In this document: positions 1-64,000 of the stretch, one piece after another
How the letters are laid out: every line of letters starts with the position of its first letter
Numbering within the stretch: position 1 is the stretch's first letter
NCBI RefSeq assembly: GCF_000455125.1
Contig: NZ_AUWR01000012.1
Location: 1-64,000 of the forward strand
Source of the DNA: Mycobacterium sp. UM_WGJ
GTDB taxonomy: Bacteria; Actinomycetota; Actinomycetes; Mycobacteriales; Mycobacteriaceae
Length of the DNA stretch: 64,000 nt
Direction of reading: 5' to 3'
Notes under the pieces: model-generated
Told to the model about the DNA's origin: nothing
Databases searched by the model: none
What the model saw: only the letters and a program-made list of their open reading frames with translations
Translations under genes and position numbers: made by a program

Positions 1-776
1 GCTGAACCGCCGGGTTCAGATTCACCACTGCTGAACCGGTCCAGGATCGCCCGCGCCGTCGGCCGGTCCAGCAGGGACCGCGCCCCACTGGTGTCCAGTA
101 GCGCAGACGTACTGCGCCACATGCGATTCAACCGGCCGGCCGGCACGTCCCGCTCGGAATCGTCAGCGGCCGGCCCGGCGGCGGTCGGGTCGCCGCCGTT
201 GAGACTCACCGCCAGCGTCAGATCAGCGTTGACGGCGCTCAGCGGAGCCATCGGCAGCGGGTCGAGGATGCCGCCGTCGGCGAGCAGGCGTCCATCGACC
301 ACGTGCGGAGCGATCACCCCGGGGATGGCGATCGAGGCGCGGATGGCGGTATCGACCGGGCCGCGCTGCAGCCACACCGAACGCCCCGCGATCAGATCCG
401 TCGCCACCGCGGTATAGGGAACCGGCAGCTCTTCGATATTGATGTTGCCCAAGATGTCGCGGACGACATCGAGAATCTTCTCCGCCCGCAGCACCCCCGC
501 CGCGGTGAACGACGGATCCAGCAGGCGCAGCACCGCGCCCTGGGTCAGCGACTTGGCCCACTCGGCGAAGTCATCGAGTCGGCCGGCAGCCTGCAGGCCG
601 CCCACCAGTGCACCCATCGACGACCCGGAGATCCCCACGATGTCGTAGCCGCGGTCGCGCAGCTCGGCGATCACCCCGATGTGGGCATAGCCGCGCGCGC
701 CGCCGCTGCCCAGCACCAGCGCCACGCGGGGCGCCCGGGCCCCGCGGGATTCCGCAGCAGAAGTCATAGCCACCAT
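1..776 (-). CDS. Patatin-like phospholipase family protein, C-terminus cut by window edge
   Basis: The reading frame enters from the window edge and starts at ATG 776 (in-frame ATG 767 is an alternative). The N-terminus has the glycine-rich oxyanion motif GSGGARG, then the nucleophile elbow GSSMG, and further on a DGG motif that supplies the catalytic Asp. Together these define the Ser-Asp dyad of patatin-type lipid acyl hydrolases. About 258 codons are visible with no stop, so the 3' end lies outside. Position suggests the counterpart of M. tuberculosis Rv1063c. A near-consensus hexamer TATAGC lies just upstream of 776, so a leaderless start is possible. The lipid substrate cannot be told from sequence. 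Confidence 0.85.
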   Translation of the reverse strand, partial: MVAMTSAAESRGARAPRVALVLGSGGARGYAHIGVIAELRDRGYDIVGISGSSMGALVGGLQAAGRLDDFAEWAKSLTQGAVLRLLDPSFTAAGVLRAEKILDVVRDILGNINIEELPVPYTAVATDLIAGRSVWLQRGPVDTAIRASIAIPGVIAPHVVDGRLLADGGILDPLPMAPLSAVNADLTLAVSLNGGDPTAAGPAADDSERDVPAGRLNRMWRSTSALLDTSGARSLLDRPTARAILDRFSSGESEPGGS

Positions 777-931
777 TTTGCGGGCTATACCCCGCCGGTT
801 CTTTCCGTCATTGCGATTACAACCGTAATACCGACAGGAAACAGCAGGTCGCAGTGGGTATCTCTGTGCTGGGTGGGCCGGAACCTCCGCCCCGCAACTG
901 ACGCGCCGGTGCGTGCGGCGCGGCGCCCGGA

Positions 932-937
932 TACCAT
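932..937 (+). promoter_or_regulatory. -10 hexamer TACCAT of the cysteine-leader transcript
   Basis: TACCAT fits TANNNT and ends 8 nt before GTG 945, so the transcript probably begins at or next to that codon. The 777-931 stretch between the divergent patatin gene and this promoter holds no other gene I can support. Confidence 0.6.
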
Positions 938-944
938 GGCCGCT

Positions 945-989
945 GTGATGGAGCACGTGCGATTCCAGGGTTGTTGTTGCCGCAGCTGA
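945..989 (+). CDS. Leaderless poly-cysteine leader peptide, probable cysteine-responsive attenuator
   Basis: This is a 14-codon ORF (GTG 945, or 13 codons from ATG 948) ending in ...QGCCCRS. Three consecutive Cys codons (TGT TGT TGC, 972-980) followed by Arg lie just before the stop. Mycobacteria are known to use leaderless poly-cysteine short ORFs as cysteine-responsive attenuators of downstream sulfur genes. Here the ORF sits 54 nt upstream of a cysteine dioxygenase gene. A TANNNT hexamer ends 8 nt before GTG 945 and there is no Shine-Dalgarno, so translation probably starts at the 5' end of the RNA. The peptide itself is probably not functional; ribosome pausing at the Cys codons would be the signal. 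Seen: ORF, promoter, Cys run. Inferred: attenuation. Confidence 0.75.
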   Translation: MMEHVRFQGCCCRS

Positions 990-1043
990 CTGCTGCCGCC
1001 GACCCTTTCTTGAATCCAGCCCATCCTCTTTGGAGTTCTCACC

Positions 1044-1589
1044 ATGGTTATCGCTGACCCCATCGCGCTGCGCCGCCCGGGCGCCCGGCCCCGCGCGTTG
1101 CGCCTGCCCGACCTCTTGCAGACCACCGACCTGGCCGCCGACGCTGTGCTGCAGGGCCGCTACAACCACCTGCTGCCCGCCTCCGGCCTTCCCGACGACC
1201 AGCGTTGGTTCGCCCGAATTCACGGTGACGAGCGGCACGACATATGGCTGATCAGCTGGGTCCCCGGGCACGCCACCGAACTGCACGATCACGGCGACTC
1301 GCTGGGCGCGCTGACCGTGCTGTCCGGCTCATTGGACGAGTTCCATTGGAATGGTCGCGAGCTGGCGCAACGACGCCTGGACGCCGGGGACCAGGCCGCG
1401 TTCACCCAGGGCTGGGTGCACGACGTCGTCTGGGCGCCGCCGGCAAACCAGTTCGAACCGGCCGCCCCGACGCTGAGCGTGCACGCCTACTCGCCGCCAC
1501 TGGCGGAAATGTCCTATTACGACGTCGCGCAGGACCATACTTTGCGTAGGCAGCGCACCGAACTCACTTCGCACCCGGAGGCGTCATGA
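1044..1589 (+). CDS. Cysteine dioxygenase family cupin protein
   Basis: This 181-aa cupin is expected to oxidise L-cysteine to cysteine sulfinate with a non-haem iron in the cytoplasm. The metal motif HDHG (His81, His83) followed by a conserved glycine and VLSG matches the CDO signature. A third ligand candidate is His126 in WVHDVV. The C-terminal SVHAYSPPL is typical of actinobacterial members. Bacterial enzymes carry Gly (here Gly88, in SLG) where mammalian CDO has the Cys of its Cys-Tyr crosslink, so that absence is normal. It overlaps the rhodanese gene by 4 nt (ATGA) and follows the poly-Cys leader, so all three probably form one cysteine-regulated transcript. A mercaptopropionate dioxygenase role cannot be excluded. 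Confidence 0.85.
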   Translation: MVIADPIALRRPGARPRALRLPDLLQTTDLAADAVLQGRYNHLLPASGLPDDQRWFARIHGDERHDIWLISWVPGHATELHDHGDSLGALTVLSGSLDEFHWNGRELAQRRLDAGDQAAFTQGWVHDVVWAPPANQFEPAAPTLSVHAYSPPLAEMSYYDVAQDHTLRRQRTELTSHPEAS

Positions 1590-2062
1590 CCACAACGCAC
1601 GTGACCAGCCGCATTGACCGGGTGTTGGAGGCCGCCCGCGCCAAGCTGCACCGGCTGACCGCTGATGAGGTGCCCGAGGCGCTGCGCAACGGCGCATACC
1701 TAGTCGACATCCGGCCGGCGGCCCAGCGCGCGGAGGAAGGCCAAGTGCCCGAAGCGCTGGTGATCGAACGCAACGTGCTGGAGTGGCGCTGCGACCCGAC
1801 CAGCGACGCGCGGCTGCCGCAGGCGGTCGACGACGACGTGCAGTGGATCATCCTGTGCTCGCAGGGCTACACCTCGAGCCTGGCCGCGGCGGCGCTGCAG
1901 GACTTGGGGCTACACCGCGCCACCGACGTCATCGGCGGCTATCACGCCCTGGCCGCCGTCGGCGAGCTGGTGGAGCCGGCCCCGCTCGCGGCGTTAAGCG
2001 TTGGAGTGCAGCAGGGGTCGGAGCCGTTCAGTCTTCTCCGGGGTCCACGCCGCTGGATGTAG
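1586..2062 (+). CDS. Rhodanese-like sulfurtransferase
   Basis: This 158-aa single rhodanese domain is expected to transfer sulfane sulfur through a persulfidated cysteine. The active-site loop is CSQGYTSS with Cys91, preceded by the strand WIIL. The N-terminal half has the family DIRPAAQR motif. The start ATG overlaps the stop of the dioxygenase gene by 4 nt and is preceded by GGAG, so the genes are translationally coupled. The link to cysteine oxidation suggests handling of sulfur released during cysteine catabolism. The last 69 nt overlap the 3' end of the convergent hydrolase gene, and the C-terminal tail there has no recognisable motif. Confidence 0.88.
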   Translation: MTTTHVTSRIDRVLEAARAKLHRLTADEVPEALRNGAYLVDIRPAAQRAEEGQVPEALVIERNVLEWRCDPTSDARLPQAVDDDVQWIILCSQGYTSSLAAAALQDLGLHRATDVIGGYHALAAVGELVEPAPLAALSVGVQQGSEPFSLLRGPRRWM

Positions 2063-3703
2063 GATCGCCGCCCACGCATCGGCGGCGTCGGCGACGTAGC
2101 TGTGGCCATGGCCGTCGGGCACGTCGATAGCCACCGCCATGTCGGCCGAGACCTGCAGGAACGTCACGATCGGAGTCCAGCGCACCTGCGGCAGCACGTC
2201 GTAGCCTCGGGGCTCTTTCAACCAGTCCGGCTTGTGGTACAGCAGATCGGGATGCCACCAGGCGATCGGGTCCGAGGCGTGCTGTAGGTATACCACCCGC
2301 GGCGTATCCGTTGCGCCCCAAGGGTTGTCGGGGCGTGCCAGGTCATCCGGGCGAGCGACGAACCGCACGGCGCGGCCGTCGTGGTAGATCGGCAGCCATT
2401 GCGGGGAACCGGGATCGCGATTGATGGTCAGGTCGGTCCAGATGGTGTTCTGAAACGTCGGGCCGGAGAACAGCGCACCGTCGGTGCGCGCCAGCACATT
2501 GTTGAGGCTCATGAAGGAGGCTTCGCCGCCGAAGGAGCCGAGGCTTTCCCCGAACACCACCAGTTTGGGGCGCTTGGCCTCCGGCAGGGCCCGCACCTGC
2601 TTGTCGACGGCTTCGAACAGCGCCTGGCCGGCCTGGCGAGCGTTCTCCTTGTCGACCAGGAAAGACAGCCAACTGGGCAGGAACGAATACTGCATGCTCA
2701 CGATCGCGGTGTCGCCGTTGAACATGTATTCCAGGGCCGAGGCCTCCGCCTCGTTGATCCAGCCGGTGCCCGTCGTGGTGGCCACGGCCACCACCGCGCG
2801 GCTCAGTCCGCCGGTGCGGGCCAATTCGGCCGCCGCCAGCTCGGCGGTCTCCTTGATCCCGTGGGCCGAATTCAGGCCGGCGTAGGCCCTAATCGGTTCG
2901 GTGGCCGGTTTCTCGTTGAACGCGCTGAGCTGGGCGACGGTCGGTCCATTCGCCACGAAGATACGGCCCTGATGGCCCAGCGACTCCCAGGAGGCTAGCG
3001 ACTCCGGCCCGCCGGAGCGCAGCCGGGTCGACGGGGCCGCTCGGTCGGGGCTGGTCTCCTCGTTGACCGAGGCGAAGGTGCTGTTCATGACGTGCATCGC
3101 GGTCTTGAGCACCAGACCGTTGAGCACCGCCACAACCAGAGCTACCAGTAACGACACTGCGACCACGGCCGAAACCCGCGGCGGCGCAACACGTTCGAGC
3201 TGGCGCATCAGAAAGCGGATCAGCAGCCTGATCAGTTGGCCGATCTCGACCAGGATGAACAGCGTGATCACCGCTATCACGCCGGCCTGGGGGTAGTTGT
3301 ACCAAGTCAGCCGCGGCACGCCCATCAGATCGCGCATCTGGTCCTGCCAGCCGTGGATGGTCCACACCACCCAGAGATGGATGACCACCGCGGTCGGGAT
3401 GAGCACCCGCCACGCCCCCCGCGGGGCCGGCGGACTGGTGTCCTTCGAGCGCATGTAGCGGACCAGCCAGACGCTGAACACCCCCAGGGCGTAGCCGATG
3501 GCGCCCGAGCCGCCGCTGACCAGACCCTGGAACAGCGGCCCGCGTGGCAGCAGCGACGGTGTCAGCGACAGCCACAGAAACACCAGGCCCACCGCGGTGC
3601 CGGTGAACGTGTAGTGCCGGACCCACCAGGGTTCGCGCGCGGTCGCTTCCGCCGGGGGTGTTTCCGCGGTGGCGGCGGCGGTGTCGGCGGCTGGCGCGCT
3701 CAT
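1994..3703 (-). CDS. Membrane-anchored alpha/beta-hydrolase (Abhydrolase_9 type)
   Basis: This 569-aa protein has an N-terminal membrane region, with about four hydrophobic segments in the first 220 residues, and a C-terminal serine-hydrolase domain. The nucleophile elbow is GESLG with Ser near residue 385; DVPDGHGH near the C-terminus may supply the catalytic His. This layout fits the Abhydrolase_9 family found in actinobacteria, and the position matches M. tuberculosis Rv1069c. The active site is probably held at the membrane and may act on lipid or cell-envelope esters, but no substrate is indicated. It lies 10 nt downstream of echA8 on the same strand and may be cotranscribed with it. Confidence 0.85.
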   Translation of the reverse strand: MSAPAADTAAATAETPPAEATAREPWWVRHYTFTGTAVGLVFLWLSLTPSLLPRGPLFQGLVSGGSGAIGYALGVFSVWLVRYMRSKDTSPPAPRGAWRVLIPTAVVIHLWVVWTIHGWQDQMRDLMGVPRLTWYNYPQAGVIAVITLFILVEIGQLIRLLIRFLMRQLERVAPPRVSAVVAVSLLVALVVAVLNGLVLKTAMHVMNSTFASVNEETSPDRAAPSTRLRSGGPESLASWESLGHQGRIFVANGPTVAQLSAFNEKPATEPIRAYAGLNSAHGIKETAELAAAELARTGGLSRAVVAVATTTGTGWINEAEASALEYMFNGDTAIVSMQYSFLPSWLSFLVDKENARQAGQALFEAVDKQVRALPEAKRPKLVVFGESLGSFGGEASFMSLNNVLARTDGALFSGPTFQNTIWTDLTINRDPGSPQWLPIYHDGRAVRFVARPDDLARPDNPWGATDTPRVVYLQHASDPIAWWHPDLLYHKPDWLKEPRGYDVLPQVRWTPIVTFLQVSADMAVAIDVPDGHGHSYVADAADAWAAILHPAAWTPEKTERLRPLLHSNA

Positions 3704-3713
3704 CGGGAGCTAC

Positions 3714-4487
3714 TCAGCGGTGGGTGAAATTCGGTGCGCGCTTTTCGGTGAACGCCGCCATGCCCTCGGTCTGGTCGTCGGTGGCGAATGCCGAGTGGAA
3801 TAGCCGGCGCTCATAGAGCAGCCCTTCGGCCAGGGTGGACTCGAAGGCCCGGTTGACGGCTTCCTTGGCCATCCGGGCCGCCGACAAACTCATCCCGGCG
3901 ATGGTGGCGGCGACCTTGCCGGCCTCGGCCAGTAGGTCGTCGGCCGGCACCACGCGAGACACCAGGCCGGAGCGCTCGGCCTCGGCGGCGTCGATGGTGC
4001 GGCCGGTCAAGATCAGATCCATGGCCTTGGCTTTGCCGATGGCCCGGGTCAGGCGCTGGGAGCCGCCCATGCCGGGCAGTACACCCAGCTTGATCTCCGG
4101 CTGGCCGAACTTGGCGGTGTCGGCGGCGATCAGCAGGTCGCACATCATCGCCAGTTCGCAGCCGCCGCCCAGGGCGTGTCCGGCCACCGCGGCGATGGTG
4201 GGGGTGCGTACCGCGGCCAGCTTCGACCACGCGGCGAAGAAGTCCGCGGCGAACACCTCGGCGAAGCTCAGATCGGCCATCTCTTTGATGTCCGCTCCGG
4301 CGGCGAACGCCTTGGCGCTACCGGTGATGATGATGGCGCCGATGCCCGGGTCGGCGTCGAATTCAGCTGCGGCGGTGGTGACTTCGTTCATCACCTGGCT
4401 GTTGAGGGCGTTGAGCGCCTGCGGCCGGTTCAAGGTGATGGTGCCGACGCGACCGTCGCGGTCGACGAGGATCGTTTCGTAGGTCAT
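3714..4487 (-). CDS. echA8: Enoyl-CoA hydratase
   Basis: This 257-aa crotonase-fold enzyme hydrates 2-trans-enoyl-CoA in fatty-acid beta-oxidation. Both catalytic glutamates of true hydratases are present: Glu111 in GGGCELAM and Glu131 in GQPEIKLG. The oxyanion-hole segment AAGADIKEM and the family motif PGMGGSQRL are intact. Length is standard. It lies 9 nt downstream of the echA9-type gene with a GGAGAA ribosome site, forming an operon of two crotonase-fold genes followed by the membrane hydrolase. The symbol follows M. tuberculosis Rv1070c by synteny and strong similarity. Confidence 0.93.
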
Positions 4488-4496
4488 GGGTTCTCC

Positions 4497-5534
4497 TTAG
4501 AAGGACAGATCGGGCTCGGCGGGAACGAAATACGTTGCGATGTCGGAGGCGGTCACCTCGGCCAGCGTCGCCGGGGACCATTGCGGATTGCGGTCCTTGT
4601 CGACCAGCTGGGCACGGATCCCCTCTACCAGATCATGCGAGCGCAGCGATGCGCACGACACCCGGTACTCCTGGATCAGAACGTCTTCCAAGGTGGCGAG
4701 CCGGCCCGCCCGGCGCACCGCCTCCAAGGTCACCGCGCACGCGACCGGGGATCGGGTGCCGATCAGTTCGGCTGCCGCGTTGGCCTCGGGGCTGGCGTGG
4801 CCGGCCAGTGCATCCACGATCTCGGCGACGGTGTCGCGCGCGTAGCACTCGTCGATCCAGTCACGCTGTGCGGCAAGCTGACTCGGCGGCGCCTCGACGG
4901 CGTGTGCGGCCAGGGCACGGTCCACTCCGTCGGCGATGATCGCCGCGGTGAAGGCCTCCAGCGCCGCGTGCGGCACGTAGTGGTCGGCGAAACCCAGCGC
5001 AATGGCATCCGGACCGGAGAACGGTGCGCCGGTCAGTGCTGCATGCAGGCCGAGCCGGCCAGGGGAGCGCGAGAGCAGATAGGTGCCGCCGACATCAGGG
5101 ATGAAGCCGATACCGACCTCGGGCATGGCCATCTTGGTGGTGTCGGTGACCACTCGAGTGTTGGCGTGCGCCCCGACTCCGACGCCGCCGCCCATCACGA
5201 TGCCGTCCATCAACGACACGTACGGCTTTCCGAATCCGCCGATCTGTGCATTGAGCAGGTACTCGTCGTACCAGAAGCGTCGCGCATCGGCGCCGTCGGC
5301 TTTGGCGCTGTGATAGATCGCCACGACGTCGCCGCCGGCGCACAGTCCGCGCTCGCCGGCCCCGGCGAGTACCACCGCCGTGACCGCCGGATCCTCGGCC
5401 CAGGTGGACAGCGTCGCGGTCATGGCGGTCACCATCGGAAGGTTCAGCGAGTTGATCGCCTTCGGACGGTTGAGTGTCAGCAGGCCGACCCCGTTGTCAA
5501 CGTGGGCCAGGACCTCGTCAGATTCACCTGTCAC
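4497..5534 (-). CDS. echA9: 3-hydroxyisobutyryl-CoA hydrolase / EchA9-type crotonase-fold enzyme
   Basis: This 345-aa crotonase-fold protein has the extended C-terminal half characteristic of 3-hydroxyisobutyryl-CoA hydrolases of valine degradation. Diagnostic segments are CAGGDVVAIY, MDGIVMGGG and MPEVGIGFIPDVGG, where the Glu of PEVGIG is the catalytic candidate. I chose GTG 5534 rather than the longer frame to 5567. A hexamer TACATT on this strand ends 9 nt before it, no Shine-Dalgarno is present, and the resulting length equals my recollection of M. tuberculosis EchA9. It is first in an operon with echA8. The hydrolase activity is inferred from family; enoyl-CoA hydratase is the historical annotation. 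Confidence 0.88.
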   Translation of the reverse strand: MTGESDEVLAHVDNGVGLLTLNRPKAINSLNLPMVTAMTATLSTWAEDPAVTAVVLAGAGERGLCAGGDVVAIYHSAKADGADARRFWYDEYLLNAQIGGFGKPYVSLMDGIVMGGGVGVGAHANTRVVTDTTKMAMPEVGIGFIPDVGGTYLLSRSPGRLGLHAALTGAPFSGPDAIALGFADHYVPHAALEAFTAAIIADGVDRALAAHAVEAPPSQLAAQRDWIDECYARDTVAEIVDALAGHASPEANAAAELIGTRSPVACAVTLEAVRRAGRLATLEDVLIQEYRVSCASLRSHDLVEGIRAQLVDKDRNPQWSPATLAEVTASDIATYFVPAEPDLSF

Positions 5535-5542
5535 GCTTTCGC

Positions 5543-5548
5543 AATGTA
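5543..5548 (-). promoter_or_regulatory. -10 hexamer TACATT for echA9-echA8
   Basis: Read on the minus strand TACATT ends 9 nt before GTG 5534, which fits a leaderless start for echA9. Confidence 0.5.
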
Positions 5549-5691
5549 GATCCCTACGCACGGTCACTGATCCGCGGGTAAGGTTTGGCAGCAGAGCGGC
5601 CCGAACGCCGTCGGGAACTCCGGCGAGTCGGGAAACGTTGATTCAGTGTTCGTAACCCTTCGCTTCACAGCCCCAGGAGAGGATCGGGACG

Positions 5692-6555
5692 GTGCGGGAG
5701 ACCAGCAACCCGGTATTTCGTTCGTTGCCCAAGCAGGGCGGCTACGCGCAGTTCGGAACCGGCTTAGGACAGGCCACAGCCGGTGCGACTCAGCAGATGG
5801 GTCAGGCCTACCGGGTCGACCCGTCGTCGGCGCAGTACCAGCAGCGGGAAGTCACTCGCCCGCTGACCATCGATGACGTTGTCACCAAGACCGGCATCAC
5901 GCTGGGCGTGCTGAGCGTGGCGGCGATCATCTCCTTCTTCATGGTCTCGTCCAACCAGGCACTGGCCGGGCCGCTGACCTTCATCGGCGCGTTCGGCGGT
6001 CTTGGCGTGGTCCTGGTGGCCATGTTCGCCCGCAAGCAGGACAACAAAGCGGTGGTGCTCAGCTACGCGGTGCTCGAGGGCCTGTTCCTGGGCGCCATCT
6101 CCTGGGTGCTGACCGCCTTCACGGTGGGGACCGGCAACGCCGGCTCGATGATCGGTCAGGCCGTGATGGGCACCCTCGGCGTGTTCGGCGGCATGCTGGT
6201 GGTCTACAAGACCGGCGCCATTCGGGTTACCCCGAAGTTCACCCGGATGCTCGTCGCCGGCATGTTCGGTGTGCTGGCCCTGATGATCGGCAACCTGGTG
6301 CTGTCGCTGTTCGGCGTCGGCGGCGGCGAGGGCCTGGGCCTGCGCAGCGGTGGGACGCTGTCCATCATCTTCTCGCTGGTCTGCATCGGCATCGCCGCGT
6401 TCAGCTTCCTGATCGACTTCGACGCAGCCGACCAGCTGATCCGCGCCGGCGCGCCGGAGAAGGCCGCCTGGGGCATCGCACTGGGCCTGACCGTGACTCT
6501 GGTCTGGCTGTACCTGGAGATCCTGCGTCTGCTCAGCTACTTCCAGAGCGAGTGA
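5692..6555 (+). CDS. Bax inhibitor-1 / YccA family integral membrane protein
   Basis: This 287-aa protein has a polar N-terminal tail of about 60 residues and then seven hydrophobic segments, the topology of the BI-1/TMBIM (UPF0005) family. Family members act as membrane ion or calcium leak channels or as stress-related membrane proteins; the role in mycobacteria is not established. The C-terminal segment has the charged DFDAADQLI motif, placed like the di-aspartyl pH sensor of the family. Translation starts at GTG 5692. The position matches M. tuberculosis Rv1072. The gene is divergent from echA9 and is followed by a strong hairpin terminator. Confidence 0.88.
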   Translation: MRETSNPVFRSLPKQGGYAQFGTGLGQATAGATQQMGQAYRVDPSSAQYQQREVTRPLTIDDVVTKTGITLGVLSVAAIISFFMVSSNQALAGPLTFIGAFGGLGVVLVAMFARKQDNKAVVLSYAVLEGLFLGAISWVLTAFTVGTGNAGSMIGQAVMGTLGVFGGMLVVYKTGAIRVTPKFTRMLVAGMFGVLALMIGNLVLSLFGVGGGEGLGLRSGGTLSIIFSLVCIGIAAFSFLIDFDAADQLIRAGAPEKAAWGIALGLTVTLVWLYLEILRLLSYFQSE

Positions 6556-6574
6556 CCCGCTAGCTTTCCCCGTT

Positions 6575-6637
6575 GACTCTGCGCTGAGGGGCGCAAAAGT
6601 GCGAGTAGCACCCGCCCTCAGCGCAGAGTCATTTTTT
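6575..6637 (+). terminator. Rho-independent terminator after the BI-1 gene
   Basis: A perfect 16-bp inverted repeat (6575-6590 and 6615-6630, arm GACTCTGCGCTGAGGG) with a 24-nt loop is followed by a run of six T at 6632-6637. It lies 20 nt after the stop codon. T-tailed hairpins this clear are uncommon in mycobacteria. Nothing else is apparent between it and 6778. Confidence 0.75.
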
Positions 6638-6778
6638 GTGGTCGGTGGCCCGGGCAGCATGCCGACAGGGGAGAACCCCTCATCGGCGGTGAGGCATTAG
6701 CTGCCGGCACTTTGCGCCGCTACGAGCTGCGCCAGGCCCACACCGCGGTCCTGCCGAACGGCCGGGTGCCCTGAACCG

Positions 6779-6839
6779 AAAATGACGCTGCGCCCAGGGC
6801 GGGGGTTACTCGAACTATCCCGCTCCGAGCGCAGCGTCA
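6779..6839 (-). terminator. Rho-independent terminator after the thiolase gene
   Basis: An 11-bp inverted repeat TGACGCTGCGC / GCGCAGCGTCA (6783-6793 and 6829-6839) reads on the minus strand as a hairpin followed by TTTT (6779-6782). It lies 16 nt beyond the thiolase stop. The arm core CTGCGC also occurs in the neighbouring plus-strand terminator, so the two may derive from one repeat type. Confidence 0.6.
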
Positions 6840-6855
6840 ACGAACTAGACGAAAA

Positions 6856-8073
6856 CTAGGACAGCCGCTCGACCACCATGGCCATGCCCTGGCCGCCGCC
6901 CACGCACATGGTCTCCACGCCGAACTGCTTGTCGTGGGTGGCCAGGTTGTTCAGCAGGGTGGCGGTGATCCGCGCGCCGGTCATACCGAACGGGTGACCC
7001 AAGGCGATCGCCCCGCCGGACACGTTGAGCTTGTCCTCGTCGATGCCCAGCTCGCGCGCCGAGCCCAGCACCTGCACCGCGAATGCCTCGTTGATCTCGA
7101 ACAGGTCGATGTCGGAGACCGACATCTTGGCGTTGCCCAGCGCCTTCTTGACGGCCTCGATCGGGCCCAGGCCCATGATCTCCGGCGACAGGCCCGACAC
7201 CCCGGTGGACACGATCCGGGCCAGCGGCTTGAGGCCCAGCTCCTTGGCCTTGGTATCGCTGGTGATGATCACGGCAGCGGCGCCGTCGTTCAGCGGGCAG
7301 GCGTTGCCGGCGGTGATCGTGCCGTTGGGCCGGAACACCGGCTTGAGCTGGCTGATCTTCTCGTAGGTGGTGCCGGCACGCGGGCCGTCATCGGTGCTCA
7401 CCACGGTGCCGTCGGGCAGGGTGACCGGGGAGATCTCGCGAGCGAAGAAGCCGCTGTTGATGGCCTCCTCGGCGCGGTTCTGGCTGCGCACACCCCAGTG
7501 GTCCTGGTCCTCACGGCTGATCCCGGTATGCAGCACCACGTTCTCGGCGGTCTGGCCCATCGCGATGTAGACATCGGGCAGCAGGCCGTCGTTCCGCGGG
7601 TCGTGCCACTCTTCGGCGCCGGCCGCGGCAGCCTCGGAGCGGGCCTGAGCGTCGGCGAACAGCGGGTTCTTGCTGTTCGGGGCGCCGTCGGCCGCGCCGA
7701 TGGCGAACTGGGAGACGGTCTCCACACCGGCGGAGATGAACGCGTCGCCCTCGCCGGCCTTGATCGCGTGGAACGCCATCCGGGTGGTCTGCAGCGACGA
7801 CGAGCAGTACCGGTTCACCGTGGTGCCGGGCAGGAAGTCGTAGCCGAGCAGCACCGAGACCACGCGCCCGATGTTGTAGCCAGAGGCGCCGCCCGGCTGG
7901 CCACAGCCCATCATCAGGTCGTCGATGTCGCGCGGGTCCAGCGCAGGCACCTTGTCCAGGGCGGCGCGCACCATCTGGGCGGCCAGGTCGTCGGGCCGCA
8001 TGGTGACCAGCGATCCCTTGCCGGCCCGGCCGATCGGCGAACGCGCAGTTGAGACGATTACAGCTTCAGGCAC
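6856..8073 (-). CDS. fadA3: Acetyl-CoA acyltransferase (thiolase)
   Basis: This 405-aa thiolase catalyses the thiolytic cleavage step of beta-oxidation, or the reverse condensation. The acyl-accepting nucleophile is Cys90 in NRYCSSSLQT. The second catalytic set is visible as NEAFA, GHPFGMTGAR (His) and the C-terminal CVGGGQGMA (Cys). Translation starts at GTG 8073 with an AAGGAG ribosome site 8 nt upstream. The symbol is by synteny with M. tuberculosis Rv1074c. Its own strong hairpin terminator suggests a single-gene unit. Substrate chain length cannot be read from the sequence. Confidence 0.92.
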   Translation of the reverse strand: MPEAVIVSTARSPIGRAGKGSLVTMRPDDLAAQMVRAALDKVPALDPRDIDDLMMGCGQPGGASGYNIGRVVSVLLGYDFLPGTTVNRYCSSSLQTTRMAFHAIKAGEGDAFISAGVETVSQFAIGAADGAPNSKNPLFADAQARSEAAAAGAEEWHDPRNDGLLPDVYIAMGQTAENVVLHTGISREDQDHWGVRSQNRAEEAINSGFFAREISPVTLPDGTVVSTDDGPRAGTTYEKISQLKPVFRPNGTITAGNACPLNDGAAAVIITSDTKAKELGLKPLARIVSTGVSGLSPEIMGLGPIEAVKKALGNAKMSVSDIDLFEINEAFAVQVLGSARELGIDEDKLNVSGGAIALGHPFGMTGARITATLLNNLATHDKQFGVETMCVGGGQGMAMVVERLS

Positions 8074-8109
8074 TTCGGGCTCCTTGAGATCGGGTAGTTA
8101 GAGCCGAAT

Positions 8110-8964
8110 CTAGCCCGACGAGGCCACCACGCGGGAATCGGGCCGGTCCAGCACAGCGCAGAGTGCCGGGATCATTTGGCCCGCCGCCAGGGCGTAACCC
8201 GCCGCCGAGGGGTGGTACTGGTCGGCGGCGAACAGCAGGTGGGGACTGTCGTGGAACTCCCGGGCCCGGAAGTCGGCGAAGGGCACGGCGATGCCGCCGG
8301 TCGCTTTGACCGCCATGGTCTGCGCCCGGGCCAGCTGACATGCGCGGGCGTGGGCGAACCAGCGCAGCGGCCGCGGTATCGCGCTGATCGCCCTGAACTT
8401 GGGGCAGGTGCCCACGATCACCACCGCGCCGCTGGCCCGCAGACGCTTTACCGCGGCGCGCAGCCGCTGCACCGAGCCGGCGATGCTGTGCAGTGCGGTC
8501 ACGTCATTGGCGCCGATCATGATCACCGCCACGTCCGGTGGCGGACCTGCGACGAACATCGCGTCGACCTGCCCGGCCAGGCCTTTGGAGGTGGCGCCCA
8601 CAATTGCCTTGGTGCTCAACCGGATCCGCATGCCGGTGCGCTCCGCCAGCGCTCTGGCGATCAGCGCGCCGGGAACCTCGCCCGCGGAAAGGCAGCCATA
8701 GCCGGTCGCGGTGGAGTCGCCGAACACCATCAGGTGCAGATCGACGTTGTCCCCGCGGTGAAAGGGCTGAACTTCGGTGTCGTCGGGACCGTATAAACCA
8801 TCAGCACGGGGTGGAAGGTCCCATGCCTTGGGGATCGTCTGGCGGGCCCGGTCGGCCTGGCCGGCCAGAAGATTGCGCACCCCGACATAGAGGGTGCCGC
8901 TGAAAGCGAACACGCCCGCAGTGGCCAGCGTGACCGCCGAACGTCGCGTTGCCCCGATCGCCAT
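8110..8964 (-). CDS. SGNH/GDSL-type hydrolase, membrane-anchored or exported
   Basis: This 284-aa protein begins with a hydrophobic segment (about residues 8-30) that is either a signal sequence or a membrane anchor. The SGNH blocks follow in order: MVFGDSTATGYG (block I with Ser), a Gly block, the IGANDV block and a C-terminal DQYHPS with the catalytic Asp-His pair. Such enzymes are esterases or lipases acting outside the membrane. The position matches M. tuberculosis Rv1075c. A TAGAAT hexamer ends 8 nt before ATG 8964, supporting this start as leaderless. The divergent neighbour is the lipU-type esterase. Confidence 0.88.
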   Translation of the reverse strand: MAIGATRRSAVTLATAGVFAFSGTLYVGVRNLLAGQADRARQTIPKAWDLPPRADGLYGPDDTEVQPFHRGDNVDLHLMVFGDSTATGYGCLSAGEVPGALIARALAERTGMRIRLSTKAIVGATSKGLAGQVDAMFVAGPPPDVAVIMIGANDVTALHSIAGSVQRLRAAVKRLRASGAVVIVGTCPKFRAISAIPRPLRWFAHARACQLARAQTMAVKATGGIAVPFADFRAREFHDSPHLLFAADQYHPSAAGYALAAGQMIPALCAVLDRPDSRVVASSG

Positions 8965-8971
8965 GTCGGTG

Positions 8972-8977
8972 ATTCTA
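8972..8977 (-). promoter_or_regulatory. -10 hexamer TAGAAT for the GDSL hydrolase
   Basis: TAGAAT on the minus strand ends 8 nt before ATG 8964 and there is no Shine-Dalgarno, so the mRNA is probably leaderless. The rest of the divergent region to 9146 shows no gene. Confidence 0.55.
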
Positions 8978-9146
8978 GGGAAAGGACGCCCGTGTCACCT
9001 GAGCGCAGCAAACAAATATGGTCACGAAGCGGACCCGATGCAGTATCGGAACGGATCATAAGATTTCTTCTCAATTTTTCGCGTGTGACGATACGAGTTA
9101 CCGCGTTGGCTGTGCCGGCCCGGGCCGGCTGGAGGGAGTGTCCATC

Positions 9147-10199
9147 ATGACCGCACCCGACACAATTCCCAGCTCGTTACGTGTTCGAACCCGTCTGCAC
9201 CCCAGTTCGCGACCCCATCGTTATGGCCGTCATGACGGCCTGCCCGTCGAGGTCTCCGAAGAGTCGACCAGCGTCGAGGGGCGGATGGCGTGGCTGGCGG
9301 CCCGGGCCACCATTCGGCCGGTTCTCTCGGTCGGCAGCTACCTTCCGCGGATGCCGTGGCCGTTCGGGCTGCTCGACTTCGCCGCGAAGGCGATGTTGCC
9401 GGCGCCAGGCACCATCCGCGCCACCATCCGGTTGCCGCGCTGCAAGGCGCAGATGGTGCGCGCCGCCGGTGTCCTGCCGGCCGACGGCACCCGCCGCGTG
9501 GTGCTCTACATGCACGGCGGGGCCTTTCTGACCTGCGGGGCGAACACCCACGGCCGGCTCGTCACCAAGTTGTCGAAGTACGCCGACAGCCCGGTCCTGG
9601 TGGTGGAGTACCGGATGATCCCCAAGTACTCCATCGCCGACGCCGTCGACGACTGTTACGACGGCTACCGCTGGCTGCGCCGCCAGGGTTACGAACCGGA
9701 CCAGATCGTGTTGGCCGGCGACTCGGCGGGCGGCTATCTGTCGCTGGCGCTGGCTGAGCGGTTGTTGGAGGAGGGTGACGAAGACATGCCGGCGGCGATC
9801 GTCGCGATGTCGCCGCTGCTGGAGATCGCCAAGGAAGCCAAGAAGGCGCACCCCAACATCCACACCGGGGCGATGTTCCCGCCCAAGGCATTTGACGCGC
9901 TGGTGGAGCTGGTGGAAGCCGCGGCCCGTCGCGACCGCACCCACGGCAGTGAGGTTCTCGAGCCGCTGCAGCACGTCCGGCCCGGACTTCCGCGCACCCT
10001 GATCCATGTCTCCGGGTCCGAGGTTCTGCTGCACGACGCCCGGCTGGGGGCCAAGGTGCTCGCCGCTGCCGGTGTCCCGGTGGAGCTGCGGGTATGGCCG
10101 GGCCAGATTCACGTCTTCCAGATCGCCGCTCCGTTCGTGCCGGAGGCCACCCGCTCGTTGCGCCAGATCGGCGAATACATCCGGGAAGCCACCGGTTAG
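9147..10199 (+). CDS. lipU: Carboxylesterase/lipase of the hormone-sensitive lipase family
   Basis: This 350-aa alpha/beta hydrolase has the HSL-family oxyanion motif HGGAF and the nucleophile elbow GDSAGG. A late Asp and the QIHVFQ His complete the triad. It should cleave carboxyl esters or acylglycerols. I chose ATG 9147 because GGAGGG lies 11 nt upstream; the frame is open further upstream but without motifs. No clear signal peptide is seen, so it is probably cytoplasmic. The symbol is by synteny with M. tuberculosis Rv1076, directly before cbs. A GTG at 9138 is an alternative start. Confidence 0.88.
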   Translation: MTAPDTIPSSLRVRTRLHPSSRPHRYGRHDGLPVEVSEESTSVEGRMAWLAARATIRPVLSVGSYLPRMPWPFGLLDFAAKAMLPAPGTIRATIRLPRCKAQMVRAAGVLPADGTRRVVLYMHGGAFLTCGANTHGRLVTKLSKYADSPVLVVEYRMIPKYSIADAVDDCYDGYRWLRRQGYEPDQIVLAGDSAGGYLSLALAERLLEEGDEDMPAAIVAMSPLLEIAKEAKKAHPNIHTGAMFPPKAFDALVELVEAAARRDRTHGSEVLEPLQHVRPGLPRTLIHVSGSEVLLHDARLGAKVLAAAGVPVELRVWPGQIHVFQIAAPFVPEATRSLRQIGEYIREATG

Positions 10200-10245
10200 G
10201 CGGGCCCCGGCCCGCGCAGCGCGACCGCCTGAGACCATGGCAGGC

Positions 10246-11640
10246 ATGCGGATAGCGAGCCACATCAGTGACCTCATCGGCAACACCCCACTCGTCGAGC
10301 TGACTTCGATCGTTCCCCCCGGCGCCGGCCGGGTGGTGGCCAAAGTCGAGTACCTCAACCCGGGTGCGAGCTCCAAGGACCGCATCGCGGTGAAGATGAT
10401 CGACGCGGCCGAGGCCAGCGGCGCACTCAAGCCCGGCGGGACCATCGTCGAACCCACCTCCGGCAACACCGGCGTCGGTCTGGCGCTGGTGGCGCAGCGC
10501 CGCGGCTATAAGTGCGTGTTCGTCTGCCCGGACAAGGTCAGCGAGGACAAGCAGAACGTCTTGCGGGCCTACGGCGCCGAAGTCGTGGTGTGCCCGACGG
10601 CGGTACCGCCGGACGACCCGGCCAGCTACTACAGCGTCTCCAACCGGCTTGTCGAGGAGATCGACGGAGCCTGGAAGCCGGATCAGTACTCCAACCCCGC
10701 AGGTCCCGAGAGTCACTACGAGACCACAGGTCCGGAGATCTGGGCCGACACCGACGGCCAGGTCACCCATTTCGTCGCCGGGATCGGAACCGGGGGCACC
10801 ATCACCGGCACCGGCCGCTACCTCAAAGAGGTGTCGGAAGGCCGGGTGCAGATCATCGGCGCGGACCCCGAGGGCTCGGTGTACTCCGGCGGTACCGGTC
10901 GGCCGTATCTGGTGGAAGGGGTCGGCGAGGACTTCTGGCCGGCCGCCTACGACCCGAGCATCCCCGACGGCATCATCGCGGTGTCGGATGCCGATTCGTT
11001 CGATATGACCCGGCGCCTGGCCCGGGAGGAGGCGCTGCTGGTGGGCGGCTCCTGCGGGATGGCCGTGGTGGCGGCGGTGGAGACCGCCGTCAAAGCCGGC
11101 CCCGACGCGCTTGTCGTCGTCCTGCTTCCCGACGGCGGCCGCGGTTACATGTCGAAGCTGTTCAACGACTCCTGGATGTCGTCCTACGGGTTTCTGCGCT
11201 CGCGGCTGGACGGTTCGACGGTGCAGCCCACCGTCGCCGACGTGCTGCGGGCCAAGTCGGGGGTGCTGCCGGACCTGGTGCACACCCACCCGGCCGAGAC
11301 CCTGCGCGACGCCATCGGGATCCTGCGCGAGTACGGGGTGTCGCAGATGCCCGTGGTCGGCGCCGAACCGCCGGTGATGGCCGGCGAGGTGGCCGGCAGC
11401 GTGTCCGAGCGCGATCTGCTCTCCGCGGTGTTCGAGGGCCGCGCGAAGCTTGCCGACGCGGTCTCGCAGCACATGGGACCGCCGCTGCCGCTGATCGGAT
11501 CCGGCGAGGTTGTCGGCGTCGCCGCCACCACGTTGGCCGAGGTCGACGCGGTGATGGTGGTCGAGGACGGCAAACCGGTGGGGGTCATCACTCGCCACGA
11601 CCTGTTGGGCTTCTTGTCCGACGGGCCACGCCGCCGATAA
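10246..11640 (+). CDS. cbs: Cystathionine beta-synthase
   Basis: This 464-aa PLP enzyme condenses serine or O-acetylserine with homocysteine to cystathionine, the first step of reverse transsulfuration. The PLP lysine is Lys44 in GASSKDR, the substrate/cofactor loop TSGNTG follows, and a glycine-rich GIGTGGTITG phosphate cup is present. A pair of CBS domains fills about residues 335-460 and gives possible regulation by adenosyl ligands. Length equals that of the M. tuberculosis enzyme with start MRIA at 10246; ATG 10237 is also possible. It lies near pra and metB on the same strand, which completes the pathway to cysteine. Confidence 0.93.
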   Translation: MRIASHISDLIGNTPLVELTSIVPPGAGRVVAKVEYLNPGASSKDRIAVKMIDAAEASGALKPGGTIVEPTSGNTGVGLALVAQRRGYKCVFVCPDKVSEDKQNVLRAYGAEVVVCPTAVPPDDPASYYSVSNRLVEEIDGAWKPDQYSNPAGPESHYETTGPEIWADTDGQVTHFVAGIGTGGTITGTGRYLKEVSEGRVQIIGADPEGSVYSGGTGRPYLVEGVGEDFWPAAYDPSIPDGIIAVSDADSFDMTRRLAREEALLVGGSCGMAVVAAVETAVKAGPDALVVVLLPDGGRGYMSKLFNDSWMSSYGFLRSRLDGSTVQPTVADVLRAKSGVLPDLVHTHPAETLRDAIGILREYGVSQMPVVGAEPPVMAGEVAGSVSERDLLSAVFEGRAKLADAVSQHMGPPLPLIGSGEVVGVAATTLAEVDAVMVVEDGKPVGVITRHDLLGFLSDGPRRR

Positions 11641-11644
11641 GGCG

Positions 11645-11671
11645 TTGACGTAGGCCGACCTGCGGTAGCGT
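11645..11671 (+). promoter_or_regulatory. Promoter for pra-metB (TTGACG ... TAGCGT)
   Basis: TTGACG (11645-11650) and TAGCGT (11666-11671) are separated by 15 nt. Transcription would begin near 11679, giving a leader of about 30 nt with a purine-rich ribosome site before ATG 11708. Confidence 0.45.
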
Positions 11672-11707
11672 TTGCACCGTTCACCGACACGACCCGAAAG
11701 GGTGGAG

Positions 11708-12424
11708 ATGACCGACTTTCCGCCGCCCCCGCAGGGCAACTACCCACCCCCGTCCGGTGACTACCCGGCGCAGGGCAATTACCCTCCGCCGCCTCCCGGC
11801 AACTACCCGCCCCCCGGCAATTACCCTCCGCCGCCCCCGGGCAACTACCCGCCTCCACCGCCCGGGAACTACCCCCCGCCGCCACCGGGTAACTACCCGC
11901 CGCCCCCTCCGGGCTACGGCGCGTACCCCGGTGCGGTCGGAAGCCCGGTGGGCCAGCTGCCGCAAGACGCTTACACCTCGTGGCTGACTCGCGTCGGCGC
12001 CTACTTCGTCGACTTCCTGCCGATCCTGGTGCTCTACGGCATTCCGTCGATGATCGCCGGAACCACCGCCGACAAGGAGTGCATCACCGACGCCGACGGC
12101 TTCGCCTGCACGGTCACGCCGTCGAGCACCGGCGCGGCGCTGATGTTCATCGGCTGGCTGGCCGCGCTCGCCTACGGGATCTGGAACTTCGGCTACCGGC
12201 AGGGCACCACCGGATCGAGCATCGGTAAATCGGTGCTGAAGTTCAAAGTGGTCTCCGAAGCCAGCGGCCAGCCCATCGGCTTCGGGATGTCGATCGTGCG
12301 CCAGTTGGCACACATCATCGACGGCGCGATCTTCTGCATCGGCTACCTGTTCCCGCTGTGGGACGCCAAACGCCAGACGATCGCCGACAAGATCATGACC
12401 ACCGTCTGCCTGCCGATCCGTTGA
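11708..12424 (+). CDS. pra: Proline-rich antigen homolog, RDD-family membrane protein
   Basis: This 238-aa protein has an N-terminal third (about residues 1-75) made of tandem proline-rich units of the type GNYPPPPP, coded by near-identical DNA repeats around 11740-11920. The remainder is an RDD domain with about three membrane segments and the family motif GSSIGKSVLKFKVV. It corresponds to the 36-kDa proline-rich antigen of M. leprae and M. tuberculosis Rv1078. The role is unknown; the proline arm probably extends out of the membrane. The repeat number is likely variable between strains. The stop overlaps the TTG start of metB by 4 nt, so expression is coupled. Confidence 0.9.
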   Translation: MTDFPPPPQGNYPPPSGDYPAQGNYPPPPPGNYPPPGNYPPPPPGNYPPPPPGNYPPPPPGNYPPPPPGYGAYPGAVGSPVGQLPQDAYTSWLTRVGAYFVDFLPILVLYGIPSMIAGTTADKECITDADGFACTVTPSSTGAALMFIGWLAALAYGIWNFGYRQGTTGSSIGKSVLKFKVVSEASGQPIGFGMSIVRQLAHIIDGAIFCIGYLFPLWDAKRQTIADKIMTTVCLPIR

Positions 12425-13581
12425 GTCAGAAGCAACCGCACGGCAACACGGGCCTGTCCACCACGGCGATCCACGCCGGATTCCGTCCGGACCCGGCAAC
12501 CGGGGCCGTCAACGTACCGATCTACGCCAGCAGCACCTTCGCCCAAGACGGCGTCGGTGGCCTGCGCGGCGGATTCGAATACGCGCGCACCGGCAACCCG
12601 ACCCGGGCCGCACTGGAGACGGCGCTGGCCGCGGTGGAACGGGGTCGATTCGGTCGGGCATTCGGTTCGGGGATGGCCGCCACGGACTGCGCGTTGCGGT
12701 CGATCCTGCGTCCCGGTGATCACCTGATCATTCCCGACGATGCCTACGGCGGCACTTTCCGGCTGATCGACAAAGTCTTCACCCAGTGGGGTGTGGCGCA
12801 CACCCCGGTCGCGCTGTCCGACCTGGACGCGGTCCGCGGGGCGCTCACCGACAAAACCAGGCTGATCTGGGTAGAGACCCCGACCAATCCGCTGCTGTCG
12901 ATCGCCGACATCGCGGGCATCGCTGCCATCGGCAAAGAAGCCGGCGCAAAGGTCCTGGTGGACAACACTTTCGCCTCGCCCGCGCTGCAGCAGCCGCTGA
13001 CACTGGGCGCCGACGTGGTGTTGCATTCGACCACCAAGTACATCGGCGGACACTCCGACGTGGTGGGCGGTGCGCTGGTTACCGACGACGAAGAGCTCGA
13101 CACGGCATTCGCGTTCCTGCAGAACGGGGCCGGTGCGGTCCCCGGTCCCTTCGATGCCTACCTGACCCTGCGCGGCCTGAAGACCCTGGTGCTGCGGATG
13201 CAGCGGCACAGCGAGAACGCCGGAGCCGTCGCCGAATTCCTCTCTCGCCATCCCGCGGTCAGCCGGGTGCTCTACCCGGGCCTGCCGGAGCACCCGGGCC
13301 ACGACGTCGCCGCAGCGCAGATGCGCGGATTCGGCGGCATGGTGTCGGTGCGGATGCGGGGTGGCCGAGCCGCCGCCGAGAAGCTTTGCGCCGGAACCGA
13401 GATCTTCATCCTGGCCGAGTCGCTCGGCGGGGTGGAGTCGCTGATCGAACTACCCGGCGCCATGACGCATGCGTCGACCGCGGGTTCGCAACTCGAGGTT
13501 CCCGACGATCTGGTGCGCCTGTCGGTGGGCATCGAGGACATCGACGACCTGATCGCCGACTTGAAGCAGGCGCTGGACTGA
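12421..13581 (+). CDS. metB: Cystathionine gamma-synthase/lyase family enzyme
   Basis: This 386-aa PLP enzyme of the Cys/Met metabolism family forms or cleaves cystathionine. The PLP lysine is Lys206 in STTKYIGGHSD, and the tyrosine/arginine cofactor motif FEYARTGNPTR is intact. I start it at TTG 12421, which overlaps the pra stop in TTGA; the longer frame to 12358 would run through the pra C-terminus. The symbol follows M. tuberculosis Rv1079. With cbs close upstream, a gamma-lyase role feeding cysteine is at least as likely as a synthase role in methionine synthesis; sequence alone does not decide. Confidence 0.9.
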   Translation: MSQKQPHGNTGLSTTAIHAGFRPDPATGAVNVPIYASSTFAQDGVGGLRGGFEYARTGNPTRAALETALAAVERGRFGRAFGSGMAATDCALRSILRPGDHLIIPDDAYGGTFRLIDKVFTQWGVAHTPVALSDLDAVRGALTDKTRLIWVETPTNPLLSIADIAGIAAIGKEAGAKVLVDNTFASPALQQPLTLGADVVLHSTTKYIGGHSDVVGGALVTDDEELDTAFAFLQNGAGAVPGPFDAYLTLRGLKTLVLRMQRHSENAGAVAEFLSRHPAVSRVLYPGLPEHPGHDVAAAQMRGFGGMVSVRMRGGRAAAEKLCAGTEIFILAESLGGVESLIELPGAMTHASTAGSQLEVPDDLVRLSVGIEDIDDLIADLKQALD

Positions 13582-13605
13582 CGCGACGAGCCCCCGAAGC
13601 GGAGC

Positions 13606-14100
13606 TCAGGAGTGGTAGGGCTCCGCGCTGACCAGGGTCACCTTGACGGTCTTGCCGCTGGGCACCGTGTAGCTGCGCTCTTCGTCCACCTTGGCGCCCA
13701 GCAGGGCGTGGCCCAGCGGCGAGTTCGGTGAATACACCTCGAGCTTGTCGTCGTTGACGCCCTCCTGGCGGGTGGCGATCAGGAAGGTCTCGGTGTCGGA
13801 CTTGTCGCCGTCGTAGAAGACCTTGACCACCGAGCCCGGCAGTGCCACACCTGACTGGGTGGGAGCCTCGCCGACCTTGGCGTTGTTGAGCAACTCCTGC
13901 AGCTGCCGGATGCGGGCCTCCTGCTGGCCCTGCTCCTCGCGCGCGGCGTGGTAGCCCCCGTTCTCACGCAGGTCGCCTTCTTCGCGGCGGTCGTTGATCT
14001 CCGCGGCGATCACCGGACGGTTCGCGATCAGCTGGTCGAGCTCCGCCTTGAGCCGGTCGTGTGACTCCTGCGTCAACCAGGTCACCTGGGTGTCCGTCAT
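13606..14100 (-). CDS. greA: Transcription elongation factor GreA
   Basis: This 164-aa protein has an N-terminal antiparallel coiled coil (about residues 1-78) and a C-terminal FKBP-like domain with the [12 protein letters not shown] motif. It enters the RNA polymerase secondary channel and stimulates cleavage of backtracked RNA. The acidic residues at the coiled-coil tip are present in [11 protein letters not shown]. An AGGAG ribosome site precedes ATG 14100. It is convergent with metB. The upstream interval contains a large palindrome. Confidence 0.95.
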
Positions 14101-14169
14101 CTCACTGTGCTCCTAGTCGTCGGATCCGGCGCCGTCGGGCAGCGGGGGCGACATCGTTCTAATGCAGCA

Positions 14170-14197
14170 ATACACGGTCCCAGCTGGAACCGTGTAT
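14170..14197. repeat. 28-bp near-perfect palindrome upstream of greA
   Basis: The sequence reads ATACACGGT, CCCAGCTGGA, ACCGTGTAT. Arms of nine bases are perfect and the centre pairs except for one symmetric mismatch. It lies 70 nt upstream of greA and 24 nt beyond the stop of the DUF4307 gene, just downstream of a minus-strand TACCCT hexamer. It could be an operator, a leader hairpin for greA, or a processing or termination structure. Confidence 0.6.
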
Positions 14198-14220
14198 CCA
14201 TACAGGGTACCACCGCGGCA

Positions 14221-14643
14221 TCAACGCGATAGTAAGTAATCGGGGACGTCGCTGCCGCAACCGTAGACGTCGCCCATGACAGGCGGCTGGGAAGATTTCA
14301 CCGTCGTGGTCACCTGAACGGTGGACGACTCCGACGGCGGAATCAGCACTTCACGCCGGCCGGTCTCGCTGCCGTCGCTGGTTCGGACCCGCACGATGCA
14401 GGCCGCAGGGCTCGACGGGTCTGATCGAGTCACGCTGAACCTAACCGTGACCGTCTGGTGGTCGAGCACCTCGTAGCCGTACAGCTCACCCTTGACCTCG
14501 GCGGTCGCGAAGCGCTGGTAGCCCAACATCGCGATGGCACCAACGGTGGCGATCGCCAGCGCGGCCAGTGCGATCGCCAGCAACCGGCGGGGCAGGGCAC
14601 TGCCCCGGGTATCCCCGTACCTGGCTGGCTTGGAATCGGTCAT
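14221..14643 (-). CDS. DUF4307 membrane-anchored protein
   Basis: This 140-aa protein has a basic N-terminus, one transmembrane helix (about residues 23-43) and an extracytoplasmic beta-rich domain with a Cys pair at about residues 82 and 133 that could form a disulfide. This is the layout of the DUF4307 family, M. tuberculosis Rv1081c by position. No function is established. It lies upstream of greA on the same strand and divergent from mca. Confidence 0.85.
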   Translation of the reverse strand: MTDSKPARYGDTRGSALPRRLLAIALAALAIATVGAIAMLGYQRFATAEVKGELYGYEVLDHQTVTVRFSVTRSDPSSPAACIVRVRTSDGSETGRREVLIPPSESSTVQVTTTVKSSQPPVMGDVYGCGSDVPDYLLSR

Positions 14644-14798
14644 CGTGAGGTGGGTCCCATGGTCAACGGTGGAGGCGGGAGCGATTACCGCGCCCGCCGC
14701 AGGTGGTGTAACGATGGGAGCCGGAATCCATCTGGAACTATAGGCGTCCGGTCCGGGGTTTCGGCAGGAGGAACCTGGAGGGAACGGGGAATGTGCGC

Positions 14799-15671
14799 AT
14801 GAGTGGGCTGCGATTGATGGCGGTGCACGCGCACCCCGACGACGAGTCCAGCAAGGGCGCGGCCACCCTGGCCCGCTACACCGCCGCGGGGCACCGGGTG
14901 ATGGTGGTGACTCTGACCGGCGGCGAGCGCGGCGACATCCTCAACCCCGCGATGGACCTGCCCGATGTGCACGGCCGTATCGCCGAGGTCCGGCGCGACG
15001 AGATGGCCAAGGCCGCCGAGATCCTCGGGGTCGAACACCACTGGCTGGGATTCGTCGACTCGGGTCTGCCCAAGGGCGACCCGCTGCCGCCGCTGCCCGA
15101 GGACTGCTTTGCGCTGGTGCCGCTGGAGGTGTCCACCGAGGCCCTGGTGCGGGCGGTGCGCACGTTCCGTCCGCATGTGATGACCACCTATGACGAGAAC
15201 GGCGGCTATCCGCACCCCGATCACATCCGATGCCATCAGGTGTCGGTGGCAGCGTTCGAGGCCGCCGGCGACCACCGCCGCTACCCACAGGCCGGTGAGC
15301 CCTGGAGCGTCTCCAAGCTCTACTACAACCACGGGTTCCTGCGGCAACGGATGCAGCTGTTGCAGGACGAGTTCGCCCGCAACGGCGAGGTCGGTCCGTT
15401 CGCCAAATGGCTCGAGCACTGGCAGCCCGACCACGACGTGTTCGCCGACCGGGTGACCACCCGCGTCGAATGTGCCGAGTTCTTCGGCCAGCGTGACGAC
15501 GCGCTGCGTGCGCACGCCACGCAGATCGACCCGAACGGCGATTTTTTCGCCGCGCCGATCGAGTGGCAGCAGCGGCTTTGGCCGACCGAGGAGTTCGAGC
15601 TGGCTCGGTCCCGGGTGCCGGTTACGCTGCCGGAGGCGGACCTGTTCGCCGGGATCGAGGACAACGGATGA
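14799..15671 (+). CDS. mca: Mycothiol S-conjugate amidase
   Basis: This 290-aa zinc amidase hydrolyses mycothiol S-conjugates, releasing a mercapturic acid for export and glucosaminyl-inositol for mycothiol recycling. It is central to detoxification of electrophiles and antibiotics. Zinc ligands are visible in HAHPDDE (His12, Asp15) and YPHPDH. The sequence is very close to the M. tuberculosis protein Rv1082 along its whole length. I prefer ATG 14799 over GTG 14793. The stop overlaps the start of the next gene by 4 nt. Confidence 0.95.
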
Positions 15672-15943
15672 ACCACGCTGTGCTGACCGTGCTGTGGATT
15701 GTGGCCGATGACGTGCCGCGCGACACCGGGCCGGACTTCGGCAAGGCCAGCCCGTTCGGGCTGTTGGTCATCGTGCTGTTGATGCTCGGCACGTTCGGGC
15801 TGGTGTGGTCGATGAATCGCCAGCTCAAGAAATTGCCGGACTCTTTCGACCCCGAGCACCCCGACGCCGATCAAGCCGCCGACGAGGGAACCGTCGGGTC
15901 GGCTTCGTCAGGCGATCTTCCGGGCGACGACGGGCCGGCATAG
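15668..15943 (+). CDS. Small single-pass membrane protein downstream of mca
   Basis: This 91-aa protein has one clear transmembrane helix (about residues 30-48) and a hydrophilic, acidic C-terminal tail. Its start overlaps the mca stop as ATGA, so it is translated from the same mRNA. It corresponds by position and size to M. tuberculosis Rv1083, a conserved protein of unknown function. Tight coupling with mca suggests a membrane-side accessory of that pathway, but this is inference only. Confidence 0.85.
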
Positions 15944-15983
15944 CCGCCGCAGGTGCTGCGGGCCCGCGCATGATGAACAGGAT

Positions 15984-15989
15984 TAGCGT
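15984..15989 (+). promoter_or_regulatory. -10 hexamer TAGCGT for the DUF255 gene
   Basis: TAGCGT ends 7 nt before ATG 15996; no Shine-Dalgarno is present, so the mRNA is probably leaderless. Confidence 0.5.
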
Positions 15990-15995
15990 GGCGGG

Positions 15996-18071
<2,076 letters not shown>

Positions 18072-18081
18072 CGTGCGGCAC

Positions 18082-18465
18082 ATGACGAGCGCACCCGAGC
18101 GGGCACAGGCCATCACCGAGACCGTCCACCGCTACATCGAGCTGGTCGGTGGCGGCGACGCCGACGCGCTGGTCGCGCTCTACGCGTCCGACGCCACCCT
18201 GGAAGACCCGGTGGGTGGCGAGGTGCACATCGGCCACCAGGCCATTCGCAACTTCTACTCGGCCATCACCGGTCTGGACCGCAAGTCGGAGCTGGTGACG
18301 CTGCGGGTCGCCGGCAACGAGGCGGCGTTCCACTTCGCGCTGACCATCACCAACGGTGACCACCGGATGCGGATCGAGCCGATCGACGTGATGGTGTTCG
18401 ACGGCGACGGCAAAATCGCCGGGATGAAGGCCTACTGGTCGGCGGAGAACATCACCCAGCTGTAG
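18082..18465 (+). CDS. Steroid delta-isomerase / SnoaL-like NTF2-fold protein
   Basis: This 127-aa NTF2-fold protein resembles delta5-3-ketosteroid isomerase. The three residues used by that enzyme are present at matching spacing: Tyr18 (RYIEL), Asp42 (LEDPVG) and Asp102 (PIDVMVF), against Tyr16, Asp40 and Asp103 in the Pseudomonas putida enzyme. It would move a double bond from the delta-5 to the delta-4 position after 3-beta-hydroxysteroid oxidation, a reaction needed with the 3-beta-HSD coded at 46.8 kb. Substrates other than steroids are possible. I do not recall a gene here in M. tuberculosis. It is convergent with the hemolysin III gene, 10 nt apart. Confidence 0.8.
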   Translation: MTSAPERAQAITETVHRYIELVGGGDADALVALYASDATLEDPVGGEVHIGHQAIRNFYSAITGLDRKSELVTLRVAGNEAAFHFALTITNGDHRMRIEPIDVMVFDGDGKIAGMKAYWSAENITQL

Positions 18466-18475
18466 GCCTCCGCCG

Positions 18476-19180
18476 CTACGCGAGCACCGCGAACCAGATC
18501 GCGATGTACTGACAGATCGCGGCCACGGCGGTGCAGGCGTGGAAGAACTCGTGGTAGCCGAACGTCGCGGGCCACGGGTCCGGCCATTTCAGCGCGTACA
18601 TGATCGCGCCGATGCTGTAGAGCGCGCCACCGACGGCCAGCAGCACCATTGCCGAGACGCCGGCGTTGTGCATGATCGTCGCGATGAAAAACGCTGATAC
18701 CCAGCCCAACAGCAGGTAGAGCGGCACCCCGACCCACTTCGGTGCGGTCGGCCAGCACAGCTTGAGCACCACGCCGGCCAGCGCACCGCCCCACACGATC
18801 GCCATCACCAGCCGTTCCTGGGCGCCGTGGTCCATCGCCAGCAGTGCGAACGGGGTGTAGGTGCCGGCGATGAAAATGAAGATCATCGCGTGGTCGAGCC
18901 GCTTCATCCGAATACGGGCGGCGACCGACTTCCAGGTGATCCGGTGATAGGTCGCGCTGACCGCGAACATGCCGACCACCGAAATGGAGTAGGCCAGTGT
19001 CGCCAGGCCGGCCTCGAGCCCGGCCAGTGACCAGGCCACCGCGGTCAGGGTGGTTCCGGCGATGAGCGCCACAATGGCCGACACGAAGTGGATCCAGCCG
19101 CGCGCCCGCGGCTTGGTGTGCGGCGCGGCCGGCAGATCGTTCGGATTCGGCTCGGCGATGGTGTCGGTGTGGGTGCTCAT
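18476..19180 (-). CDS. Hemolysin III family (PAQR-like) membrane protein
   Basis: This 234-aa protein has seven hydrophobic segments and the family motifs ATYHRITW near the end of the second helix, [16 protein letters not shown] and GYHEFFHAC in the last part. The Ser/His/Asp-type residues of the PAQR superfamily, thought to form a metal-dependent hydrolase site, are kept in YHRI, LDH and HEFFH. I start it at ATG 19180, since the longer frame upstream has no domain and runs through the Z-prenyl synthase region. It matches M. tuberculosis Rv1085c. Haemolytic activity is not implied. Confidence 0.88.
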
Positions 19181-19241
19181 GGGCCTTCCTGAACTCCACG
19201 CGGATCCCGGACTGATTCCCGTCATTGCTTGGAGATCACAG

Positions 19242-19247
19242 TAGTCT
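19242..19247 (+). promoter_or_regulatory. -10 hexamer TAGTCT for the Z-prenyl diphosphate synthase
   Basis: TAGTCT ends 9 nt before GTG 19256, matching a leaderless start at that codon rather than TTG 19229. Confidence 0.55.
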
Positions 19248-19255
19248 GGGTTTTT

Positions 19256-20056
19256 GTGGCAATCATCCCGGCGCGCTTGAAGGAGCCGCTGTACCGGATC
19301 TACGAACTGCGCCTCCGGCAGGGCCTGGCGGCGTCGCGGTCCAATCTGCCCCGCCACATCGCCGTCCTCTGCGACGGCAACCGGCGGTGGGCGCGCGATG
19401 CCGGCTACCGCGACGTCAGCTACGGCTACCGGATGGGCGCGGCCAAGATCGCCGAGATGCTGCGCTGGTGCGCCGACGCGGGCATCGAGATGGCCACCGT
19501 CTACCTGCTGTCCACCGAGAACCTGCAGCGCGACCCCGCCGAACTGGCTGCGCTCATCGAGATCATCACCGACGTGGTGGAGGAGATCTGCGCGCCCGCG
19601 AACCGATGGAGCGTACGCACCGTCGGCGACCTGGCGCTGCTGGGCGAAGAACCAGCTCGTCGACTGCGTGAGGCCGTAGAGAGCACCGCGTGCAACGACG
19701 GCGGTGCCTCGCGTCTGCACGTCAATGTCGCCGTGGGCTACGGCGGCCGGCAGGAGATCGTCGACGCGGTGCGTGGCCTGCTCGGCAAGCAGCTGGCCAA
19801 CGGCGCCACGGCCGAGGAACTCGTGGACGCGGTGACTGTCGAGGGCATCTCGGAAAACCTCTACACCTCGGGCCAGCCCGACCCGGACCTGGTGATCCGC
19901 ACCTCCGGGGAACAGCGGCTGTCCGGCTTCCTGCTGTGGCAGAGCGCCTACTCGGAGATGTGGTTCACTGAGGCGCACTGGCCGGCGTTTCGCCGGGTCG
20001 ACTTCCTGCGAGCGCTGCGCGACTACAGCGTGCGGCACCGGAGATTTGGACAGTAG
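19256..20056 (+). CDS. Short-chain Z-isoprenyl diphosphate synthase (Z-FPP synthase type)
   Basis: This 266-aa cis-prenyltransferase adds isopentenyl units to an allylic diphosphate. M. tuberculosis Rv1086, to which it is nearly collinear, makes omega,E,Z-farnesyl diphosphate, the precursor of decaprenyl phosphate for arabinogalactan. The catalytic Asp is Asp40 in LCDGNRRW. Diphosphate-binding [11 protein letters not shown] and WFTEAHWP are intact. GTG 19256 aligns with the M. tuberculosis N-terminus and is preceded by a TAGTCT hexamer. The next gene starts 7 nt after its stop, so the two are probably cotranscribed. Confidence 0.92.
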
Positions 20057-20062
20057 CGAGCC

Positions 20063-21430
20063 GTGGTTGTGTTATCGGCGCTGGTCTTCACCCTGAGTTG
20101 GTGGCTCGGGATGTATCTGTTGGCGCGCGACCCGCGCAAACCGGTGCTGGTGCTGGCCGCGGTCGGGTTGTGCGGCTTTGCTGCCGTGGTGGCCGCCGAC
20201 GCGATCCGTGCGGTGTGGCATCCGGTGCTGCTCGGGCGGGTAGAGATCTACCTGGCGGTGGTTCCCGGGGTGGCCTGGTTCGCGGTGCTGTTGGAGCTGG
20301 CCCGGCCGTGTGATCGCTGGACCGGCCGCGCGCGCGACGTGACGTTCATCGGCGTGGTTGCGGCTGCGGCACTGATCGGAGCGACCTGGGCCGGCAGCGT
20401 CGAAGGCCCGCCGGGGCCCGGTCACTGGCTGCTGTTCGTGGTGATCTCGGTGTCGACCTTGGCGGCGATGGTCAAGGCACTGATCCGACCCGCGCAGCCC
20501 GGTTCGGTGCTGGGGGTGGCTGCGGTCGCGACGCTGTTCTTCGCCTTGGCCAATGCGATCTTGATCATCCCGCTGGGCGTGGTGCCCAGTGGGATCGCAC
20601 TGGCCAGCACCGGTGTCGACGTGCTGCTGCTGGGCCTGGCGGTGGCGCTCTGGGACGCCTTCGACGAGGGGCAGGCACTGCGGCTGGACATGCTGCGGTC
20701 GTTTCTTGCCTGCGTCGCGATGGCGGCATTGCTGGGTGGGCAGGCGCTGATCGGTTTGTGGTTGACCCGGCCCGAGCCAGTGGCGCAGACCGCGCTGACG
20801 GTGCTGCTGTTCACCACGATCGCGGTGGGGATCGAGGTCCAGGTGTTCGTCGATCGGCTGGCCGGGTTGTGGGACCGGCTGGCGTTTTGGCGCTCCCCGG
20901 CGTTGCGCGCCGATCGCGCGGTGTTGCGCGGCACCGAGGCGGCGCTGGCCCTGCGCTCGACCGGCCCGCTCGATGAGCTCGATGAGGAGACCTTCGTCCG
21001 GCTGACCCGCCGGGCGTTGGGGCATTACGGGGACCTGTCGAAGCTTGTCGCCAGCCCCTTGACCGCGTTACCGGTCATCGACGAGCGATTGGCCGCCCGC
21101 GGCGCGCCCGATGCGCCGCTGGAACGAGCCAACGAACTCAAGGCTCTGCTGGCCGACCGGATCGCCGCGCTAAAGCCGCGTGACTGCGGCGAGTTCGGCA
21201 CCACCGAACAGTGGCGGCACTACAACGCCCTGTATTTCCCTTACGTGGTCGGTGTGCGTGCCTACGCGCAGAACGCCACCGCGGCCGGACTGGACCCCAC
21301 CGCCCGCCAGGCCTGGCAGTGGCTGGTCACCGAGGTGCCGCAGCGTTCGCTGCACAACTGGCAGAACGCCGGGGCCCGGGTGATCGCCGCCGACCTGCGC
21401 GGCCGGATGACGGTGTCGCCGGCTCTCTGA
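20063..21430 (+). CDS. Polytopic membrane protein with C-terminal cytoplasmic domain
   Basis: This 455-aa protein has about eight hydrophobic segments in residues 1-265 and a soluble C-terminal half. That half contains [21 protein letters not shown] and, later, [19 protein letters not shown], which look like a conserved helical domain. I do not recognise a named family with certainty. The N-terminal layout resembles the membrane-sensor halves of some actinobacterial regulators. It begins at GTG 20063, 7 nt after the prenyl synthase stop. M. tuberculosis has PE_PGRS genes at the corresponding place. Confidence 0.75.
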
Positions 21431-21528
21431 CCTGCGTTTGGCAGTGCTTGGCAGTGCCACGGGTCGATGTGGCAGCGGTTGCGCCGGAAGGTCGAGGGTG
21501 TCCGCACCACACCCGAAGGGATTTCCTC

Positions 21529-21936
21529 ATGACCGCCATCACCACCCCGGTCTTGTCCGACTCGACCGACTCGTTGTTGCGCTTCGCGCTTCGCGCCGAC
21601 GCCGCCGTCACCGGAACCATCGGCTTGGCCGGTGTGTTCGCCGCTCGCCCCATGGCAGCCCTGGAGGGCCTCACAGTGGCTCACGAATACGCGTTGGCCG
21701 CCTTCTGCATCCTCTATGGCGTCGTGGTCTATTTCCTGTCCGCGCTGCCGGACCTGCGTCGCGCCGGTATCGGCGTGATCGCCGCCAATGTGGCATGCAC
21801 CATTGCCGCTATCGGAGTGGTCGAGGCCGGCGTGCTGCCGCTGACCGGAATCGGCGTGGTGGCGATGCTGGCGAGCGCGGTCTACACGGCGTTCTTCGCG
21901 GCGATGCAGTACCGCGGGCTGCGCCGCCTGGGCTGA
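21529..21936 (+). CDS. Small four-helix membrane protein
   Basis: This 135-aa protein has four hydrophobic segments with short loops and few charges. A GAAGGG ribosome site lies 10 nt before ATG 21529. The frame is open for about 100 codons upstream but those overlap the preceding gene in another frame. The layout resembles small DoxX-like or integral-membrane proteins of mycobacteria, but no motif names a function. It stands alone between the larger membrane protein and the secreted DUF732 protein. Confidence 0.75.
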   Translation: MTAITTPVLSDSTDSLLRFALRADAAVTGTIGLAGVFAARPMAALEGLTVAHEYALAAFCILYGVVVYFLSALPDLRRAGIGVIAANVACTIAAIGVVEAGVLPLTGIGVVAMLASAVYTAFFAAMQYRGLRRLG

Positions 21937-21976
21937 GACGCAGCCCACTCAACGTGTCGCCGCGGCCGTCACCGTC

Positions 21977-21982
21977 TACAGT
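21977..21982 (+). promoter_or_regulatory. -10 hexamer TACAGT for the DUF732 gene
   Basis: TACAGT ends 9 nt before ATG 21991; no Shine-Dalgarno is present. Confidence 0.5.
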
Positions 21983-21990
21983 TCTGTCCC

Positions 21991-22557
21991 ATGAAGTGGC
22001 GGCTGGCGGCGACAACGCTGATCCCCGGAATCCTGATCTACGCCGCGGCGCCGGCACAGGCCGACGAGAAGAGCTACCTCAGTTACCTTGAGTCGCACGG
22101 CTTCAAGTATCAGAACAGTCCCGGGCTGACCACCCCGTCCGGTGCGGTGCAGTTCGGCAAGATCATCTGCGAGAACCTGCGGAAGGGTCGCCCGGCCAAG
22201 GACCGGTTCGGCACGAAGGTTGTCGACGGTGTCACCAAGGTCATGATCGACGGGGCGCAACGCGAAATGTGCCCGGACACCTTGGCGCCCGCCGCCAACC
22301 CGACGCCGGCCGTGCCGCCGCCGGGTGCCGGCGAACCGCCGCCGCCAGGGTCTGAGGTTCCGCCGCCGGCCGACCCGCCACCTCCGGGTTTCCCACCGCC
22401 GCCGGACTTCCCGCCGCCGCCCGGTTTCCCGCCCCCTCCGGGTTTCCTACCGCCGCCCGAGCCCGGACCCGCACCCGCAGGCGAGCTGCCACCACCGCCG
22501 GCGGAGCCGGCGCCCCCGCCAGGGCAGCCGCAGCCGGGCACCGCTACGCAGCCCTAG
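21991..22557 (+). CDS. Secreted DUF732 protein with proline-rich tail
   Basis: This 188-aa protein has a signal peptide (about residues 1-24, cleavage after AQA). A DUF732 domain follows with YLSYLESHGF and the two conserved cysteines in IICENLR and REMCPD, probably disulfide bonded. The C-terminal half is almost pure Pro/Gly/Glu with PPPPGF-type units and is probably unstructured and surface exposed. DUF732 proteins are abundant mycobacterial exported proteins of unknown function. The gene is convergent with coaA. Confidence 0.85.
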   Translation: MKWRLAATTLIPGILIYAAAPAQADEKSYLSYLESHGFKYQNSPGLTTPSGAVQFGKIICENLRKGRPAKDRFGTKVVDGVTKVMIDGAQREMCPDTLAPAANPTPAVPPPGAGEPPPPGSEVPPPADPPPPGFPPPPDFPPPPGFPPPPGFLPPPEPGPAPAGELPPPPAEPAPPPGQPQPGTATQP

Positions 22558-22594
22558 CGTTGCGCAGACGGCGGGGACCCGCTGCGCCCGCTAG

Positions 22595-23542
22595 CTAGAG
22601 CTTGCGCAGCCGCAGCTTGTTGATGGAGTGATCGGCGTCCTTGCGCAGCACCAGGGTCGCTCGCGGCCGGGTGGGCAGGATGTTCTCGATCAGATTGGGC
22701 CGGTTGATCGAACGCCAGATGTCGCGCGCGGCAGCCACCGCCTGCTGGTCGTTCAGGGCCGCGTAGTGGTGGAAGTGCGAGTCGGGGTTGGCGAACGAGG
22801 TGGAACGCATCGCCAGGAAGCGCGAGACATACCAGTGTTCGATGTCCTCCACCCGGGCGTCGACGTACAGCGAGAAGTCGAACAGATCAGAGATCATCAG
22901 CGTCGGCCCGGTCTGCAGCACGTTGAGACCTTCGAGGATCAAGATGTCGGGGTGGCGGACCACCTGCTTGGCGCTGGGCACGATGTCGTAACTCATGTGT
23001 GAGTAGACCGGCGCGCACACGTAGTCGGCACCGGACTTCACCGAGGTGACAAACCGCATCAGTGCGCGGCGGTTGTAGCTTTCCGGGAACCCCTTGCGGT
23101 GCATCAGGTTCCGGCGCTGCAACTCGTGATTGGGGTAGAGGAATCCATCGGTGGTGACCAGGTCCACCCGCGGGTGGTGGTCCCAGCGCGCCAGCAGCGC
23201 CTGCAACACACGGGCCGTCGTCGACTTACCCACCGCCACGCTGCCCGCCACCCCGATGACGAAGGGCACCGGCCGATCGGGATTCTGGTCGTTCTCGGCG
23301 CCCAGGAATTCCGCGGTGGCGGCGAAGAGCTGTTGGCGGGCCGCGACCTGCAGGTGCAACAGACGCGCGAGGGGCAGATAGACCTCTTCGACCTCCAGCA
23401 GGTCGACCTGCTCGCCGAGGCCGCGCAGTGCGACGACTTCTTCTTCGGTGAGCGGCATCGGCGTAGACATACGCAGTGTCCGCCATTGACGTCGGTCGAA
23501 CTCCACGTAGGGAGTCGGCTCGCTAAGCCGCCGCATGACCAT
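22595..23542 (-). CDS. coaA: Pantothenate kinase type I
   Basis: This 315-aa P-loop kinase phosphorylates pantothenate, the first committed step to coenzyme A, and is normally feedback-inhibited by CoA. The P-loop is [12 protein letters not shown] near residue 100, followed by [12 protein letters not shown] and the conserved [10 protein letters not shown] segment. It is collinear with M. tuberculosis Rv1092c. ATG 23542 or ATG 23536 may start translation. It is divergent from the DUF885 gene. Confidence 0.95.
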
Positions 23543-23567
23543 ACAGTCTTGCAGGAGCCGCGACGGT

Positions 23568-23573
23568 TAGCCT
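23568..23573 (+). promoter_or_regulatory. -10 hexamer TAGCCT for the DUF885 gene
   Basis: TAGCCT ends 9 nt before ATG 23582, consistent with a leaderless mRNA. Confidence 0.5.
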
Positions 23574-23581
23574 GATCGGGT

Positions 23582-24805
23582 ATGGAGCCCGCCGAATTGA
23601 TCCGTGAGTACCTGTTGCTCGGTCTGCGCTTTGACCGCATCGAGCAGGGTTACGTCGACGCCTTCACCGGCGACCCCGAGCTGCAGCGGCTTGTCGCGAA
23701 CGAGCCGAGGCCCAACCCGTCCGACCTGGCCCGCCAGGCCGAGAAACTGGTCGCGGCACTGCCCGGCGGTCTCGATCCGGCGCGCGCCGAGTACCTGCGG
23801 GTGCATCTGCGGGCGCTGGCGTGCGCCGGGCGCAAGTTCGCCGGGGAGCAGGTCGGCTTCGTCGAAGAGGTGCGCGACTACTTCGACGTCGACATCGTCA
23901 AGGGCGACACCGACCGTTATCGCCACGCCCACGCCCGGCTGGATGAAGCGCTGGGCGGCACAGGCCCGCTGGCCGAGCGGATGGCCGCGCACCGGCGGGC
24001 CGAGGAGATTCCGCCGGAGCGGTTGGAAGCGGCCATCCACGCCTTCTCCTCGGCACTGCGCGACCGGGTGCGGGTGGACTTCCCGCTGCCGGAGTCCGAG
24101 ACCATCACCTACGAGGTGGTCACCGACAAGCCGTGGTCGGGATTCAACTACTACCGCGGCGACTACCGCTCCACGGTGGCGGTCAACGCAGATCTCAAAC
24201 AGTTGACGTCGAACCTGCCGCGGCTGGTGGCCCACGAGTCCTACCCGGGCCATCACACCGAGCACTGCCGTAAAGAGGCCGGACTGGTCGAGCAGCTCGG
24301 CCAGGCCGAGCAGACCATCTTCCTGGTCAACACTCCGCAGTGCCTGATGGCCGAGGGCCTGGCCGACTTGGCGCTATATGCCGCGGTCGGGCCGGGCTGG
24401 GGTACTTGGGCCGCCGAGATCTACGCCGACCTCGGTCTGCAGTTCGACGGTGTGCGGGCTGAAGCAATCTCCGAGGCGGCCGCGGCGCTGGCCGACGTCC
24501 GCCAGGATGCGGCGCTGATGCTGCATGACGAGCATCGCGATGCCGACGAGGTGGCCGACTACCTGCGCCGGTGGTTGCTGGTCACCGATGACCGGGCCCG
24601 CCAGACGCTGCGGTTCCTGTCCTCGCCGCTGTGGCGGGCCTACACCTCGACCTACGTGGAGGGCTACCGGCTGCTGCGGGGCTGGCTGGACGCCGCGCCC
24701 CCCGGGGTGAGCCTCACCGAGCGGTTCCGCCGGCTGCTCGACGAACCGTTGACCCCGTCGGCGTTGCGAGCCGACGGCGCCCCGGAGACCGGGCGGGGCG
24801 GGTGA
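23582..24805 (+). CDS. DUF885 family putative metallopeptidase
   Basis: This 407-aa protein carries the motif HESYPGHHTEH near residues 219-229. It is an HExxPGH-like zinc-binding signature of the DUF885 family, with a downstream acidic residue in the segment LMAEGLADLALY as the likely third ligand. Members are predicted zinc peptidases of cytoplasmic or exported type; no signal peptide is visible here. Substrate is unknown. I do not recall this gene at the M. tuberculosis locus. It starts at ATG 23582 directly downstream of a TANNNT hexamer and is followed by glyA. Confidence 0.8.
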   Translation: MEPAELIREYLLLGLRFDRIEQGYVDAFTGDPELQRLVANEPRPNPSDLARQAEKLVAALPGGLDPARAEYLRVHLRALACAGRKFAGEQVGFVEEVRDYFDVDIVKGDTDRYRHAHARLDEALGGTGPLAERMAAHRRAEEIPPERLEAAIHAFSSALRDRVRVDFPLPESETITYEVVTDKPWSGFNYYRGDYRSTVAVNADLKQLTSNLPRLVAHESYPGHHTEHCRKEAGLVEQLGQAEQTIFLVNTPQCLMAEGLADLALYAAVGPGWGTWAAEIYADLGLQFDGVRAEAISEAAAALADVRQDAALMLHDEHRDADEVADYLRRWLLVTDDRARQTLRFLSSPLWRAYTSTYVEGYRLLRGWLDAAPPGVSLTERFRRLLDEPLTPSALRADGAPETGRGG

Positions 24806-24924
24806 GTGTGCGGTTTTACACAGCGGACCTCGTGATTTGCGGATAAATCCGCACAGTCGGCGCCAGGGGAGTGATGGCTGGCCTGCGGCAATCGAGTGAA
24901 GTTCCGCGTGCCAAACTGGAGGGC

Positions 24925-26235
24925 GTGACTGCCGCACCGAACACCCGCCCCGCGTCCACCATGTCGACCTCGCTGGCCGAACTCGACCCCGACATCGCCG
25001 AGCTGCTCGGCAAGGAACTGGGCCGTCAGCGCGACACGCTGGAGATGATCGCCTCGGAGAACTTCGTGCCGCGGGCGGTACTGCAGGCACAGGGCAGTGT
25101 GTTGACCAACAAGTACGCCGAGGGCCTGCCGGGCCGGCGCTACTACGGCGGGTGCGAGCACGTCGACGTGGTGGAGAACATCGCCCGTGACCGCGCCAAG
25201 GAGCTGTTCGGTGCCGAGTTCGTCAACGTCCAGCCGCACTCGGGTGCCCAGGCCAACGCCGCGGTGCTGCAGGCGCTGATGGAGCCCGGTGATCGGCTGT
25301 TGGGCCTGGATCTGGCCAACGGGGGACACCTGACCCACGGGATGCGGCTGAACTTCTCCGGCAAGCTCTACGAGAACGCCTTCTACGGCGTCGACCCTGT
25401 CACTCACCGCGTCGACATGGACGTGGTGCGCGCCCAGGCGCTGGAGTTCAAGCCGAAGGTGATCATCGCTGGCTGGTCGGCCTACCCGCGTGTCCTCGAC
25501 TTCGCGGCGTTCCGGTCCATCGCCGACGAGGTCGGCGCGACGCTGTGGGTGGACATGGCGCACTTCGCCGGGCTGGTGGCCGCGGGGCTGCACCCGTCGC
25601 CGGTGCCGCACGCCCAGGTGGTGTCGACCACCGTGCACAAGACACTCGGCGGCCCGCGGTCCGGTCTGATCGTCGGCAAGAAGGAATTCGCCAAGCAGAT
25701 CAACTCGGCGGTCTTCCCGGGACAGCAGGGCGGCCCGCTGATGCACGTCATCGCCGCCAAGGCCGTCGCGCTGAAGATCGCCGGCACGGCCGAGTTCGCC
25801 GAGCGTCAGCAGCGGGTGCTCTCCGGCGCGAAGATCATCGCCGAGCGGCTGCTGGCCGCCGACGTGGCCAAGGCCGGAGTCTCGGTGGTCAGCGGAGGTA
25901 CCGACGTGCACCTGGTGCTCGTCGACCTGCGCGACTCACCGCTGGACGGCCAGATGGCCGAGGACCTGCTGCACGAGGTCGGTATCACCGTGAACCGCAA
26001 CGCGGTCCCGAACGACCCGCGGCCGCCGATGGTCACCTCCGGGCTTCGGGTGGGGACCCCGGCGCTGGCCTCCCGTGGTTTCGGCGACGCCGAGTTCACC
26101 GAGGTCGCCGACGTGATCGCCACCGCGCTGGCGGCCGGTTCGGCCGCTGACGTGCCGGCGCTGCGAGCTCGGGTTGCCAAGCTGGCGCAGGATTTCCCGC
26201 TGTACGAGGGCCTGGAGGACTGGAAGCTCGCCTGA
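24925..26235 (+). CDS. glyA: Serine hydroxymethyltransferase
   Basis: This PLP enzyme interconverts serine and glycine with transfer of the one-carbon unit to tetrahydrofolate. The PLP lysine lies in [10 protein letters not shown], and [22 protein letters not shown] and [12 protein letters not shown] are intact family blocks. Similarity to M. tuberculosis GlyA1 begins at ATG 24961 (424 aa). GTG 24925 would add 12 residues and has a -10-like CAAACT ending 8 nt upstream, whereas 24961 has no ribosome site. The start therefore stays open. The 24806-24924 interval shows no other gene or riboswitch I can support. Confidence 0.93.
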
Positions 26236-26259
26236 TCCGGGAACACGCCGCACCCCGAG

Positions 26260-26290
26260 TTGACAGGATAGTGTGAATTCGGGTTACAGT
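26260..26290 (+). promoter_or_regulatory. Promoter of desA2 (TTGACA ... TACAGT)
   Basis: TTGACA (26260-26265) and TACAGT (26285-26290) are 19 nt apart. The hexamer ends 8 nt before ATG 26298, so a strong leaderless promoter is likely. Confidence 0.65.
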
Positions 26291-26297
26291 TACTTTC

Positions 26298-27125
26298 ATG
26301 GCTGAACGTCCCGTTGCTAATGCACTGATCCGCGAGTTGGAACCGGTGGTTGACGCGAACTTGGTCCGCCACATCGACACGGTGGACCCGTGGTACGCGC
26401 ACGACTTCGTCCCGTTCGAGCAGGGCCAGAACTTCGCGTTTCTCGGCGGCAAGGACTGGGACCCGTCGCAGGTCACGCTGCCCAAGGTGATCACCGACGC
26501 CTGCGAGATCCTGCTTGTCGAGAAGGACAGCCTGGCCGGCTACCACCGTGAGCTGGTCGAGCACTTCATCCTCGAGGACAAGTGGGGACGCTGGATCGGC
26601 CGGTGGACCGCTGAGGAGCACCTGCACGCCATCGCGCTGCGTGAGTACCTCATCGTGACCCGGGAGATCGACCCCGATGAGAACGAGCGGGTGCGCATGG
26701 AGCACGTGCAGAAGGGCTACCGCGCCGACCGTTACAGCCAGGTCGAGACGCTGGTGTTCATGGCCTTCTACGAGCGTGCCTGCGCCGAGTTCTGCCGCAA
26801 TCTGGCCGACAAGACCGAGGAGCCGGTGCTCAAGGGTCTGATCGGCCGGATTGCCGGTGACGAGGAGCGCCACGAGGAGTTCTTCGCAAATCTGGTCGCG
26901 CACTGCCTGGACTACGTGCACGACGAGACGGTGGCCGCGATCGTCGCCCGGTCCGCCGAGCTCAAGGTCGTCGGCGCCGACATCGATGCCTACGCCGACC
27001 GGCAGGCCGCAATCGCCGAGGCCGGCATCTTCGGACCCGACCAGTTGCGTCGGGTGATCTCCGACCGAATCAGCGCTTGGGGCTTGGCCGCCAACCCCGA
27101 TCTGAAGCCGTTCGTCATCGGCTGA
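26298..27125 (+). CDS. desA2: Acyl-ACP desaturase DesA2
   Basis: This 275-aa protein of the ferritin-like stearoyl-ACP desaturase family introduces double bonds into acyl chains, probably mycolic acid precursors. Iron or manganese ligands are visible in WTAEEHLHA and DEERHEEF, two ExxH-type helices. It is collinear with M. tuberculosis Rv1094, an essential gene whose activity is less certain than that of plant homologs. It has its own strong promoter and probably a leaderless mRNA. Confidence 0.93.
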   Translation: MAERPVANALIRELEPVVDANLVRHIDTVDPWYAHDFVPFEQGQNFAFLGGKDWDPSQVTLPKVITDACEILLVEKDSLAGYHRELVEHFILEDKWGRWIGRWTAEEHLHAIALREYLIVTREIDPDENERVRMEHVQKGYRADRYSQVETLVFMAFYERACAEFCRNLADKTEEPVLKGLIGRIAGDEERHEEFFANLVAHCLDYVHDETVAAIVARSAELKVVGADIDAYADRQAAIAEAGIFGPDQLRRVISDRISAWGLAANPDLKPFVIG

Positions 27126-27167
27126 GAACTCCGGCGCGCCTGCGCAGCGCGCACGCGCCGACGGGGG

Positions 27168-27173
27168 TACCGT
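27168..27173 (+). promoter_or_regulatory. -10 hexamer TACCGT for phoAT-phoH2
   Basis: TACCGT ends 9 nt before ATG 27182, the start of the small ORF that overlaps phoH2. Confidence 0.5.
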
Positions 27174-27181
27174 CGCAATCG

Positions 27182-27325
27182 ATGGCTAGCCACACGCTTC
27201 GCTGTCTCATCGGCACCACCGGTCGTGATTACGACAGGACCGGCCCCGGTTCTGTGCCGTGCCCCCCGTCGAAATGTTCGCGCGGGGTCGCGCGTGCCCT
27301 CACCGCTGGAGCGCTTAGTGCCTGA
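27182..27325 (+). CDS. phoAT: Small PhoAT-type antitoxin candidate upstream of phoH2
   Basis: This 47-aa ORF begins at ATG 27182 and ends at TGA 27325, overlapping the GTG start of phoH2 by 8 nt. A TANNNT hexamer ends 9 nt before it, so it is probably translated from the 5' end of the mRNA. In mycobacteria PhoH2 is known to be coded with a small upstream protein, PhoAT, that offsets its toxicity; this ORF occupies that position. The sequence is basic with [10 protein letters not shown] in its N-terminal half. No database check was possible, so identity rests on position and overlap. Confidence 0.6.
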
Positions 27326-28625
27326 AATCCGGACGTACGTGCTCGACACCTCCGTGCTGCTGTCGGACCCGTGGGCTTGCACCCGGTTCGCCGAACACGA
27401 GGTTGTCGTCCCACTGGTGGTAATCAGCGAGTTGGAGGCCAAGCGCCACCACCATGAGCTCGGCTGGTTCGCCCGCCAGGCGCTACGCATTTTCGACGAC
27501 ATGCGGCTAGAACATGGGCGGCTTGATCAGCCCATTCCCGTTGGGACGCAGGGCGGTACGTTGCACGTCGAGCTCAATCACAGCGATCCCGCGGTGTTGC
27601 CGACCGGGTTCCGCACCGACAGCAACGACTCCCGGATCCTGACCTGCGCGGCCAACTTGGCGGCCGAGGGGCGCCGGGTCACGTTGGTGAGCAAGGACAT
27701 TCCGCTGCGGGTCAAGGCCGCCGCGCTGGGCCTGGCCGCCGACGAGTACCACGCCCAGGACGTCATCGTCTCCGGCTGGACCGGGATGGACGAGGTCGAG
27801 GCGTCTGTCGAGGACGTCGACGCGCTGTTCGACGACGGTGAGATCGACTTGGCTGTGGCTCGGGATCTGCCTTGCCACACCGGAATCCGGCTTCTCGCTG
27901 GTAGCTCGCATGCTCTGGGCCGGGTCAATGCCGCCAAGCGGGTGCAGCTGGTGCGTGGCGACCGGGAGGCGTTCGGCCTGCGCGGACGTTCCGCCGAGCA
28001 GCGGGTGGCGCTGGATCTGCTGCTCGACGAATCGGTGGGCATCGTCTCCCTGGGTGGTAAGGCCGGCACCGGCAAGTCCGCGCTGGCGCTGTGCGCCGGC
28101 CTGGAAGCCGTTCTGGAGCGGCGCACCCAGCGCAAGGTGGTGGTGTTCCGCCCGCTGTACGCCGTCGGTGGACAGGAACTGGGCTACCTGCCCGGCAGCG
28201 AGAGCGACAAGATGGGCCCCTGGGCCCAGGCGGTATTCGACACCCTCGAAGGGTTGGCCAGCCCGGCGGTGCTCGAAGAGGTGCTCTCGCGCGGCATGCT
28301 GGAGGTTCTGCCTCTGACGCACATCCGCGGCCGCTCGCTGCACGACTCGTTCGTAATCGTCGACGAAGCGCAGTCGCTGGAGCGCAACGTGCTGCTGACC
28401 GTGTTGTCGCGGCTGGGCACCGGCTCGCGGGTGGTGCTCACCCACGACGTCGCGCAGCGGGACAACCTGCGCGTCGGTCGGCACGACGGCATCGCCGCGG
28501 TGATCGAGAAGCTCAAGGGCCACCCACTGTTCGCCCACATCACCCTGACGCGCAGTGAGCGCTCGCCGATCGCCGCCCTGGTCACCGAGATGCTCGAGGA
28601 GATCAGCGGACCTGACCTGAGCTGA
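27318..28625 (+). CDS. phoH2: PhoH2: PIN-domain RNase fused to PhoH ATPase
   Basis: This 435-aa protein has an N-terminal PIN domain (about residues 5-145) with acidic metal residues in YVLDTSVLL and DSNDSRIL. The C-terminal PhoH domain has Walker A GKAGTGKS and Walker B IVDEAQS. PhoH2 proteins are ATP-dependent, sequence-specific RNA helicase/RNases in mycobacteria. GTG 27318 overlaps the small upstream ORF by 8 nt, indicating translational coupling. The longer frame to 27225 lacks domain sequence. It corresponds to M. tuberculosis Rv1095. Confidence 0.92.
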
Positions 28626-28633
28626 GCCCCCGG

Positions 28634-28639
28634 TAGGCT
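28634..28639 (+). promoter_or_regulatory. -10 hexamer TAGGCT for the polysaccharide deacetylase
   Basis: TAGGCT ends 7 nt before GTG 28646, fitting a leaderless start. Confidence 0.5.
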
Positions 28640-28645
28640 GCCGGG

Positions 28646-29494
28646 GTGGCAAAACCCTGGCATGTCGGTGTTGTTGCGATGGCCGTTGCGGTGCTCGGCG
28701 CCTGCACCAGCCATGTTCACGAGGCGTCGGCCGAACCGGTGGACTGCGCCGTGGTCAAGTGTGTGGCGCTGACCTTCGACGACGGTCCCTCGCCCTACAC
28801 CGACCGGCTGTTGGGGATCTTGAACGACGCCGGTGCGCGCTCCACGTTCTTCCTGATCGGCAACAAGGTGGCGGCCGACCCGGCGGGCGCCAAGCGGATC
28901 GCCGATGCCGGCATGGAGATCGGCAGTCATACCTGGGAACACCCGAACATGACCACGATCCCGGCTGCGGATGTGCCCGCGCAGTTCTCCAAGGCCACCG
29001 ACGCGATCCGCGCCGCCACCGGGGTCACGCCGACGTTGTGGCGCCCACCCGGCGGGCTCACCGACGCGGCGGTCAACGCGCGGGCCGCCGAGGCCGGACA
29101 GGCCGCGATCCTGTGGGACGTCATCCCGTTCGACTGGATCAACGACGCCGACACCAATGCCAGCCGCTACATGCTGATGACCCAGATCAAGCCAGGGTCG
29201 GTGGTGTTGTTCCACGACACCTACTCGTCCACGGTGGATCTGGTCTACCAGTTCCTGCCGGTGCTCAAAGCCAATGGTTACCACGTGGTGACGGTCAGCC
29301 AGTTGCTCGGCCCGCGCGCGCCGGGCAGCGTCTACGGGAGCCGGGAGAACGGCCCGCCGGTCAACGAGCTGCAGGACATTCCGCCCGCCGACATCCCCGG
29401 ACTGCCGGCGACGCCGTCGCCACCGCCGATGCCGAACCTCCCGATCACCGACATTGCCGGGGCGAATTCCGGGGGCCCCAACAACGGGGCGTGA
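28646..29494 (+). CDS. Lipoprotein polysaccharide deacetylase (NodB domain)
   Basis: This 282-aa protein has a signal peptide ending in the lipobox LGAC (Cys near residue 20), so it is probably a lipid-anchored envelope protein. The NodB domain shows motif 1 LTFDDGPS with the catalytic Asp pair, motif 2 SHTWEHP with the zinc histidines and motif 3 LWRPPGG. It should remove N-acetyl groups from cell-wall sugars, possibly peptidoglycan. The C-terminal 50 residues are Pro-rich. The position matches M. tuberculosis Rv1096. Confidence 0.9.
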   Translation: MAKPWHVGVVAMAVAVLGACTSHVHEASAEPVDCAVVKCVALTFDDGPSPYTDRLLGILNDAGARSTFFLIGNKVAADPAGAKRIADAGMEIGSHTWEHPNMTTIPAADVPAQFSKATDAIRAATGVTPTLWRPPGGLTDAAVNARAAEAGQAAILWDVIPFDWINDADTNASRYMLMTQIKPGSVVLFHDTYSSTVDLVYQFLPVLKANGYHVVTVSQLLGPRAPGSVYGSRENGPPVNELQDIPPADIPGLPATPSPPPMPNLPITDIAGANSGGPNNGA

Positions 29495-29502
29495 GGCGGG
29501 CG

Positions 29503-30183
29503 CTACGGCCCTTCTGGGGGCGCCAGAGACATCAATGCGTTGTCGTACTCGTGTCTTTCCGGCAGTACGGGAGCGCTGAGTGCGCGAAACCGCGCCGCCA
29601 GTAGCTCAGCCAGTGTCCTGAGCTTCATGTTTGTTCGCTGGGAAAGCCAGCGCAGCAACTCGAACGAAGCAGCGTCTTCGAGTCCATAGACCACAGCGAG
29701 CATGCCTTTGGCCTGCTCGATCACGGCTCGCTGGTCCACAATGGCGCCAACATCTTCTGAGATGCGGTCCTGATATGCCGCTGCGGCGGGGGTGACATCG
29801 ATATAGAAACCCTCGGTGCCGACCACTGCGCCCCGGTCGTCGCGCATCAGGTCGCCGACCACAGTGATCTGGTGGGTGCGACCTGCGGTGTCGATCATGC
29901 GGTGACGGGTGCTGAAGGCAGCCCGCGTGCGGCGGGTGTCCTCCAGTGCGCCGAAGACGTGATCGACATCGTCGGGGTGCTTGTGCGACAACACCTGCGC
30001 CGTTGTGGGGTTCGGCATCTCGCCGGGTGCGTAGCCGTGCATCTGCTGCACTTCCGGTGACCATTCCCAGCGCTCTTGGTCGATGAAGAACTGGAATCGG
30101 CCGACGGTATGCGCCTGGCCGCCCGTGAGTGCTTGGTCGAGTTCGGAGTCGTGTTCCGTACCGCCTAAACCATCCGGCTGCAT
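29503..30183 (-). CDS. PAS-ANTAR domain RNA-binding regulator
   Basis: This 226-aa protein has an N-terminal PAS domain (about residues 25-140, with FFIDQERWEWSPEVQQMHG and HPDDVDHVF) and a C-terminal ANTAR domain (about residues 150-210, with RAVIEQAKGML and AFELLRWLSQ-like helices). ANTAR domains bind paired hairpins in nascent RNA and act as antiterminators. The PAS domain presumably senses a ligand or redox state directly, since no kinase is nearby. I start at ATG 30183; the frame is open to 30222. Confidence 0.88.
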   Translation of the reverse strand: MQPDGLGGTEHDSELDQALTGGQAHTVGRFQFFIDQERWEWSPEVQQMHGYAPGEMPNPTTAQVLSHKHPDDVDHVFGALEDTRRTRAAFSTRHRMIDTAGRTHQITVVGDLMRDDRGAVVGTEGFYIDVTPAAAAYQDRISEDVGAIVDQRAVIEQAKGMLAVVYGLEDAASFELLRWLSQRTNMKLRTLAELLAARFRALSAPVLPERHEYDNALMSLAPPEGP

Positions 30184-30257
30184 AAGTCGAAGAATAATTC
30201 CCGGGGGCCCGGGCGGCGACACATTGTGGCCGTGATGACGTTGTCACGCCACGGTTA

Positions 30258-30285
30258 TTGACACTTTGACACAAAAAGCTATTCT
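30258..30285 (+). promoter_or_regulatory. Promoter of the DUF2236-TetR operon
   Basis: TTGACA (30258-30263) and TATTCT (30280-30285) are separated by 16 nt. The -10 lies inside the palindrome at 30266-30294, so a bound repressor would block polymerase. Confidence 0.6.
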
Positions 30286-30294
30286 TTGTGTCAA
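30266..30294. promoter_or_regulatory. TetR-type operator palindrome
   Basis: Perfect 10-bp arms TTGACACAAA and TTTGTGTCAA are separated by 9 nt. An extra TTGACAC half-site at 30258-30264 precedes them. The palindrome covers the promoter of an operon whose second gene codes for a TetR regulator, so autoregulation is likely. Confidence 0.75.
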
Positions 30295-30314
30295 GCGAGC
30301 CGAGGAGGCCACAG

Positions 30315-31268
30315 ATGACGGCAGTGACCAGTCGCGTCACCAGCATCGCCCCTGCCGCTCGGGTTCGACCCGAGGTGATGGCCCAGTTCCGCAGGCATTC
30401 GGGCAGCGTGCTGTCGGGCTTGTTCGGCGCGGCGGCGTTCGACGAGGTGGCATTGGTGCCGGTGGCCGCCGCGGTGGACAAGACCGGGCGTTTTGAACGC
30501 AACTTCACCGACCGCGCTATTCGGAGCGGATTCTCTGCCCTGCTTGCCATCTGGGGAGACGCCGAGGACCGCGCCGCCGAAGGTGATCGCCTCAAGCGGT
30601 TGCACCGTGACGTGCACGGCCACGGCAAAGGCGACTTCGCCGACGTCCGCTACAGCGCGCTGAACCCCCGGTTGTGGAACTGGATTGCCGTCAGCGGCAT
30701 GTTCGTGACACTCAATTCGTTCACCCCGGTCACCGGCATCAATTGGAACGACGCCGAGCGGGAGGCGGCCTACCAGCAACTGGTCGAGGCATTCCGCGCC
30801 CTCGAGTTGCCCGGCAAGGCCGGCAAGTTCCCTGCGACCTACGCCGAGGCTGCCGAGTACTACGACCAGATGGTGCAGAGCGACCTGGCGGCCAACCCGT
30901 TCTTGGACCGGGTCACCGCCGGCCTGGGCAAGCTGCCGCTGCCGTCGGCGCTGCCCGCCCCGGTGCGGGCCGCAGCCGGTCCACTGTGGTCGGTGGTCAG
31001 CGCGGGGGCCGGTCGGGTGGTGAAGATCTGTTCGTTCGGGATCATGCATCCCGGGGTCCGGGACCTGACCGGCTTCCGGTGGCAGCCGCACCACGACGTC
31101 GAATTCAACTTCTACACTCAGCTGCTGCAGATGGCGTGGCGGGTGTTGCCCGATCGCGTGGTGCTGGTGCCGCTGGCGTACAACCGTCTGCAGTACGAGA
31201 AGCTGGTGAAGATGCACCGCTCGGTCGCGCTGGAATCCTTTGCGCCGGCCGGCTGCCCGATGGGATGA
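30315..31268 (+). CDS. DUF2236 / MpaB-type haem oxygenase family protein
   Basis: This 317-aa protein belongs to the DUF2236 family, which includes the latex-clearing rubber oxygenases and fungal MpaB. Family features are the RLKRLHRDVHG segment with conserved His, NWIAVSGMF and the later YYDQMVQSD region. Members are haem-dependent oxygenases or hydrolases; mycobacteria carry several with unknown substrates. A GAGGAGG ribosome site lies upstream of ATG 30315. It is first in an operon with the TetR regulator, 13 nt apart. Confidence 0.85.
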   Translation: MTAVTSRVTSIAPAARVRPEVMAQFRRHSGSVLSGLFGAAAFDEVALVPVAAAVDKTGRFERNFTDRAIRSGFSALLAIWGDAEDRAAEGDRLKRLHRDVHGHGKGDFADVRYSALNPRLWNWIAVSGMFVTLNSFTPVTGINWNDAEREAAYQQLVEAFRALELPGKAGKFPATYAEAAEYYDQMVQSDLAANPFLDRVTAGLGKLPLPSALPAPVRAAAGPLWSVVSAGAGRVVKICSFGIMHPGVRDLTGFRWQPHHDVEFNFYTQLLQMAWRVLPDRVVLVPLAYNRLQYEKLVKMHRSVALESFAPAGCPMG

Positions 31269-31281
31269 CACACTGGTGCCG

Positions 31282-31869
31282 ATGACATCGCGACGCAGCA
31301 CCGCGAGCCCCGCCGAGCAAGAGGCGGCCATCCTCAAAGCGGCCGCCGAAGAAGTCGGGCTGGTCGGGGTGGGGCGCGCCAGTCTCGATGTCATCGCCCG
31401 CCAGGCGGGGGTCAGCCGCAGCACCTTGTATCGGCGCTTCCCGACTCGGGACGTCCTAATCACCGAGCTGGGCCGCCAGGCCTTCGACAATGCGATGGTT
31501 CAGCTGCGCACCGTCGCGGTGGACTCCGGGCCGAAAAACGCCGCGGTTGCGGCGTTTCGTGCCGGGTTGCGGCTACTCACCACCGATCCCGTCGTGCGGA
31601 AGCTGCTCCGGCTTGACGCCGGTGTCCCGACGATGGCCGGGGTGTACCAGGAGGCCGAAGCGTTTCTGGCCAGCGCGTCGGCTGCGATGGCCAAGGCACT
31701 GCGTGCCGCCGGGGCCAGCATGCCCGACGCCGACTTGGTGGCTGCCGCCGAGTTGCATGTGCGCCTGGCCGCGTCGATTGCCCAGGTGTCGACACCGGTG
31801 CTCGACCCGGGTGATGACGAAGCGGTCAGTGCCTATGCGAAGAGGTTTCTGGCACCGCTGGTCTGGTAG
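31282..31869 (+). CDS. TetR-family transcriptional regulator
   Basis: This 195-aa protein has an N-terminal helix-turn-helix (about residues 12-58) with SLDVIARQAGVSRSTLYRRF and a helical ligand-binding C-terminus. It follows the DUF2236 gene by 13 nt, and the operon promoter lies within a 10-9-10 palindrome that is its probable operator. The ligand is likely the oxygenase substrate or a product, but nothing indicates which. Its last 44 nt overlap the convergent MFS gene. Confidence 0.9.
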   Translation: MTSRRSTASPAEQEAAILKAAAEEVGLVGVGRASLDVIARQAGVSRSTLYRRFPTRDVLITELGRQAFDNAMVQLRTVAVDSGPKNAAVAAFRAGLRLLTTDPVVRKLLRLDAGVPTMAGVYQEAEAFLASASAAMAKALRAAGASMPDADLVAAAELHVRLAASIAQVSTPVLDPGDDEAVSAYAKRFLAPLVW

Positions 31870-33169
31870 GGGTGGAACCCAGTCGGAGAACGACCCCGGC
31901 CGAGGCCAGCGAGAATGCCCCGACCACCCACAGTGCGGCTTTGCCGTCGCCGGTCAGATCGGTCAGCCAACCCGTGACGTAGGGACCACCGAAACCGCTG
32001 ATGTTGCCCAGCGAGTTGATCAACGCGATGCCACCGGCGGCCGCCGTCCCGGTGAGGAACGTCGAGGGCAGCGCCCAGAAGACCGGCATGGCGCACATGA
32101 TCGAACACGTCGTCACGGTGATCGCGACCATCGCCAGGTACGGGTTGGCCATATACAGCGCCGCCGGAACACTGATCCCGCCGGCGATCGCCGGGATCGC
32201 CACGTGCCAGACGCGCTCTCCGGTCCGGTCGGCGTGGCGAGCCCAGGGCACCATCACGATCGCTGCGATGGCGTAGGGAATGGCGGTCACCAGGCCGCGC
32301 CCGATGATGCTCAGGTGGCTGCCGTACTGCTGCTGGAATCCGGCGATAATGGTCGGCAGGAAAAACCCAACGGCGTACAGCCCGTAGACGATCCCGAAGT
32401 AGACGAACGCCAGGCCCAGGATTCTCGGGTGGCTGAGCGCCTTGCACAGCGGCCAGTGCTGACCGGCCTCGGCCGCCGCACGCTCGTCGGCCAAGGTCGA
32501 TTCCAGCCATTGCCGCTCGTCGGCGTCGAGCCAATCGGCTTGAGCCGGGCGATCGGTCAGGTACAGCCAGCAGACGAACGCCAGCACAATGGCCGGCAGC
32601 CCCTCGACAAGGAACATGAAGCGCCATCCGGCCAAGCCGAAAACACCGTGGCCCCAATCGATGACGAGTGCAGACAGGGTGGAGCCGATGGCCGTCGACA
32701 CCGGCACCGACACCATGAACAGCGAGACCGCCCGGGATCGGTGCTGCTGCGGGAACCAGAACGTGAGGTACAGGATGATGCCCGGGAAGAAGCCGGCTTC
32801 GGCTACGCCCAGCATAAACCGCAGTGCAATAAGCGTAGCCGCGTTGGGCGCGAAAGCGATTGCGGTGCTGACGATTCCCCAGGTCAACATGATGCGGGCC
32901 AGCCAGCGTCGACCGCCGAACTTATGCAGCGCGATGTTGCTGGGTATCTCCAGCAACAGGTAGCCGAAGAAGAAGATCCCCGATGCGAACCCGAACGTGG
33001 TGGCGGACAGGCCGAGTTCGGCGTTCATCCCGTTGGGCCCGGCGAAACTGATATTGACCCGGTCCAGGTAGTTGACGAAGAACAGCAGCGCCAGGAACGG
33101 GATGAGCCGACGAGAGACTTTGGTCAGTGTCGCCCGGCCCAGCGCAGCCAGGGCGGGGTCAGGGTTCAT
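31826..33169 (-). CDS. MFS transporter, anion:cation symporter (ACS) family
   Basis: This 447-aa protein has 12 predicted helices. The N-terminal helix carries NYLDRVNISFA, a hallmark of the ACS family that moves organic anions such as phthalate, tartrate or glucarate. The loop IALHKFGGRRWLAR fits the MFS loop 2-3 motif. It lies 16 nt downstream of fumC and could be cotranscribed with glpX and fumC, which would fit uptake of a carboxylate. Substrate is unknown. It overlaps the TetR gene by 44 nt tail to tail. Confidence 0.87.
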   Translation of the reverse strand: MNPDPALAALGRATLTKVSRRLIPFLALLFFVNYLDRVNISFAGPNGMNAELGLSATTFGFASGIFFFGYLLLEIPSNIALHKFGGRRWLARIMLTWGIVSTAIAFAPNAATLIALRFMLGVAEAGFFPGIILYLTFWFPQQHRSRAVSLFMVSVPVSTAIGSTLSALVIDWGHGVFGLAGWRFMFLVEGLPAIVLAFVCWLYLTDRPAQADWLDADERQWLESTLADERAAAEAGQHWPLCKALSHPRILGLAFVYFGIVYGLYAVGFFLPTIIAGFQQQYGSHLSIIGRGLVTAIPYAIAAIVMVPWARHADRTGERVWHVAIPAIAGGISVPAALYMANPYLAMVAITVTTCSIMCAMPVFWALPSTFLTGTAAAGGIALINSLGNISGFGGPYVTGWLTDLTGDGKAALWVVGAFSLASAGVVLRLGSTPTRPAVPETSSHRH

Positions 33170-33185
33170 CCGCGGCTTTGGCGGA

Positions 33186-34580
33186 TCAGTCCTTCACCTT
33201 GGCCATGGCCAGCACGTCGAGGCGGCGGTCCAGCTCGGCCTCGGACAGCTTGTCGCCGATCAGGCCGCGGTCGATCACCGTCTGGCGGATCGTCTTGCGC
33301 TCCTTGAGGGCCTGCTTGGCCACCGCGGCGGCCTCTTCGTAGCCGATCGCGGAGTTCAGCGGCGTCACGATCGACGGGCTGGACTCGGCCAGTTCGCGCA
33401 GGTGCTCCTCGTTGGCGACCAACCCGACGATGCAGCGCTCCGCGAACAGGCGCGAGACGTTGGACAGCAGCGTGAAGGACTCCAGCATGTTGCGGGCCAT
33501 CATCGGGATGTAGACGTTGAGCTCGAAGGCGCCGTTGCCGCCGCCCCAGGCGATGGCCGCGTCGTTGCCGATCACCTGCGCCGCCACCTGGGTGACCGCT
33601 TCGGGCAGAACGGGGTTCACCTTGCCCGGCATGATCGAGCTGCCCGGCTGCAGGTCGGGCAGCTGAATCTCGGCCAGGCCGGTCAGCGGACCCGAACCCA
33701 TCCAGCGGATGTCGTTGGCGATCTTGGTCAGCGAGACCGCGATGGTGCGCAGCGCACCGGATGCCTCGACCAGGCCGTCGCGCGCGGCCTGGGCCTCGAA
33801 CGAGTTGGCCGCGGTCCGCAACTCGGTGATGCCGGTCTCGGCGACCAGCACCTCGACCACCTTGGCGCCGAAGCCGTCCGGGGCGTTCAGTCCGGTGCCG
33901 ACGGCGGTGCCGCCGATGGCCAGCTCACCGAGCCTCGGAAGGCACCCGCGCACCCTTTCCATGCCCGCCTCTATCTGGCGGGCGTAGCCGGAGAACTCCT
34001 GACCCAGGGTGACCGGGACGGCATCCATCAGGTGGGTACGGCCCGACTTCACCACGGTGCGCCACTGCGCGGCCTTGGCGGCCAGCGCGTCGTGCAGCAC
34101 CTGCAGCGACGGAATCAGGTGGCGCACTGCGGCTTCGGTGGCCGCGATGTGGGTGGCGGTCGGGAAGGTGTCGTTGGACGACTGCGACATGTTCACGTCG
34201 TCGTTGGGGTGTACCGTCACGCCATTGGCGGCGGCGATCGAAGCGATCACCTCATTGGTGTTCATGTTCGAGCTGGTGCCCGAGCCGGTCTGGAACACGT
34301 CGATGGGGAACTGGTCGTCGTGCTTGCCGTCGGCGATCTCGGCGGCAGCGGCCTTGATGGCGGCGGCCTTCTCCGGGGCCAGCAGACCCAGGTCGGCGTT
34401 CACCTGCGCACACGCGCTCTTGAGCAGGCCCAGCGCCCGGATCTGGGTGCGTTCCAGGCCGCGCCCGGAAATCGGGAAGTTCTCCACCGCGCGCTGGGTC
34501 TGGGCGCGCCACAACGCGGTCACCGGCACCCGGACCTCGCCCATGGTGTCGTGTTCGATGCGGTATTCGATCTCGCTCAT
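33186..34580 (-). CDS. fumC: Fumarate hydratase class II
   Basis: This 464-aa enzyme interconverts fumarate and malate in the TCA cycle. The superfamily signature [11 protein letters not shown] with its catalytic Ser loop is intact. [10 protein letters not shown] and [13 protein letters not shown] (His/Ser region) are also present. Length is standard for the iron-independent tetrameric class. It lies 24 nt downstream of glpX on the same strand, as in M. tuberculosis Rv1098c-Rv1099c. Confidence 0.96.
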
Positions 34581-34604
34581 AGCTGTTAGGTCCTCGCTTG
34601 ACGG

Positions 34605-35645
34605 TCAGGGCAGGGGGTAGGCGGCGTGGGAGTCGCCGGTGAAGTCGACGGCCGAGTACTCGTTGAGCTTCGACAGCCGGTGATAGGCCTCGATCATCCG
34701 GACGGTGCCGGACTTGGAGCGCATCACGATCGACTGGGTGGTGCAGCCGCCGGGGTAGTAGCGAACCCCCTTGAGAAGGTCGCCGTCGGTGACGCCGGTG
34801 GCACAGAAGAAGACGTTCTCGCCGGAGACCAGATCCTCGGTGGTCAGCACCGCGTCCAGGTCGTAGCCGGCGTCGATGGCCTTTTGTCGTTCGGCGTCAT
34901 CGGTGGGCGCCAGCTGGGCCTGGATCGCTCCGCCCATACAGCGGATTGCTGCGGCGGCGATGATGCCCTCGGGGGTGCCGCCGATCCCGGCAAGCATGTC
35001 GGTGCCCGAGTCGGGCCGGCACGCCGAGATGGCGCCGGCGACGTCGCCGTCGGTGATCAGCCGGATGCGGGCGCCGGTGGCCCGTGCGTCGGCGATCAGC
35101 TGGGCGTGCCGGGGCCGGTCCAGGATGCACACCGTCATGTCCCGAGCGGACAGTCCCTTGACCTTGGCCACCGCGGCAATGTTGTCCGCGATCGGCTTGG
35201 TGATGTCCAGGACGTCAGCGGCCTCGGGGCCAACGGCGATCTTGTTCATGTAGAACACCGCCGACGGGTCGAACATCGCGCCGCGCTCGGCCACCGCCAG
35301 CACCGAGATCGCATTCGGCATGCCCTTGCTCATCAGGGTGGTGCCGTCGACCGGGTCGACGGCGAAGTCGCAGTCGGGGCCGTCGCCGTTGCCCACCTCT
35401 TCGCCGTTGTAGAGCATCGGCGCGTGGTCCTTCTCGCCCTCGCCGATCACCACGACGCCGCGCATGGACACCGAGTTCACCAGTTCGCGCATCGCGTCGA
35501 CGGCGGCGCCGTCGCCGCCCTCCTTGTCTCCGCGTCCCACCCAGCGGCCGGATGCCATGGCACCGGCCTCGGTCACCCGCACCAGCTCCAAGGCCAGGTT
35601 GCGGTCTGGGGCTTCGCGTCGCGTGGGTCCCGTCATGCCAGTCAC
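34605..35645 (-). CDS. glpX: Fructose-1,6-bisphosphatase class II
   Basis: This 346-aa enzyme dephosphorylates fructose 1,6-bisphosphate and is the gluconeogenic FBPase of mycobacteria. Metal and substrate motifs are [27 protein letters not shown] and [10 protein letters not shown] place the start at GTG 35645, 9 nt after a -10-like GAGAAT; ATG 35636 is the alternative and shortens the protein by three residues. It is first in the glpX-fumC unit and divergent from the DUF4245 gene. Confidence 0.93.
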
Positions 35646-35701
35646 GGCTGTTGATTCTCCCAGAGCCGGATCCGCACTGTTGAGCTGGGATACTGGCTCC
35701 C

Positions 35702-36331
35702 GTGACCAACGAGCCCCAGCCGGCGCCCAAGCCTGCCAAACCACGTATTTTGCAGGACTGGCGCGACATGTTCTGGTCGATCGTGCCGCTGGTTATAGCC
35801 TGCGTTGCGCTGGCCGGTCTGGCCGGGACGTGCGCTTTTCGGCCGGGCGGGATCACCGCCGGGCCGGTGCCGTCCTACGACGCCGCCGCGGCGCTCAAGG
35901 CCGATGCGCAGACCCTGGGCTTCCCGGTCCGATTGCCGCAGCTTCCTGAGGGCTGGCAGCCCAACTCCGGCACCCGCGGCAGCATCACCGACGGGCGCAG
36001 CGACGCTGACGGACAGCGGCTGCGCGCGGTCACCTCGCGGGTGGGCTACGTCAGCCCGACCGGGATGTACGTCAGCCTGACCCAGAGCAACGCCGACGAG
36101 GTCCCGCTGGTCGCCTCCATCAGCCCCGGACTGCGCCCGACCGGGAGCGAAGACGTCGACGGCACCCGCTGGGTGGTGTACCAGGGCGACGGCGACCCGG
36201 TCTGGACCACCCGGTTGGCCGGTAAGGCCGGGGCGGCGCAGCTGGCGATCTCCGGCGCGGGCGGCCCGGAGCTGTTCCGGACGATGGCGGCGGCCGTGCA
36301 GTCGCAGCCGCCGCTGCCAGCGACCCGCTAA
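35702..36331 (+). CDS. DUF4245 single-pass membrane protein
   Basis: This 209-aa protein has a cytoplasmic basic/proline N-terminus, one transmembrane helix (about residues 24-46) and an extracytoplasmic domain with the DUF4245 features PEGWQPNS and [14 protein letters not shown]. It corresponds by position to M. tuberculosis Rv1100. Function is unknown. GTG 35702 follows a -10-like GATACT by 8 nt. The stop codons of this gene and the convergent permease overlap by 4 nt. Confidence 0.88.
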
Positions 36332-37416
36332 CCGTCTGCGAGCAGTTCCTCGCTCGTCTCCTCGCCGGAGAACGCCGCCAGGTAGACGTCGATGGTGGTG
36401 ACGATGATGATCATCAGCACCGGACCGATCACGATGCCCCAGAAGCCGAACATGGCGATCCCGGCGAAAACGGCGAGCAGCATCAGCGCCGAATTGAGCC
36501 GGGCGTCGCGCGGCACCAGCACCGGGCGCAGGAAGTTGTCAATGTTGGTCACCACGATCAGGTGGAAGAAGAACACGAACAGCCCGCCGATGACGTTGCC
36601 GAACAGCGCCATGCCGATGCCGAACGGCATGGTCACGATGCCCCCGCCGAGCGGGATGATCGACAGCGCGGTCAGCAGGATCGCGAAGATGAAGAACGCC
36701 TGGTGAAATCCGCCGATGTAGATGGAGGCGGCTCCGGCCACTCCCTGACAGAACGCGATGACGAACTGCCCGCCGACCGTGCCGCGCACCATCGAGCCCA
36801 TCTTGGCCAGGTACAGATCGGTCACCTCGGCGCCGAGCGGGTTGAGCCGTCGGATCAGGGTGTGCAGCTCCTCGCGGTGGGTCAGCAGCGCCAGGAACAC
36901 GTACAAGAAGATGATCGCCGAGGTGACCGCGCCGACCACTCCACCGACGGCGCCCTGCAACACGTGTAGCAGCAGCTCGCCGCCCTTCTGCGCCACGTTC
37001 ACCATGGCTCCGCGCAGCGTTTCCATGGTCACCTCGACGTGCACGAACGGCACCTTGGCCAGCGCGCCGTTGACGAACTTCAGCACCTTGTCGCCCAGCG
37101 CGTTGGTATCGGTGGCCTGCACCCATTCGGCGACCTCGCCAACAGTGCGGGAGATCTGCGCGACGGCCAGAAAGACCGATAGCCCGACCGGGACGATCAC
37201 GGCGACCAGGGCCGCCAACAGGGTCCCGGTGGCCGCGAGTCCGGTGGACACCCGCCGGTTGAGTAGCCGGAACAACGGAGTGAACAGGTAGGCGCCGACT
37301 GCGGCCACCACGATCAGCACGAAGTAGGTGCGCAGGAAATAAGCGCCGAACATCAGCGCGATCACGGTGAAGACCGCCAGTGCCCGTCGTTGGGCGGGGG
37401 TGAATTCGTGGTTCAT
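36328..37416 (-). CDS. AI-2E family (UPF0118/PerM-like) membrane permease
   Basis: This 362-aa protein has about eight hydrophobic segments with a central amphipathic region (about residues 95-150). It ends with the family segment LRPVLVPRDARLNSALMLLA. AI-2E family members export small molecules or act as Na+/H+ antiporters; AI-2 itself is not expected here. It matches M. tuberculosis Rv1101c. The start overlaps the stop of the epimerase gene by 4 nt, so the two are coupled. Confidence 0.87.
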   Translation of the reverse strand: MNHEFTPAQRRALAVFTVIALMFGAYFLRTYFVLIVVAAVGAYLFTPLFRLLNRRVSTGLAATGTLLAALVAVIVPVGLSVFLAVAQISRTVGEVAEWVQATDTNALGDKVLKFVNGALAKVPFVHVEVTMETLRGAMVNVAQKGGELLLHVLQGAVGGVVGAVTSAIIFLYVFLALLTHREELHTLIRRLNPLGAEVTDLYLAKMGSMVRGTVGGQFVIAFCQGVAGAASIYIGGFHQAFFIFAILLTALSIIPLGGGIVTMPFGIGMALFGNVIGGLFVFFFHLIVVTNIDNFLRPVLVPRDARLNSALMLLAVFAGIAMFGFWGIVIGPVLMIIIVTTIDVYLAAFSGEETSEELLADG

Positions 37417-38471
37417 GGGCGTGGGTTACTCCATCTGTCGGTGATGGCCTGCCACGGATCGGCGAACCGCTGGCCGGTGCGGTGGTAGGGGGAGCGGGTG
37501 CGCAGCACGGCGCGGGCCAGGGGAGCGATCGCCCGCAGCAGGTAGCGCTGCGCGCCGGCTCCGGCCGCGATCTCGGCCAGCATGTCCGGCCAGGAGTGGT
37601 GCTGAAAGCCCAGGGCCTCCTGGGCGCGGCTGGAGTCCATCCAGTCGGTGTTGAACCAGCCCTCGTCGCGGCCGGGATCGCCGGGCAGGCCGGCGGGCAG
37701 ACCATTGACCAACCCCATGGCAGCGGCCGTCGCCGGCGCGACGTCGCCCTGAACCTGCCGGTGCGAGTCGTCTCCGCCGATCAGCAGGGTTTCCCCGATC
37801 ACGGGCGCGGTGGTGGCGGCGACGAACGCGGCTGCGACGTCACGCACATCGACGGTCTGAAGCCTGCCGTCGGTGGGGAGCAGCTGCTCGAAATACAAGT
37901 TGTCGAGCTTCATGTAGGAACCCGGGTCGACGGTGAGCACCCCGCCCAACCGCAGGATGACCCAATCCAGTTGCGAGGCGCGCACCAACTGCTCGGCCTG
38001 CAGTTTCTGGTCGCCGTAGACGTCGGCGGGGTTGGTCGGGGTGTCGGCGGTCAGCACGCCAGAGACGGTGTGGGGGTTGCGCGACCCGTACACCGCGATG
38101 CTGGAGGCCTGCACGAATCGGGGTGACCTCCCCGGTTCGGTCGCGGCGGCGGCCGCCGCCAACAGATGCCCGGTGGCCTCCACGTTGACGCGGCGCGCCA
38201 GGTCACGGCGCGTGTAGATGAACGGTGGGATCACCGCGGCCAGGTGGATGATCGCCGCGGGCCGGACAGCGTCGACCAGGGCGGCCACTGCGACCGAATC
38301 TGTCAGGTCGGCGTAGCGCACCTGCACCGCCGCCGGCAGGGCAGTGGCCGCCTTGCGGTTGGCCGGGATATCGAGGTCGGTGGCGACGACGGTGCGGCCG
38401 TCGGCCGCCAGCTGCCGTACCACCGCCGAACCGACCAGCCCGAAAGCGCCGGTGACGAGAACCGTGTCCAT
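37413..38471 (-). CDS. NAD-dependent epimerase/dehydratase family protein
   Basis: This 352-aa extended short-chain dehydrogenase has the NAD motif GAFGLVGSAV near the N-terminus, an acidic residue after beta-2 (TDLDI) that favours NAD, and the active-site YGDQK with Tyr and Lys near residues 151-155. It probably acts on a nucleotide sugar or a hydroxy-lipid. It overlaps the downstream permease gene by 4 nt. A GAGAGG ribosome site precedes ATG 38471. I do not recall this gene at the M. tuberculosis locus. The 38472-38716 gap holds no gene I can support. Confidence 0.85.
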   Translation of the reverse strand: MDTVLVTGAFGLVGSAVVRQLAADGRTVVATDLDIPANRKAATALPAAVQVRYADLTDSVAVAALVDAVRPAAIIHLAAVIPPFIYTRRDLARRVNVEATGHLLAAAAAATEPGRSPRFVQASSIAVYGSRNPHTVSGVLTADTPTNPADVYGDQKLQAEQLVRASQLDWVILRLGGVLTVDPGSYMKLDNLYFEQLLPTDGRLQTVDVRDVAAAFVAATTAPVIGETLLIGGDDSHRQVQGDVAPATAAAMGLVNGLPAGLPGDPGRDEGWFNTDWMDSSRAQEALGFQHHSWPDMLAEIAAGAGAQRYLLRAIAPLARAVLRTRSPYHRTGQRFADPWQAITDRWSNPRP

Positions 38472-38716
38472 GAGACCTCTCGATTGGAAGTGTTCCCGCG
38501 ATTTTGCCGGGAAACTCGGCTCGGCGGCCGATCTTCCGGGTAAACACCTCGCGGAATGTCGCGTCGGGAAGGATGCGGGCGGTCTGGGATCTCGTTACTG
38601 CCGGAGGCCTAATTTCCCGATAAGCAGCTGGTCAGGGTGGATAAGTCTATTCTTTTCCGATCGGATGTATTCCGGATCGGCGGCGTAGCGATGAGCGTGA
38701 CAATCGGGGCGGGATC

Positions 38717-41326
38717 GTGCGTTTGTCGTGGCCTTTGACCGCCCGTCCGGCGGAGATGCGGACTCTCGAGACTGCCCTCGTGGCCTCGGATGTCGCTGGA
38801 ATCGTTGTCCATGGCGCCTCGGGTGTGGGGAAAAGCCGGATCGCACGTGAGGCACTGTCGGCTGCCGAGTCGCGGGGCAGTGAAACACGTTGGGCGGTAG
38901 GCACATCTGCGGCGCGCGCAATTCCACTCGGCGCCTTCACGGCGTGGATGCCGCCGGGTGTCACCGACACGGTTCAGTTGTTGCGGGGGGTGATCGAATC
39001 GCTGGTGGCCGCCCCTGCCGGCGCCACGGTTGTGGTGGGCGTCGATGACGCGCATCTGCTCGACGACCTGTCGGCCTTCGTCGTGCTCCAGATCGTGCAG
39101 CGAAACCTGGCGAGGGTGATTCTCACCGTACGTGAGGGCGAGTCAATTCCCGCTGCGGTGCATGAGATTTGGGCCTCTGGTCGGTTCGAAAGGCTCGATC
39201 TGCGGCCGTTGTCGATCGAGGAGACCACCACGTTGCTGGCGATGGCGATGGCGGGACCGGTGGATCCTGATGCGGTTCAGCGGCTCTGGAAGCTGACTCA
39301 CGGCAACGTGTTGTATCTGCGTCACATCGTCGAGCAGGAGGTCGCCGACGGCCGGATCGCGCAACTGCGCGGCTACTGGCGGTGGATTGGGGATCCAATC
39401 ATGCCGCTCAGCCTGGTCGAGCTCATCGAAAGTCGCTTCGGAACCCTGCCCGGGCCGATCAGCGATGTGATCGACACGCTGTCAGTCGGGGAGCCGATCG
39501 ATCTGGCCGCCCTGACCCGGATCACCGACCCTGTCGCGGTCGAGGAGGCCGATACCCGCGGCCTGATCACGCTGGAGTTCAGTGTCGGAGGTGTTCAGGT
39601 GCGGGTCGCGCATCCGCTCTACGGTGAAGTGCGCCGCACCCGTGCGCCGGCCACCCGGCTACGGCGGTTGCGCGGAGTGGTGGCCGCTGAACTCGCCAGG
39701 GCCGATGATCGAGACGACATCCACGTGCTGGTGCGCCGAGCTAGCCTGAGTCTCGACTCCGACCTCACCCCCGATGCCGATTTGCTGGTCCGGGCGGCGC
39801 GTGGCGCCGTCTGGCTGGCGGACTTGCCTCTCGCCGAACGACTTGCCGGAGCGGCGATCCGCGCCGGTGGCGGGCCGGAGTCGAGTTTCGTTCGTGCACA
39901 CGCATTGTCGTGGCTGGGCCGTGGCCGGGAGGCCGACAGTGTGCTCGCCGAGATCGCCGCCAGCGACTTGGCCGACGGCGAGCGGGCCCGGTTGGCGTTT
40001 CTGCGGGCCAGCAACATGCTCTGGGCGCTCGGTGAACCCGCGCGGGCGAAGGAAATCATCGATGAGGCTTCGCGCACCGTGCCGCGGCAGGCTCGCCGTT
40101 ACATCGATGCCTTCCTCACGGTGTACTGGTTTGCCGTGGACCGCCCGGATGCGGCGAGGCAGGCCGCCGAAGTGCTCGACGCGCAGGAGTTGCCCGCCGT
40201 TGTCGGCGCCGAGATTGCCTGGGTGCTTGCCTCCATCGCCGCGGACGCGGGGCGAACGGCCGAGGCCCTGGCCACCGCGGAGGCCGGGTATGGCGTCGCG
40301 GCTCGTTCTCTTGACGCTCCGCAGATGAGTTTCAACATCGCCGATGCACACATCGGTGCCTTGCTGATGGCGGGACGGGTAGGCGATGCCGTCGAGGCGG
40401 CCGAGCGGGTCCGTCGGCAGGCCGCCCAGCTACCCGGGGCGGCGGGGTCGCTCGGTGTCGCCGTGGCGGGCCTGGCGGCCCTGGGGGCGGGCCGCCTGGA
40501 CGCCGCGTGCCGGCTGTTGGAGCAGGCGGAAGCAGGATTGTCCGCCAGCCATGCCATCGGTTGGGGATACCGCTATCTCGTGCCGGGCATCACCGCGTCA
40601 GCCATGCGTGGTGCAACCGATGAGGCTGCCGCTGCTCTCGCCACGCTCGACACGCCGCCACGTCCTTTCCGCCTGCTCGATTGTGACCGGAGCCTGGCCC
40701 GGGCGTGGGTGGTCGCCGGCCAGGGCGCAGTCAGGGAGGCGGTCGCCGTTGTCAGATCGGCGGCCCAGGCCGCCGCGGCCAAAGGGCAGTTCGCGGCGGA
40801 AGTGATCTGTCTGCAGACCGCCGCTCAATTCGGGGATCGCACCGGTGCCGCCCGGCTGCGCGAGCTCGAAGATGTCGTCGAGGGGCCGCGGGTAGGCCTG
40901 GCAGCCCGGTTCGCCGCCGCGCTACGCGACGGAGATGCCGGGGAAATGGCCGTGGTATCGCTGGACTTCGAGCGTATGGGGGACCTGGTTGCCGCGGTCG
41001 ATGCTGCCGCCCAGGCAGCGATCGAGTACCGCCGCCAAGACCTGCGCGGAACAGCGTTGGTCTGCTCGACCCGCGCCGCCGCTCTGGCCGAACAATGCGG
41101 TGGCGCGAGCACCCCGGCGCTGCGCCAGGCCGCGCAGCCCTTGCCTCTCACCGATCGCGAGCAAGAGATCGTGATGTTGATCAGCGCGGGATTGTCCAAC
41201 CGGGAGATTGCCGAGCGGCTGACCGTTTCCGTTCGCACTGTCGAAAGCCACATCTACCGGGCGATGTTGAAGACGGACACCAACTGCCGTGACGAACTCG
41301 CAGCCCTGCGACCCCACCGCCCGTAG
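38717..41326 (+). CDS. Large LuxR-family ATP-binding (STAND-type) transcriptional regulator
   Basis: This 869-aa protein has an N-terminal AAA/STAND ATPase with Walker A GASGVGKS (about residues 33-40) and Walker B VVVGVDDAHLL. A long helical repeat region rich in Ala/Glu follows (about residues 330-800). The C-terminal LuxR helix-turn-helix contains LTDREQEIVMLISAG and VRTVESHIYRAM. Such proteins switch on ATP and an inducer and then bind DNA. It starts at GTG 38717. Two related palindromes directly downstream (41339 and 41795) are candidate operators for it. Confidence 0.85.
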   Translation: MRLSWPLTARPAEMRTLETALVASDVAGIVVHGASGVGKSRIAREALSAAESRGSETRWAVGTSAARAIPLGAFTAWMPPGVTDTVQLLRGVIESLVAAPAGATVVVGVDDAHLLDDLSAFVVLQIVQRNLARVILTVREGESIPAAVHEIWASGRFERLDLRPLSIEETTTLLAMAMAGPVDPDAVQRLWKLTHGNVLYLRHIVEQEVADGRIAQLRGYWRWIGDPIMPLSLVELIESRFGTLPGPISDVIDTLSVGEPIDLAALTRITDPVAVEEADTRGLITLEFSVGGVQVRVAHPLYGEVRRTRAPATRLRRLRGVVAAELARADDRDDIHVLVRRASLSLDSDLTPDADLLVRAARGAVWLADLPLAERLAGAAIRAGGGPESSFVRAHALSWLGRGREADSVLAEIAASDLADGERARLAFLRASNMLWALGEPARAKEIIDEASRTVPRQARRYIDAFLTVYWFAVDRPDAARQAAEVLDAQELPAVVGAEIAWVLASIAADAGRTAEALATAEAGYGVAARSLDAPQMSFNIADAHIGALLMAGRVGDAVEAAERVRRQAAQLPGAAGSLGVAVAGLAALGAGRLDAACRLLEQAEAGLSASHAIGWGYRYLVPGITASAMRGATDEAAAALATLDTPPRPFRLLDCDRSLARAWVVAGQGAVREAVAVVRSAAQAAAAKGQFAAEVICLQTAAQFGDRTGAARLRELEDVVEGPRVGLAARFAAALRDGDAGEMAVVSLDFERMGDLVAAVDAAAQAAIEYRRQDLRGTALVCSTRAAALAEQCGGASTPALRQAAQPLPLTDREQEIVMLISAGLSNREIAERLTVSVRTVESHIYRAMLKTDTNCRDELAALRPHRP

Positions 41327-41338
41327 GTCCGGAGACTG

Positions 41339-41354
41339 CAGTAGTGCACCACTG
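41339..41354. promoter_or_regulatory. Palindrome P1, candidate operator
   Basis: CAGTAGTGCACCACTG is a 16-bp palindrome with one mismatched pair position on each side, 12 nt after the LuxR-type gene and 74 nt before ATG 41429. It matches P2 at 41795 in 13 of 16 positions. Confidence 0.5.
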
Positions 41355-41428
41355 AACTACAGCCGCCCCATGCCCGTGATGATTGATATGGATGCCTCGT
41401 TACCAGACGCCAAGCGGGGAGGGTTGAC

Positions 41429-41611
41429 ATGATTGCCCCACGATCGTGCGGTCACGATTGGGCCAAAGACGGCACCTTGCTGCGCGTTGATTGCGAACGC
41501 GGTATCGGCTGGGTCGCGACGCATTATGACCTGAATCTGCAAGTCATCCAGCTGTTCAGGGGCTCCGTTGACGAGGTGCACCGGACAGCATCGCAGTGGG
41601 CGCAGGCATAG
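41429..41611 (+). CDS. Small ORF of unknown function behind palindrome P1
   Basis: This 60-aa ORF has a strong purine-rich ribosome site (GGGGAGGG, 41416-41423) at good spacing before ATG 41429. The product has no signal peptide or membrane segment; it contains HYDLNLQVIQLFRG and is otherwise featureless. Support is the ribosome site and the palindrome upstream, which resembles the one before the next small gene. The rest of 41612-41794 has no convincing gene. It may be a spurious ORF. Confidence 0.4.
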   Translation: MIAPRSCGHDWAKDGTLLRVDCERGIGWVATHYDLNLQVIQLFRGSVDEVHRTASQWAQA

Positions 41612-41794
41612 GCGGTCAGCCTCGAATTCCTTGGGCGGTAGCGACATTGTTGAAAGGCCGGTCCCATCACGCATGCGGGTGACTTCGTCATCGCTGAAGT
41701 GGATCGCCGCGTTTCGCGCATCCGTCCGAGAAAGATCGTCGCGTCGGTGCCGGGGATGAGCTCGGTATTGCGCCAGTGCAACCGGGGGAGATTG

Positions 41795-41810
41795 CAGTAG
41801 TCCTCTACTG
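41795..41810. promoter_or_regulatory. Palindrome P2, candidate operator
   Basis: CAGTAGTCCTCTACTG lies within a perfect 7-4-7 inverted repeat (GCAGTAG, TCCT, CTACTGC; 41794-41811). It is 64 nt before ATG 41875, nearly the same distance as P1 to its ORF. Confidence 0.55.
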
Positions 41811-41874
41811 CGTACTGCGTATCGGAACAGAGTCACGATTTTCCGATCACAGTGCAGCAGAAAGAAGACCCATC

Positions 41875-42060
41875 ATGTCCACGTTGTCTGCGGTACACGC
41901 CCATCCGTTGCACGTGCCGCACCTCAAGCACCTTCATGCGATCGAAGCCGTCGTGGCGATGTTCCACATGGGAACTCGGCCGGAACGGATCCACTATCCG
42001 CCGGACCTCACCTCCTTTCTCGAGAATGCCGCGTTGGCACGAGAGATGCGCCGACTGTGA
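41875..42060 (+). CDS. Histidine-rich 61-aa protein, first gene of the PE-PPE hydrolase operon
   Basis: This 61-aa ORF starts at ATG 41875 after AAAGAAGA. Its N-terminal third is rich in histidine (His8, 10, 13, 16, 19 and 21), which could bind metal. No signal peptide is seen. The stop overlaps the GTG start of the PE-PPE hydrolase in GTGA, so the two are translated together. The small product could be a partner or regulator of the hydrolase, or may serve only for coupling. I recognise no family. Confidence 0.65.
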   Translation: MSTLSAVHAHPLHVPHLKHLHAIEAVVAMFHMGTRPERIHYPPDLTSFLENAALAREMRRL

Positions 42061-43601
42061 CGGCGCGAAGGACGATGAGGCGTACACCGGCATTGCCGGT
42101 CGCCTTACTCGCCATGAGTACCACCGTGGCCGGCACCAGCCTGATCGCCGTCCCCCCGGTGGCGGCATCGCCCGCCCCGCAGGCCGGGGACATCCAACTC
42201 ACCGCCGGCGGCACGGCGTTGGTCTATGACGGCAGCGGAGGTCCGATGCTGCCGTCCCCGCAGTTTCTCGATGCGATCAACACGCTGTATCTGCAGCCCG
42301 GCGGCTTCACCGGCACGATGCAGGCCGCGCTGCTGCCCAACGAGCTCTATCCGATCACCGGTGTCAAGAGCATGGGATTCGGGGTGTCGGTGAGCCACGG
42401 CCAACCGATCATGTTCTCCGACATCCAAAATCAGATCGCCGCCGGCGGTGTGACGTCGGAGAATCCCCTGGTGGTTTTCGGCTACTCGCAGAGCGCCGCG
42501 GTGGCCTCGCAGGTCATGCCGCAACTGCGCGATGCGGGTGTCCCCAGCGACCTGGTGCACTTCGTGCTGGTGGGTGATGTCAACAACCCCAACGGCGGCC
42601 TGTTGAATACCTTCGATTTTCCGGCCGGCAACAGCTGGGCCTTCACCGCCGCGAACTTCCCGTTCAGCCCCGCGACCCCGTCGGATCTGTATCCGACCGA
42701 CATCTACAGCCTCGAATACGACGCCAGCGCCGACTTCCCGCACTACCCGCTCAATCTGTTGTCGGTCCTCAACGCCCTGGTAGGAAATTTCACCCAGCAC
42801 TTCATCTATGCCAACCTCACCCCGGAGCAGGTCGAAAGTGCGATTCTGCTACCGGGATCCGCGGCGCTGTCCGGTGAAGGCCTCACCGACTACTACATGA
42901 TCCCGAGCGCGAACCTGCCGTTGCTGATGCCGCTGCTGTTCCTCCCCGGGATCGGAAAACCCCTGTATGACTTGTTGGAACCCGTTACCCGGATCCTGGT
43001 GAACCTGGGCTACGGCAGCATCGATGAAGGATGGGATCAGGGGCCGGCGAATGTCCCCACCACGTTCGGGTTGTTCCCGCAGATCGACCCGGGGCAGCTT
43101 TCTACGGCACTGGGCAACGGCTTGCAGCAGGGCATCAACGACGCGCTCAACGCCATTGCGAATCCCGTCAGCTATGAAGAGCAGGTCGCGCCCTGGTTGC
43201 CGTTCGCGGACTCGATCTACACCCACGGATTCGCGCCGGAGAACCCGACGTTTGACGGTGTGATGGAGGGGCTTCTCACACTGGCTGGCTTCCCGGTTTC
43301 CGACGTGACGCTCAATTCACCGGTGGCCGACATCATCACCATGATCAACAGCACGCTGGCCTACGACTACTCGGCGCTGCTGCCCGCCGCCGACGCGGTC
43401 AGTGCGCTGTTCACCAGCCTCCCCGCGTACGCCGCGAACATCTTTGTCGACCAGCTTCTGGCAGGGGATCTTGTTGACGCGATCGGGCTTCCATTGGCGG
43501 CTTATTCAGGTCTGGTCCCGTTCGATCTGCTGCTCGGTGCTCCACCGGCACTGTTCGCGGCCATCGGCACCCTGGACAACTTCATGGAGCTGTTCTCGTA
43601 A
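42057..43601 (+). CDS. Secreted PE-PPE domain serine hydrolase without PE or PPE module
   Basis: This 514-aa protein has a signal peptide (about residues 1-37, cleavage near VAAS) and then a PE-PPE domain. The domain is an alpha/beta-hydrolase fold with the nucleophile elbow GYSQSA near residue 143 and the family blocks LVGDVNNPNGG and DIYSLEYDASADFPHYP. The PE or PPE export module of most relatives is replaced by a classical signal peptide. Such domains are esterases that act on envelope lipids, including the trehalose polyphleate synthase Pe. It overlaps the His-rich ORF by 4 nt. The 3' end overlaps the convergent cyclase gene by 20 nt. Confidence 0.85.
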   Translation: MTARRTMRRTPALPVALLAMSTTVAGTSLIAVPPVAASPAPQAGDIQLTAGGTALVYDGSGGPMLPSPQFLDAINTLYLQPGGFTGTMQAALLPNELYPITGVKSMGFGVSVSHGQPIMFSDIQNQIAAGGVTSENPLVVFGYSQSAAVASQVMPQLRDAGVPSDLVHFVLVGDVNNPNGGLLNTFDFPAGNSWAFTAANFPFSPATPSDLYPTDIYSLEYDASADFPHYPLNLLSVLNALVGNFTQHFIYANLTPEQVESAILLPGSAALSGEGLTDYYMIPSANLPLLMPLLFLPGIGKPLYDLLEPVTRILVNLGYGSIDEGWDQGPANVPTTFGLFPQIDPGQLSTALGNGLQQGINDALNAIANPVSYEEQVAPWLPFADSIYTHGFAPENPTFDGVMEGLLTLAGFPVSDVTLNSPVADIITMINSTLAYDYSALLPAADAVSALFTSLPAYAANIFVDQLLAGDLVDAIGLPLAAYSGLVPFDLLLGAPPALFAAIGTLDNFMELFS

Positions 43602-46600
43602 GCGCCGTCGCCCAGTCGATATGCCCTTCGAAGCCGAGCGATTCCGCCAGGGCGCGATAACGATTCACCGCTTCGGCGTGGTCGCCGCCACCGCGCACAC
43701 GGTAGAGCAGCGCGGTCAACCGCAGCAGCATGATTTCGCACATTGCCGAGCTTTCTTGGCATGCCCGAAGGCTCGCCAACCAGTTGATCGCCTCCTCGGC
43801 TTCGGCCAGATCGCTGTCGGCGGCGCGCTCCAGCAGCGTCTCTACCAGGACGCCGGTGGCCCAGACGCCGTAGAAGAGGTTCTCGGCATGGCGCAAGTCG
43901 GCGACAGCTTGGCGCATCTCCGCAATGGCGGCGTTGGGGTCGCCGTTGCGCGCCGTTTCGCGGGCGGCCCACACGTCGGTGACCGGGATGAGGAACAGTG
44001 CGCGTTTGCGCAGCCAAATGTCGCGGGTCTGCATCATCAGTTCGAGTCCCCGATGACGGTCGGCGACGTTGTCGCGATTGAGTAGCACGACGGCCAATGC
44101 GTACCCGGCCAAGCCAAGTGCGCGATCGCTGCTGGCCCGTTGAGCGGATCGCACCGCGTCCTCGCACGCGCGTTCCGCCGCGTCGCTGGGCCGAAGCGCC
44201 CCGTACTGCAGCGCGAAACCGTAGGTCCAGGCCACGGTGCTGCCGAGAGTTTCCGCGTTACTGCGTCGGGCCATCGCGACGGCATCGTGGAGGTCTTGGC
44301 GCCATCCGGCACGGCCCAGCCACCACCGCGCACTGCCCCGCCATGCCAGTGCGATCGCAAGAGGTGATCCCACACCGAAGTTGGCACCCTTGGCGGGGTC
44401 GCCCTCGGCCAGGTCGACGATGGTCTGCGACCACCGCAAGATCTCATTGAATTCACCGACACAGAGCCAGTTGACGAACGCCATGAACGCCAAGCCCATG
44501 GTCGGGGAGCGATCGCCGATCGACTCGAACAATGCCATCTGCTGGGATGCCAGCTGCGCGCCTTCACGTGATCGGCCCGCGTAAAGCAGCTCGGTGGCCA
44601 GGGCGGTCATCCCGATGGCCAGCGACACCTGATCGCCGGCCGCGCCGCACAACTCCTGCAGTTCCTCGAAGCGACTGCGGCTCTCCTGGACTTCTCGGGC
44701 CTGCCAGTCGGTGGCGCACAGCATGGTTAGCGGAGCGATGCGCATCGACAAATGTTCTGGGTCGGCTGCCGGAAGCGCGTCGGCGATGCGGCGCGCCCGC
44801 TCCCAGCTGCCCCGGGCCGCGACCAGATCGCGGTTGGTGGACCATGCCCCGGCCCGCATGTGCCAGGCGTACGCCTCGCGCAGTTCGCCCGCAGCCTGCA
44901 GGTGTTCGGCTATCAACGCCGCGTTGTCGTCCATCGACCCAGGCGCACGCTCCTGGATCGCTGCGGCCAGCTTCCGGTGCCAGCGGGCGCGATCGGACTT
45001 GAGCTGCGACTCGTAGACCACCGTGCGGATCAGCGGATGCCGAAAGGCGTACTGGGCACTCGCGGTGAGATCGACCTCGTCGATCAGCTCCGCGTCGAGC
45101 AACTCGTCGAACACCGCATCGACGCCCAGTGTGGGCAACAGCTCCGGGCCGAAGCGTGCTCCGATCACCGAGGCCGCGTTCAATGTTCGTTTGGCCCCGC
45201 TGCTGAGCTGGTCGGTGCGCGCCTCAATGGCCGCCTGCACCGTGGGTGGCACCGTGACGTCCGCGGCACGCGTGCGGCAGACGTAGCCGCCGTGTTCGCC
45301 GTCCAGCGCCCCGCGTTGGGCCAGCTCGCGCACCATCTCTTCGGCGAAGAACGGATTCCCGGCGGCTCGCCCGGCGATGATCGCGGTCAGCTCGCCGACC
45401 GACGGATCCGATCCCAACAGCTCGCCGGTCAGCGCCGTGATGTCCGAATCATCTAGCGGGGCAAGGATTATTTTCTGTGCATCGGGTAGCTGGGTCAGCG
45501 CGCCGCGGTAGCCGGGGCGGTAGGTGATCAGCACCATCGAGGGGGTGCGGGGGAGAACTGCCAAGAAGTCCGCGATCAGAGAATCGCTGACGGCATCGAT
45601 CCAGTGCGCATCCTCGATAATGAATAAAGTTGGTTCGGTGCGGGCCAACGACGCCGAGTTGATCAGAGCCGTCAGCCGGTCGCGGCGGGTATCGGCGTCG
45701 ATCTGGGGCAGTGCCACATCAGGGTCGGCGATACCCAGCAGATCGTCGAGCAGCAACAGGTCCTGGGGATCGGCGTGCCGAACGTGCTCGCGGACCCGCG
45801 TGCGGGCTTCCTCGCCGTCCATGTCGGTCACGCCGATGCTGGCCCGCAGCAGCGTGGACACTGCGTGGAACGGCACCTCGTTGGCATGTGACTCGCAGAA
45901 GGTCCACACCACCTCGACTCCGCGAGCGGCCGCGGCCGCGGCGGCCTCCCGAGCCATCCGACTCTTGCCGATGCCGGGTGGTCCCACCACGGTGGCCACT
46001 CCGCCGTGCCCTCCGATCGCGCGATCGAGGATCGCCTCCACAACGGCTAACTCCCCGTGCCGGCCGATCAGACGCGACTCCGAGCGCCGGATGGCGCGGT
46101 GCCGGTCGGCCATGCCCCACAGCCGGCTTGCGGGCACGGGTTCTGCGGTGCCCTTGATCTGAACCGGCTGCACCGCACCCAACATGGCCTGGCCCTCCAC
46201 GAGCCGCGCCGTCGACGCGCTGAGCATGATCCCGCCGGGCGGAGAGACCGCTTCCATCCGCTGGGCCATGCCCACCTGCTCGCCCACGGCGGCATAGCCG
46301 AACTGTCCCGAGCCGATACCGCCCGCGATCACCTCCCCGGAATTCAGCCCAACCCGCAGTTGCAACTCGATGCCGTCACGCTTGCCGACGTCGACTGCAA
46401 GGCCGGCGGCTTCCTGCTGAAGCTCCAAGGCCGCCAGGCAGGCCCGCACGGCGTGGTCTTCCAGGGCGATCGGGGCGCCGAACACCGCCATGATCCCGTC
46501 ACCGGTCCACTGTGTGATCGTGCTGCCGTAACGCCGCACCACGGCCGCACAGCGGTCGGCCAGGGCGGCCATGATCTCGCGTAGCCGCTCCGCGCCCACC

Positions 46601-46791
46601 GTCGTGGCGATCTCCATGGAATGCACCACGTCGGCGAACAGCACCGTCACCTGCTTGTATTCGGCCGGTGTCGGTACAGAAGCAACCGCGGTTCCGCATT
46701 CGTTGCAGAACCTGAAGGTTGCGGGCAGGCCAGTGCCGCATGAACTGCACACCAGGGCTGGCAGTTCCGACAGCGGCCCAACGCCGTTCAC
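43582..46791 (-). CDS. Class III nucleotide cyclase fused to STAND-type ATPase and TPR-like region
   Basis: This 1069-aa protein starts with a zinc ribbon (CSSCG and CNECG, about residues 15-35). A class III cyclase domain follows (about residues 45-215) with metal aspartates in LFADVV and TGDGIMAVFG. Next is an ATPase with Walker A GPPGIGKS and a Walker B-like LFIIEDAHW, then about 500 residues of helical repeats. It resembles M. tuberculosis Rv0386/Rv1358/Rv2488c but lacks their C-terminal LuxR helix-turn-helix. Whether it makes cAMP is uncertain. It starts at GTG 46791 and is convergent with the PE-PPE hydrolase. Confidence 0.85.
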   Translation of the reverse strand: MNGVGPLSELPALVCSSCGTGLPATFRFCNECGTAVASVPTPAEYKQVTVLFADVVHSMEIATTVGAERLREIMAALADRCAAVVRRYGSTITQWTGDGIMAVFGAPIALEDHAVRACLAALELQQEAAGLAVDVGKRDGIELQLRVGLNSGEVIAGGIGSGQFGYAAVGEQVGMAQRMEAVSPPGGIMLSASTARLVEGQAMLGAVQPVQIKGTAEPVPASRLWGMADRHRAIRRSESRLIGRHGELAVVEAILDRAIGGHGGVATVVGPPGIGKSRMAREAAAAAAARGVEVVWTFCESHANEVPFHAVSTLLRASIGVTDMDGEEARTRVREHVRHADPQDLLLLDDLLGIADPDVALPQIDADTRRDRLTALINSASLARTEPTLFIIEDAHWIDAVSDSLIADFLAVLPRTPSMVLITYRPGYRGALTQLPDAQKIILAPLDDSDITALTGELLGSDPSVGELTAIIAGRAAGNPFFAEEMVRELAQRGALDGEHGGYVCRTRAADVTVPPTVQAAIEARTDQLSSGAKRTLNAASVIGARFGPELLPTLGVDAVFDELLDAELIDEVDLTASAQYAFRHPLIRTVVYESQLKSDRARWHRKLAAAIQERAPGSMDDNAALIAEHLQAAGELREAYAWHMRAGAWSTNRDLVAARGSWERARRIADALPAADPEHLSMRIAPLTMLCATDWQAREVQESRSRFEELQELCGAAGDQVSLAIGMTALATELLYAGRSREGAQLASQQMALFESIGDRSPTMGLAFMAFVNWLCVGEFNEILRWSQTIVDLAEGDPAKGANFGVGSPLAIALAWRGSARWWLGRAGWRQDLHDAVAMARRSNAETLGSTVAWTYGFALQYGALRPSDAAERACEDAVRSAQRASSDRALGLAGYALAVVLLNRDNVADRHRGLELMMQTRDIWLRKRALFLIPVTDVWAARETARNGDPNAAIAEMRQAVADLRHAENLFYGVWATGVLVETLLERAADSDLAEAEEAINWLASLRACQESSAMCEIMLLRLTALLYRVRGGGDHAEAVNRYRALAESLGFEGHIDWATALTRTAP

Positions 46792-46848
46792 ACCGCTATC
46801 GTGTCACCGTGGCCCACGGCGGGATAGCGGCTTTCGCGAAGAGGGGCG

Positions 46849-47958
46849 CTACTCCGGGTGCGGCTCGGCGACCACGGTCGCCAGGTGCGGCTGGGCCTCG
46901 GCCTTGACCCGCTCGAACAGCTCTTTGTAGTACGGCATGCAGTCGGCCATCGCCTGCTCGGTGGTGAACAGCGGCCGGTAGCCGAGGTCGCGGCCGGCCT
47001 TGGCGATCGAGAAGTAGTTGTTCAGGTAAAGCCGCTCCACCGCACCGGGTTCCAACATCGGTTCGGGCAGGCCGAAGCGGAAGTGCAGCCACTGCCAGGC
47101 GAACATCACGTCGCGCACCATGCGTCCGGAAACCCGCAGCCGGGGCCAGTGCTCGCCGCACGCTTCGACGACCGGCCGCGCGAACTCAAACATGTTGATC
47201 GGTTCGCCGTCGTTGATGAAGTAGGCCTGACCGGGCGCCGATCCGCCGGGAACCAGGTGCTCGGCGGCCAGGATGAAGCCGTGAATCAGGTTGTGCACGT
47301 AGGAGTTGTCGAGCTTGGCTCGTTTACTGCCGATGAGAACTTTGACGTGACCGGCGACCACGCTTTCGAACAGCTTGCGGAACATGGTCTGGTCACCGTC
47401 GCCCCAGATGCCCGACGGCCGGATCGCACAGGTGAGCATGCCGTCGATGCCGTTCTCGCCCAGCACGAACTTCTCGGCGACCACTTTGGTCTCGGTGTAG
47501 AGGTCGTTGAACTTGGTGGTGTAGGCCATGGTTTCGTCACCGCCTGAGATGGCTTTGCCGCCCATCACCACACTGTTGGAGGCGGTGTAGACGAACCGCT
47601 TCACCCCGGCCCGCTGTGCCGCCTGGACCAGATTCTTGGTGCCGTCGACGTTGACCGCGAAACTGCGCCGGCGGATCTCGTCGGTGACTTTGGCACCGCC
47701 CTGCAGATCGATGATGGCCGCGGTGTGGAACACGGTGTCGATGTTGGCGACCGCCGCTGCCACCGTCGGAGGGTCGCAGATGTCGCCTTCGAGCTTCTCC
47801 AGGTTCGGGTGGTCGGGCAGGCTCGACGGTGCGCGGTCGAAGGAGCGCACCTGGTAGCCGCGTTCCAGCAGTGTCCTGACGAAGTTGGTTCCTACGAAGC
47901 CGGAGCCCCCGGTGACCAGTACCCGGCCGAGTTCCGTAGTCAGTGATGGATCACCCAT
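46849..47958 (-). CDS. 3-beta-hydroxysteroid dehydrogenase/isomerase
   Basis: This 369-aa extended SDR enzyme oxidises the 3-beta-hydroxyl of cholesterol or related sterols to the 3-ketone and can isomerise the double bond. The NAD motif is VTGGSGFVGTNFV and the catalytic pair lies in YTETK. A long C-terminal part with LEPGAVERLYLNNYFS is typical of the 3-beta-HSD family. It corresponds to M. tuberculosis Rv1106c, shown to be a cholesterol dehydrogenase. A TATGCT hexamer ends 7 nt before ATG 47958. Confidence 0.92.
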   Translation of the reverse strand: MGDPSLTTELGRVLVTGGSGFVGTNFVRTLLERGYQVRSFDRAPSSLPDHPNLEKLEGDICDPPTVAAAVANIDTVFHTAAIIDLQGGAKVTDEIRRRSFAVNVDGTKNLVQAAQRAGVKRFVYTASNSVVMGGKAISGGDETMAYTTKFNDLYTETKVVAEKFVLGENGIDGMLTCAIRPSGIWGDGDQTMFRKLFESVVAGHVKVLIGSKRAKLDNSYVHNLIHGFILAAEHLVPGGSAPGQAYFINDGEPINMFEFARPVVEACGEHWPRLRVSGRMVRDVMFAWQWLHFRFGLPEPMLEPGAVERLYLNNYFSIAKAGRDLGYRPLFTTEQAMADCMPYYKELFERVKAEAQPHLATVVAEPHPE

Positions 47959-47964
47959 CGGGCG

Positions 47965-47970
47965 AGCATA
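47965..47970 (-). promoter_or_regulatory. -10 hexamer TATGCT for 3-beta-HSD
   Basis: On the minus strand TATGCT ends 7 nt before ATG 47958; the mRNA is probably leaderless. Confidence 0.5.
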
Positions 47971-48012
47971 ACTGAACGTGTTTCAGTTCCCGTGGTCTTG
48001 CCCAGGGGGAGG

Positions 48013-48255
48013 TCACCCGCGGTCGTCGTCGGCGGGCTCGGCGTCCAGCGCTTCCTGCACCCGGCGCCGGGCTCCGGCCAGGTGCTCTTCACACCGCTTG
48101 GCCAGCTGCTCGCCCCGTTCCCACAGGCTCAGTGACGCGTCGAGATCCATTCCGCCCTGCTCCAGACGCTGCACCACGTCAATCAGCTCGTCGCGGCACT
48201 GCTCATAGCCGAGCTCACTAACGGGTGTCACCGGATCGGCTTGCTCAGCTGCCAT
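48013..48255 (-). CDS. xseB: Exodeoxyribonuclease VII small subunit
   Basis: This 80-aa protein forms the small helical subunit of exonuclease VII, which degrades single-stranded DNA from either end. The family segment is [21 protein letters not shown], followed by [14 protein letters not shown] start it at ATG 48255 because upstream codons belong to the xseA coding end. It overlaps the last 11 nt of xseA, so the two subunits are translated together. Confidence 0.92.
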
Positions 48256-49501
48256 CGCTGGGTCCTTCAAGAAGTCGCCCCTCACTCGTCGCCGCCACGG
48301 CCCCGTCGGCCACCCGGATTCGCAGTCGGGTCCCGGCCGCCGCATCGTCGACCGACCGCAGTACGTGCGGCCCCGCTGCGCCGACAGTCTGGACGACCGC
48401 GTACCCGCGCGCCAATGTCGCGGCCGGGCCCAGGGTAGCCAGCCGCGCCGCCAGATGCCCCAGCCGTTCGCTTTGCACGGCGATCAGCCGGGTGACATCG
48501 CGGCGCACCGCGGCCAGGGCGCGCTGGACCTCCTCGCCGCGCTCGGTCAGCGCGCGCAGCGGGTCGGCCAACACCGGTCGGCTGCGCAGCTGCATCAGCA
48601 CGCGGTCCTCACGCACCACCCAGTTACGTACCGCCTGCGCACTGCGTCGCCGCAGGTCATCGACCAGCGCCTGTTCGGCGGCGGCGTCCGGAACGATCCG
48701 CTTCGCCGCGTCGGTGGGGGTGGCCGCGCGCAGGTCAGCGACCAAATCGCACAACGGGCTGTCGGGTTCGTGGCCGATCGCGCTGACCACCGGGGTGCGG
48801 CACGCCGCGATGGCCCGGCACAGGGTTTCGTCGGAGAACGGCAGCAGATCCTCGACGCTGCCGCCGCCGCGGGCCAGCACGATCACCTCCACGGCTTCGT
48901 CGGCGTCCAGGTCGCGCAGCGCCTCGACGATCTGGGCGACGGCGGTCGGTCCCTGCACGGCGGTGTTGCGCACCGCGAAGCGCACCGCCGGCCACCGGGT
49001 GCCGGCTACCGTCATGACGTCGTGCTCGGCGGCGCTGGCACGACCGGTGATCAGCCCGATGGTGCCTGGCAGGAACGGCAGCGGCCGCTTCAGGCGCGGA
49101 TCGAACAATCCCTCGGCGTCCAGCAGCCGCCGTAGCCGCTCGATGCGCGCCAGCAGTTCACCGATCCCGACGGCGCGGATCTCGCTCAGGCGCAGCGAGA
49201 AGGTGCCCCGGGCGGTGTAGAAGTTGGGTTTACCGCAGACCACCACCTGGGTGCCTTCGGTCAGTTTGACCGGCGACGAAGCCACCATTTCGGGGCTGCA
49301 CGTCACGGTCAGGGACATGTCGGCGGCCGGATCGCGCAACACCATGAACACGGTCCGCACGCCCGGGCGCAGGTTGATCTGGGTGAGCTGCCCTTCCACC
49401 CACACCGAACCCAGCCGGTCGATCCAGCCCTTGACCCGGATGGCAACCGCGCGGACCGGGAACGGGTTTTCGGCGGATTCGCCCGGCGCGGGGGCGGTCA
49501 C
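48245..49501 (-). CDS. xseA: Exodeoxyribonuclease VII large subunit
   Basis: This 418-aa catalytic subunit of exonuclease VII has an N-terminal OB fold (about residues 15-105). The nuclease domain carries [28 protein letters not shown] and [19 protein letters not shown]-terminal coiled coil with [14 protein letters not shown] follows. It works in mismatch and damage repair. It overlaps the lipid-droplet protein gene upstream by 4 nt and xseB downstream by 11 nt, giving a three-gene operon. Confidence 0.95.
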
Positions 49502-50097
49502 TTCGCGGTGGTGCGGGTGATCCTGTTGGCCAGCAGCGTCTGGAACGGTGCCCGGGCCTTGGTGGCCTCTTCATAGGCGAGCAGGGTCTCCAGCTCGTCG
49601 AGGCTGAGCGAGGCCAGCCGGGCCCGCAGCTGGGCCAGGGTCAACGAGCCGTAATCGAGCTCATCGACCAGGTCGGGGGTGGGCACGGCAGAGTCCGCGG
49701 CCCCGTTGCGGCCGGCCGGGGCCGCGTCGGCGGGTGCGCTCGGCGGGGTGGCCCCGTCTTCGCTGAACGAATACAGGGCGAAGCGCCCTTCGGTGCGTGG
49801 GTCGGCGTCGTCGTCGTCGAAGACCGCGGCACCGCCGTCGAAACGGTCCTCGATGTCGTCATCGAAGGTTGCCCACTCCGGCTGCTCGTCTTTCGGCGGG
49901 AACAGCGACTCGAGAGTGGTGTCGCCTTTGTTCACCAGCTCGGCGACACCCTGCTGCCAGCGCATCACCGCGTGCGCGGCCTGGCTGGCCAGCGTCATCG
50001 GGTAGGTCAGGATGGTTTGCGGCAGCTTCAGGGTCTCTTCGACCGCGACGGTGGCCGCGCCGACCAGAAGCCGGACTCCAAAGGGTGCAGTTGCCAT
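49498..50097 (-). CDS. Putative lipid droplet-associated protein
   Basis: This 199-aa protein has an N-terminal amphipathic/hydrophobic stretch (about residues 1-50, [16 protein letters not shown] and [18 protein letters not shown]). An acidic linker follows (FDDDDAD), then a C-terminal helical domain with [21 protein letters not shown]. This fits the family named lipid droplet-associated protein in mycobacterial annotation, M. tuberculosis Rv1109c. It would bind triacylglycerol inclusions through the N-terminus. It overlaps xseA by 4 nt and leads that operon. Confidence 0.8.
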
Positions 50098-50180
50098 GGC
50101 CCCCAGCCTGCCTTACCCGCCGGTCATCTCCAAGTATTGACCGGCATGACGCGAGCTGGCGGTCTCGTGTCGGCAGACCG

Positions 50181-50186
50181 TACGCT
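50181..50186 (+). promoter_or_regulatory. -10 hexamer TACGCT for ispH
   Basis: TACGCT ends 8 nt before ATG 50194, supporting that codon as a leaderless start over upstream in-frame codons. Confidence 0.55.
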
Positions 50187-50193
50187 GGTTGCC

Positions 50194-51210
50194 ATGCCCG
50201 AAACCGTCGACGTGGAGATCGCCTACAGTTCAGCAGCACGGGTGAACGGCGCCCCCGCGGGCAAGCGGGTGCTGCTGGCGGAGCCGCGCGGGTACTGCGC
50301 GGGCGTGGACCGGGCAGTCGAGACCGTCGAGCGGGCGCTGGAGAAGCACGGCGCCCCGGTATACGTGCGGCACGAGATCGTGCACAACAAGCATGTGGTC
50401 GACACCTTGACGAACAAGGGCGCGGTCTTTGTGCACGAGACCGACGAGGTCCCCGAAGGCGCGATCGTGGTGTTCTCCGCGCATGGCGTGGCGCCGACCG
50501 TGCACGAGTCGGCCGCGGACCGCAACCTGCGGGTGATCGACGCGACCTGCCCCCTGGTGACCAAGGTGCACAACGAGGCCAAGCGGTTCGCCCGAGACGG
50601 CTACGACATTCTGCTGATCGGCCACGCCGGCCACGAAGAGGTCGTCGGGATCATCGGCGAGGCGCCCAACGACGTGCAGCTGGTCGACGGCTTAGATGCG
50701 GTAGCCGCGGTGACCGTCCGCGACGAGAACAAGATCGTGTGGCTGTCGCAGACCACGCTCAGCGTCGACGAGACCATGCAGACAGTGCTCAAGCTGCGTG
50801 AACGGTTCCCGAACCTGCAGGATCCGCCCAGCGACGACATCTGCTACGCCACCCAGAACCGCCAGACCGCGGTCAAGGCGATGGCCCCGGAGTGCGAGCT
50901 GGTGATCGTGGTGGGCTCGCGGAACTCCTCGAACTCCTGCCGACTGGTCGAGGTGGCGCTGGGTGCCGGTGCCCGCGCGGCCCACCTGGTCGACTACGCC
51001 GAAGACATCGACCCGGCGTGGCTGGCTCCCGAGGCCGGCGAGGTGCAGACCATCGGCGTCACCTCGGGTGCGTCGGTGCCGGAGATCCTGGTCCGCGGTG
51101 TGCTGGAGCGTCTCGGCGAGTACGGCTACGGGACTGTGTACCCGGTGGCCACCGCCAACGAGACCTTGGTGTTCGCGTTGCCGCGCGAGATCCGGCCGAG
51201 CCGCCGGTAG
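50194..51210 (+). CDS. ispH: 4-hydroxy-3-methylbut-2-enyl diphosphate reductase
   Basis: This 338-aa iron-sulfur enzyme makes IPP and DMAPP in the last step of the MEP pathway. The three cluster cysteines are in [19 protein letters not shown] and [10 protein letters not shown]. The substrate loop SRNSSNS is intact. I chose ATG 50194 from the hexamer 8 nt upstream; the frame is open to 49972 but overlaps the divergent gene. It corresponds to M. tuberculosis lytB2 (Rv1110). Its product supplies the Z-prenyl synthase coded at 19.3 kb. Confidence 0.95.
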
Positions 51211-51296
51211 CGCCGATCGCCGGCGCGGCGTCAACCCTGCGCTGCGGGTCGGCGCCATCGGCTCAGCATCGCAATCACACGCGGAGTTGTCGGCCG

Positions 51297-53027
51297 TCAA
51301 TCCGTTGTTTTGGGACTCTCTAACGCATCGAGGTTGGCCAGGGCGATCCGCGTACTTGTCTCGTGATTGGAAAGAGGCCGCATGCGGTCCCATCCCTCAA
51401 TCACCAGCGTCGGACTGTCGTCCTGGCCGCTGAACTCCTCCAGGAAATATCGAAGGGTCTCATTCGTCGTGTGATCGACGAGGGGCACGCGCCAGCTCAA
51501 GTGCAGTTGCACCGTCTGTGTATCCGGCGGAAACTGCCCCAACTCCCGAATTACGTGAAACAGGTTGAAACACACCAGGGAACCATCCAAATACAGGTGG
51601 TACGCACCCTCATCGAAACCCCTTTGCGACACGGGATTGCGGAAAAGACTGAACAAGCGGCCGACAAGAGTCGGATTGGCGGAATCCGAGCGGTTGCGCA
51701 GCGTGTGCCAAAGACTCTCCAACCACAAATTCAGCACCAATTTCACGGCGACGCCGGCGAGAAGGCCGATGAGCAGGTCCGTCGTCAACGTCACGAGCAA
51801 GGTGATCACGAAGACGGCGAACTGCTCCGCCCCCACCCGGGCAACATTGAGCCAAACCGCGGGCTTACACAGTTTGTAGCCGATGAACACCAGGACGGCG
51901 GCCAACACGGTCAAAGGGACCATGTTGATCAGGTCGCTGAACAGCAGCACGAACAGCAGCAGGAAGCAGGCGTTGTAAAAGTTTGCCCACTGGGTCCGGC
52001 CGCCGCCCAGAATATTGGCGGTGCTCTTGATCATGCCGGGGATGATGGTCAATCCACCGAGCGCGCTGGAGGCGACGTTAGACGCGCCCATGGCCTGCAG
52101 GGTCCGATCCGGGTCCGAGCGGCGCCGAAAGGGATCGATTCTGTCCACGGCCGCGATCGTGGCCAGAGACTCGGCCCCGTCGATCAAGACCAGCGTGATG
52201 ACCAGGTAGGCCAGCGCCAGCCATAGTTCGGGATGGGCGAGCACGGTTCCGAACTGAGGCATGACAACCCCGTCCATCACCGAATTGGGGACGTTGATCA
52301 GGTAGTGCCTGTCCAGCTTCAGGATGAATACGCTGGCGAGCGTGCCGGCGAAGAACACCCAGACCGGAGGCGGCATCACTTTCAGCATTCGCCCGGGCAT
52401 CGCCGTCAGCACGAAAAGCCCCGCCAGGCAACCGATCCCCAGGACGAAAACCTGAAGGTTCATCGACCCGACATGGCGGGGAACTTCGGCCAGGATCGCC
52501 CAGAATTCGCGGCCCTCGAACGGCACGCCCATAAACAGCGGGATCTGCTTGGCGATGATCATCAGGCCGATCGCGGCCAGCATGCCCTGAATGGCCGCAG
52601 CGGGGAAGATGGCGCTCAGACGGGCCACCTTCAACCTGGCAAGGATCAACTGCACCACGCCCGCAATGGCGATCGCAACCAGAACCAGGGGGTATCCCAC
52701 CGCAAGCAACTCGGATTCCGAGGCGCCCTCGCCCAGGCGGATCTGTCCCAGCGTGATCATGCCGGCGAACAGGACCGGCGCCAGTCCCGCTGCCGGGCCG
52801 CTGATGGTCACATACGAGCCGCCCAAAAACGGCAGGACAAAACCGGCGATGATCGCCGACACAATCCCGCAGATCGGCGGCGCGCCCGAGGTGATGGCAA
52901 TACCCATCGAGAACGGCAGCGAGATCATGGCCACCGTGAAACCCGACCGAAGGTCATAGCGCCAATGTTTGAGACCGGCCAGACCATTGCGCGGCTTTTC
53001 GGTCGGAACGGTCAGATTCTGTGGCAT
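51297..53027 (-). CDS. SulP-family inorganic anion transporter
   Basis: This 576-aa protein has an N-terminal SulP-type membrane domain of about 12 helices (about residues 25-440), with GLYTVT-like ITSGAPPICGIVSAIIAGF and GGLTIIPGMIKSTANI. The C-terminal cytoplasmic part of about 110 residues is a likely degenerate STAS domain. The family carries sulfate, bicarbonate or other anions. No carbonic anhydrase or sulfate gene is adjacent, so the substrate is open. A GGAGAG ribosome site precedes ATG 53027. I do not recall it at the M. tuberculosis locus. Confidence 0.88.
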   Translation of the reverse strand: MPQNLTVPTEKPRNGLAGLKHWRYDLRSGFTVAMISLPFSMGIAITSGAPPICGIVSAIIAGFVLPFLGGSYVTISGPAAGLAPVLFAGMITLGQIRLGEGASESELLAVGYPLVLVAIAIAGVVQLILARLKVARLSAIFPAAAIQGMLAAIGLMIIAKQIPLFMGVPFEGREFWAILAEVPRHVGSMNLQVFVLGIGCLAGLFVLTAMPGRMLKVMPPPVWVFFAGTLASVFILKLDRHYLINVPNSVMDGVVMPQFGTVLAHPELWLALAYLVITLVLIDGAESLATIAAVDRIDPFRRRSDPDRTLQAMGASNVASSALGGLTIIPGMIKSTANILGGGRTQWANFYNACFLLLFVLLFSDLINMVPLTVLAAVLVFIGYKLCKPAVWLNVARVGAEQFAVFVITLLVTLTTDLLIGLLAGVAVKLVLNLWLESLWHTLRNRSDSANPTLVGRLFSLFRNPVSQRGFDEGAYHLYLDGSLVCFNLFHVIRELGQFPPDTQTVQLHLSWRVPLVDHTTNETLRYFLEEFSGQDDSPTLVIEGWDRMRPLSNHETSTRIALANLDALESPKTTD

Positions 53028-53440
53028 GGATCAGCTCTCCGGCGGCGGCTTAAAGAGTGGGGGTAAAGCGCTGCCGAAATACGCGCAGCGTCAACCCGAA
53101 TTCATGACGGGAGGACGGCAATACGGGGGGCGGGGCGGACAAACCGCATGATAGCCGTTGCCGCGGAATTCGCCACTTGAACGGCAGTCACCAGAAAATC
53201 CGCCCTGCGGTAAACGCCGAACTGTCGGGCCGATACGACGATCGACCCCAGCCCGGCCCGCACCGGCGCCAGCTTGATGGTCATCACGGCTATCACGGTG
53301 GACCGTGCCGAATGCATCGGTTGACATGCGTAGATCCGCCTGTGGGCGGTTGGGTCAACCCCGCGGTTACAGGCCCGTCAGCGCCCGTTTGAACGCGTTC
53401 ATTCCTGGCATGAGCGCAGGGCACGACGCTATATCGCATT

Positions 53441-53481
53441 CACAGCAAGTTGGCAGCTATGCTCACAGCAAGTGAGCAGCT
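53441..53481. repeat. Two-copy direct repeat in a 600-bp gene-free region
   Basis: An 18-bp unit CACAGCAAGTTGGCAGCT (53441-53458) recurs as CACAGCAAGTGAGCAGCT (53464-53481) with two mismatches at a 23-nt period. The second copy lies within an inverted repeat GCTCAC-AGCAA-GTGAGC (53461-53477). The surrounding 53028-53627 stretch has only weak ORFs, so this looks like a regulatory site, possibly for the SulP gene. Confidence 0.5.
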
Positions 53482-53627
53482 TTGGTGTTCGAGACATCGG
53501 AATAGGCTTTTCTCAAGGCGTCGGTGTAGCTGCGCGGGCTTTTGGTCGTTTCGACAACTCAGCAGCCCCCGTTTCATCGGCGGATCGAGGCTTAAGTGCC
53601 GATCGCAAGCGGCTTGAGTCGCCTTGG

Positions 53628-54806
53628 CTAGATGTCGAACTCCCAGGAGTCGGCTCCGTCGCGCGGCTGACGCGAGCGGTTGCGGGGCGCCGCGTCGGCC
53701 TCGTCGGCTCCTGACCTGCGGTAGCGCACCTGGGAAACGGGGTGCCGAGTGCCGGTTCCGTTGCCGCGCCCCTCGGCGCCCGTCGGAGCCGGTCGGCGCC
53801 GGGGCATCGATTCGGGTGCGTCGGAGGGGCGGTAGCTGCGCGGATGCGGATCCCGGTTAGTCCTCGACAGTGGGTCAGCTGAGCGCGCCGGGTCCTGGGG
53901 TGGGCGCGGGCGCCGTCGCGGCTCGTCTTGCCAGTCCGGCGCCGGGCGCCGGCGGGGCTGGCGTTCGTCGTGCGCCTCGGGAGCCGGGCGTCGCCGCCGC
54001 TGGATGGGTTCGTCGCGTCCCTCGGCTGCCGGACGGCGGCGTGGGCGCGGGTGCTCCGCTGCGCGGGCATCCAGATCCGGCCGAACGTGCCGCGAACGCG
54101 TCGGCGCCGAGCCGTTGGAAGCACCGCGGCGCTCGGTGGAGCGGGTCCGTGATCGGGCCCCAGAACCCCCACGCGCGGCCCGCCGGGACTCTGCGGTGGC
54201 GCGACGCGGGCGCTGACCCGGGCGCTCGCCGCGGGAGGCCGGCTTCTCGATGGCGTGCGCGGGGTTGCGGGTCAGGGCCGAGGTGAGCATGGCGCCGATG
54301 CGGTCGCTGAATGTGGCCCGCTTCGGGGTGGCGTCGTCTTCGCTATCGCGGGTCTCGCGCTTCGCGGTTCCGCCCAGCATCCCCAGATACCACCGGACCA
54401 TCCCGATCAGCAGCACGGCCGCGGCCGTGAACAGCATCAGCGGGAAACGTTCGATCAGGGGGTAGCCGCAGTTGATGACGATGGCCTTGAGGCCCGGGAA
54501 CCCGCCGCCGCGCAGCATCCAGTACGCGCCGGGCACGGTGGCGAACAGGATCAATGGCGGCTGGACCACCGTGGTGAACACCGCCGATTGCTGCACCATG
54601 AGAACCGCGGCGATACAGCCCATCGCGTAGAGGGCGGAGAAGACGATGGACAGTTCTTTGTCGCCGGAGCCGGCGTCGAAGGCCACTCCGACCGCGGTCG
54701 CGACCACCGCCACTGCCACCGCACTCCACCACGGCAAACCGGCGATGCTCGGCAAGATCGAACGGTGGTCAGCGGCCACTGCCGACTTCTCCCGCGCTAC
54801 TGCCAC
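53628..54806 (-). CDS. DUF6542-type membrane protein with long basic arginine-rich tail
   Basis: This 392-aa protein has four hydrophobic segments in the first 140 residues. A very long, low-complexity, Arg/Pro-rich cytoplasmic tail follows (about residues 175-392, many RRRPAP-type units). It matches the family of M. tuberculosis Rv1111c. The basic tail could bind nucleic acid or anionic lipids; this is speculation. GTG 54806 is supported by a TACCTT hexamer ending 7 nt upstream; the frame is open to 54851 without a better start. It is divergent from ychF. Confidence 0.8.
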   Translation of the reverse strand: MAVAREKSAVAADHRSILPSIAGLPWWSAVAVAVVATAVGVAFDAGSGDKELSIVFSALYAMGCIAAVLMVQQSAVFTTVVQPPLILFATVPGAYWMLRGGGFPGLKAIVINCGYPLIERFPLMLFTAAAVLLIGMVRWYLGMLGGTAKRETRDSEDDATPKRATFSDRIGAMLTSALTRNPAHAIEKPASRGERPGQRPRRATAESRRAARGGSGARSRTRSTERRGASNGSAPTRSRHVRPDLDARAAEHPRPRRRPAAEGRDEPIQRRRRPAPEAHDERQPRRRPAPDWQDEPRRRPRPPQDPARSADPLSRTNRDPHPRSYRPSDAPESMPRRRPAPTGAEGRGNGTGTRHPVSQVRYRRSGADEADAAPRNRSRQPRDGADSWEFDI

Positions 54807-54812
54807 ACACTG

Positions 54813-54818
54813 AAGGTA
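54813..54818 (-). promoter_or_regulatory. -10 hexamer TACCTT for the DUF6542 gene
   Basis: On the minus strand TACCTT ends 7 nt before GTG 54806. Confidence 0.5.
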
Positions 54819-54862
54819 CCGGCTGGCGGCGGCGGGGGCGCACGGCGGCACGCCCCGGGCTC

Positions 54863-54868
54863 TAGACT
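54863..54868 (+). promoter_or_regulatory. -10 hexamer TAGACT for ychF
   Basis: TAGACT ends 10 nt before GTG 54878, so the leader is absent or only one or two bases long. Confidence 0.45.
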
Positions 54869-54877
54869 TGGCTACCC

Positions 54878-55951
54878 GTGAGCCTGAGCCTGGGAATCGT
54901 GGGGTTGCCCAACGTTGGTAAGTCGACCCTGTTCAACGCGCTGACACACAACGATGTGTTGGCCGCCAACTACCCGTTCGCGACGATCGAGCCGAACGAG
55001 GGCGTGGTGCCGCTGCCCGACCCCCGGCTGGCCAAGCTGGCGGAGATCTTCGGTTCCGAGCGGATCCTGCCGGCGCCGGTGACGTTCGTCGACATCGCCG
55101 GCATCGTCAAGGGCGCCTCGGAGGGGGCCGGCCTGGGCAACAAGTTCCTGGCCAACATCCGGGAGTGCGACGCCATCTGTCAGGTGGTGCGGGTCTTCGC
55201 CGACGACGACGTGGTGCACGTGGACGGCAAGGTGGACCCCGAGGCCGACATCGAGGTGATCGCCACCGAGCTGATCCTGGCCGACATGCAGACCCTGGAG
55301 AAGGCGGTCCCGCGGCTGGAGAAGGAAGCCCGCAACAACAAGGACCGCAAGCCCATGCACGAGGCTGCGGTGGCCGCCGCGGCGATCCTCGACACCGGCA
55401 AGACCCTGTTCGCTGCCGGGGTGGACACCGCGCCGCTGCGCGAGCTGAACCTGCTGACCACCAAGCCGTTCCTGTACGTGTTCAACGCCGACGAGTCGGT
55501 GCTCACCGATGCCGCGCGGGTCGCCGCGCTGCGGGAGCTGGTGGCCCCGGCCGACGCGGTGTTCCTCGACGCCAAGATCGAAGCCGAACTCGCCGAGCTC
55601 GACGACGAGTCGGCGATGGAGCTGCTGGAGTCGATCGGGCAGAGCGAGCGCGGCCTGGATGCGTTGGCGCGGGCGGGTTTTCACACCCTGAAGTTGCAAA
55701 CCTACCTGACCGCCGGGCCCAAGGAGGCGCGGGCCTGGACCATTCACCAGGGCGACACCGCGCCCAAGGCGGCCGGGGTGATTCACACCGACTTCGAGAA
55801 GGGCTTCATCAAGGCCGAGGTGGTCTCCTACGACGACCTGGTCGAGGCCGGATCGATGGCTGCGGCCAAGGCCGCCGGCAAGGTGCGCATGGAGGGCAAG
55901 GACTACGTGATGGCCGACGGGGACGTGGTGGAGTTCCGGTTCAACGTCTGA
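54878..55951 (+). CDS. ychF: Redox-regulated ATPase YchF (Obg-related)
   Basis: This 357-aa protein has a P-loop [14 protein letters not shown], a G3-type [12 protein letters not shown] and an NADE motif (YVFNADES) in place of NKxD, which explains the family preference for ATP over GTP. A C-terminal TGS domain includes [20 protein letters not shown]-type sequence. YchF binds ribosomes and influences oxidative stress response. Translation starts at GTG 54878. It corresponds to M. tuberculosis Rv1112. Confidence 0.94.
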
Positions 55952-56061
55952 TCGCTCGAGATCACGCGATCACTTCGCCGAGGAACGCGGAGACACCGAA
56001 GTCGCCGACGTGTGTCTCGCCGGTGACCTCACCGCGACGGCGATAGGGGAGGCTCATCCTC

Positions 56062-56373
56062 ATGTCGGTGGTTGAGGCGATCTACCTGGTCGCGGCTGTG
56101 CTGTGGATTGTTGTGGTGGTGGCCGCGGCGTGCGTCGGAGGCCACTACCTGGTGAAGCTTCGTGCCAGGCGCCGCCAGGTGACCGGGCTGATCGACACCT
56201 TGCGGCTGTCCATCGAGCACGCCATCAGCCCGTACCGGGCAGTGGCCGCCGTCGGTGCCGCCGTTCTTCAGCGTGCGGTTGCCGGAGGCGGCGTCCTCGG
56301 GAGCGTCGCTCAGTTGATGATCTCGTCGAGCCCGTCAGCGCGCAGCGCGGCCAGCCGATCACGCCACTCCTGA
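56062..56373 (+). CDS. Small single-pass membrane protein candidate
   Basis: This 103-aa ORF starts at ATG 56062 with GGGGAGG upstream. It has one strong transmembrane helix (about residues 6-28) followed by a basic segment LRARRRQVTGL and an amphipathic stretch. The last 64 nt overlap the arr gene on the other strand and read as low-complexity Ser/Arg, so the natural end may have been lost or extended. No family is recognised. Hydrophobicity and ribosome site favour a real gene, overlap argues for caution. Confidence 0.5.
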   Translation: MSVVEAIYLVAAVLWIVVVVAAACVGGHYLVKLRARRRQVTGLIDTLRLSIEHAISPYRAVAAVGAAVLQRAVAGGGVLGSVAQLMISSSPSARSAASRSRHS

Positions 56374-56720
56374 AGTGCCTCGGGCGTCAGTCGCGGCCAG
56401 TCGATGATCTCTTCGGCGACGCGCAGCGGTGCACTGCTGCGATAGGAGCGGGTCGGGTTGCCGGGGAACTTCTTGTCGGTGACGTTGGGGTCGTTCTCGA
56501 ACGCGCCAGTGGGCTCCACGCGATACACCCGCGGTTCCCCGTGGCCGGCGGCGAGCTCGGCCGCTAGCCCGGCACCGCTGAGCAGCGCGGTGAAGTAGAT
56601 GTGGTTCATCACGAGCTCGGGCCGGTAGTTGGACCGGAAGCCCGCGCTGAGTAGGTCACCCACCATCAGTTGGGCCTTGGTGCCGTGAAAGAACGGGCCC
56701 GCTTCCTCGATCGCGTCCAT
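56310..56720 (-). CDS. arr: NAD+-dependent rifampin ADP-ribosyltransferase
   Basis: This 136-aa enzyme inactivates rifamycins by transferring ADP-ribose to the C23 hydroxyl. The catalytic His-Tyr-Asp triad is present at His12 (FHGTK), Tyr42 (NHIYFT) and Asp77 (ENDPNVTDKK), with the same 30 and 35 residue spacings as His19, Tyr49 and Asp84 of M. smegmatis Arr. The block PGNPTRSYR is strongly conserved. A TACCCT hexamer ends 8 nt before ATG 56720. It is divergent from a GNAT-nucleotidyltransferase gene, their starts being 52 nt apart. Intrinsic rifampin tolerance is predicted. Confidence 0.93.
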   Translation of the reverse strand: MDAIEEAGPFFHGTKAQLMVGDLLSAGFRSNYRPELVMNHIYFTALLSGAGLAAELAAGHGEPRVYRVEPTGAFENDPNVTDKKFPGNPTRSYRSSAPLRVAEEIIDWPRLTPEALQEWRDRLAALRADGLDEIIN

Positions 56721-56727
56721 CGGCTAC

Positions 56728-56733
56728 AGGGTA
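56728..56733 (-). promoter_or_regulatory. -10 hexamer TACCCT for arr
   Basis: On the minus strand TACCCT ends 8 nt before ATG 56720, giving a leaderless arr mRNA. Confidence 0.55.
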
Positions 56734-56758
56734 TCGACGCGTGGAGGCCCTCGATCGG

Positions 56759-56764
56759 TAATCT
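56759..56764 (+). promoter_or_regulatory. -10 hexamer TAATCT for the GNAT-AadA fusion
   Basis: TAATCT ends 8 nt before GTG 56772. Only 25 nt separate it from the arr hexamer, so the two promoters share their upstream region and any regulator there. Confidence 0.55.
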
Positions 56765-56771
56765 GACCGCG

Positions 56772-57983
56772 GTGCGGATTCGTGACTGCGTGGGGCCTGC
56801 CGAATATCCCCGGCTGGTGGCGATCTGGCGCAGCGCCGTCGACGCGACCCACCACTTTCTGGCTGATGCAGATCGCGCGGACATCGAGAGTCAACTGGCC
56901 GATGTCTACTTCCCGGCCGTTTGCCTCACCGTCGCTGAGATCGACGGAGACCCGGTGGGTTTCGCCGGCACGGCGGGGGAGCACCTGGAGATGTTGTTCG
57001 TCCACGCCGACGCTCGCGGCCACGGGGTCGGAAGCGCGCTACTCCAACACGTGATCGCCGAGCAGGGAATCCGCTTGGTGGACGTCAATGAGCAGAACGA
57101 GCAGGCGGTCGAGTTCTACGTTCGGCGCGGTTTTGTTGTCGCCGGCCGCAGTGAGCTTGATGAGGCGGGTCGGCCATATCCGTTGCTGCACATGGAGGCA
57201 CTGCTCACGCCGGTCCTGAGCTATCTGGACGAGGATCGGCCGGGAGATCTGGCCGGAGCCTATCTCTACGGGTCGGCGGCCGCGGCCGGGCTGCGGCCGG
57301 ACAGCGACGTCGATCTGCTGGTTCTCACACGTACGTCGCTGTCGGAGGCCGAGCGGGCGTCGCTGGTGGCAATTCTGTTGGGTGTGTCCGGGTGGAGCGG
57401 GCATGCCGCCCAATTCCCCGAGGTTGCCAACCGTCGGCCGTTGGAGCTGACCAGCCTCGTCGTGGCCGACGTTGATCCGTTGCCGCAGACACCCCGCCGC
57501 GACTTCCAATTCGGCGAATGGTTGCGCGCGGAGCTGCTGGACGGCCACGTCCCGACTGCCGTTCCCGATCCCGACGTGGTGGTGCTGCTGGCCACCGCCC
57601 AGAGCGCTCGCCGGGTGTTGCGCGGCCAGCCGCTCGAGGATCTGGTCGCGCCGGTGCCGCCCGAGCGGCTCCGGCGAGCCCAGCTCGCGTTGTTGCCCGA
57701 GCTCATGAACGACCCGGCGGGCGAGGAGAGGTTCTTCCTGCTGACCTTGGCTCGCATGCTGGTCACGATCGAGACCGGGCAGATCGTCGCCAAGGACATT
57801 GCCGCGCAACGGGTCGCACCGAGATTGACGGGACACGATCGTGCCCTGCTGGAGCTGGCCGGGCAGGATTATCTAGGCCTTGCCCAGGTGAACTGGCGCG
57901 ACCATTACGACCACGTAGTGGCGTTGATTCCAAAGCTGGTCGGCCTGATCCGACAGGCCGACGCCGTCGCGTCGGACGGTTAA
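56772..57983 (+). CDS. GNAT acetyltransferase fused to AadA-type aminoglycoside nucleotidyltransferase
   Basis: This 403-aa protein joins two enzyme domains. Residues 1-142 are a GNAT fold with the acetyl-CoA loop ARGHGVG (81-87) and the C-terminal NEQAVEFYVRRGF motif. Residues 147-403 match the ANT(3'')/AadA layout: YLYGSAAAAG then DSDVD (Gly167, Ser168, Asp179, Asp181 as ATP-magnesium ligands), RPLELT with Glu225 as candidate catalytic base, and the C-terminal helical DUF4111-like part. It may both acetylate and adenylylate a substrate, plausibly an aminoglycoside. GTG 56772 is set by the hexamer; the upstream frame overlaps arr. Substrate and activity are untested. Confidence 0.82.
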   Translation: MRIRDCVGPAEYPRLVAIWRSAVDATHHFLADADRADIESQLADVYFPAVCLTVAEIDGDPVGFAGTAGEHLEMLFVHADARGHGVGSALLQHVIAEQGIRLVDVNEQNEQAVEFYVRRGFVVAGRSELDEAGRPYPLLHMEALLTPVLSYLDEDRPGDLAGAYLYGSAAAAGLRPDSDVDLLVLTRTSLSEAERASLVAILLGVSGWSGHAAQFPEVANRRPLELTSLVVADVDPLPQTPRRDFQFGEWLRAELLDGHVPTAVPDPDVVVLLATAQSARRVLRGQPLEDLVAPVPPERLRRAQLALLPELMNDPAGEERFFLLTLARMLVTIETGQIVAKDIAAQRVAPRLTGHDRALLELAGQDYLGLAQVNWRDHYDHVVALIPKLVGLIRQADAVASDG

Positions 57984-58072
57984 ATCGCGATCCGCCACCA
58001 GGTTCGGCAGCCGCTGTTAGGCTCCGAAAAGGTGGGCAAAAAGTTGGCCCAACTGTCGCGATGGAGATGAAA

Positions 58073-58398
58073 ATGCGAGGTCAACGAATTGCCATTTTGG
58101 CGGGAGTGTTAGCTGGCGGTTCAATGGTGCTGGCCGGCCCGGCCTACGCCGATCCGCCGAGCGGTCGGTACCAGGTAACCGGGCAAGGGCTACAGGATGA
58201 TTTCTACTGGGAACTCAGCTCGTGCGGTTCGGACTGCCTGAACATTGCGCCATCCGGGCAACTGCACCGGCAAGGCAGGGAGTGGGCGGGCACCACCACC
58301 GGCGGTTGCCAGACCACTCTGGACGAGGCTCGCTGACCGGTAGTTATCAGTGCCCGATGCTTCCGCCGATTGCCATCACCCTGGTGAGTGCCGGCTGA
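58073..58398 (+). pseudogene. Frameshifted small secreted protein gene
   Basis: The open frame from ATG 58073 (ribosome site GGAG) codes for a signal peptide with AYA cleavage and a Cys-containing mature part with SSCGSDCLNI and GGCQTTLD, stopping at 58336. One frame over (-1), sequence that reads as the missing C-terminus (GSLTGSYQC, then ITLVSAG) runs to TGA 58398. The joint product would be about 108 aa, a size usual for such exported mycobacterial proteins. A single lost base near 58325 explains it. Strain-level sequencing error is the alternative. Confidence 0.65.
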
Positions 58399-58447
58399 AA
58401 GAAGCGGTTAGCGCAGCGGATTCCAGTTCAACGGGTAAGTCCCGCGG

Positions 58448-58831
58448 TCAGTCGAGGGGTTCCACCCATTGCACGCGAGACGGTCCCGGGCTGAAGGGAT
58501 CGCCGAAATACTGCGTCTCACGAACGACTACACCGTCCACGAACTCCATCACGCTCACCACATACGACGGCTGGCCGTCGTAGGTGAGCACCAGTTCACT
58601 GATCCACAGATCACCACCGCCGCGGATGCGGCGGACCGTGAAGCGCTTGGCATTCGGCTGGGCTTCCCGCGACGCCTGAATGCGATCGCGGCCACGGATC
58701 CGCTCACCCGACTGCGGGTATTCGAGGACCGCATCGGCCCGGTAGATCCGGTGTTCGGCGTCGAAGTCGTTCGCATCCTAGGACGCCCAGTGCGCCATGA
58801 GCGCGGCGCGGATGCCGGCGTGATCGGCCAT
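58448..58831 (-). pseudogene. NTF2/SnoaL-like gene interrupted by a nonsense codon
   Basis: Read on the minus strand from ATG 58831, codon 18 is TAG (58778-58780). The frame otherwise continues without another stop to TGA 58448, for 127 codons. The downstream part is well preserved (DFDAEHRIYR, VLEYPQSGERIRGR, FTVRRI, VSVMEF, RETQYFGDPF) and matches a common mycobacterial NTF2-like family. A TACCGT hexamer remains 8 nt before the start. One base change would restore it, so the loss is recent, or the stop is a sequencing error. Confidence 0.75.
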
Positions 58832-58838
58832 GCTAACG

Positions 58839-58844
58839 ACGGTA
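58839..58844 (-). promoter_or_regulatory. -10 hexamer TACCGT for the interrupted NTF2-like gene
   Basis: On the minus strand TACCGT ends 8 nt before ATG 58831; the promoter is intact although the gene is broken. Confidence 0.45.
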
Positions 58845-58898
58845 TCGGCTTTTCGCCCGATTGGGATCAGTCAGATCGAATGCCTGAACCGCACCCGG

Positions 58899-59252
58899 TT
58901 ACCAGATGACGGCGAGCCCCGCGGCCGTCAGCACTAAAGCGCCTGCAGCATAGAACAGCGGGCGAGGGGCTTCCCCACCCGACTTGCGCTGCCGGGCCCG
59001 GCCGATGCCCAGCACGGCACCGAGGGCGATCAGGATCACCAGTTTGGTGCCGATCTTGGGGTAGTTGAGCACGATGCCGGCTGGCCAGGGCGCAGCCAGC
59101 GCAAGCCCGGTGAGCAGCGACAGCACCACGCCGTAGTCCATCACCGGGGTGAGCTGGAAGCGCCGTGCCGCGGCTTCAGCGATCAACGCCCCGAAAGTCA
59201 CCGCGAATCCGACGATGTGCAGCAGAACTATTACGTGCCGTAGTACCTCCAC
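58899..59252 (-). CDS. Small four-helix membrane protein
   Basis: This 117-aa protein has four hydrophobic segments; the first contains VIVLLHIVGFAVTFGAL, with a histidine in the membrane as in small cytochrome-like or CopD/DUF2269-type proteins. A basic loop IGRARQRKS precedes the last helix. No function is known. GTG 59252 is chosen because a TAGCCT hexamer ends 8 nt upstream; the frame is open to 59846 but that part is antisense to osmC. Confidence 0.78.
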   Translation of the reverse strand: MEVLRHVIVLLHIVGFAVTFGALIAEAAARRFQLTPVMDYGVVLSLLTGLALAAPWPAGIVLNYPKIGTKLVILIALGAVLGIGRARQRKSGGEAPRPLFYAAGALVLTAAGLAVIW

Positions 59253-59259
59253 GTCGCTC

Positions 59260-59265
59260 AGGCTA
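59260..59265 (-). promoter_or_regulatory. -10 hexamer TAGCCT for the small membrane protein
   Basis: On the minus strand TAGCCT ends 8 nt before GTG 59252. Confidence 0.5.
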
Positions 59266-59341
59266 GCCGCTGGCGGCGGCAAATGGTATTCCTTCCGGCG
59301 TCCTGGCGGTCGCGACGTTCGCCGACGCGGCCCGGGGTCTC

Positions 59342-59347
59342 TACCCT
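59342..59347 (+). promoter_or_regulatory. -10 hexamer TACCCT for the OsmC gene
   Basis: TACCCT ends 8 nt before ATG 59355, consistent with a leaderless mRNA. Confidence 0.5.
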
Positions 59348-59354
59348 TACCGCC

Positions 59355-59867
59355 ATGACAGCCTCCACCACTCAACTGGCCGCCGTCGTCGCCGCCACCA
59401 GTGACCCCGCCGCCGCCGATCCTGCCGGTTCGCAGGTGGTCTTCCGTGCCTCCGCCGTCGCGCACGACGCGGTCGCCAGCACCGTCACCCTGGGTCAGTA
59501 CAGCGTCGAAGTGGACGAGCCGCCGGCGCTCGGCGGTGAGAACACCGCGCCTAACCCGGTCGAGTACTACTTGGCATCGCTGCTGTCCTGCCAGGTGGTC
59601 ACCTGGCGGTACTGGGCCGAGAAGCTGGGTATCGCCGTCGATCAGATCACCGGGCGCGCCGAAGGCGACCTGGACGTGCGCGGGTTCTTCGGCCTGGACG
59701 ATTCGGTGCGCCCCGGGTTCAAGCAGGTGCGGGTGGTCATCACCGTGACCGGCCCGGAAACCGAGGAGCGCTACCGCGAACTGCACCAGACGGTGGAAAA
59801 GCACTGCCCGGTACTGGATTTGACCACCAATGTCACCCCAGTCCACAGCACCCTGGAGGTAAAGTAG
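59355..59867 (+). CDS. OsmC family protein
   Basis: This 170-aa protein belongs to the OsmC/Ohr superfamily of thiol peroxidases. The family layout is NPVEYYLASLLSCQVVTW with the first active Cys, and VEKHCPVLD with the second, about 75 residues apart. It probably reduces organic hydroperoxides with mycothiol or lipoyl electrons, though many OsmC relatives have other substrates. The following monooxygenase-fold gene starts 5 nt after its stop, so they form an operon. Confidence 0.9.
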   Translation: MTASTTQLAAVVAATSDPAAADPAGSQVVFRASAVAHDAVASTVTLGQYSVEVDEPPALGGENTAPNPVEYYLASLLSCQVVTWRYWAEKLGIAVDQITGRAEGDLDVRGFFGLDDSVRPGFKQVRVVITVTGPETEERYRELHQTVEKHCPVLDLTTNVTPVHSTLEVK

Positions 59868-59872
59868 CCGCG

Positions 59873-60205
59873 ATGATCTTCATCGTGGTCAAGTTCGCGG
59901 TCAAGCCGGAGTGGGCCGAGCGCTGGCCGCAGCTGGTGGCCGGCTTCACCGAGGCCACCCGTGCCGAGCCGGGCAACCTGTGGTTCGACTGGTCGCGCAG
60001 CCTGGACGACGCATGCGAGTACGTACTCGTCGAGGCCTTCCGGGACGGCGAGGCCGGCGGCGCGCACGTCAACAGCGACCACTTCAAGCAGGCCATGGCC
60101 GACATGCCGCAGGCGCTGGTGTCGACACCGAAGATCATCAGCCAGCAGATCGACGCGACGGACTGGTCGTTGATGGGCGAGCTGAGCGTCGACGGACCGA
60201 CCTAA
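59873..60205 (+). CDS. Antibiotic biosynthesis monooxygenase (ABM) family protein
   Basis: This 110-aa ferredoxin-like fold protein has the ABM features FIVVKFAVKPEW, EPGNLWFDWSRS and HVNSDHFKQAM. The family includes quinol monooxygenases such as YgiN and haem-degrading enzymes; this sequence looks most like the YgiN group. It is coupled to osmC (5 nt gap), which suggests an oxidative or electrophile stress role. The last 4 nt overlap the convergent papain-like gene. Confidence 0.87.
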   Translation: MIFIVVKFAVKPEWAERWPQLVAGFTEATRAEPGNLWFDWSRSLDDACEYVLVEAFRDGEAGGAHVNSDHFKQAMADMPQALVSTPKIISQQIDATDWSLMGELSVDGPT

Positions 60206-60894
60206 CGCACGACGACGATCTCCCGGCCCAGCTGATAGCCGGGGGTCAACGGCAAGATGTCGCCGCTCCAGAATGACCCGGGGTCGAACCAGTTCGAATT
60301 CTTGTCGGTCGACAGCAGTCCCATCTCCTCATAGGTGATGGCCACCGTCTCGGCGCAGTACGCGGTCTGCAACGCGACCTTGCTGTTGCGGGCCTTGCGC
60401 CGCTGGCTGATCTCGTGAACCTTGCGGTCCAGAAACGGAATGCCCCGGGTCCAGTCGCTGGCCGTCGGCAACCGCCCGCGCAGCCACCGGCCGGTCAGCC
60501 GCGCGGTGGTGGGAAACGCGGCGCCGTCCATCCGCGCGATCGCCTGCAGCAGGTGGTTCTCCTGCTTGCGGGTGATGGTCCCGCTGAGCTGGCGAAACCA
60601 GCAGCGCTGCTCGTAGCGGCCCATCCACTGCTCGACGGCGGCCCGGGCGTCGTTGAGCTGCACGCCACGGTGATTGGTGCCGGTCCAGAAGTCGTGCAGC
60701 TTGTCGCCGAGCTCGGCATGCCAGATCAGCGGCGGCAGGTCATCGAGGGCCACCGTCATCCCGACGTGGTTCACCGGAGAGTTGGACAGCGTTTGGATGG
60801 CGCGGTCCGGGCCGGAGCGGCCCCGGAACAGCCAGATGTCGCCGGTGCGCGTCTCCGCCAGCGCACGTTCCAAAGTCACGGTGTGTTCGTCCAC
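60202..60894 (-). CDS. Permuted papain-like (YiiX/C92-type) hydrolase candidate
   Basis: This 230-aa protein has GDIWLFRG, then VNHVGM with the candidate catalytic His, and much later ALQTAYCAETVAITYEEMGLL with the candidate nucleophile Cys. This His-before-Cys order is that of circularly permuted NlpC/P60 enzymes, which act on lipids or peptides. There is no signal peptide. GTG 60894 is set by a TAGGGT hexamer ending 8 nt upstream. It is divergent from a 53-aa membrane protein gene 24 nt away. Family assignment is by motif order only. Confidence 0.7.
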   Translation of the reverse strand: MDEHTVTLERALAETRTGDIWLFRGRSGPDRAIQTLSNSPVNHVGMTVALDDLPPLIWHAELGDKLHDFWTGTNHRGVQLNDARAAVEQWMGRYEQRCWFRQLSGTITRKQENHLLQAIARMDGAAFPTTARLTGRWLRGRLPTASDWTRGIPFLDRKVHEISQRRKARNSKVALQTAYCAETVAITYEEMGLLSTDKNSNWFDPGSFWSGDILPLTPGYQLGREIVVVR

Positions 60895-60901
60895 GCTCAG
60901 C

Positions 60902-60911
60902 ACCCTAAAGT
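60902..60911. promoter_or_regulatory. Two overlapping divergent -10 hexamers
   Basis: The minus-strand TAGGGT (60902-60907) and the plus-strand TAAAGT (60906-60911) share two base pairs. They end 8 and 7 nt before GTG 60894 (minus) and GTG 60918 (plus). One 10-bp segment thus serves as -10 for two leaderless genes. Confidence 0.6.
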
Positions 60912-60917
60912 GTGAGC

Positions 60918-61079
60918 GTGCGCAGCATCTGGAAATGGATCGGCCTGGCGGGCGTAGTCGGGGTCGCCGCCGGGGGAGTGCTGGTGGTGCGAGACCAGCG
61001 GCGGCGACGGGCCTACACACCCGAGGAGATCCGCGCCCGGCTGCACGAGCGGCTGGCCGAGGCCGGTGGCTCGGATTAA
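60918..61079 (+). CDS. 53-aa single-pass membrane microprotein
   Basis: The ORF from GTG 60918 codes for an N-terminal transmembrane helix (about residues 7-24, IGLAGVVGVAAGGVLVV), a basic cluster RDQRRRR and a short amphipathic helix with YTPEEIRARLHERL. This is the typical layout of small conserved mycobacterial membrane proteins. GTG 60912 is an alternative start, but the TAAAGT hexamer ends 7 nt before 60918. It may work with the divergent papain-like protein; no function is known. Confidence 0.7.
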   Translation: MRSIWKWIGLAGVVGVAAGGVLVVRDQRRRRAYTPEEIRARLHERLAEAGGSD

Positions 61080-61095
61080 CGCGGCCTGAAGCGGA

Positions 61096-61923
61096 TCACT
61101 CCGTGGCGGCGTCGACGGCATAGAGCCGGTGCGTGCCGGCGAAACCCTTCAGTTCGGCGTCGCGGCCGGCACCGACGGCGATGTCGTCGCATTCCTTGAC
61201 GGCGTCGCGCACCGGCCCACTGATCAAAATCTGGCCACCCTCGGCGGCCGCGGCCACCCGAGCGGCCATCGCCACGTTGCGTCCGAACAAGTCATCGCCG
61301 CGGCGTACCGAACGGCCCATGTGGACCCCGATCCGGACCCGGATCGGGTGCTGCGGTTTGCGCCCGCGTCGCGAAGCCAGCCCGTGCTGGATCGCGATGG
61401 CGCAGCGCACCGCCTGTTCGGGTTGGGCGAAGGCGATCATGAACCCGTCGCCTTGGCTCTTGACCACATGCCCGGCGTGCTGGCTCACCAGACGTTGCAC
61501 CATCTCGTCGTGCCGGGCGATCAGCTTCACCCAGGCCCGGTCGCCGATCCGCTCGTTGAGCGCGGTGGAACCCTCGATGTCGGTGAACAGCACCACCACA
61601 TGCCCATTCGGGGTCAGGCGCGCCAGATCGGGACGTTCGACTTCCGCCCAGTCGGCGAGGTCTTCGATCGAACTGCGCACAGCCGCGCCAAACCCCTCCT
61701 TGCGCACCAGGTTCGCGGTCTGCCACACGGTCTTGACGGCTTCACGCCCGCCGGCCAGCAACAGGTTGCGGGTGTCGACCCGACCGCGCAGCGCCTCGAT
61801 CTCGGCTCGGGCCATCCGCAACTGTCGGGTCAACACCGCCAGGGCGACGGCCTCGGTGACCGCCACCGCCGCCAGCACACCGACCGCCAGCAGCGTCGGC
61901 GTCAGCCATCCGATCCCGAACAC
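61096..61923 (-). CDS. Membrane-anchored class III adenylate cyclase
   Basis: This 275-aa protein has one N-terminal transmembrane helix (about residues 5-30), a coiled linker and a cyclase domain (about residues 105-270). The metal aspartates are in LFTDIEGST and [10 protein letters not shown], the purine-specifying Lys is in VVKSQ, and transition-state residues lie in [11 protein letters not shown]. All catalytic positions I can identify are kept, so cAMP synthesis is likely. In M. tuberculosis the counterpart (Rv1120c) is recalled as degenerate. It starts 2 nt after the upstream hydrolase stop, forming an operon. Confidence 0.88.
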
Positions 61924-61925
61924 AT

Positions 61926-62777
61926 TCAGCCCGACACGAACTCGACGACGGCCGCACTGAAGGCATCATTGTCGTCACCGGCTGCGGTGTGGCCGGCGTC
62001 AGACAACTCGACCAGACGCGCGCCCGGGACCTTGGACAGGAAATCCGCGACACCCTCGGCGCTGACCACGTCGGACAGCTTGCCGCGGATCAGCAGGATC
62101 GGGATCTGCAGTCCCATGGCGGCGGTCTCGATCTTCTCGGTGCGCAACGCCGGATCGTCGCCGGGTTTGGTCATCAGCGCCGGATCCCAGTGCCAGTACC
62201 AGCGCCCGTCGCGGAACCGCAGATTCTTCTTCAACCCCTCGGGACTGCGGGGCTTGGCCCGGTGCGGCAGATATGCGGCCACCGCGTCGGCGGCCTGCTC
62301 CAGGGAGTCGAAGCCATCGATGTGGCTGAACATGAAGTCGCGGATCCGGGCGCTGCCGTCCTTCTCGTAACGCGGCACCACGTCGACCAACACCAGCTTG
62401 GTCACCCGCTGCGGGCCGGCCTCATCGGCCACCAGAATGCCGGTCAGCCCGCCCATGCTGGCCCCGATCAGGGCCACCGGCCGGCCGATCGCGTCGATCA
62501 CCGCGACGGCGTCGGCGGTGAGCGTCTCGATGGCGTAGTCGGCATTGGGTGCGCGGTCGCTGTCGCCGTGGCCGCGGGTGTCCAGTGCGACGACGTGATA
62601 GCCGCGGTCGGCCAGGATCTGGCCGGTCTTGTGCCAGGAGTGCCGATTCTGTCCACCGCCGTGCAGCATCACGATCGTCGGATGTTCGGCGGCTTCGGTG
62701 GCGCCCCGGTTCCATTCGTCGGCGACCAGTGTTACTCCGCCGACGCCGTCGTACGCGACGGTCTGGGCTGTGCGCAT
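61926..62777 (-). CDS. Alpha/beta hydrolase
   Basis: This 283-aa alpha/beta hydrolase has [10 protein letters not shown] as oxyanion region, the nucleophile elbow GASMGG and a C-terminal [10 protein letters not shown] with the catalytic His. The fold resembles M. tuberculosis BpoB (Rv1123c), annotated as a peroxidase but lacking metal, so an esterase role is as likely. The adenylate cyclase gene follows by 2 nt. ATG 62777 is supported by a TACCAT hexamer ending 7 nt upstream. Confidence 0.85.
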
Positions 62778-62783
62778 CTCAAG

Positions 62784-62789
62784 ATGGTA
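62784..62789 (-). promoter_or_regulatory. -10 hexamer TACCAT for the hydrolase-cyclase operon
   Basis: On the minus strand TACCAT ends 7 nt before ATG 62777. Confidence 0.5.
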
Positions 62790-62848
62790 GATAGTTTGGA
62801 CGACAGGGCGGACAGAAACGCCTGCTTGGCCCGGCCTGGGGGTGTGTG

Positions 62849-63739
62849 ATGAGTGAACCGCGGTGGATCGACGTGGCTACGCCCGGGGTCGCGCTCAAGG
62901 CATTGAGTTGGGGCACACCGGGTGACCCGGTGGCGTTGTGTCTGCACGGGTTTCCCGACACCGCCTACGGATGGCGCCGCCTGGCGCCGCAGTTGGTGTC
63001 GGCCGGCTGGCATGTGGTGGCGCCGTTCATGCGCGGTTACGCGCCGTCGTCGATCCCCTCCGACGGCAGCTACCACATCGGCGCTCTGATGGACGACGCG
63101 CTGCGGGTGTACGCCGCCGTCGGCGGGACCGGTCGCGACGTGGTGATCGGTCATGACTGGGGCGCGATGGTCGCCACCGGCCTGGCCGCGTTGCCGGACA
63201 GTCCGTTCACCAAGGCGGTGATCATGTCGGTGCCGCCGCCGGCATCGCTGCGCGCGGTCCGCGGGACAGACCGGTTCACCCTGGCCGGCCTCCTGCCGGC
63301 GCAACTGGTGCGCAGCTGGTACATCAGCTACTTCCAGTTGCCGTGGCTGCCCGACCGGTCCGCGTCCTGGGTGCTGCCGTTGTTGTGGCGGCGGTGGTCG
63401 CCCGGGTATGCGGCCGAGGAGGATCTGCGCCACGTCGACGCGGCCATCGGAACGCCGGAGGGCTGGCGTGCCGCGCTCGGGCCCTACCGGGCGCTGCGCA
63501 GCCTGCGGGTTCCCGACCGCTATGCCGACCTGCACCGGCACTGGCTGCAACTGCCACTGTTGCAGACGCTGTACCTGCACGGGCGCACCGATGGCTGCAT
63601 GTCGCCGGCGTTCACGCGGTGGGTGCAGCCGGCGTTGCCCCCGGGCAGTGACGCCGCCGTCGTCGAAAACGCCGGCCACTTCCTGCAACTCGAGCAGCCA
63701 GACGAGATCGCCGATCGGGTGCTGCGATTTTTGACCTGA
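62849..63739 (+). CDS. ephC: Epoxide hydrolase-type alpha/beta hydrolase
   Basis: This 296-aa alpha/beta hydrolase has HGFPDTAYGW (oxyanion HGxP motif of epoxide hydrolases) and the nucleophile elbow GHDWGA with Asp103, the residue that forms the ester with an epoxide. The C-terminal ENAGHFLQLEQP supplies the His. A cap domain with WYISYFQLPWLP lies between. The symbol is by synteny with M. tuberculosis Rv1124. A GGGGG run precedes ATG 62849. It is divergent from the BpoB-like gene. Confidence 0.87.
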   Translation: MSEPRWIDVATPGVALKALSWGTPGDPVALCLHGFPDTAYGWRRLAPQLVSAGWHVVAPFMRGYAPSSIPSDGSYHIGALMDDALRVYAAVGGTGRDVVIGHDWGAMVATGLAALPDSPFTKAVIMSVPPPASLRAVRGTDRFTLAGLLPAQLVRSWYISYFQLPWLPDRSASWVLPLLWRRWSPGYAAEEDLRHVDAAIGTPEGWRAALGPYRALRSLRVPDRYADLHRHWLQLPLLQTLYLHGRTDGCMSPAFTRWVQPALPPGSDAAVVENAGHFLQLEQPDEIADRVLRFLT

Positions 63740-63755
63740 CGCGCGGCGAGCGGAT

Positions 63756-64000
63756 GACCGCGATCGACGCGCAGTTCTACTGGATGTCCGCGAAGATCCC
63801 CAGCGACCAATTCCTGCTGTACGCCTTCGCCGGGGTGCCCGCCGACCTCGACGACGCGATCGCAGACGTGCTCGACCGAGCCCGAATGATCCCGGACCTG
63901 AACATCCGGGTCGCCGATGCCGGGGCGCTGCGCTACCCGCGGTGGGTGCCATGCACCGAGCCCAGCGAGGAGGTAGCCGCGATCCGGGCCCCCGGTGACA
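63756..64000 (+). CDS. Conserved protein, N-terminal part only (window edge)
   Basis: The frame opens at ATG 63756 and runs off the window after 81 codons. The N-terminus MTAIDAQFYWMSAKIPSD and the following FAGVPADLDDAIADVLDRAR resemble the start of wax ester synthase/acyltransferase-related proteins of mycobacteria. The position after ephC matches M. tuberculosis Rv1125, a conserved protein of unknown function. The acyltransferase motif would lie beyond the window, so activity cannot be judged. Confidence 0.75.

What the first reader, a model, noticed from the sequence alone, without database searches (positions are those of the whole stretch)
56310..57983. Divergent drug-modification pair: Arr and a GNAT-AadA fusion
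A complete rifampin ADP-ribosyltransferase with its full catalytic triad shares a 52-nt divergent start region with a two-domain protein joining a GNAT acetyltransferase to an AadA-type nucleotidyltransferase. Both halves of the fusion keep key motifs. A chromosomally encoded acetyltransferase-adenylyltransferase of this type is unusual, and its pairing with arr suggests a small intrinsic resistance locus.
Basis: partly seen in the sequence, partly recalled or inferred. Interest (0 to 1): 0.82.

Follow-up and report, generated by a model that had tools for sequence, protein, structure and literature searches.

The report
Fused acetyltransferase and spectinomycin-type enzyme beside arr
A mycobacterium carries a rifampin-inactivating gene back to back with one protein that joins two enzymes, a protein-acetyltransferase-like half and a half related to spectinomycin-inactivating enzymes whose drug-binding spot has changed; some relatives have only one half or pieces of it.

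Summary
In detail: a complete arr (56310-56720, -) faces, across 51 nt, a 403-aa GNAT-AadA fusion (56772-57983, +). The GNAT half is of the YjaB family (a lysine acetyltransferase in E. coli), not an aminoglycoside acetyltransferase. The AadA half is ANT(9)-like: ATP, Mg and catalytic-base residues are kept, streptomycin determinants are absent, and acceptor position 185, Asn in 40 of 40 stand-alone homologues, is Phe in 5 of 5 fusions and one remnant. The intact fusion was found in 5 genomes of one clade (Mycolicibacter). Of 18 loci of that clade read, 4 keep GNAT alone, 3 keep fragments and 6 show neither; short AadA-derived pieces in some suggest an old fusion, lost more than once. Both halves are under purifying selection (dN/dS about 0.2). 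Published MICs do not tie it to streptomycin: 4 in a carrier, >32 in a strain with a remnant. Most likely: a house GNAT joined to an ANT(9)-type AMP-transferase with an altered acceptor pocket; substrate unknown.

The parts
56310..56720 (-). arr, NAD(+)--rifampin ADP-ribosyltransferase, 136 aa
56721..56771 (.). 51-nt divergent intergenic region, 65% G+C
56728..56733 (-). TACCCT, -10-like hexamer ending 7 nt before the arr ATG (leaderless-type arrangement, inferred)
   Evidence: same hexamer and spacing in 8 of 10 clade sequences by script, and by eye in a ninth, Davo, where the script started from a wrong coordinate; absent in M. icosiumassiliensis
56759..56764 (+). TAATCT, -10-like hexamer ending 7 nt before the GTG start of the fusion (leaderless-type arrangement, inferred)
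   Evidence: TANNCT at the same spacing in 8 of 10 clade sequences; absent in M. icosiumassiliensis and, read by eye, in G340 (AAATCT)
56772..57209 (+). GNAT half of the fusion as analysed (residues 1-146), YjaB family; RGHGVG acetyl-CoA loop, Tyr aligned with catalytic Tyr117 of YjaB. The seam is probably at Met141
   Evidence: seam read by eye
57210..57983 (+). AadA half of the fusion as analysed (residues 147-403 and stop), ANT(9)-like nucleotidyltransferase with AadA_C domain

Best explanation
The locus is an ordinary mycobacterial arr next to a clade-specific fusion gene. SHOWN: the fusion and where it was found; short pieces of it in relatives; purifying selection on both halves; kept ATP/Mg/base residues; the clade-wide change of acceptor-pocket positions 182 and 185. 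INFERRED: arr inactivates rifamycins by ADP-ribosylation. INFERRED: the GNAT half acetylates an amine, most likely protein lysines as YjaB does. INFERRED: the AadA half transfers AMP from Mg-ATP to a hydroxyl of an aminocyclitol-like acceptor; it does not act on streptomycin, and acts on spectinomycin weakly or not at all because the pocket has changed. The two activities seem separable, since an open GNAT frame without AadA stands in three branches of the clade.
For: Family scores: GNAT half passes the YjaB model NF007807 (140 bits, cut-off 134); AadA half best matches ANT(9) (192.2 bits), below its cut-off of 340. Residues: Ser36, Ser46, Asp47, Asp49, Glu87, Trp112, Asp130, Arg192, Lys205 and Tyr231 kept in 5 of 5 fusions; Phe185 in 6 of 6 fusion-clade sequences (5 fusions, 1 remnant) against Asn in 40 of 40 stand-alone ones whose aligned piece reached the loop (43 in all; in 3 it did not); Glu182 in 6 of 6 against Asp 39, Glu 1. 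Trp173 and the 177-178 insertion, needed for streptomycin (PMC6065190), are absent. Mean dN/dS 0.18 (GNAT half) and 0.22 (AadA half), 10 pairs each; Arr 0.16 (15 pairs), YchF 0.04 (10 pairs). Pieces of the fusion in relatives: GNAT-only proteins of G078 (M. arupensis) and G420 end in GLIRQ, the C-terminal motif of the fusion; G073 has ALLAP after the GNAT end, where fusions have ALLTP or ALLAS and stand-alone ANT enzymes have their first residues; G340 keeps the first five codons and then the AadA C-domain in frame. Phenotypes: strain Davo (fusion) streptomycin MIC 4, rifampin >16 (PMC4513157); MYC017 (remnant only) streptomycin >32, rifampicin >16 (PMC10844392).
Against: No activity of any part was measured. 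The MIC comparison mixes laboratories, media and species, and the papers I opened gave no spectinomycin MIC in what I read. Glu182 also occurs in one stand-alone homologue. That the fusion is old and was lost rests on short pieces and on trees with some weak nodes; the longer flank matches (G073 to Davo, G174 to icosiumassiliensis) begin at or just past the stop and would be expected under gain as well as loss, and G174 has no clear AadA-derived piece. Spread by recombination between species could give a similar pattern. Six of 18 loci show no trace, including the deepest branch (G086, G101), so the fusion may have arisen after that branch. Repeated loss also fits a gene of little use.
Confidence: 0.55

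Rival explanations
1. It is a true bifunctional drug-modifying enzyme: the AadA half adenylylates spectinomycin (perhaps other aminocyclitols) and the GNAT half acetylates an aminoglycoside, giving intrinsic resistance together with Arr.
For: Catalytic residues kept in both halves; position beside arr; purifying selection on both; nearest family model ANT(9), a family active on spectinomycin (PMC6065190).
Against: GNAT half is YjaB-type, not an AAC. AadA positions 182 and 185 changed in the whole fusion clade. Amikacin MIC <=2 and kanamycin 8 in carrier Davo. AadA half absent or incomplete in 13 of 18 loci of the clade.
Confidence: 0.2
2. The AadA half is a decaying passenger: an acquired resistance domain with a damaged acceptor pocket, carried along because it does not disturb the GNAT.
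For: Pocket changes fixed in the clade; GNAT-only loci and fragments in relatives.
Against: All five intact copies keep an open frame and dN/dS about 0.22 in the AadA half, near the value of Arr; the ATP site is fully kept.
Confidence: 0.17

Closest known systems
ANT(9) / AadA ANT(3'')(9) aminoglycoside nucleotidyltransferases (6sxj, 6xxq; 4cs6, 7uy4)
   Different: Fused to a GNAT; Phe at 185 and Glu at 182; no Trp173 nor 177-178 insertion; below the cut-off of every ANT model listed
E. coli YjaB lysine acetyltransferase (2kcw)
   Different: YjaB is a single domain; here it carries a C-terminal nucleotidyltransferase
Serratia ANT(3'')-Ii/AAC(6')-IId bifunctional enzyme
   Same: Adenylylation and acetylation domains in one protein (PMC9826615, one passage)
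   Different: Plasmid-borne, opposite domain order as its name gives it, and its acetyltransferase is an AAC(6')
Mycobacterial Arr (2hw2; M. abscessus MAB_0591)
   Same: Full-length Arr with the three catalytic residues; rifamycin-inactivating role in M. abscessus (PMC8370238, passages)
   Different: Nothing notable except its divergent partner

Membership tests
Arr (rifampin ADP-ribosyltransferase) | Family model above curated cut-off | tested here: met
   PF12120 154.3 bits (25); NF033144 157.7 bits (130)
Arr (rifampin ADP-ribosyltransferase) | Catalytic His, Tyr, Asp | tested here: met
   His12, Tyr42, Asp77 aligned with 2hw2 His19, Tyr49, Asp84 (roles recalled)
Arr (rifampin ADP-ribosyltransferase) | ADP-ribosylation of rifampin | not testable with these tools
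   No assay; strains of the clade are rifampin-resistant in print
ANT(9) | NCBIfam model above cut-off | tested here: not met
   NF012212 192.2 bits, cut-off 340
ANT(9) | Mg/ATP residues and Glu87 base | tested here: met
   5 of 5 fusions
ANT(9) | Trp112, Asp182 and His/Asn185 acceptor determinants (PMC6065190) | tested here: not met
   Trp112 kept in 5 of 5; Glu at 182 and Phe at 185 in 6 of 6 fusion-clade sequences
ANT(3'')(9) AadA (streptomycin) | Trp173 and two-residue insertion at 177-178 | tested here: not met
   Both absent in the alignments
Aminoglycoside acetyltransferase (AAC) | Match to an AAC family model above cut-off | tested here: not met
   Only AAC(3)-XI listed, 18 bits, cut-off 300
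YjaB-type GNAT | NCBIfam NF007807 above cut-off and catalytic Tyr117 | tested here: met
   140 bits, cut-off 134; Tyr aligned
YjaB-type GNAT | Protein lysine acetylation | not testable with these tools
   Needs an assay
ANT(3'')-Ii/AAC(6')-IId type bifunctional enzyme | ANT first, AAC(6') second | tested here: not met
   Order here is GNAT then ANT-like; reference order from its name in PMC9826615

The most novel reading that the evidence does not exclude
The fusion is a two-step modifier of one non-antibiotic acceptor: the YjaB-type half acetylates it and the repurposed ANT half, with its Phe185/Glu182 pocket, adenylylates it. A resistance domain would thus have been turned into a metabolic or regulatory AMP-transferase in Mycolicibacter.
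Probability: 0.1. Interest if true: 0.72.

Novelty: new variant of a known kind. Interest (0 to 1): 0.45.

Why it matters
It shows a resistance-type nucleotidyltransferase joined to a YjaB-type acetyltransferase in a chromosome, kept under purifying selection in some species and missing or in pieces in others, with a clade-specific change in the drug pocket. By its family models such a gene would be taken for streptomycin/spectinomycin resistance; the residues and the published MICs argue against streptomycin. It offers a natural series (intact fusion, GNAT alone, remnant, nothing) in which to ask what the added domain does.

Tried and rejected
Streptomycin 3''-adenylylation: rejected on residues and MICs. 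GNAT as AAC: rejected on family models. 'GNAT alone is ancestral in the clade and AadA was added only in the window's subclade': set aside, not excluded. Against it: GLIRQ in G078 and G420, ALLAP in G073, and the AadA C-domain in G340. GLIRQ is five residues; among 57 loci L035-L110 with a PYP motif it follows in 1, L035 = M. arupensis. The flank matches were uneven: G073 matched only Davo (144, best of 100 shuffles 35) and scored within shuffles against the other four; G174 matched G069 (524) and icosiumassiliensis (503) but not G000, G130 or Davo; all begin at or near the stop, so they place the junction but do not tell gain from loss.

Same fusion elsewhere: the search for related loci kept the best 80 of 341 relatives, 3 of them full-length. 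Of 62 ORFs with an AadA hit in the loci held, 9 also had a GNAT hit (phmmer with the window's GNAT half, E <= 1e-4; a very divergent GNAT would be missed); all 9 are copies of the same five genomes. AadA matches in 25 of 298 order genomes and 15 of 345 class genomes (window counted in both; samples, with only the best 7-8 candidates per genome scored), no other fused. No place covering 80% of the query among the 5000 best plasmid records (cap reached) or the 26 phage records that matched.

Rifampicin-associated element: I saw one passage on it and made no motif search. WhiB7 control was not tested. Phylogeny: the first rpoB tree took a wrong frame for G355; I dropped G355 and rebuilt with 18 taxa, choosing frames by similarity. 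G417 gave no rpoB match; G411, G072, Davo and icosiumassiliensis are not in the rpoB tree. In one search two of the ten spacer coordinates (Davo arr side, G340 fusion side) were wrong and I read those two by eye. The listings of three paper searches showed no paper on this fusion.

Full report
WHAT IS THERE. The window is a mycobacterial chromosome stretch on contig 12 of a 4.47-Mb, 116-contig assembly. arr lies at 56310-56720 on the minus strand (136 aa) and the fusion at 56772-57983 on the plus strand (403 aa, GTG start); 51 nt separate the start codons. Pfam finds Arr-ms in the first, and three GNAT models, two nucleotidyltransferase models and AadA_C in the second. A search of the own genome gave 1 match to the fusion at E <= 0.001. 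AlphaFold2 with a 71-row alignment gives mean pLDDT 91.9 and pTM 0.85; the last GNAT strand (138-142) runs into the first AadA helix (146-155) with a three-residue link. In 7 stand-alone ANT ORFs printed the distance from a possible start (Met in 6, Val in 1) to the YGS motif is the same 28 residues as from Met141 of the fusion (counted by eye), so the seam is probably at Met141.

WHAT EACH HALF IS. The GNAT half passes the NCBIfam YjaB model (140 bits, cut-off 134) and matches E. coli YjaB 2kcw (43-44% identity). YjaB acts as a protein lysine acetyltransferase when overexpressed in E. coli, and Tyr117 is needed (PMC6199490, passages); that Tyr is kept. The AadA half scores best with ANT(9) (192.2 bits), below the cut-off of 340. 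PMC6065190 (passages and section 10) proposes Glu87, Trp112, Asp182 and His/Asn185 for spectinomycin and, in addition, Trp173 and a 177-178 insertion for streptomycin; D182N raised the spectinomycin Kd from 2 to >30 uM. In my alignment the nucleotide-site residues and Trp112 are kept, Trp173 and the insertion are absent, position 182 is Glu and 185 is Phe in 6 of 6 fusion-clade sequences (5 fusions and the MYC017 remnant). Of 43 stand-alone sequences, the aligned piece reached the loop in 40: 40 of 40 have Asn185, 39 Asp182 and 1 Glu182. So this is a nucleotidyltransferase with a complete catalytic set and a changed acceptor pocket.

DISTRIBUTION. Full-length matches: G000, G069 and G130 among 396 genus genomes, and Mycolicibacter icosiumassiliensis (L031), M. 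heraklionensis 1211594.5 (L032, same contig as G130) and M. heraklionensis Davo (L033) among the 80 loci kept from named genomes: five different genomes. I read 18 loci of the clade, recognised by arr or the GNAT with the same flanking genes: intact fusion 5; GNAT alone 4 (G073, G174, G078 = M. arupensis L035, G420); fragments 3 (G340, whose locus reads like that of MYC017, L046; G022; G226); nothing of the gene detected at the locus 6 (G086, G101, G396, G150, G399, G411). G072 has arr without GNAT but is more distant (YchF 90%) and was set aside. More distant mycobacteria such as G417, G443 and G161 have the GNAT near ychF, with no arr in the stretch read. arr alone is common: 205 of 396 genus genomes at E <= 1e-20.

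HISTORY. The rpoB tree of 18 genomes puts G340 with G399 (100), next to G150/G396 (84; whole group 96), outside the group with the intact fusions; G086/G101 split off below these (87). A tree of rpoB plus six neighbour genes, 11 genomes, also puts G340 outside the rest of the clade (100). Signs that the fusion once stood where GNAT is now alone: GLIRQ, the end of the fusion, follows PYP in G078 and G420; G073 has ALLAP after the GNAT end, at the place of the first residues of ANT; G340 keeps the first five codons and then, in frame, the AadA C-domain. G174 shows no clear AadA piece. The 3' flanks of G073 and G174 match those of Davo (144, best of 100 shuffles 35) and icosiumassiliensis (503 against 39), starting at or just past the stop; this fixes the junction but fits gain as well as loss. 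G022 keeps about 30 nt of the GNAT start and G226 about 44 nt of its middle followed by the post-stop flank (scores above the best of 60 shuffles). Most likely reading: one old fusion, lost in part at least twice and probably more often. Recombination between species is a fair alternative. dN/dS over the five intact copies is 0.18 for the GNAT half and 0.22 for the AadA half (10 pairs each), against 0.16 for Arr (15 pairs) and 0.04 for YchF (10 pairs) (Nei-Gojobori, no error estimate).

ORIGIN OF THE AadA HALF. In a FastTree of the AadA set the fusions are sister (support 0.97) to Brevibacterium sediminis, B. senegalense, Corynebacterium kalidii and G276. In L036 and L041 the stand-alone aadA lies about 1.1 and 1.7 kb downstream of ychF, as the fusion lies near ychF; the L034 contig is too short to tell; in the 12 other stand-alone loci read with wider flanks (L204-L215) no ychF was found. 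In G276 an arr lies about 4.5 kb from aadA. These are leads.

EXPRESSION. TACCCT (arr side) and TAATCT (fusion side) each end 7 nt before the start codon. In ten clade sequences the arr-side hexamer is kept in 9 (8 by script, Davo by eye) and a TANNNT on the fusion side in 8. That such spacing marks leaderless mycobacterial transcripts is recalled knowledge. In G069 and Davo a SnoaL-like ORF of about 130 aa lies between arr and the fusion (the Pfam scan was of the G069 copy).

PHENOTYPES IN PRINT. Davo, which carries the intact fusion: rifampin >16, streptomycin 4, amikacin <=2, kanamycin 8 (PMC4513157, whole text). MYC017, with only the C-domain remnant: rifampicin >16, streptomycin >32, amikacin <=1 (PMC10844392, passages). 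One M. arupense isolate, of a species whose sequenced strain has GNAT alone: streptomycin >128, rifampicin 16 (PMC9887264, passages); another report calls streptomycin susceptibility of M. arupense variable (PMC4766891, passages). Methods differ, so this is only suggestive; but streptomycin resistance does not follow the fusion, and rifampin resistance fits arr being present in all 18 loci. Caution: Davo's own arr is irregular near its start and lacks an internal stretch of about 11 codons, so its rifampin resistance may have another cause.

COMPARISON AND VERDICT. The closest known bifunctional enzyme I found is Serratia ANT(3'')-Ii/AAC(6')-IId, with the opposite order and a true AAC (PMC9826615, one passage). 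The present protein is a combination of known families with an altered pocket: a new variant of a known kind. The arr half of the finding is ordinary. Interest is moderate: the patchy survival, the conserved pocket change and the apparent separability of the halves make it testable, but no activity is known.

Noticed in passing
L036:924-3786 and L041:245-3654: Stand-alone aadA genes of Brevibacterium sediminis and Corynebacterium kalidii, in the sister group of the fused AadA half, lie 1.1 and 1.7 kb downstream of ychF; the place may be an old landing site.
   Followed up: partly
   Followed up: no
L133:5737-6126 and L033 between arr and the fusion: A SnoaL-like ORF of about 130 aa sits between arr and the fusion in G069 and M. 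heraklionensis Davo, and in none of the eight other clade spacers compared.
   Followed up: partly
window 56062-56373 (+): Small ORF with an N-terminal hydrophobic stretch, no Pfam match, 79-96% identical in nine relatives, whose 3' end overlaps the 3' end of arr on the other strand.
   Followed up: partly
L033:2152-2505 (-): The arr of M. heraklionensis Davo is irregular near its start and lacks about 11 internal codons; intact copies exist in its relatives.
   Followed up: no
L018/L120 (G009) and L021 (G149): YjaB-type GNAT matched in two pieces in two other mycobacterial genomes, a hint that this gene also decays outside Mycolicibacter.
   Followed up: no
window 58063-58336 (+): Small secreted-looking protein directly downstream of the fusion, present at 52-66% identity at the same place in G130 and G078.
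   Followed up: no
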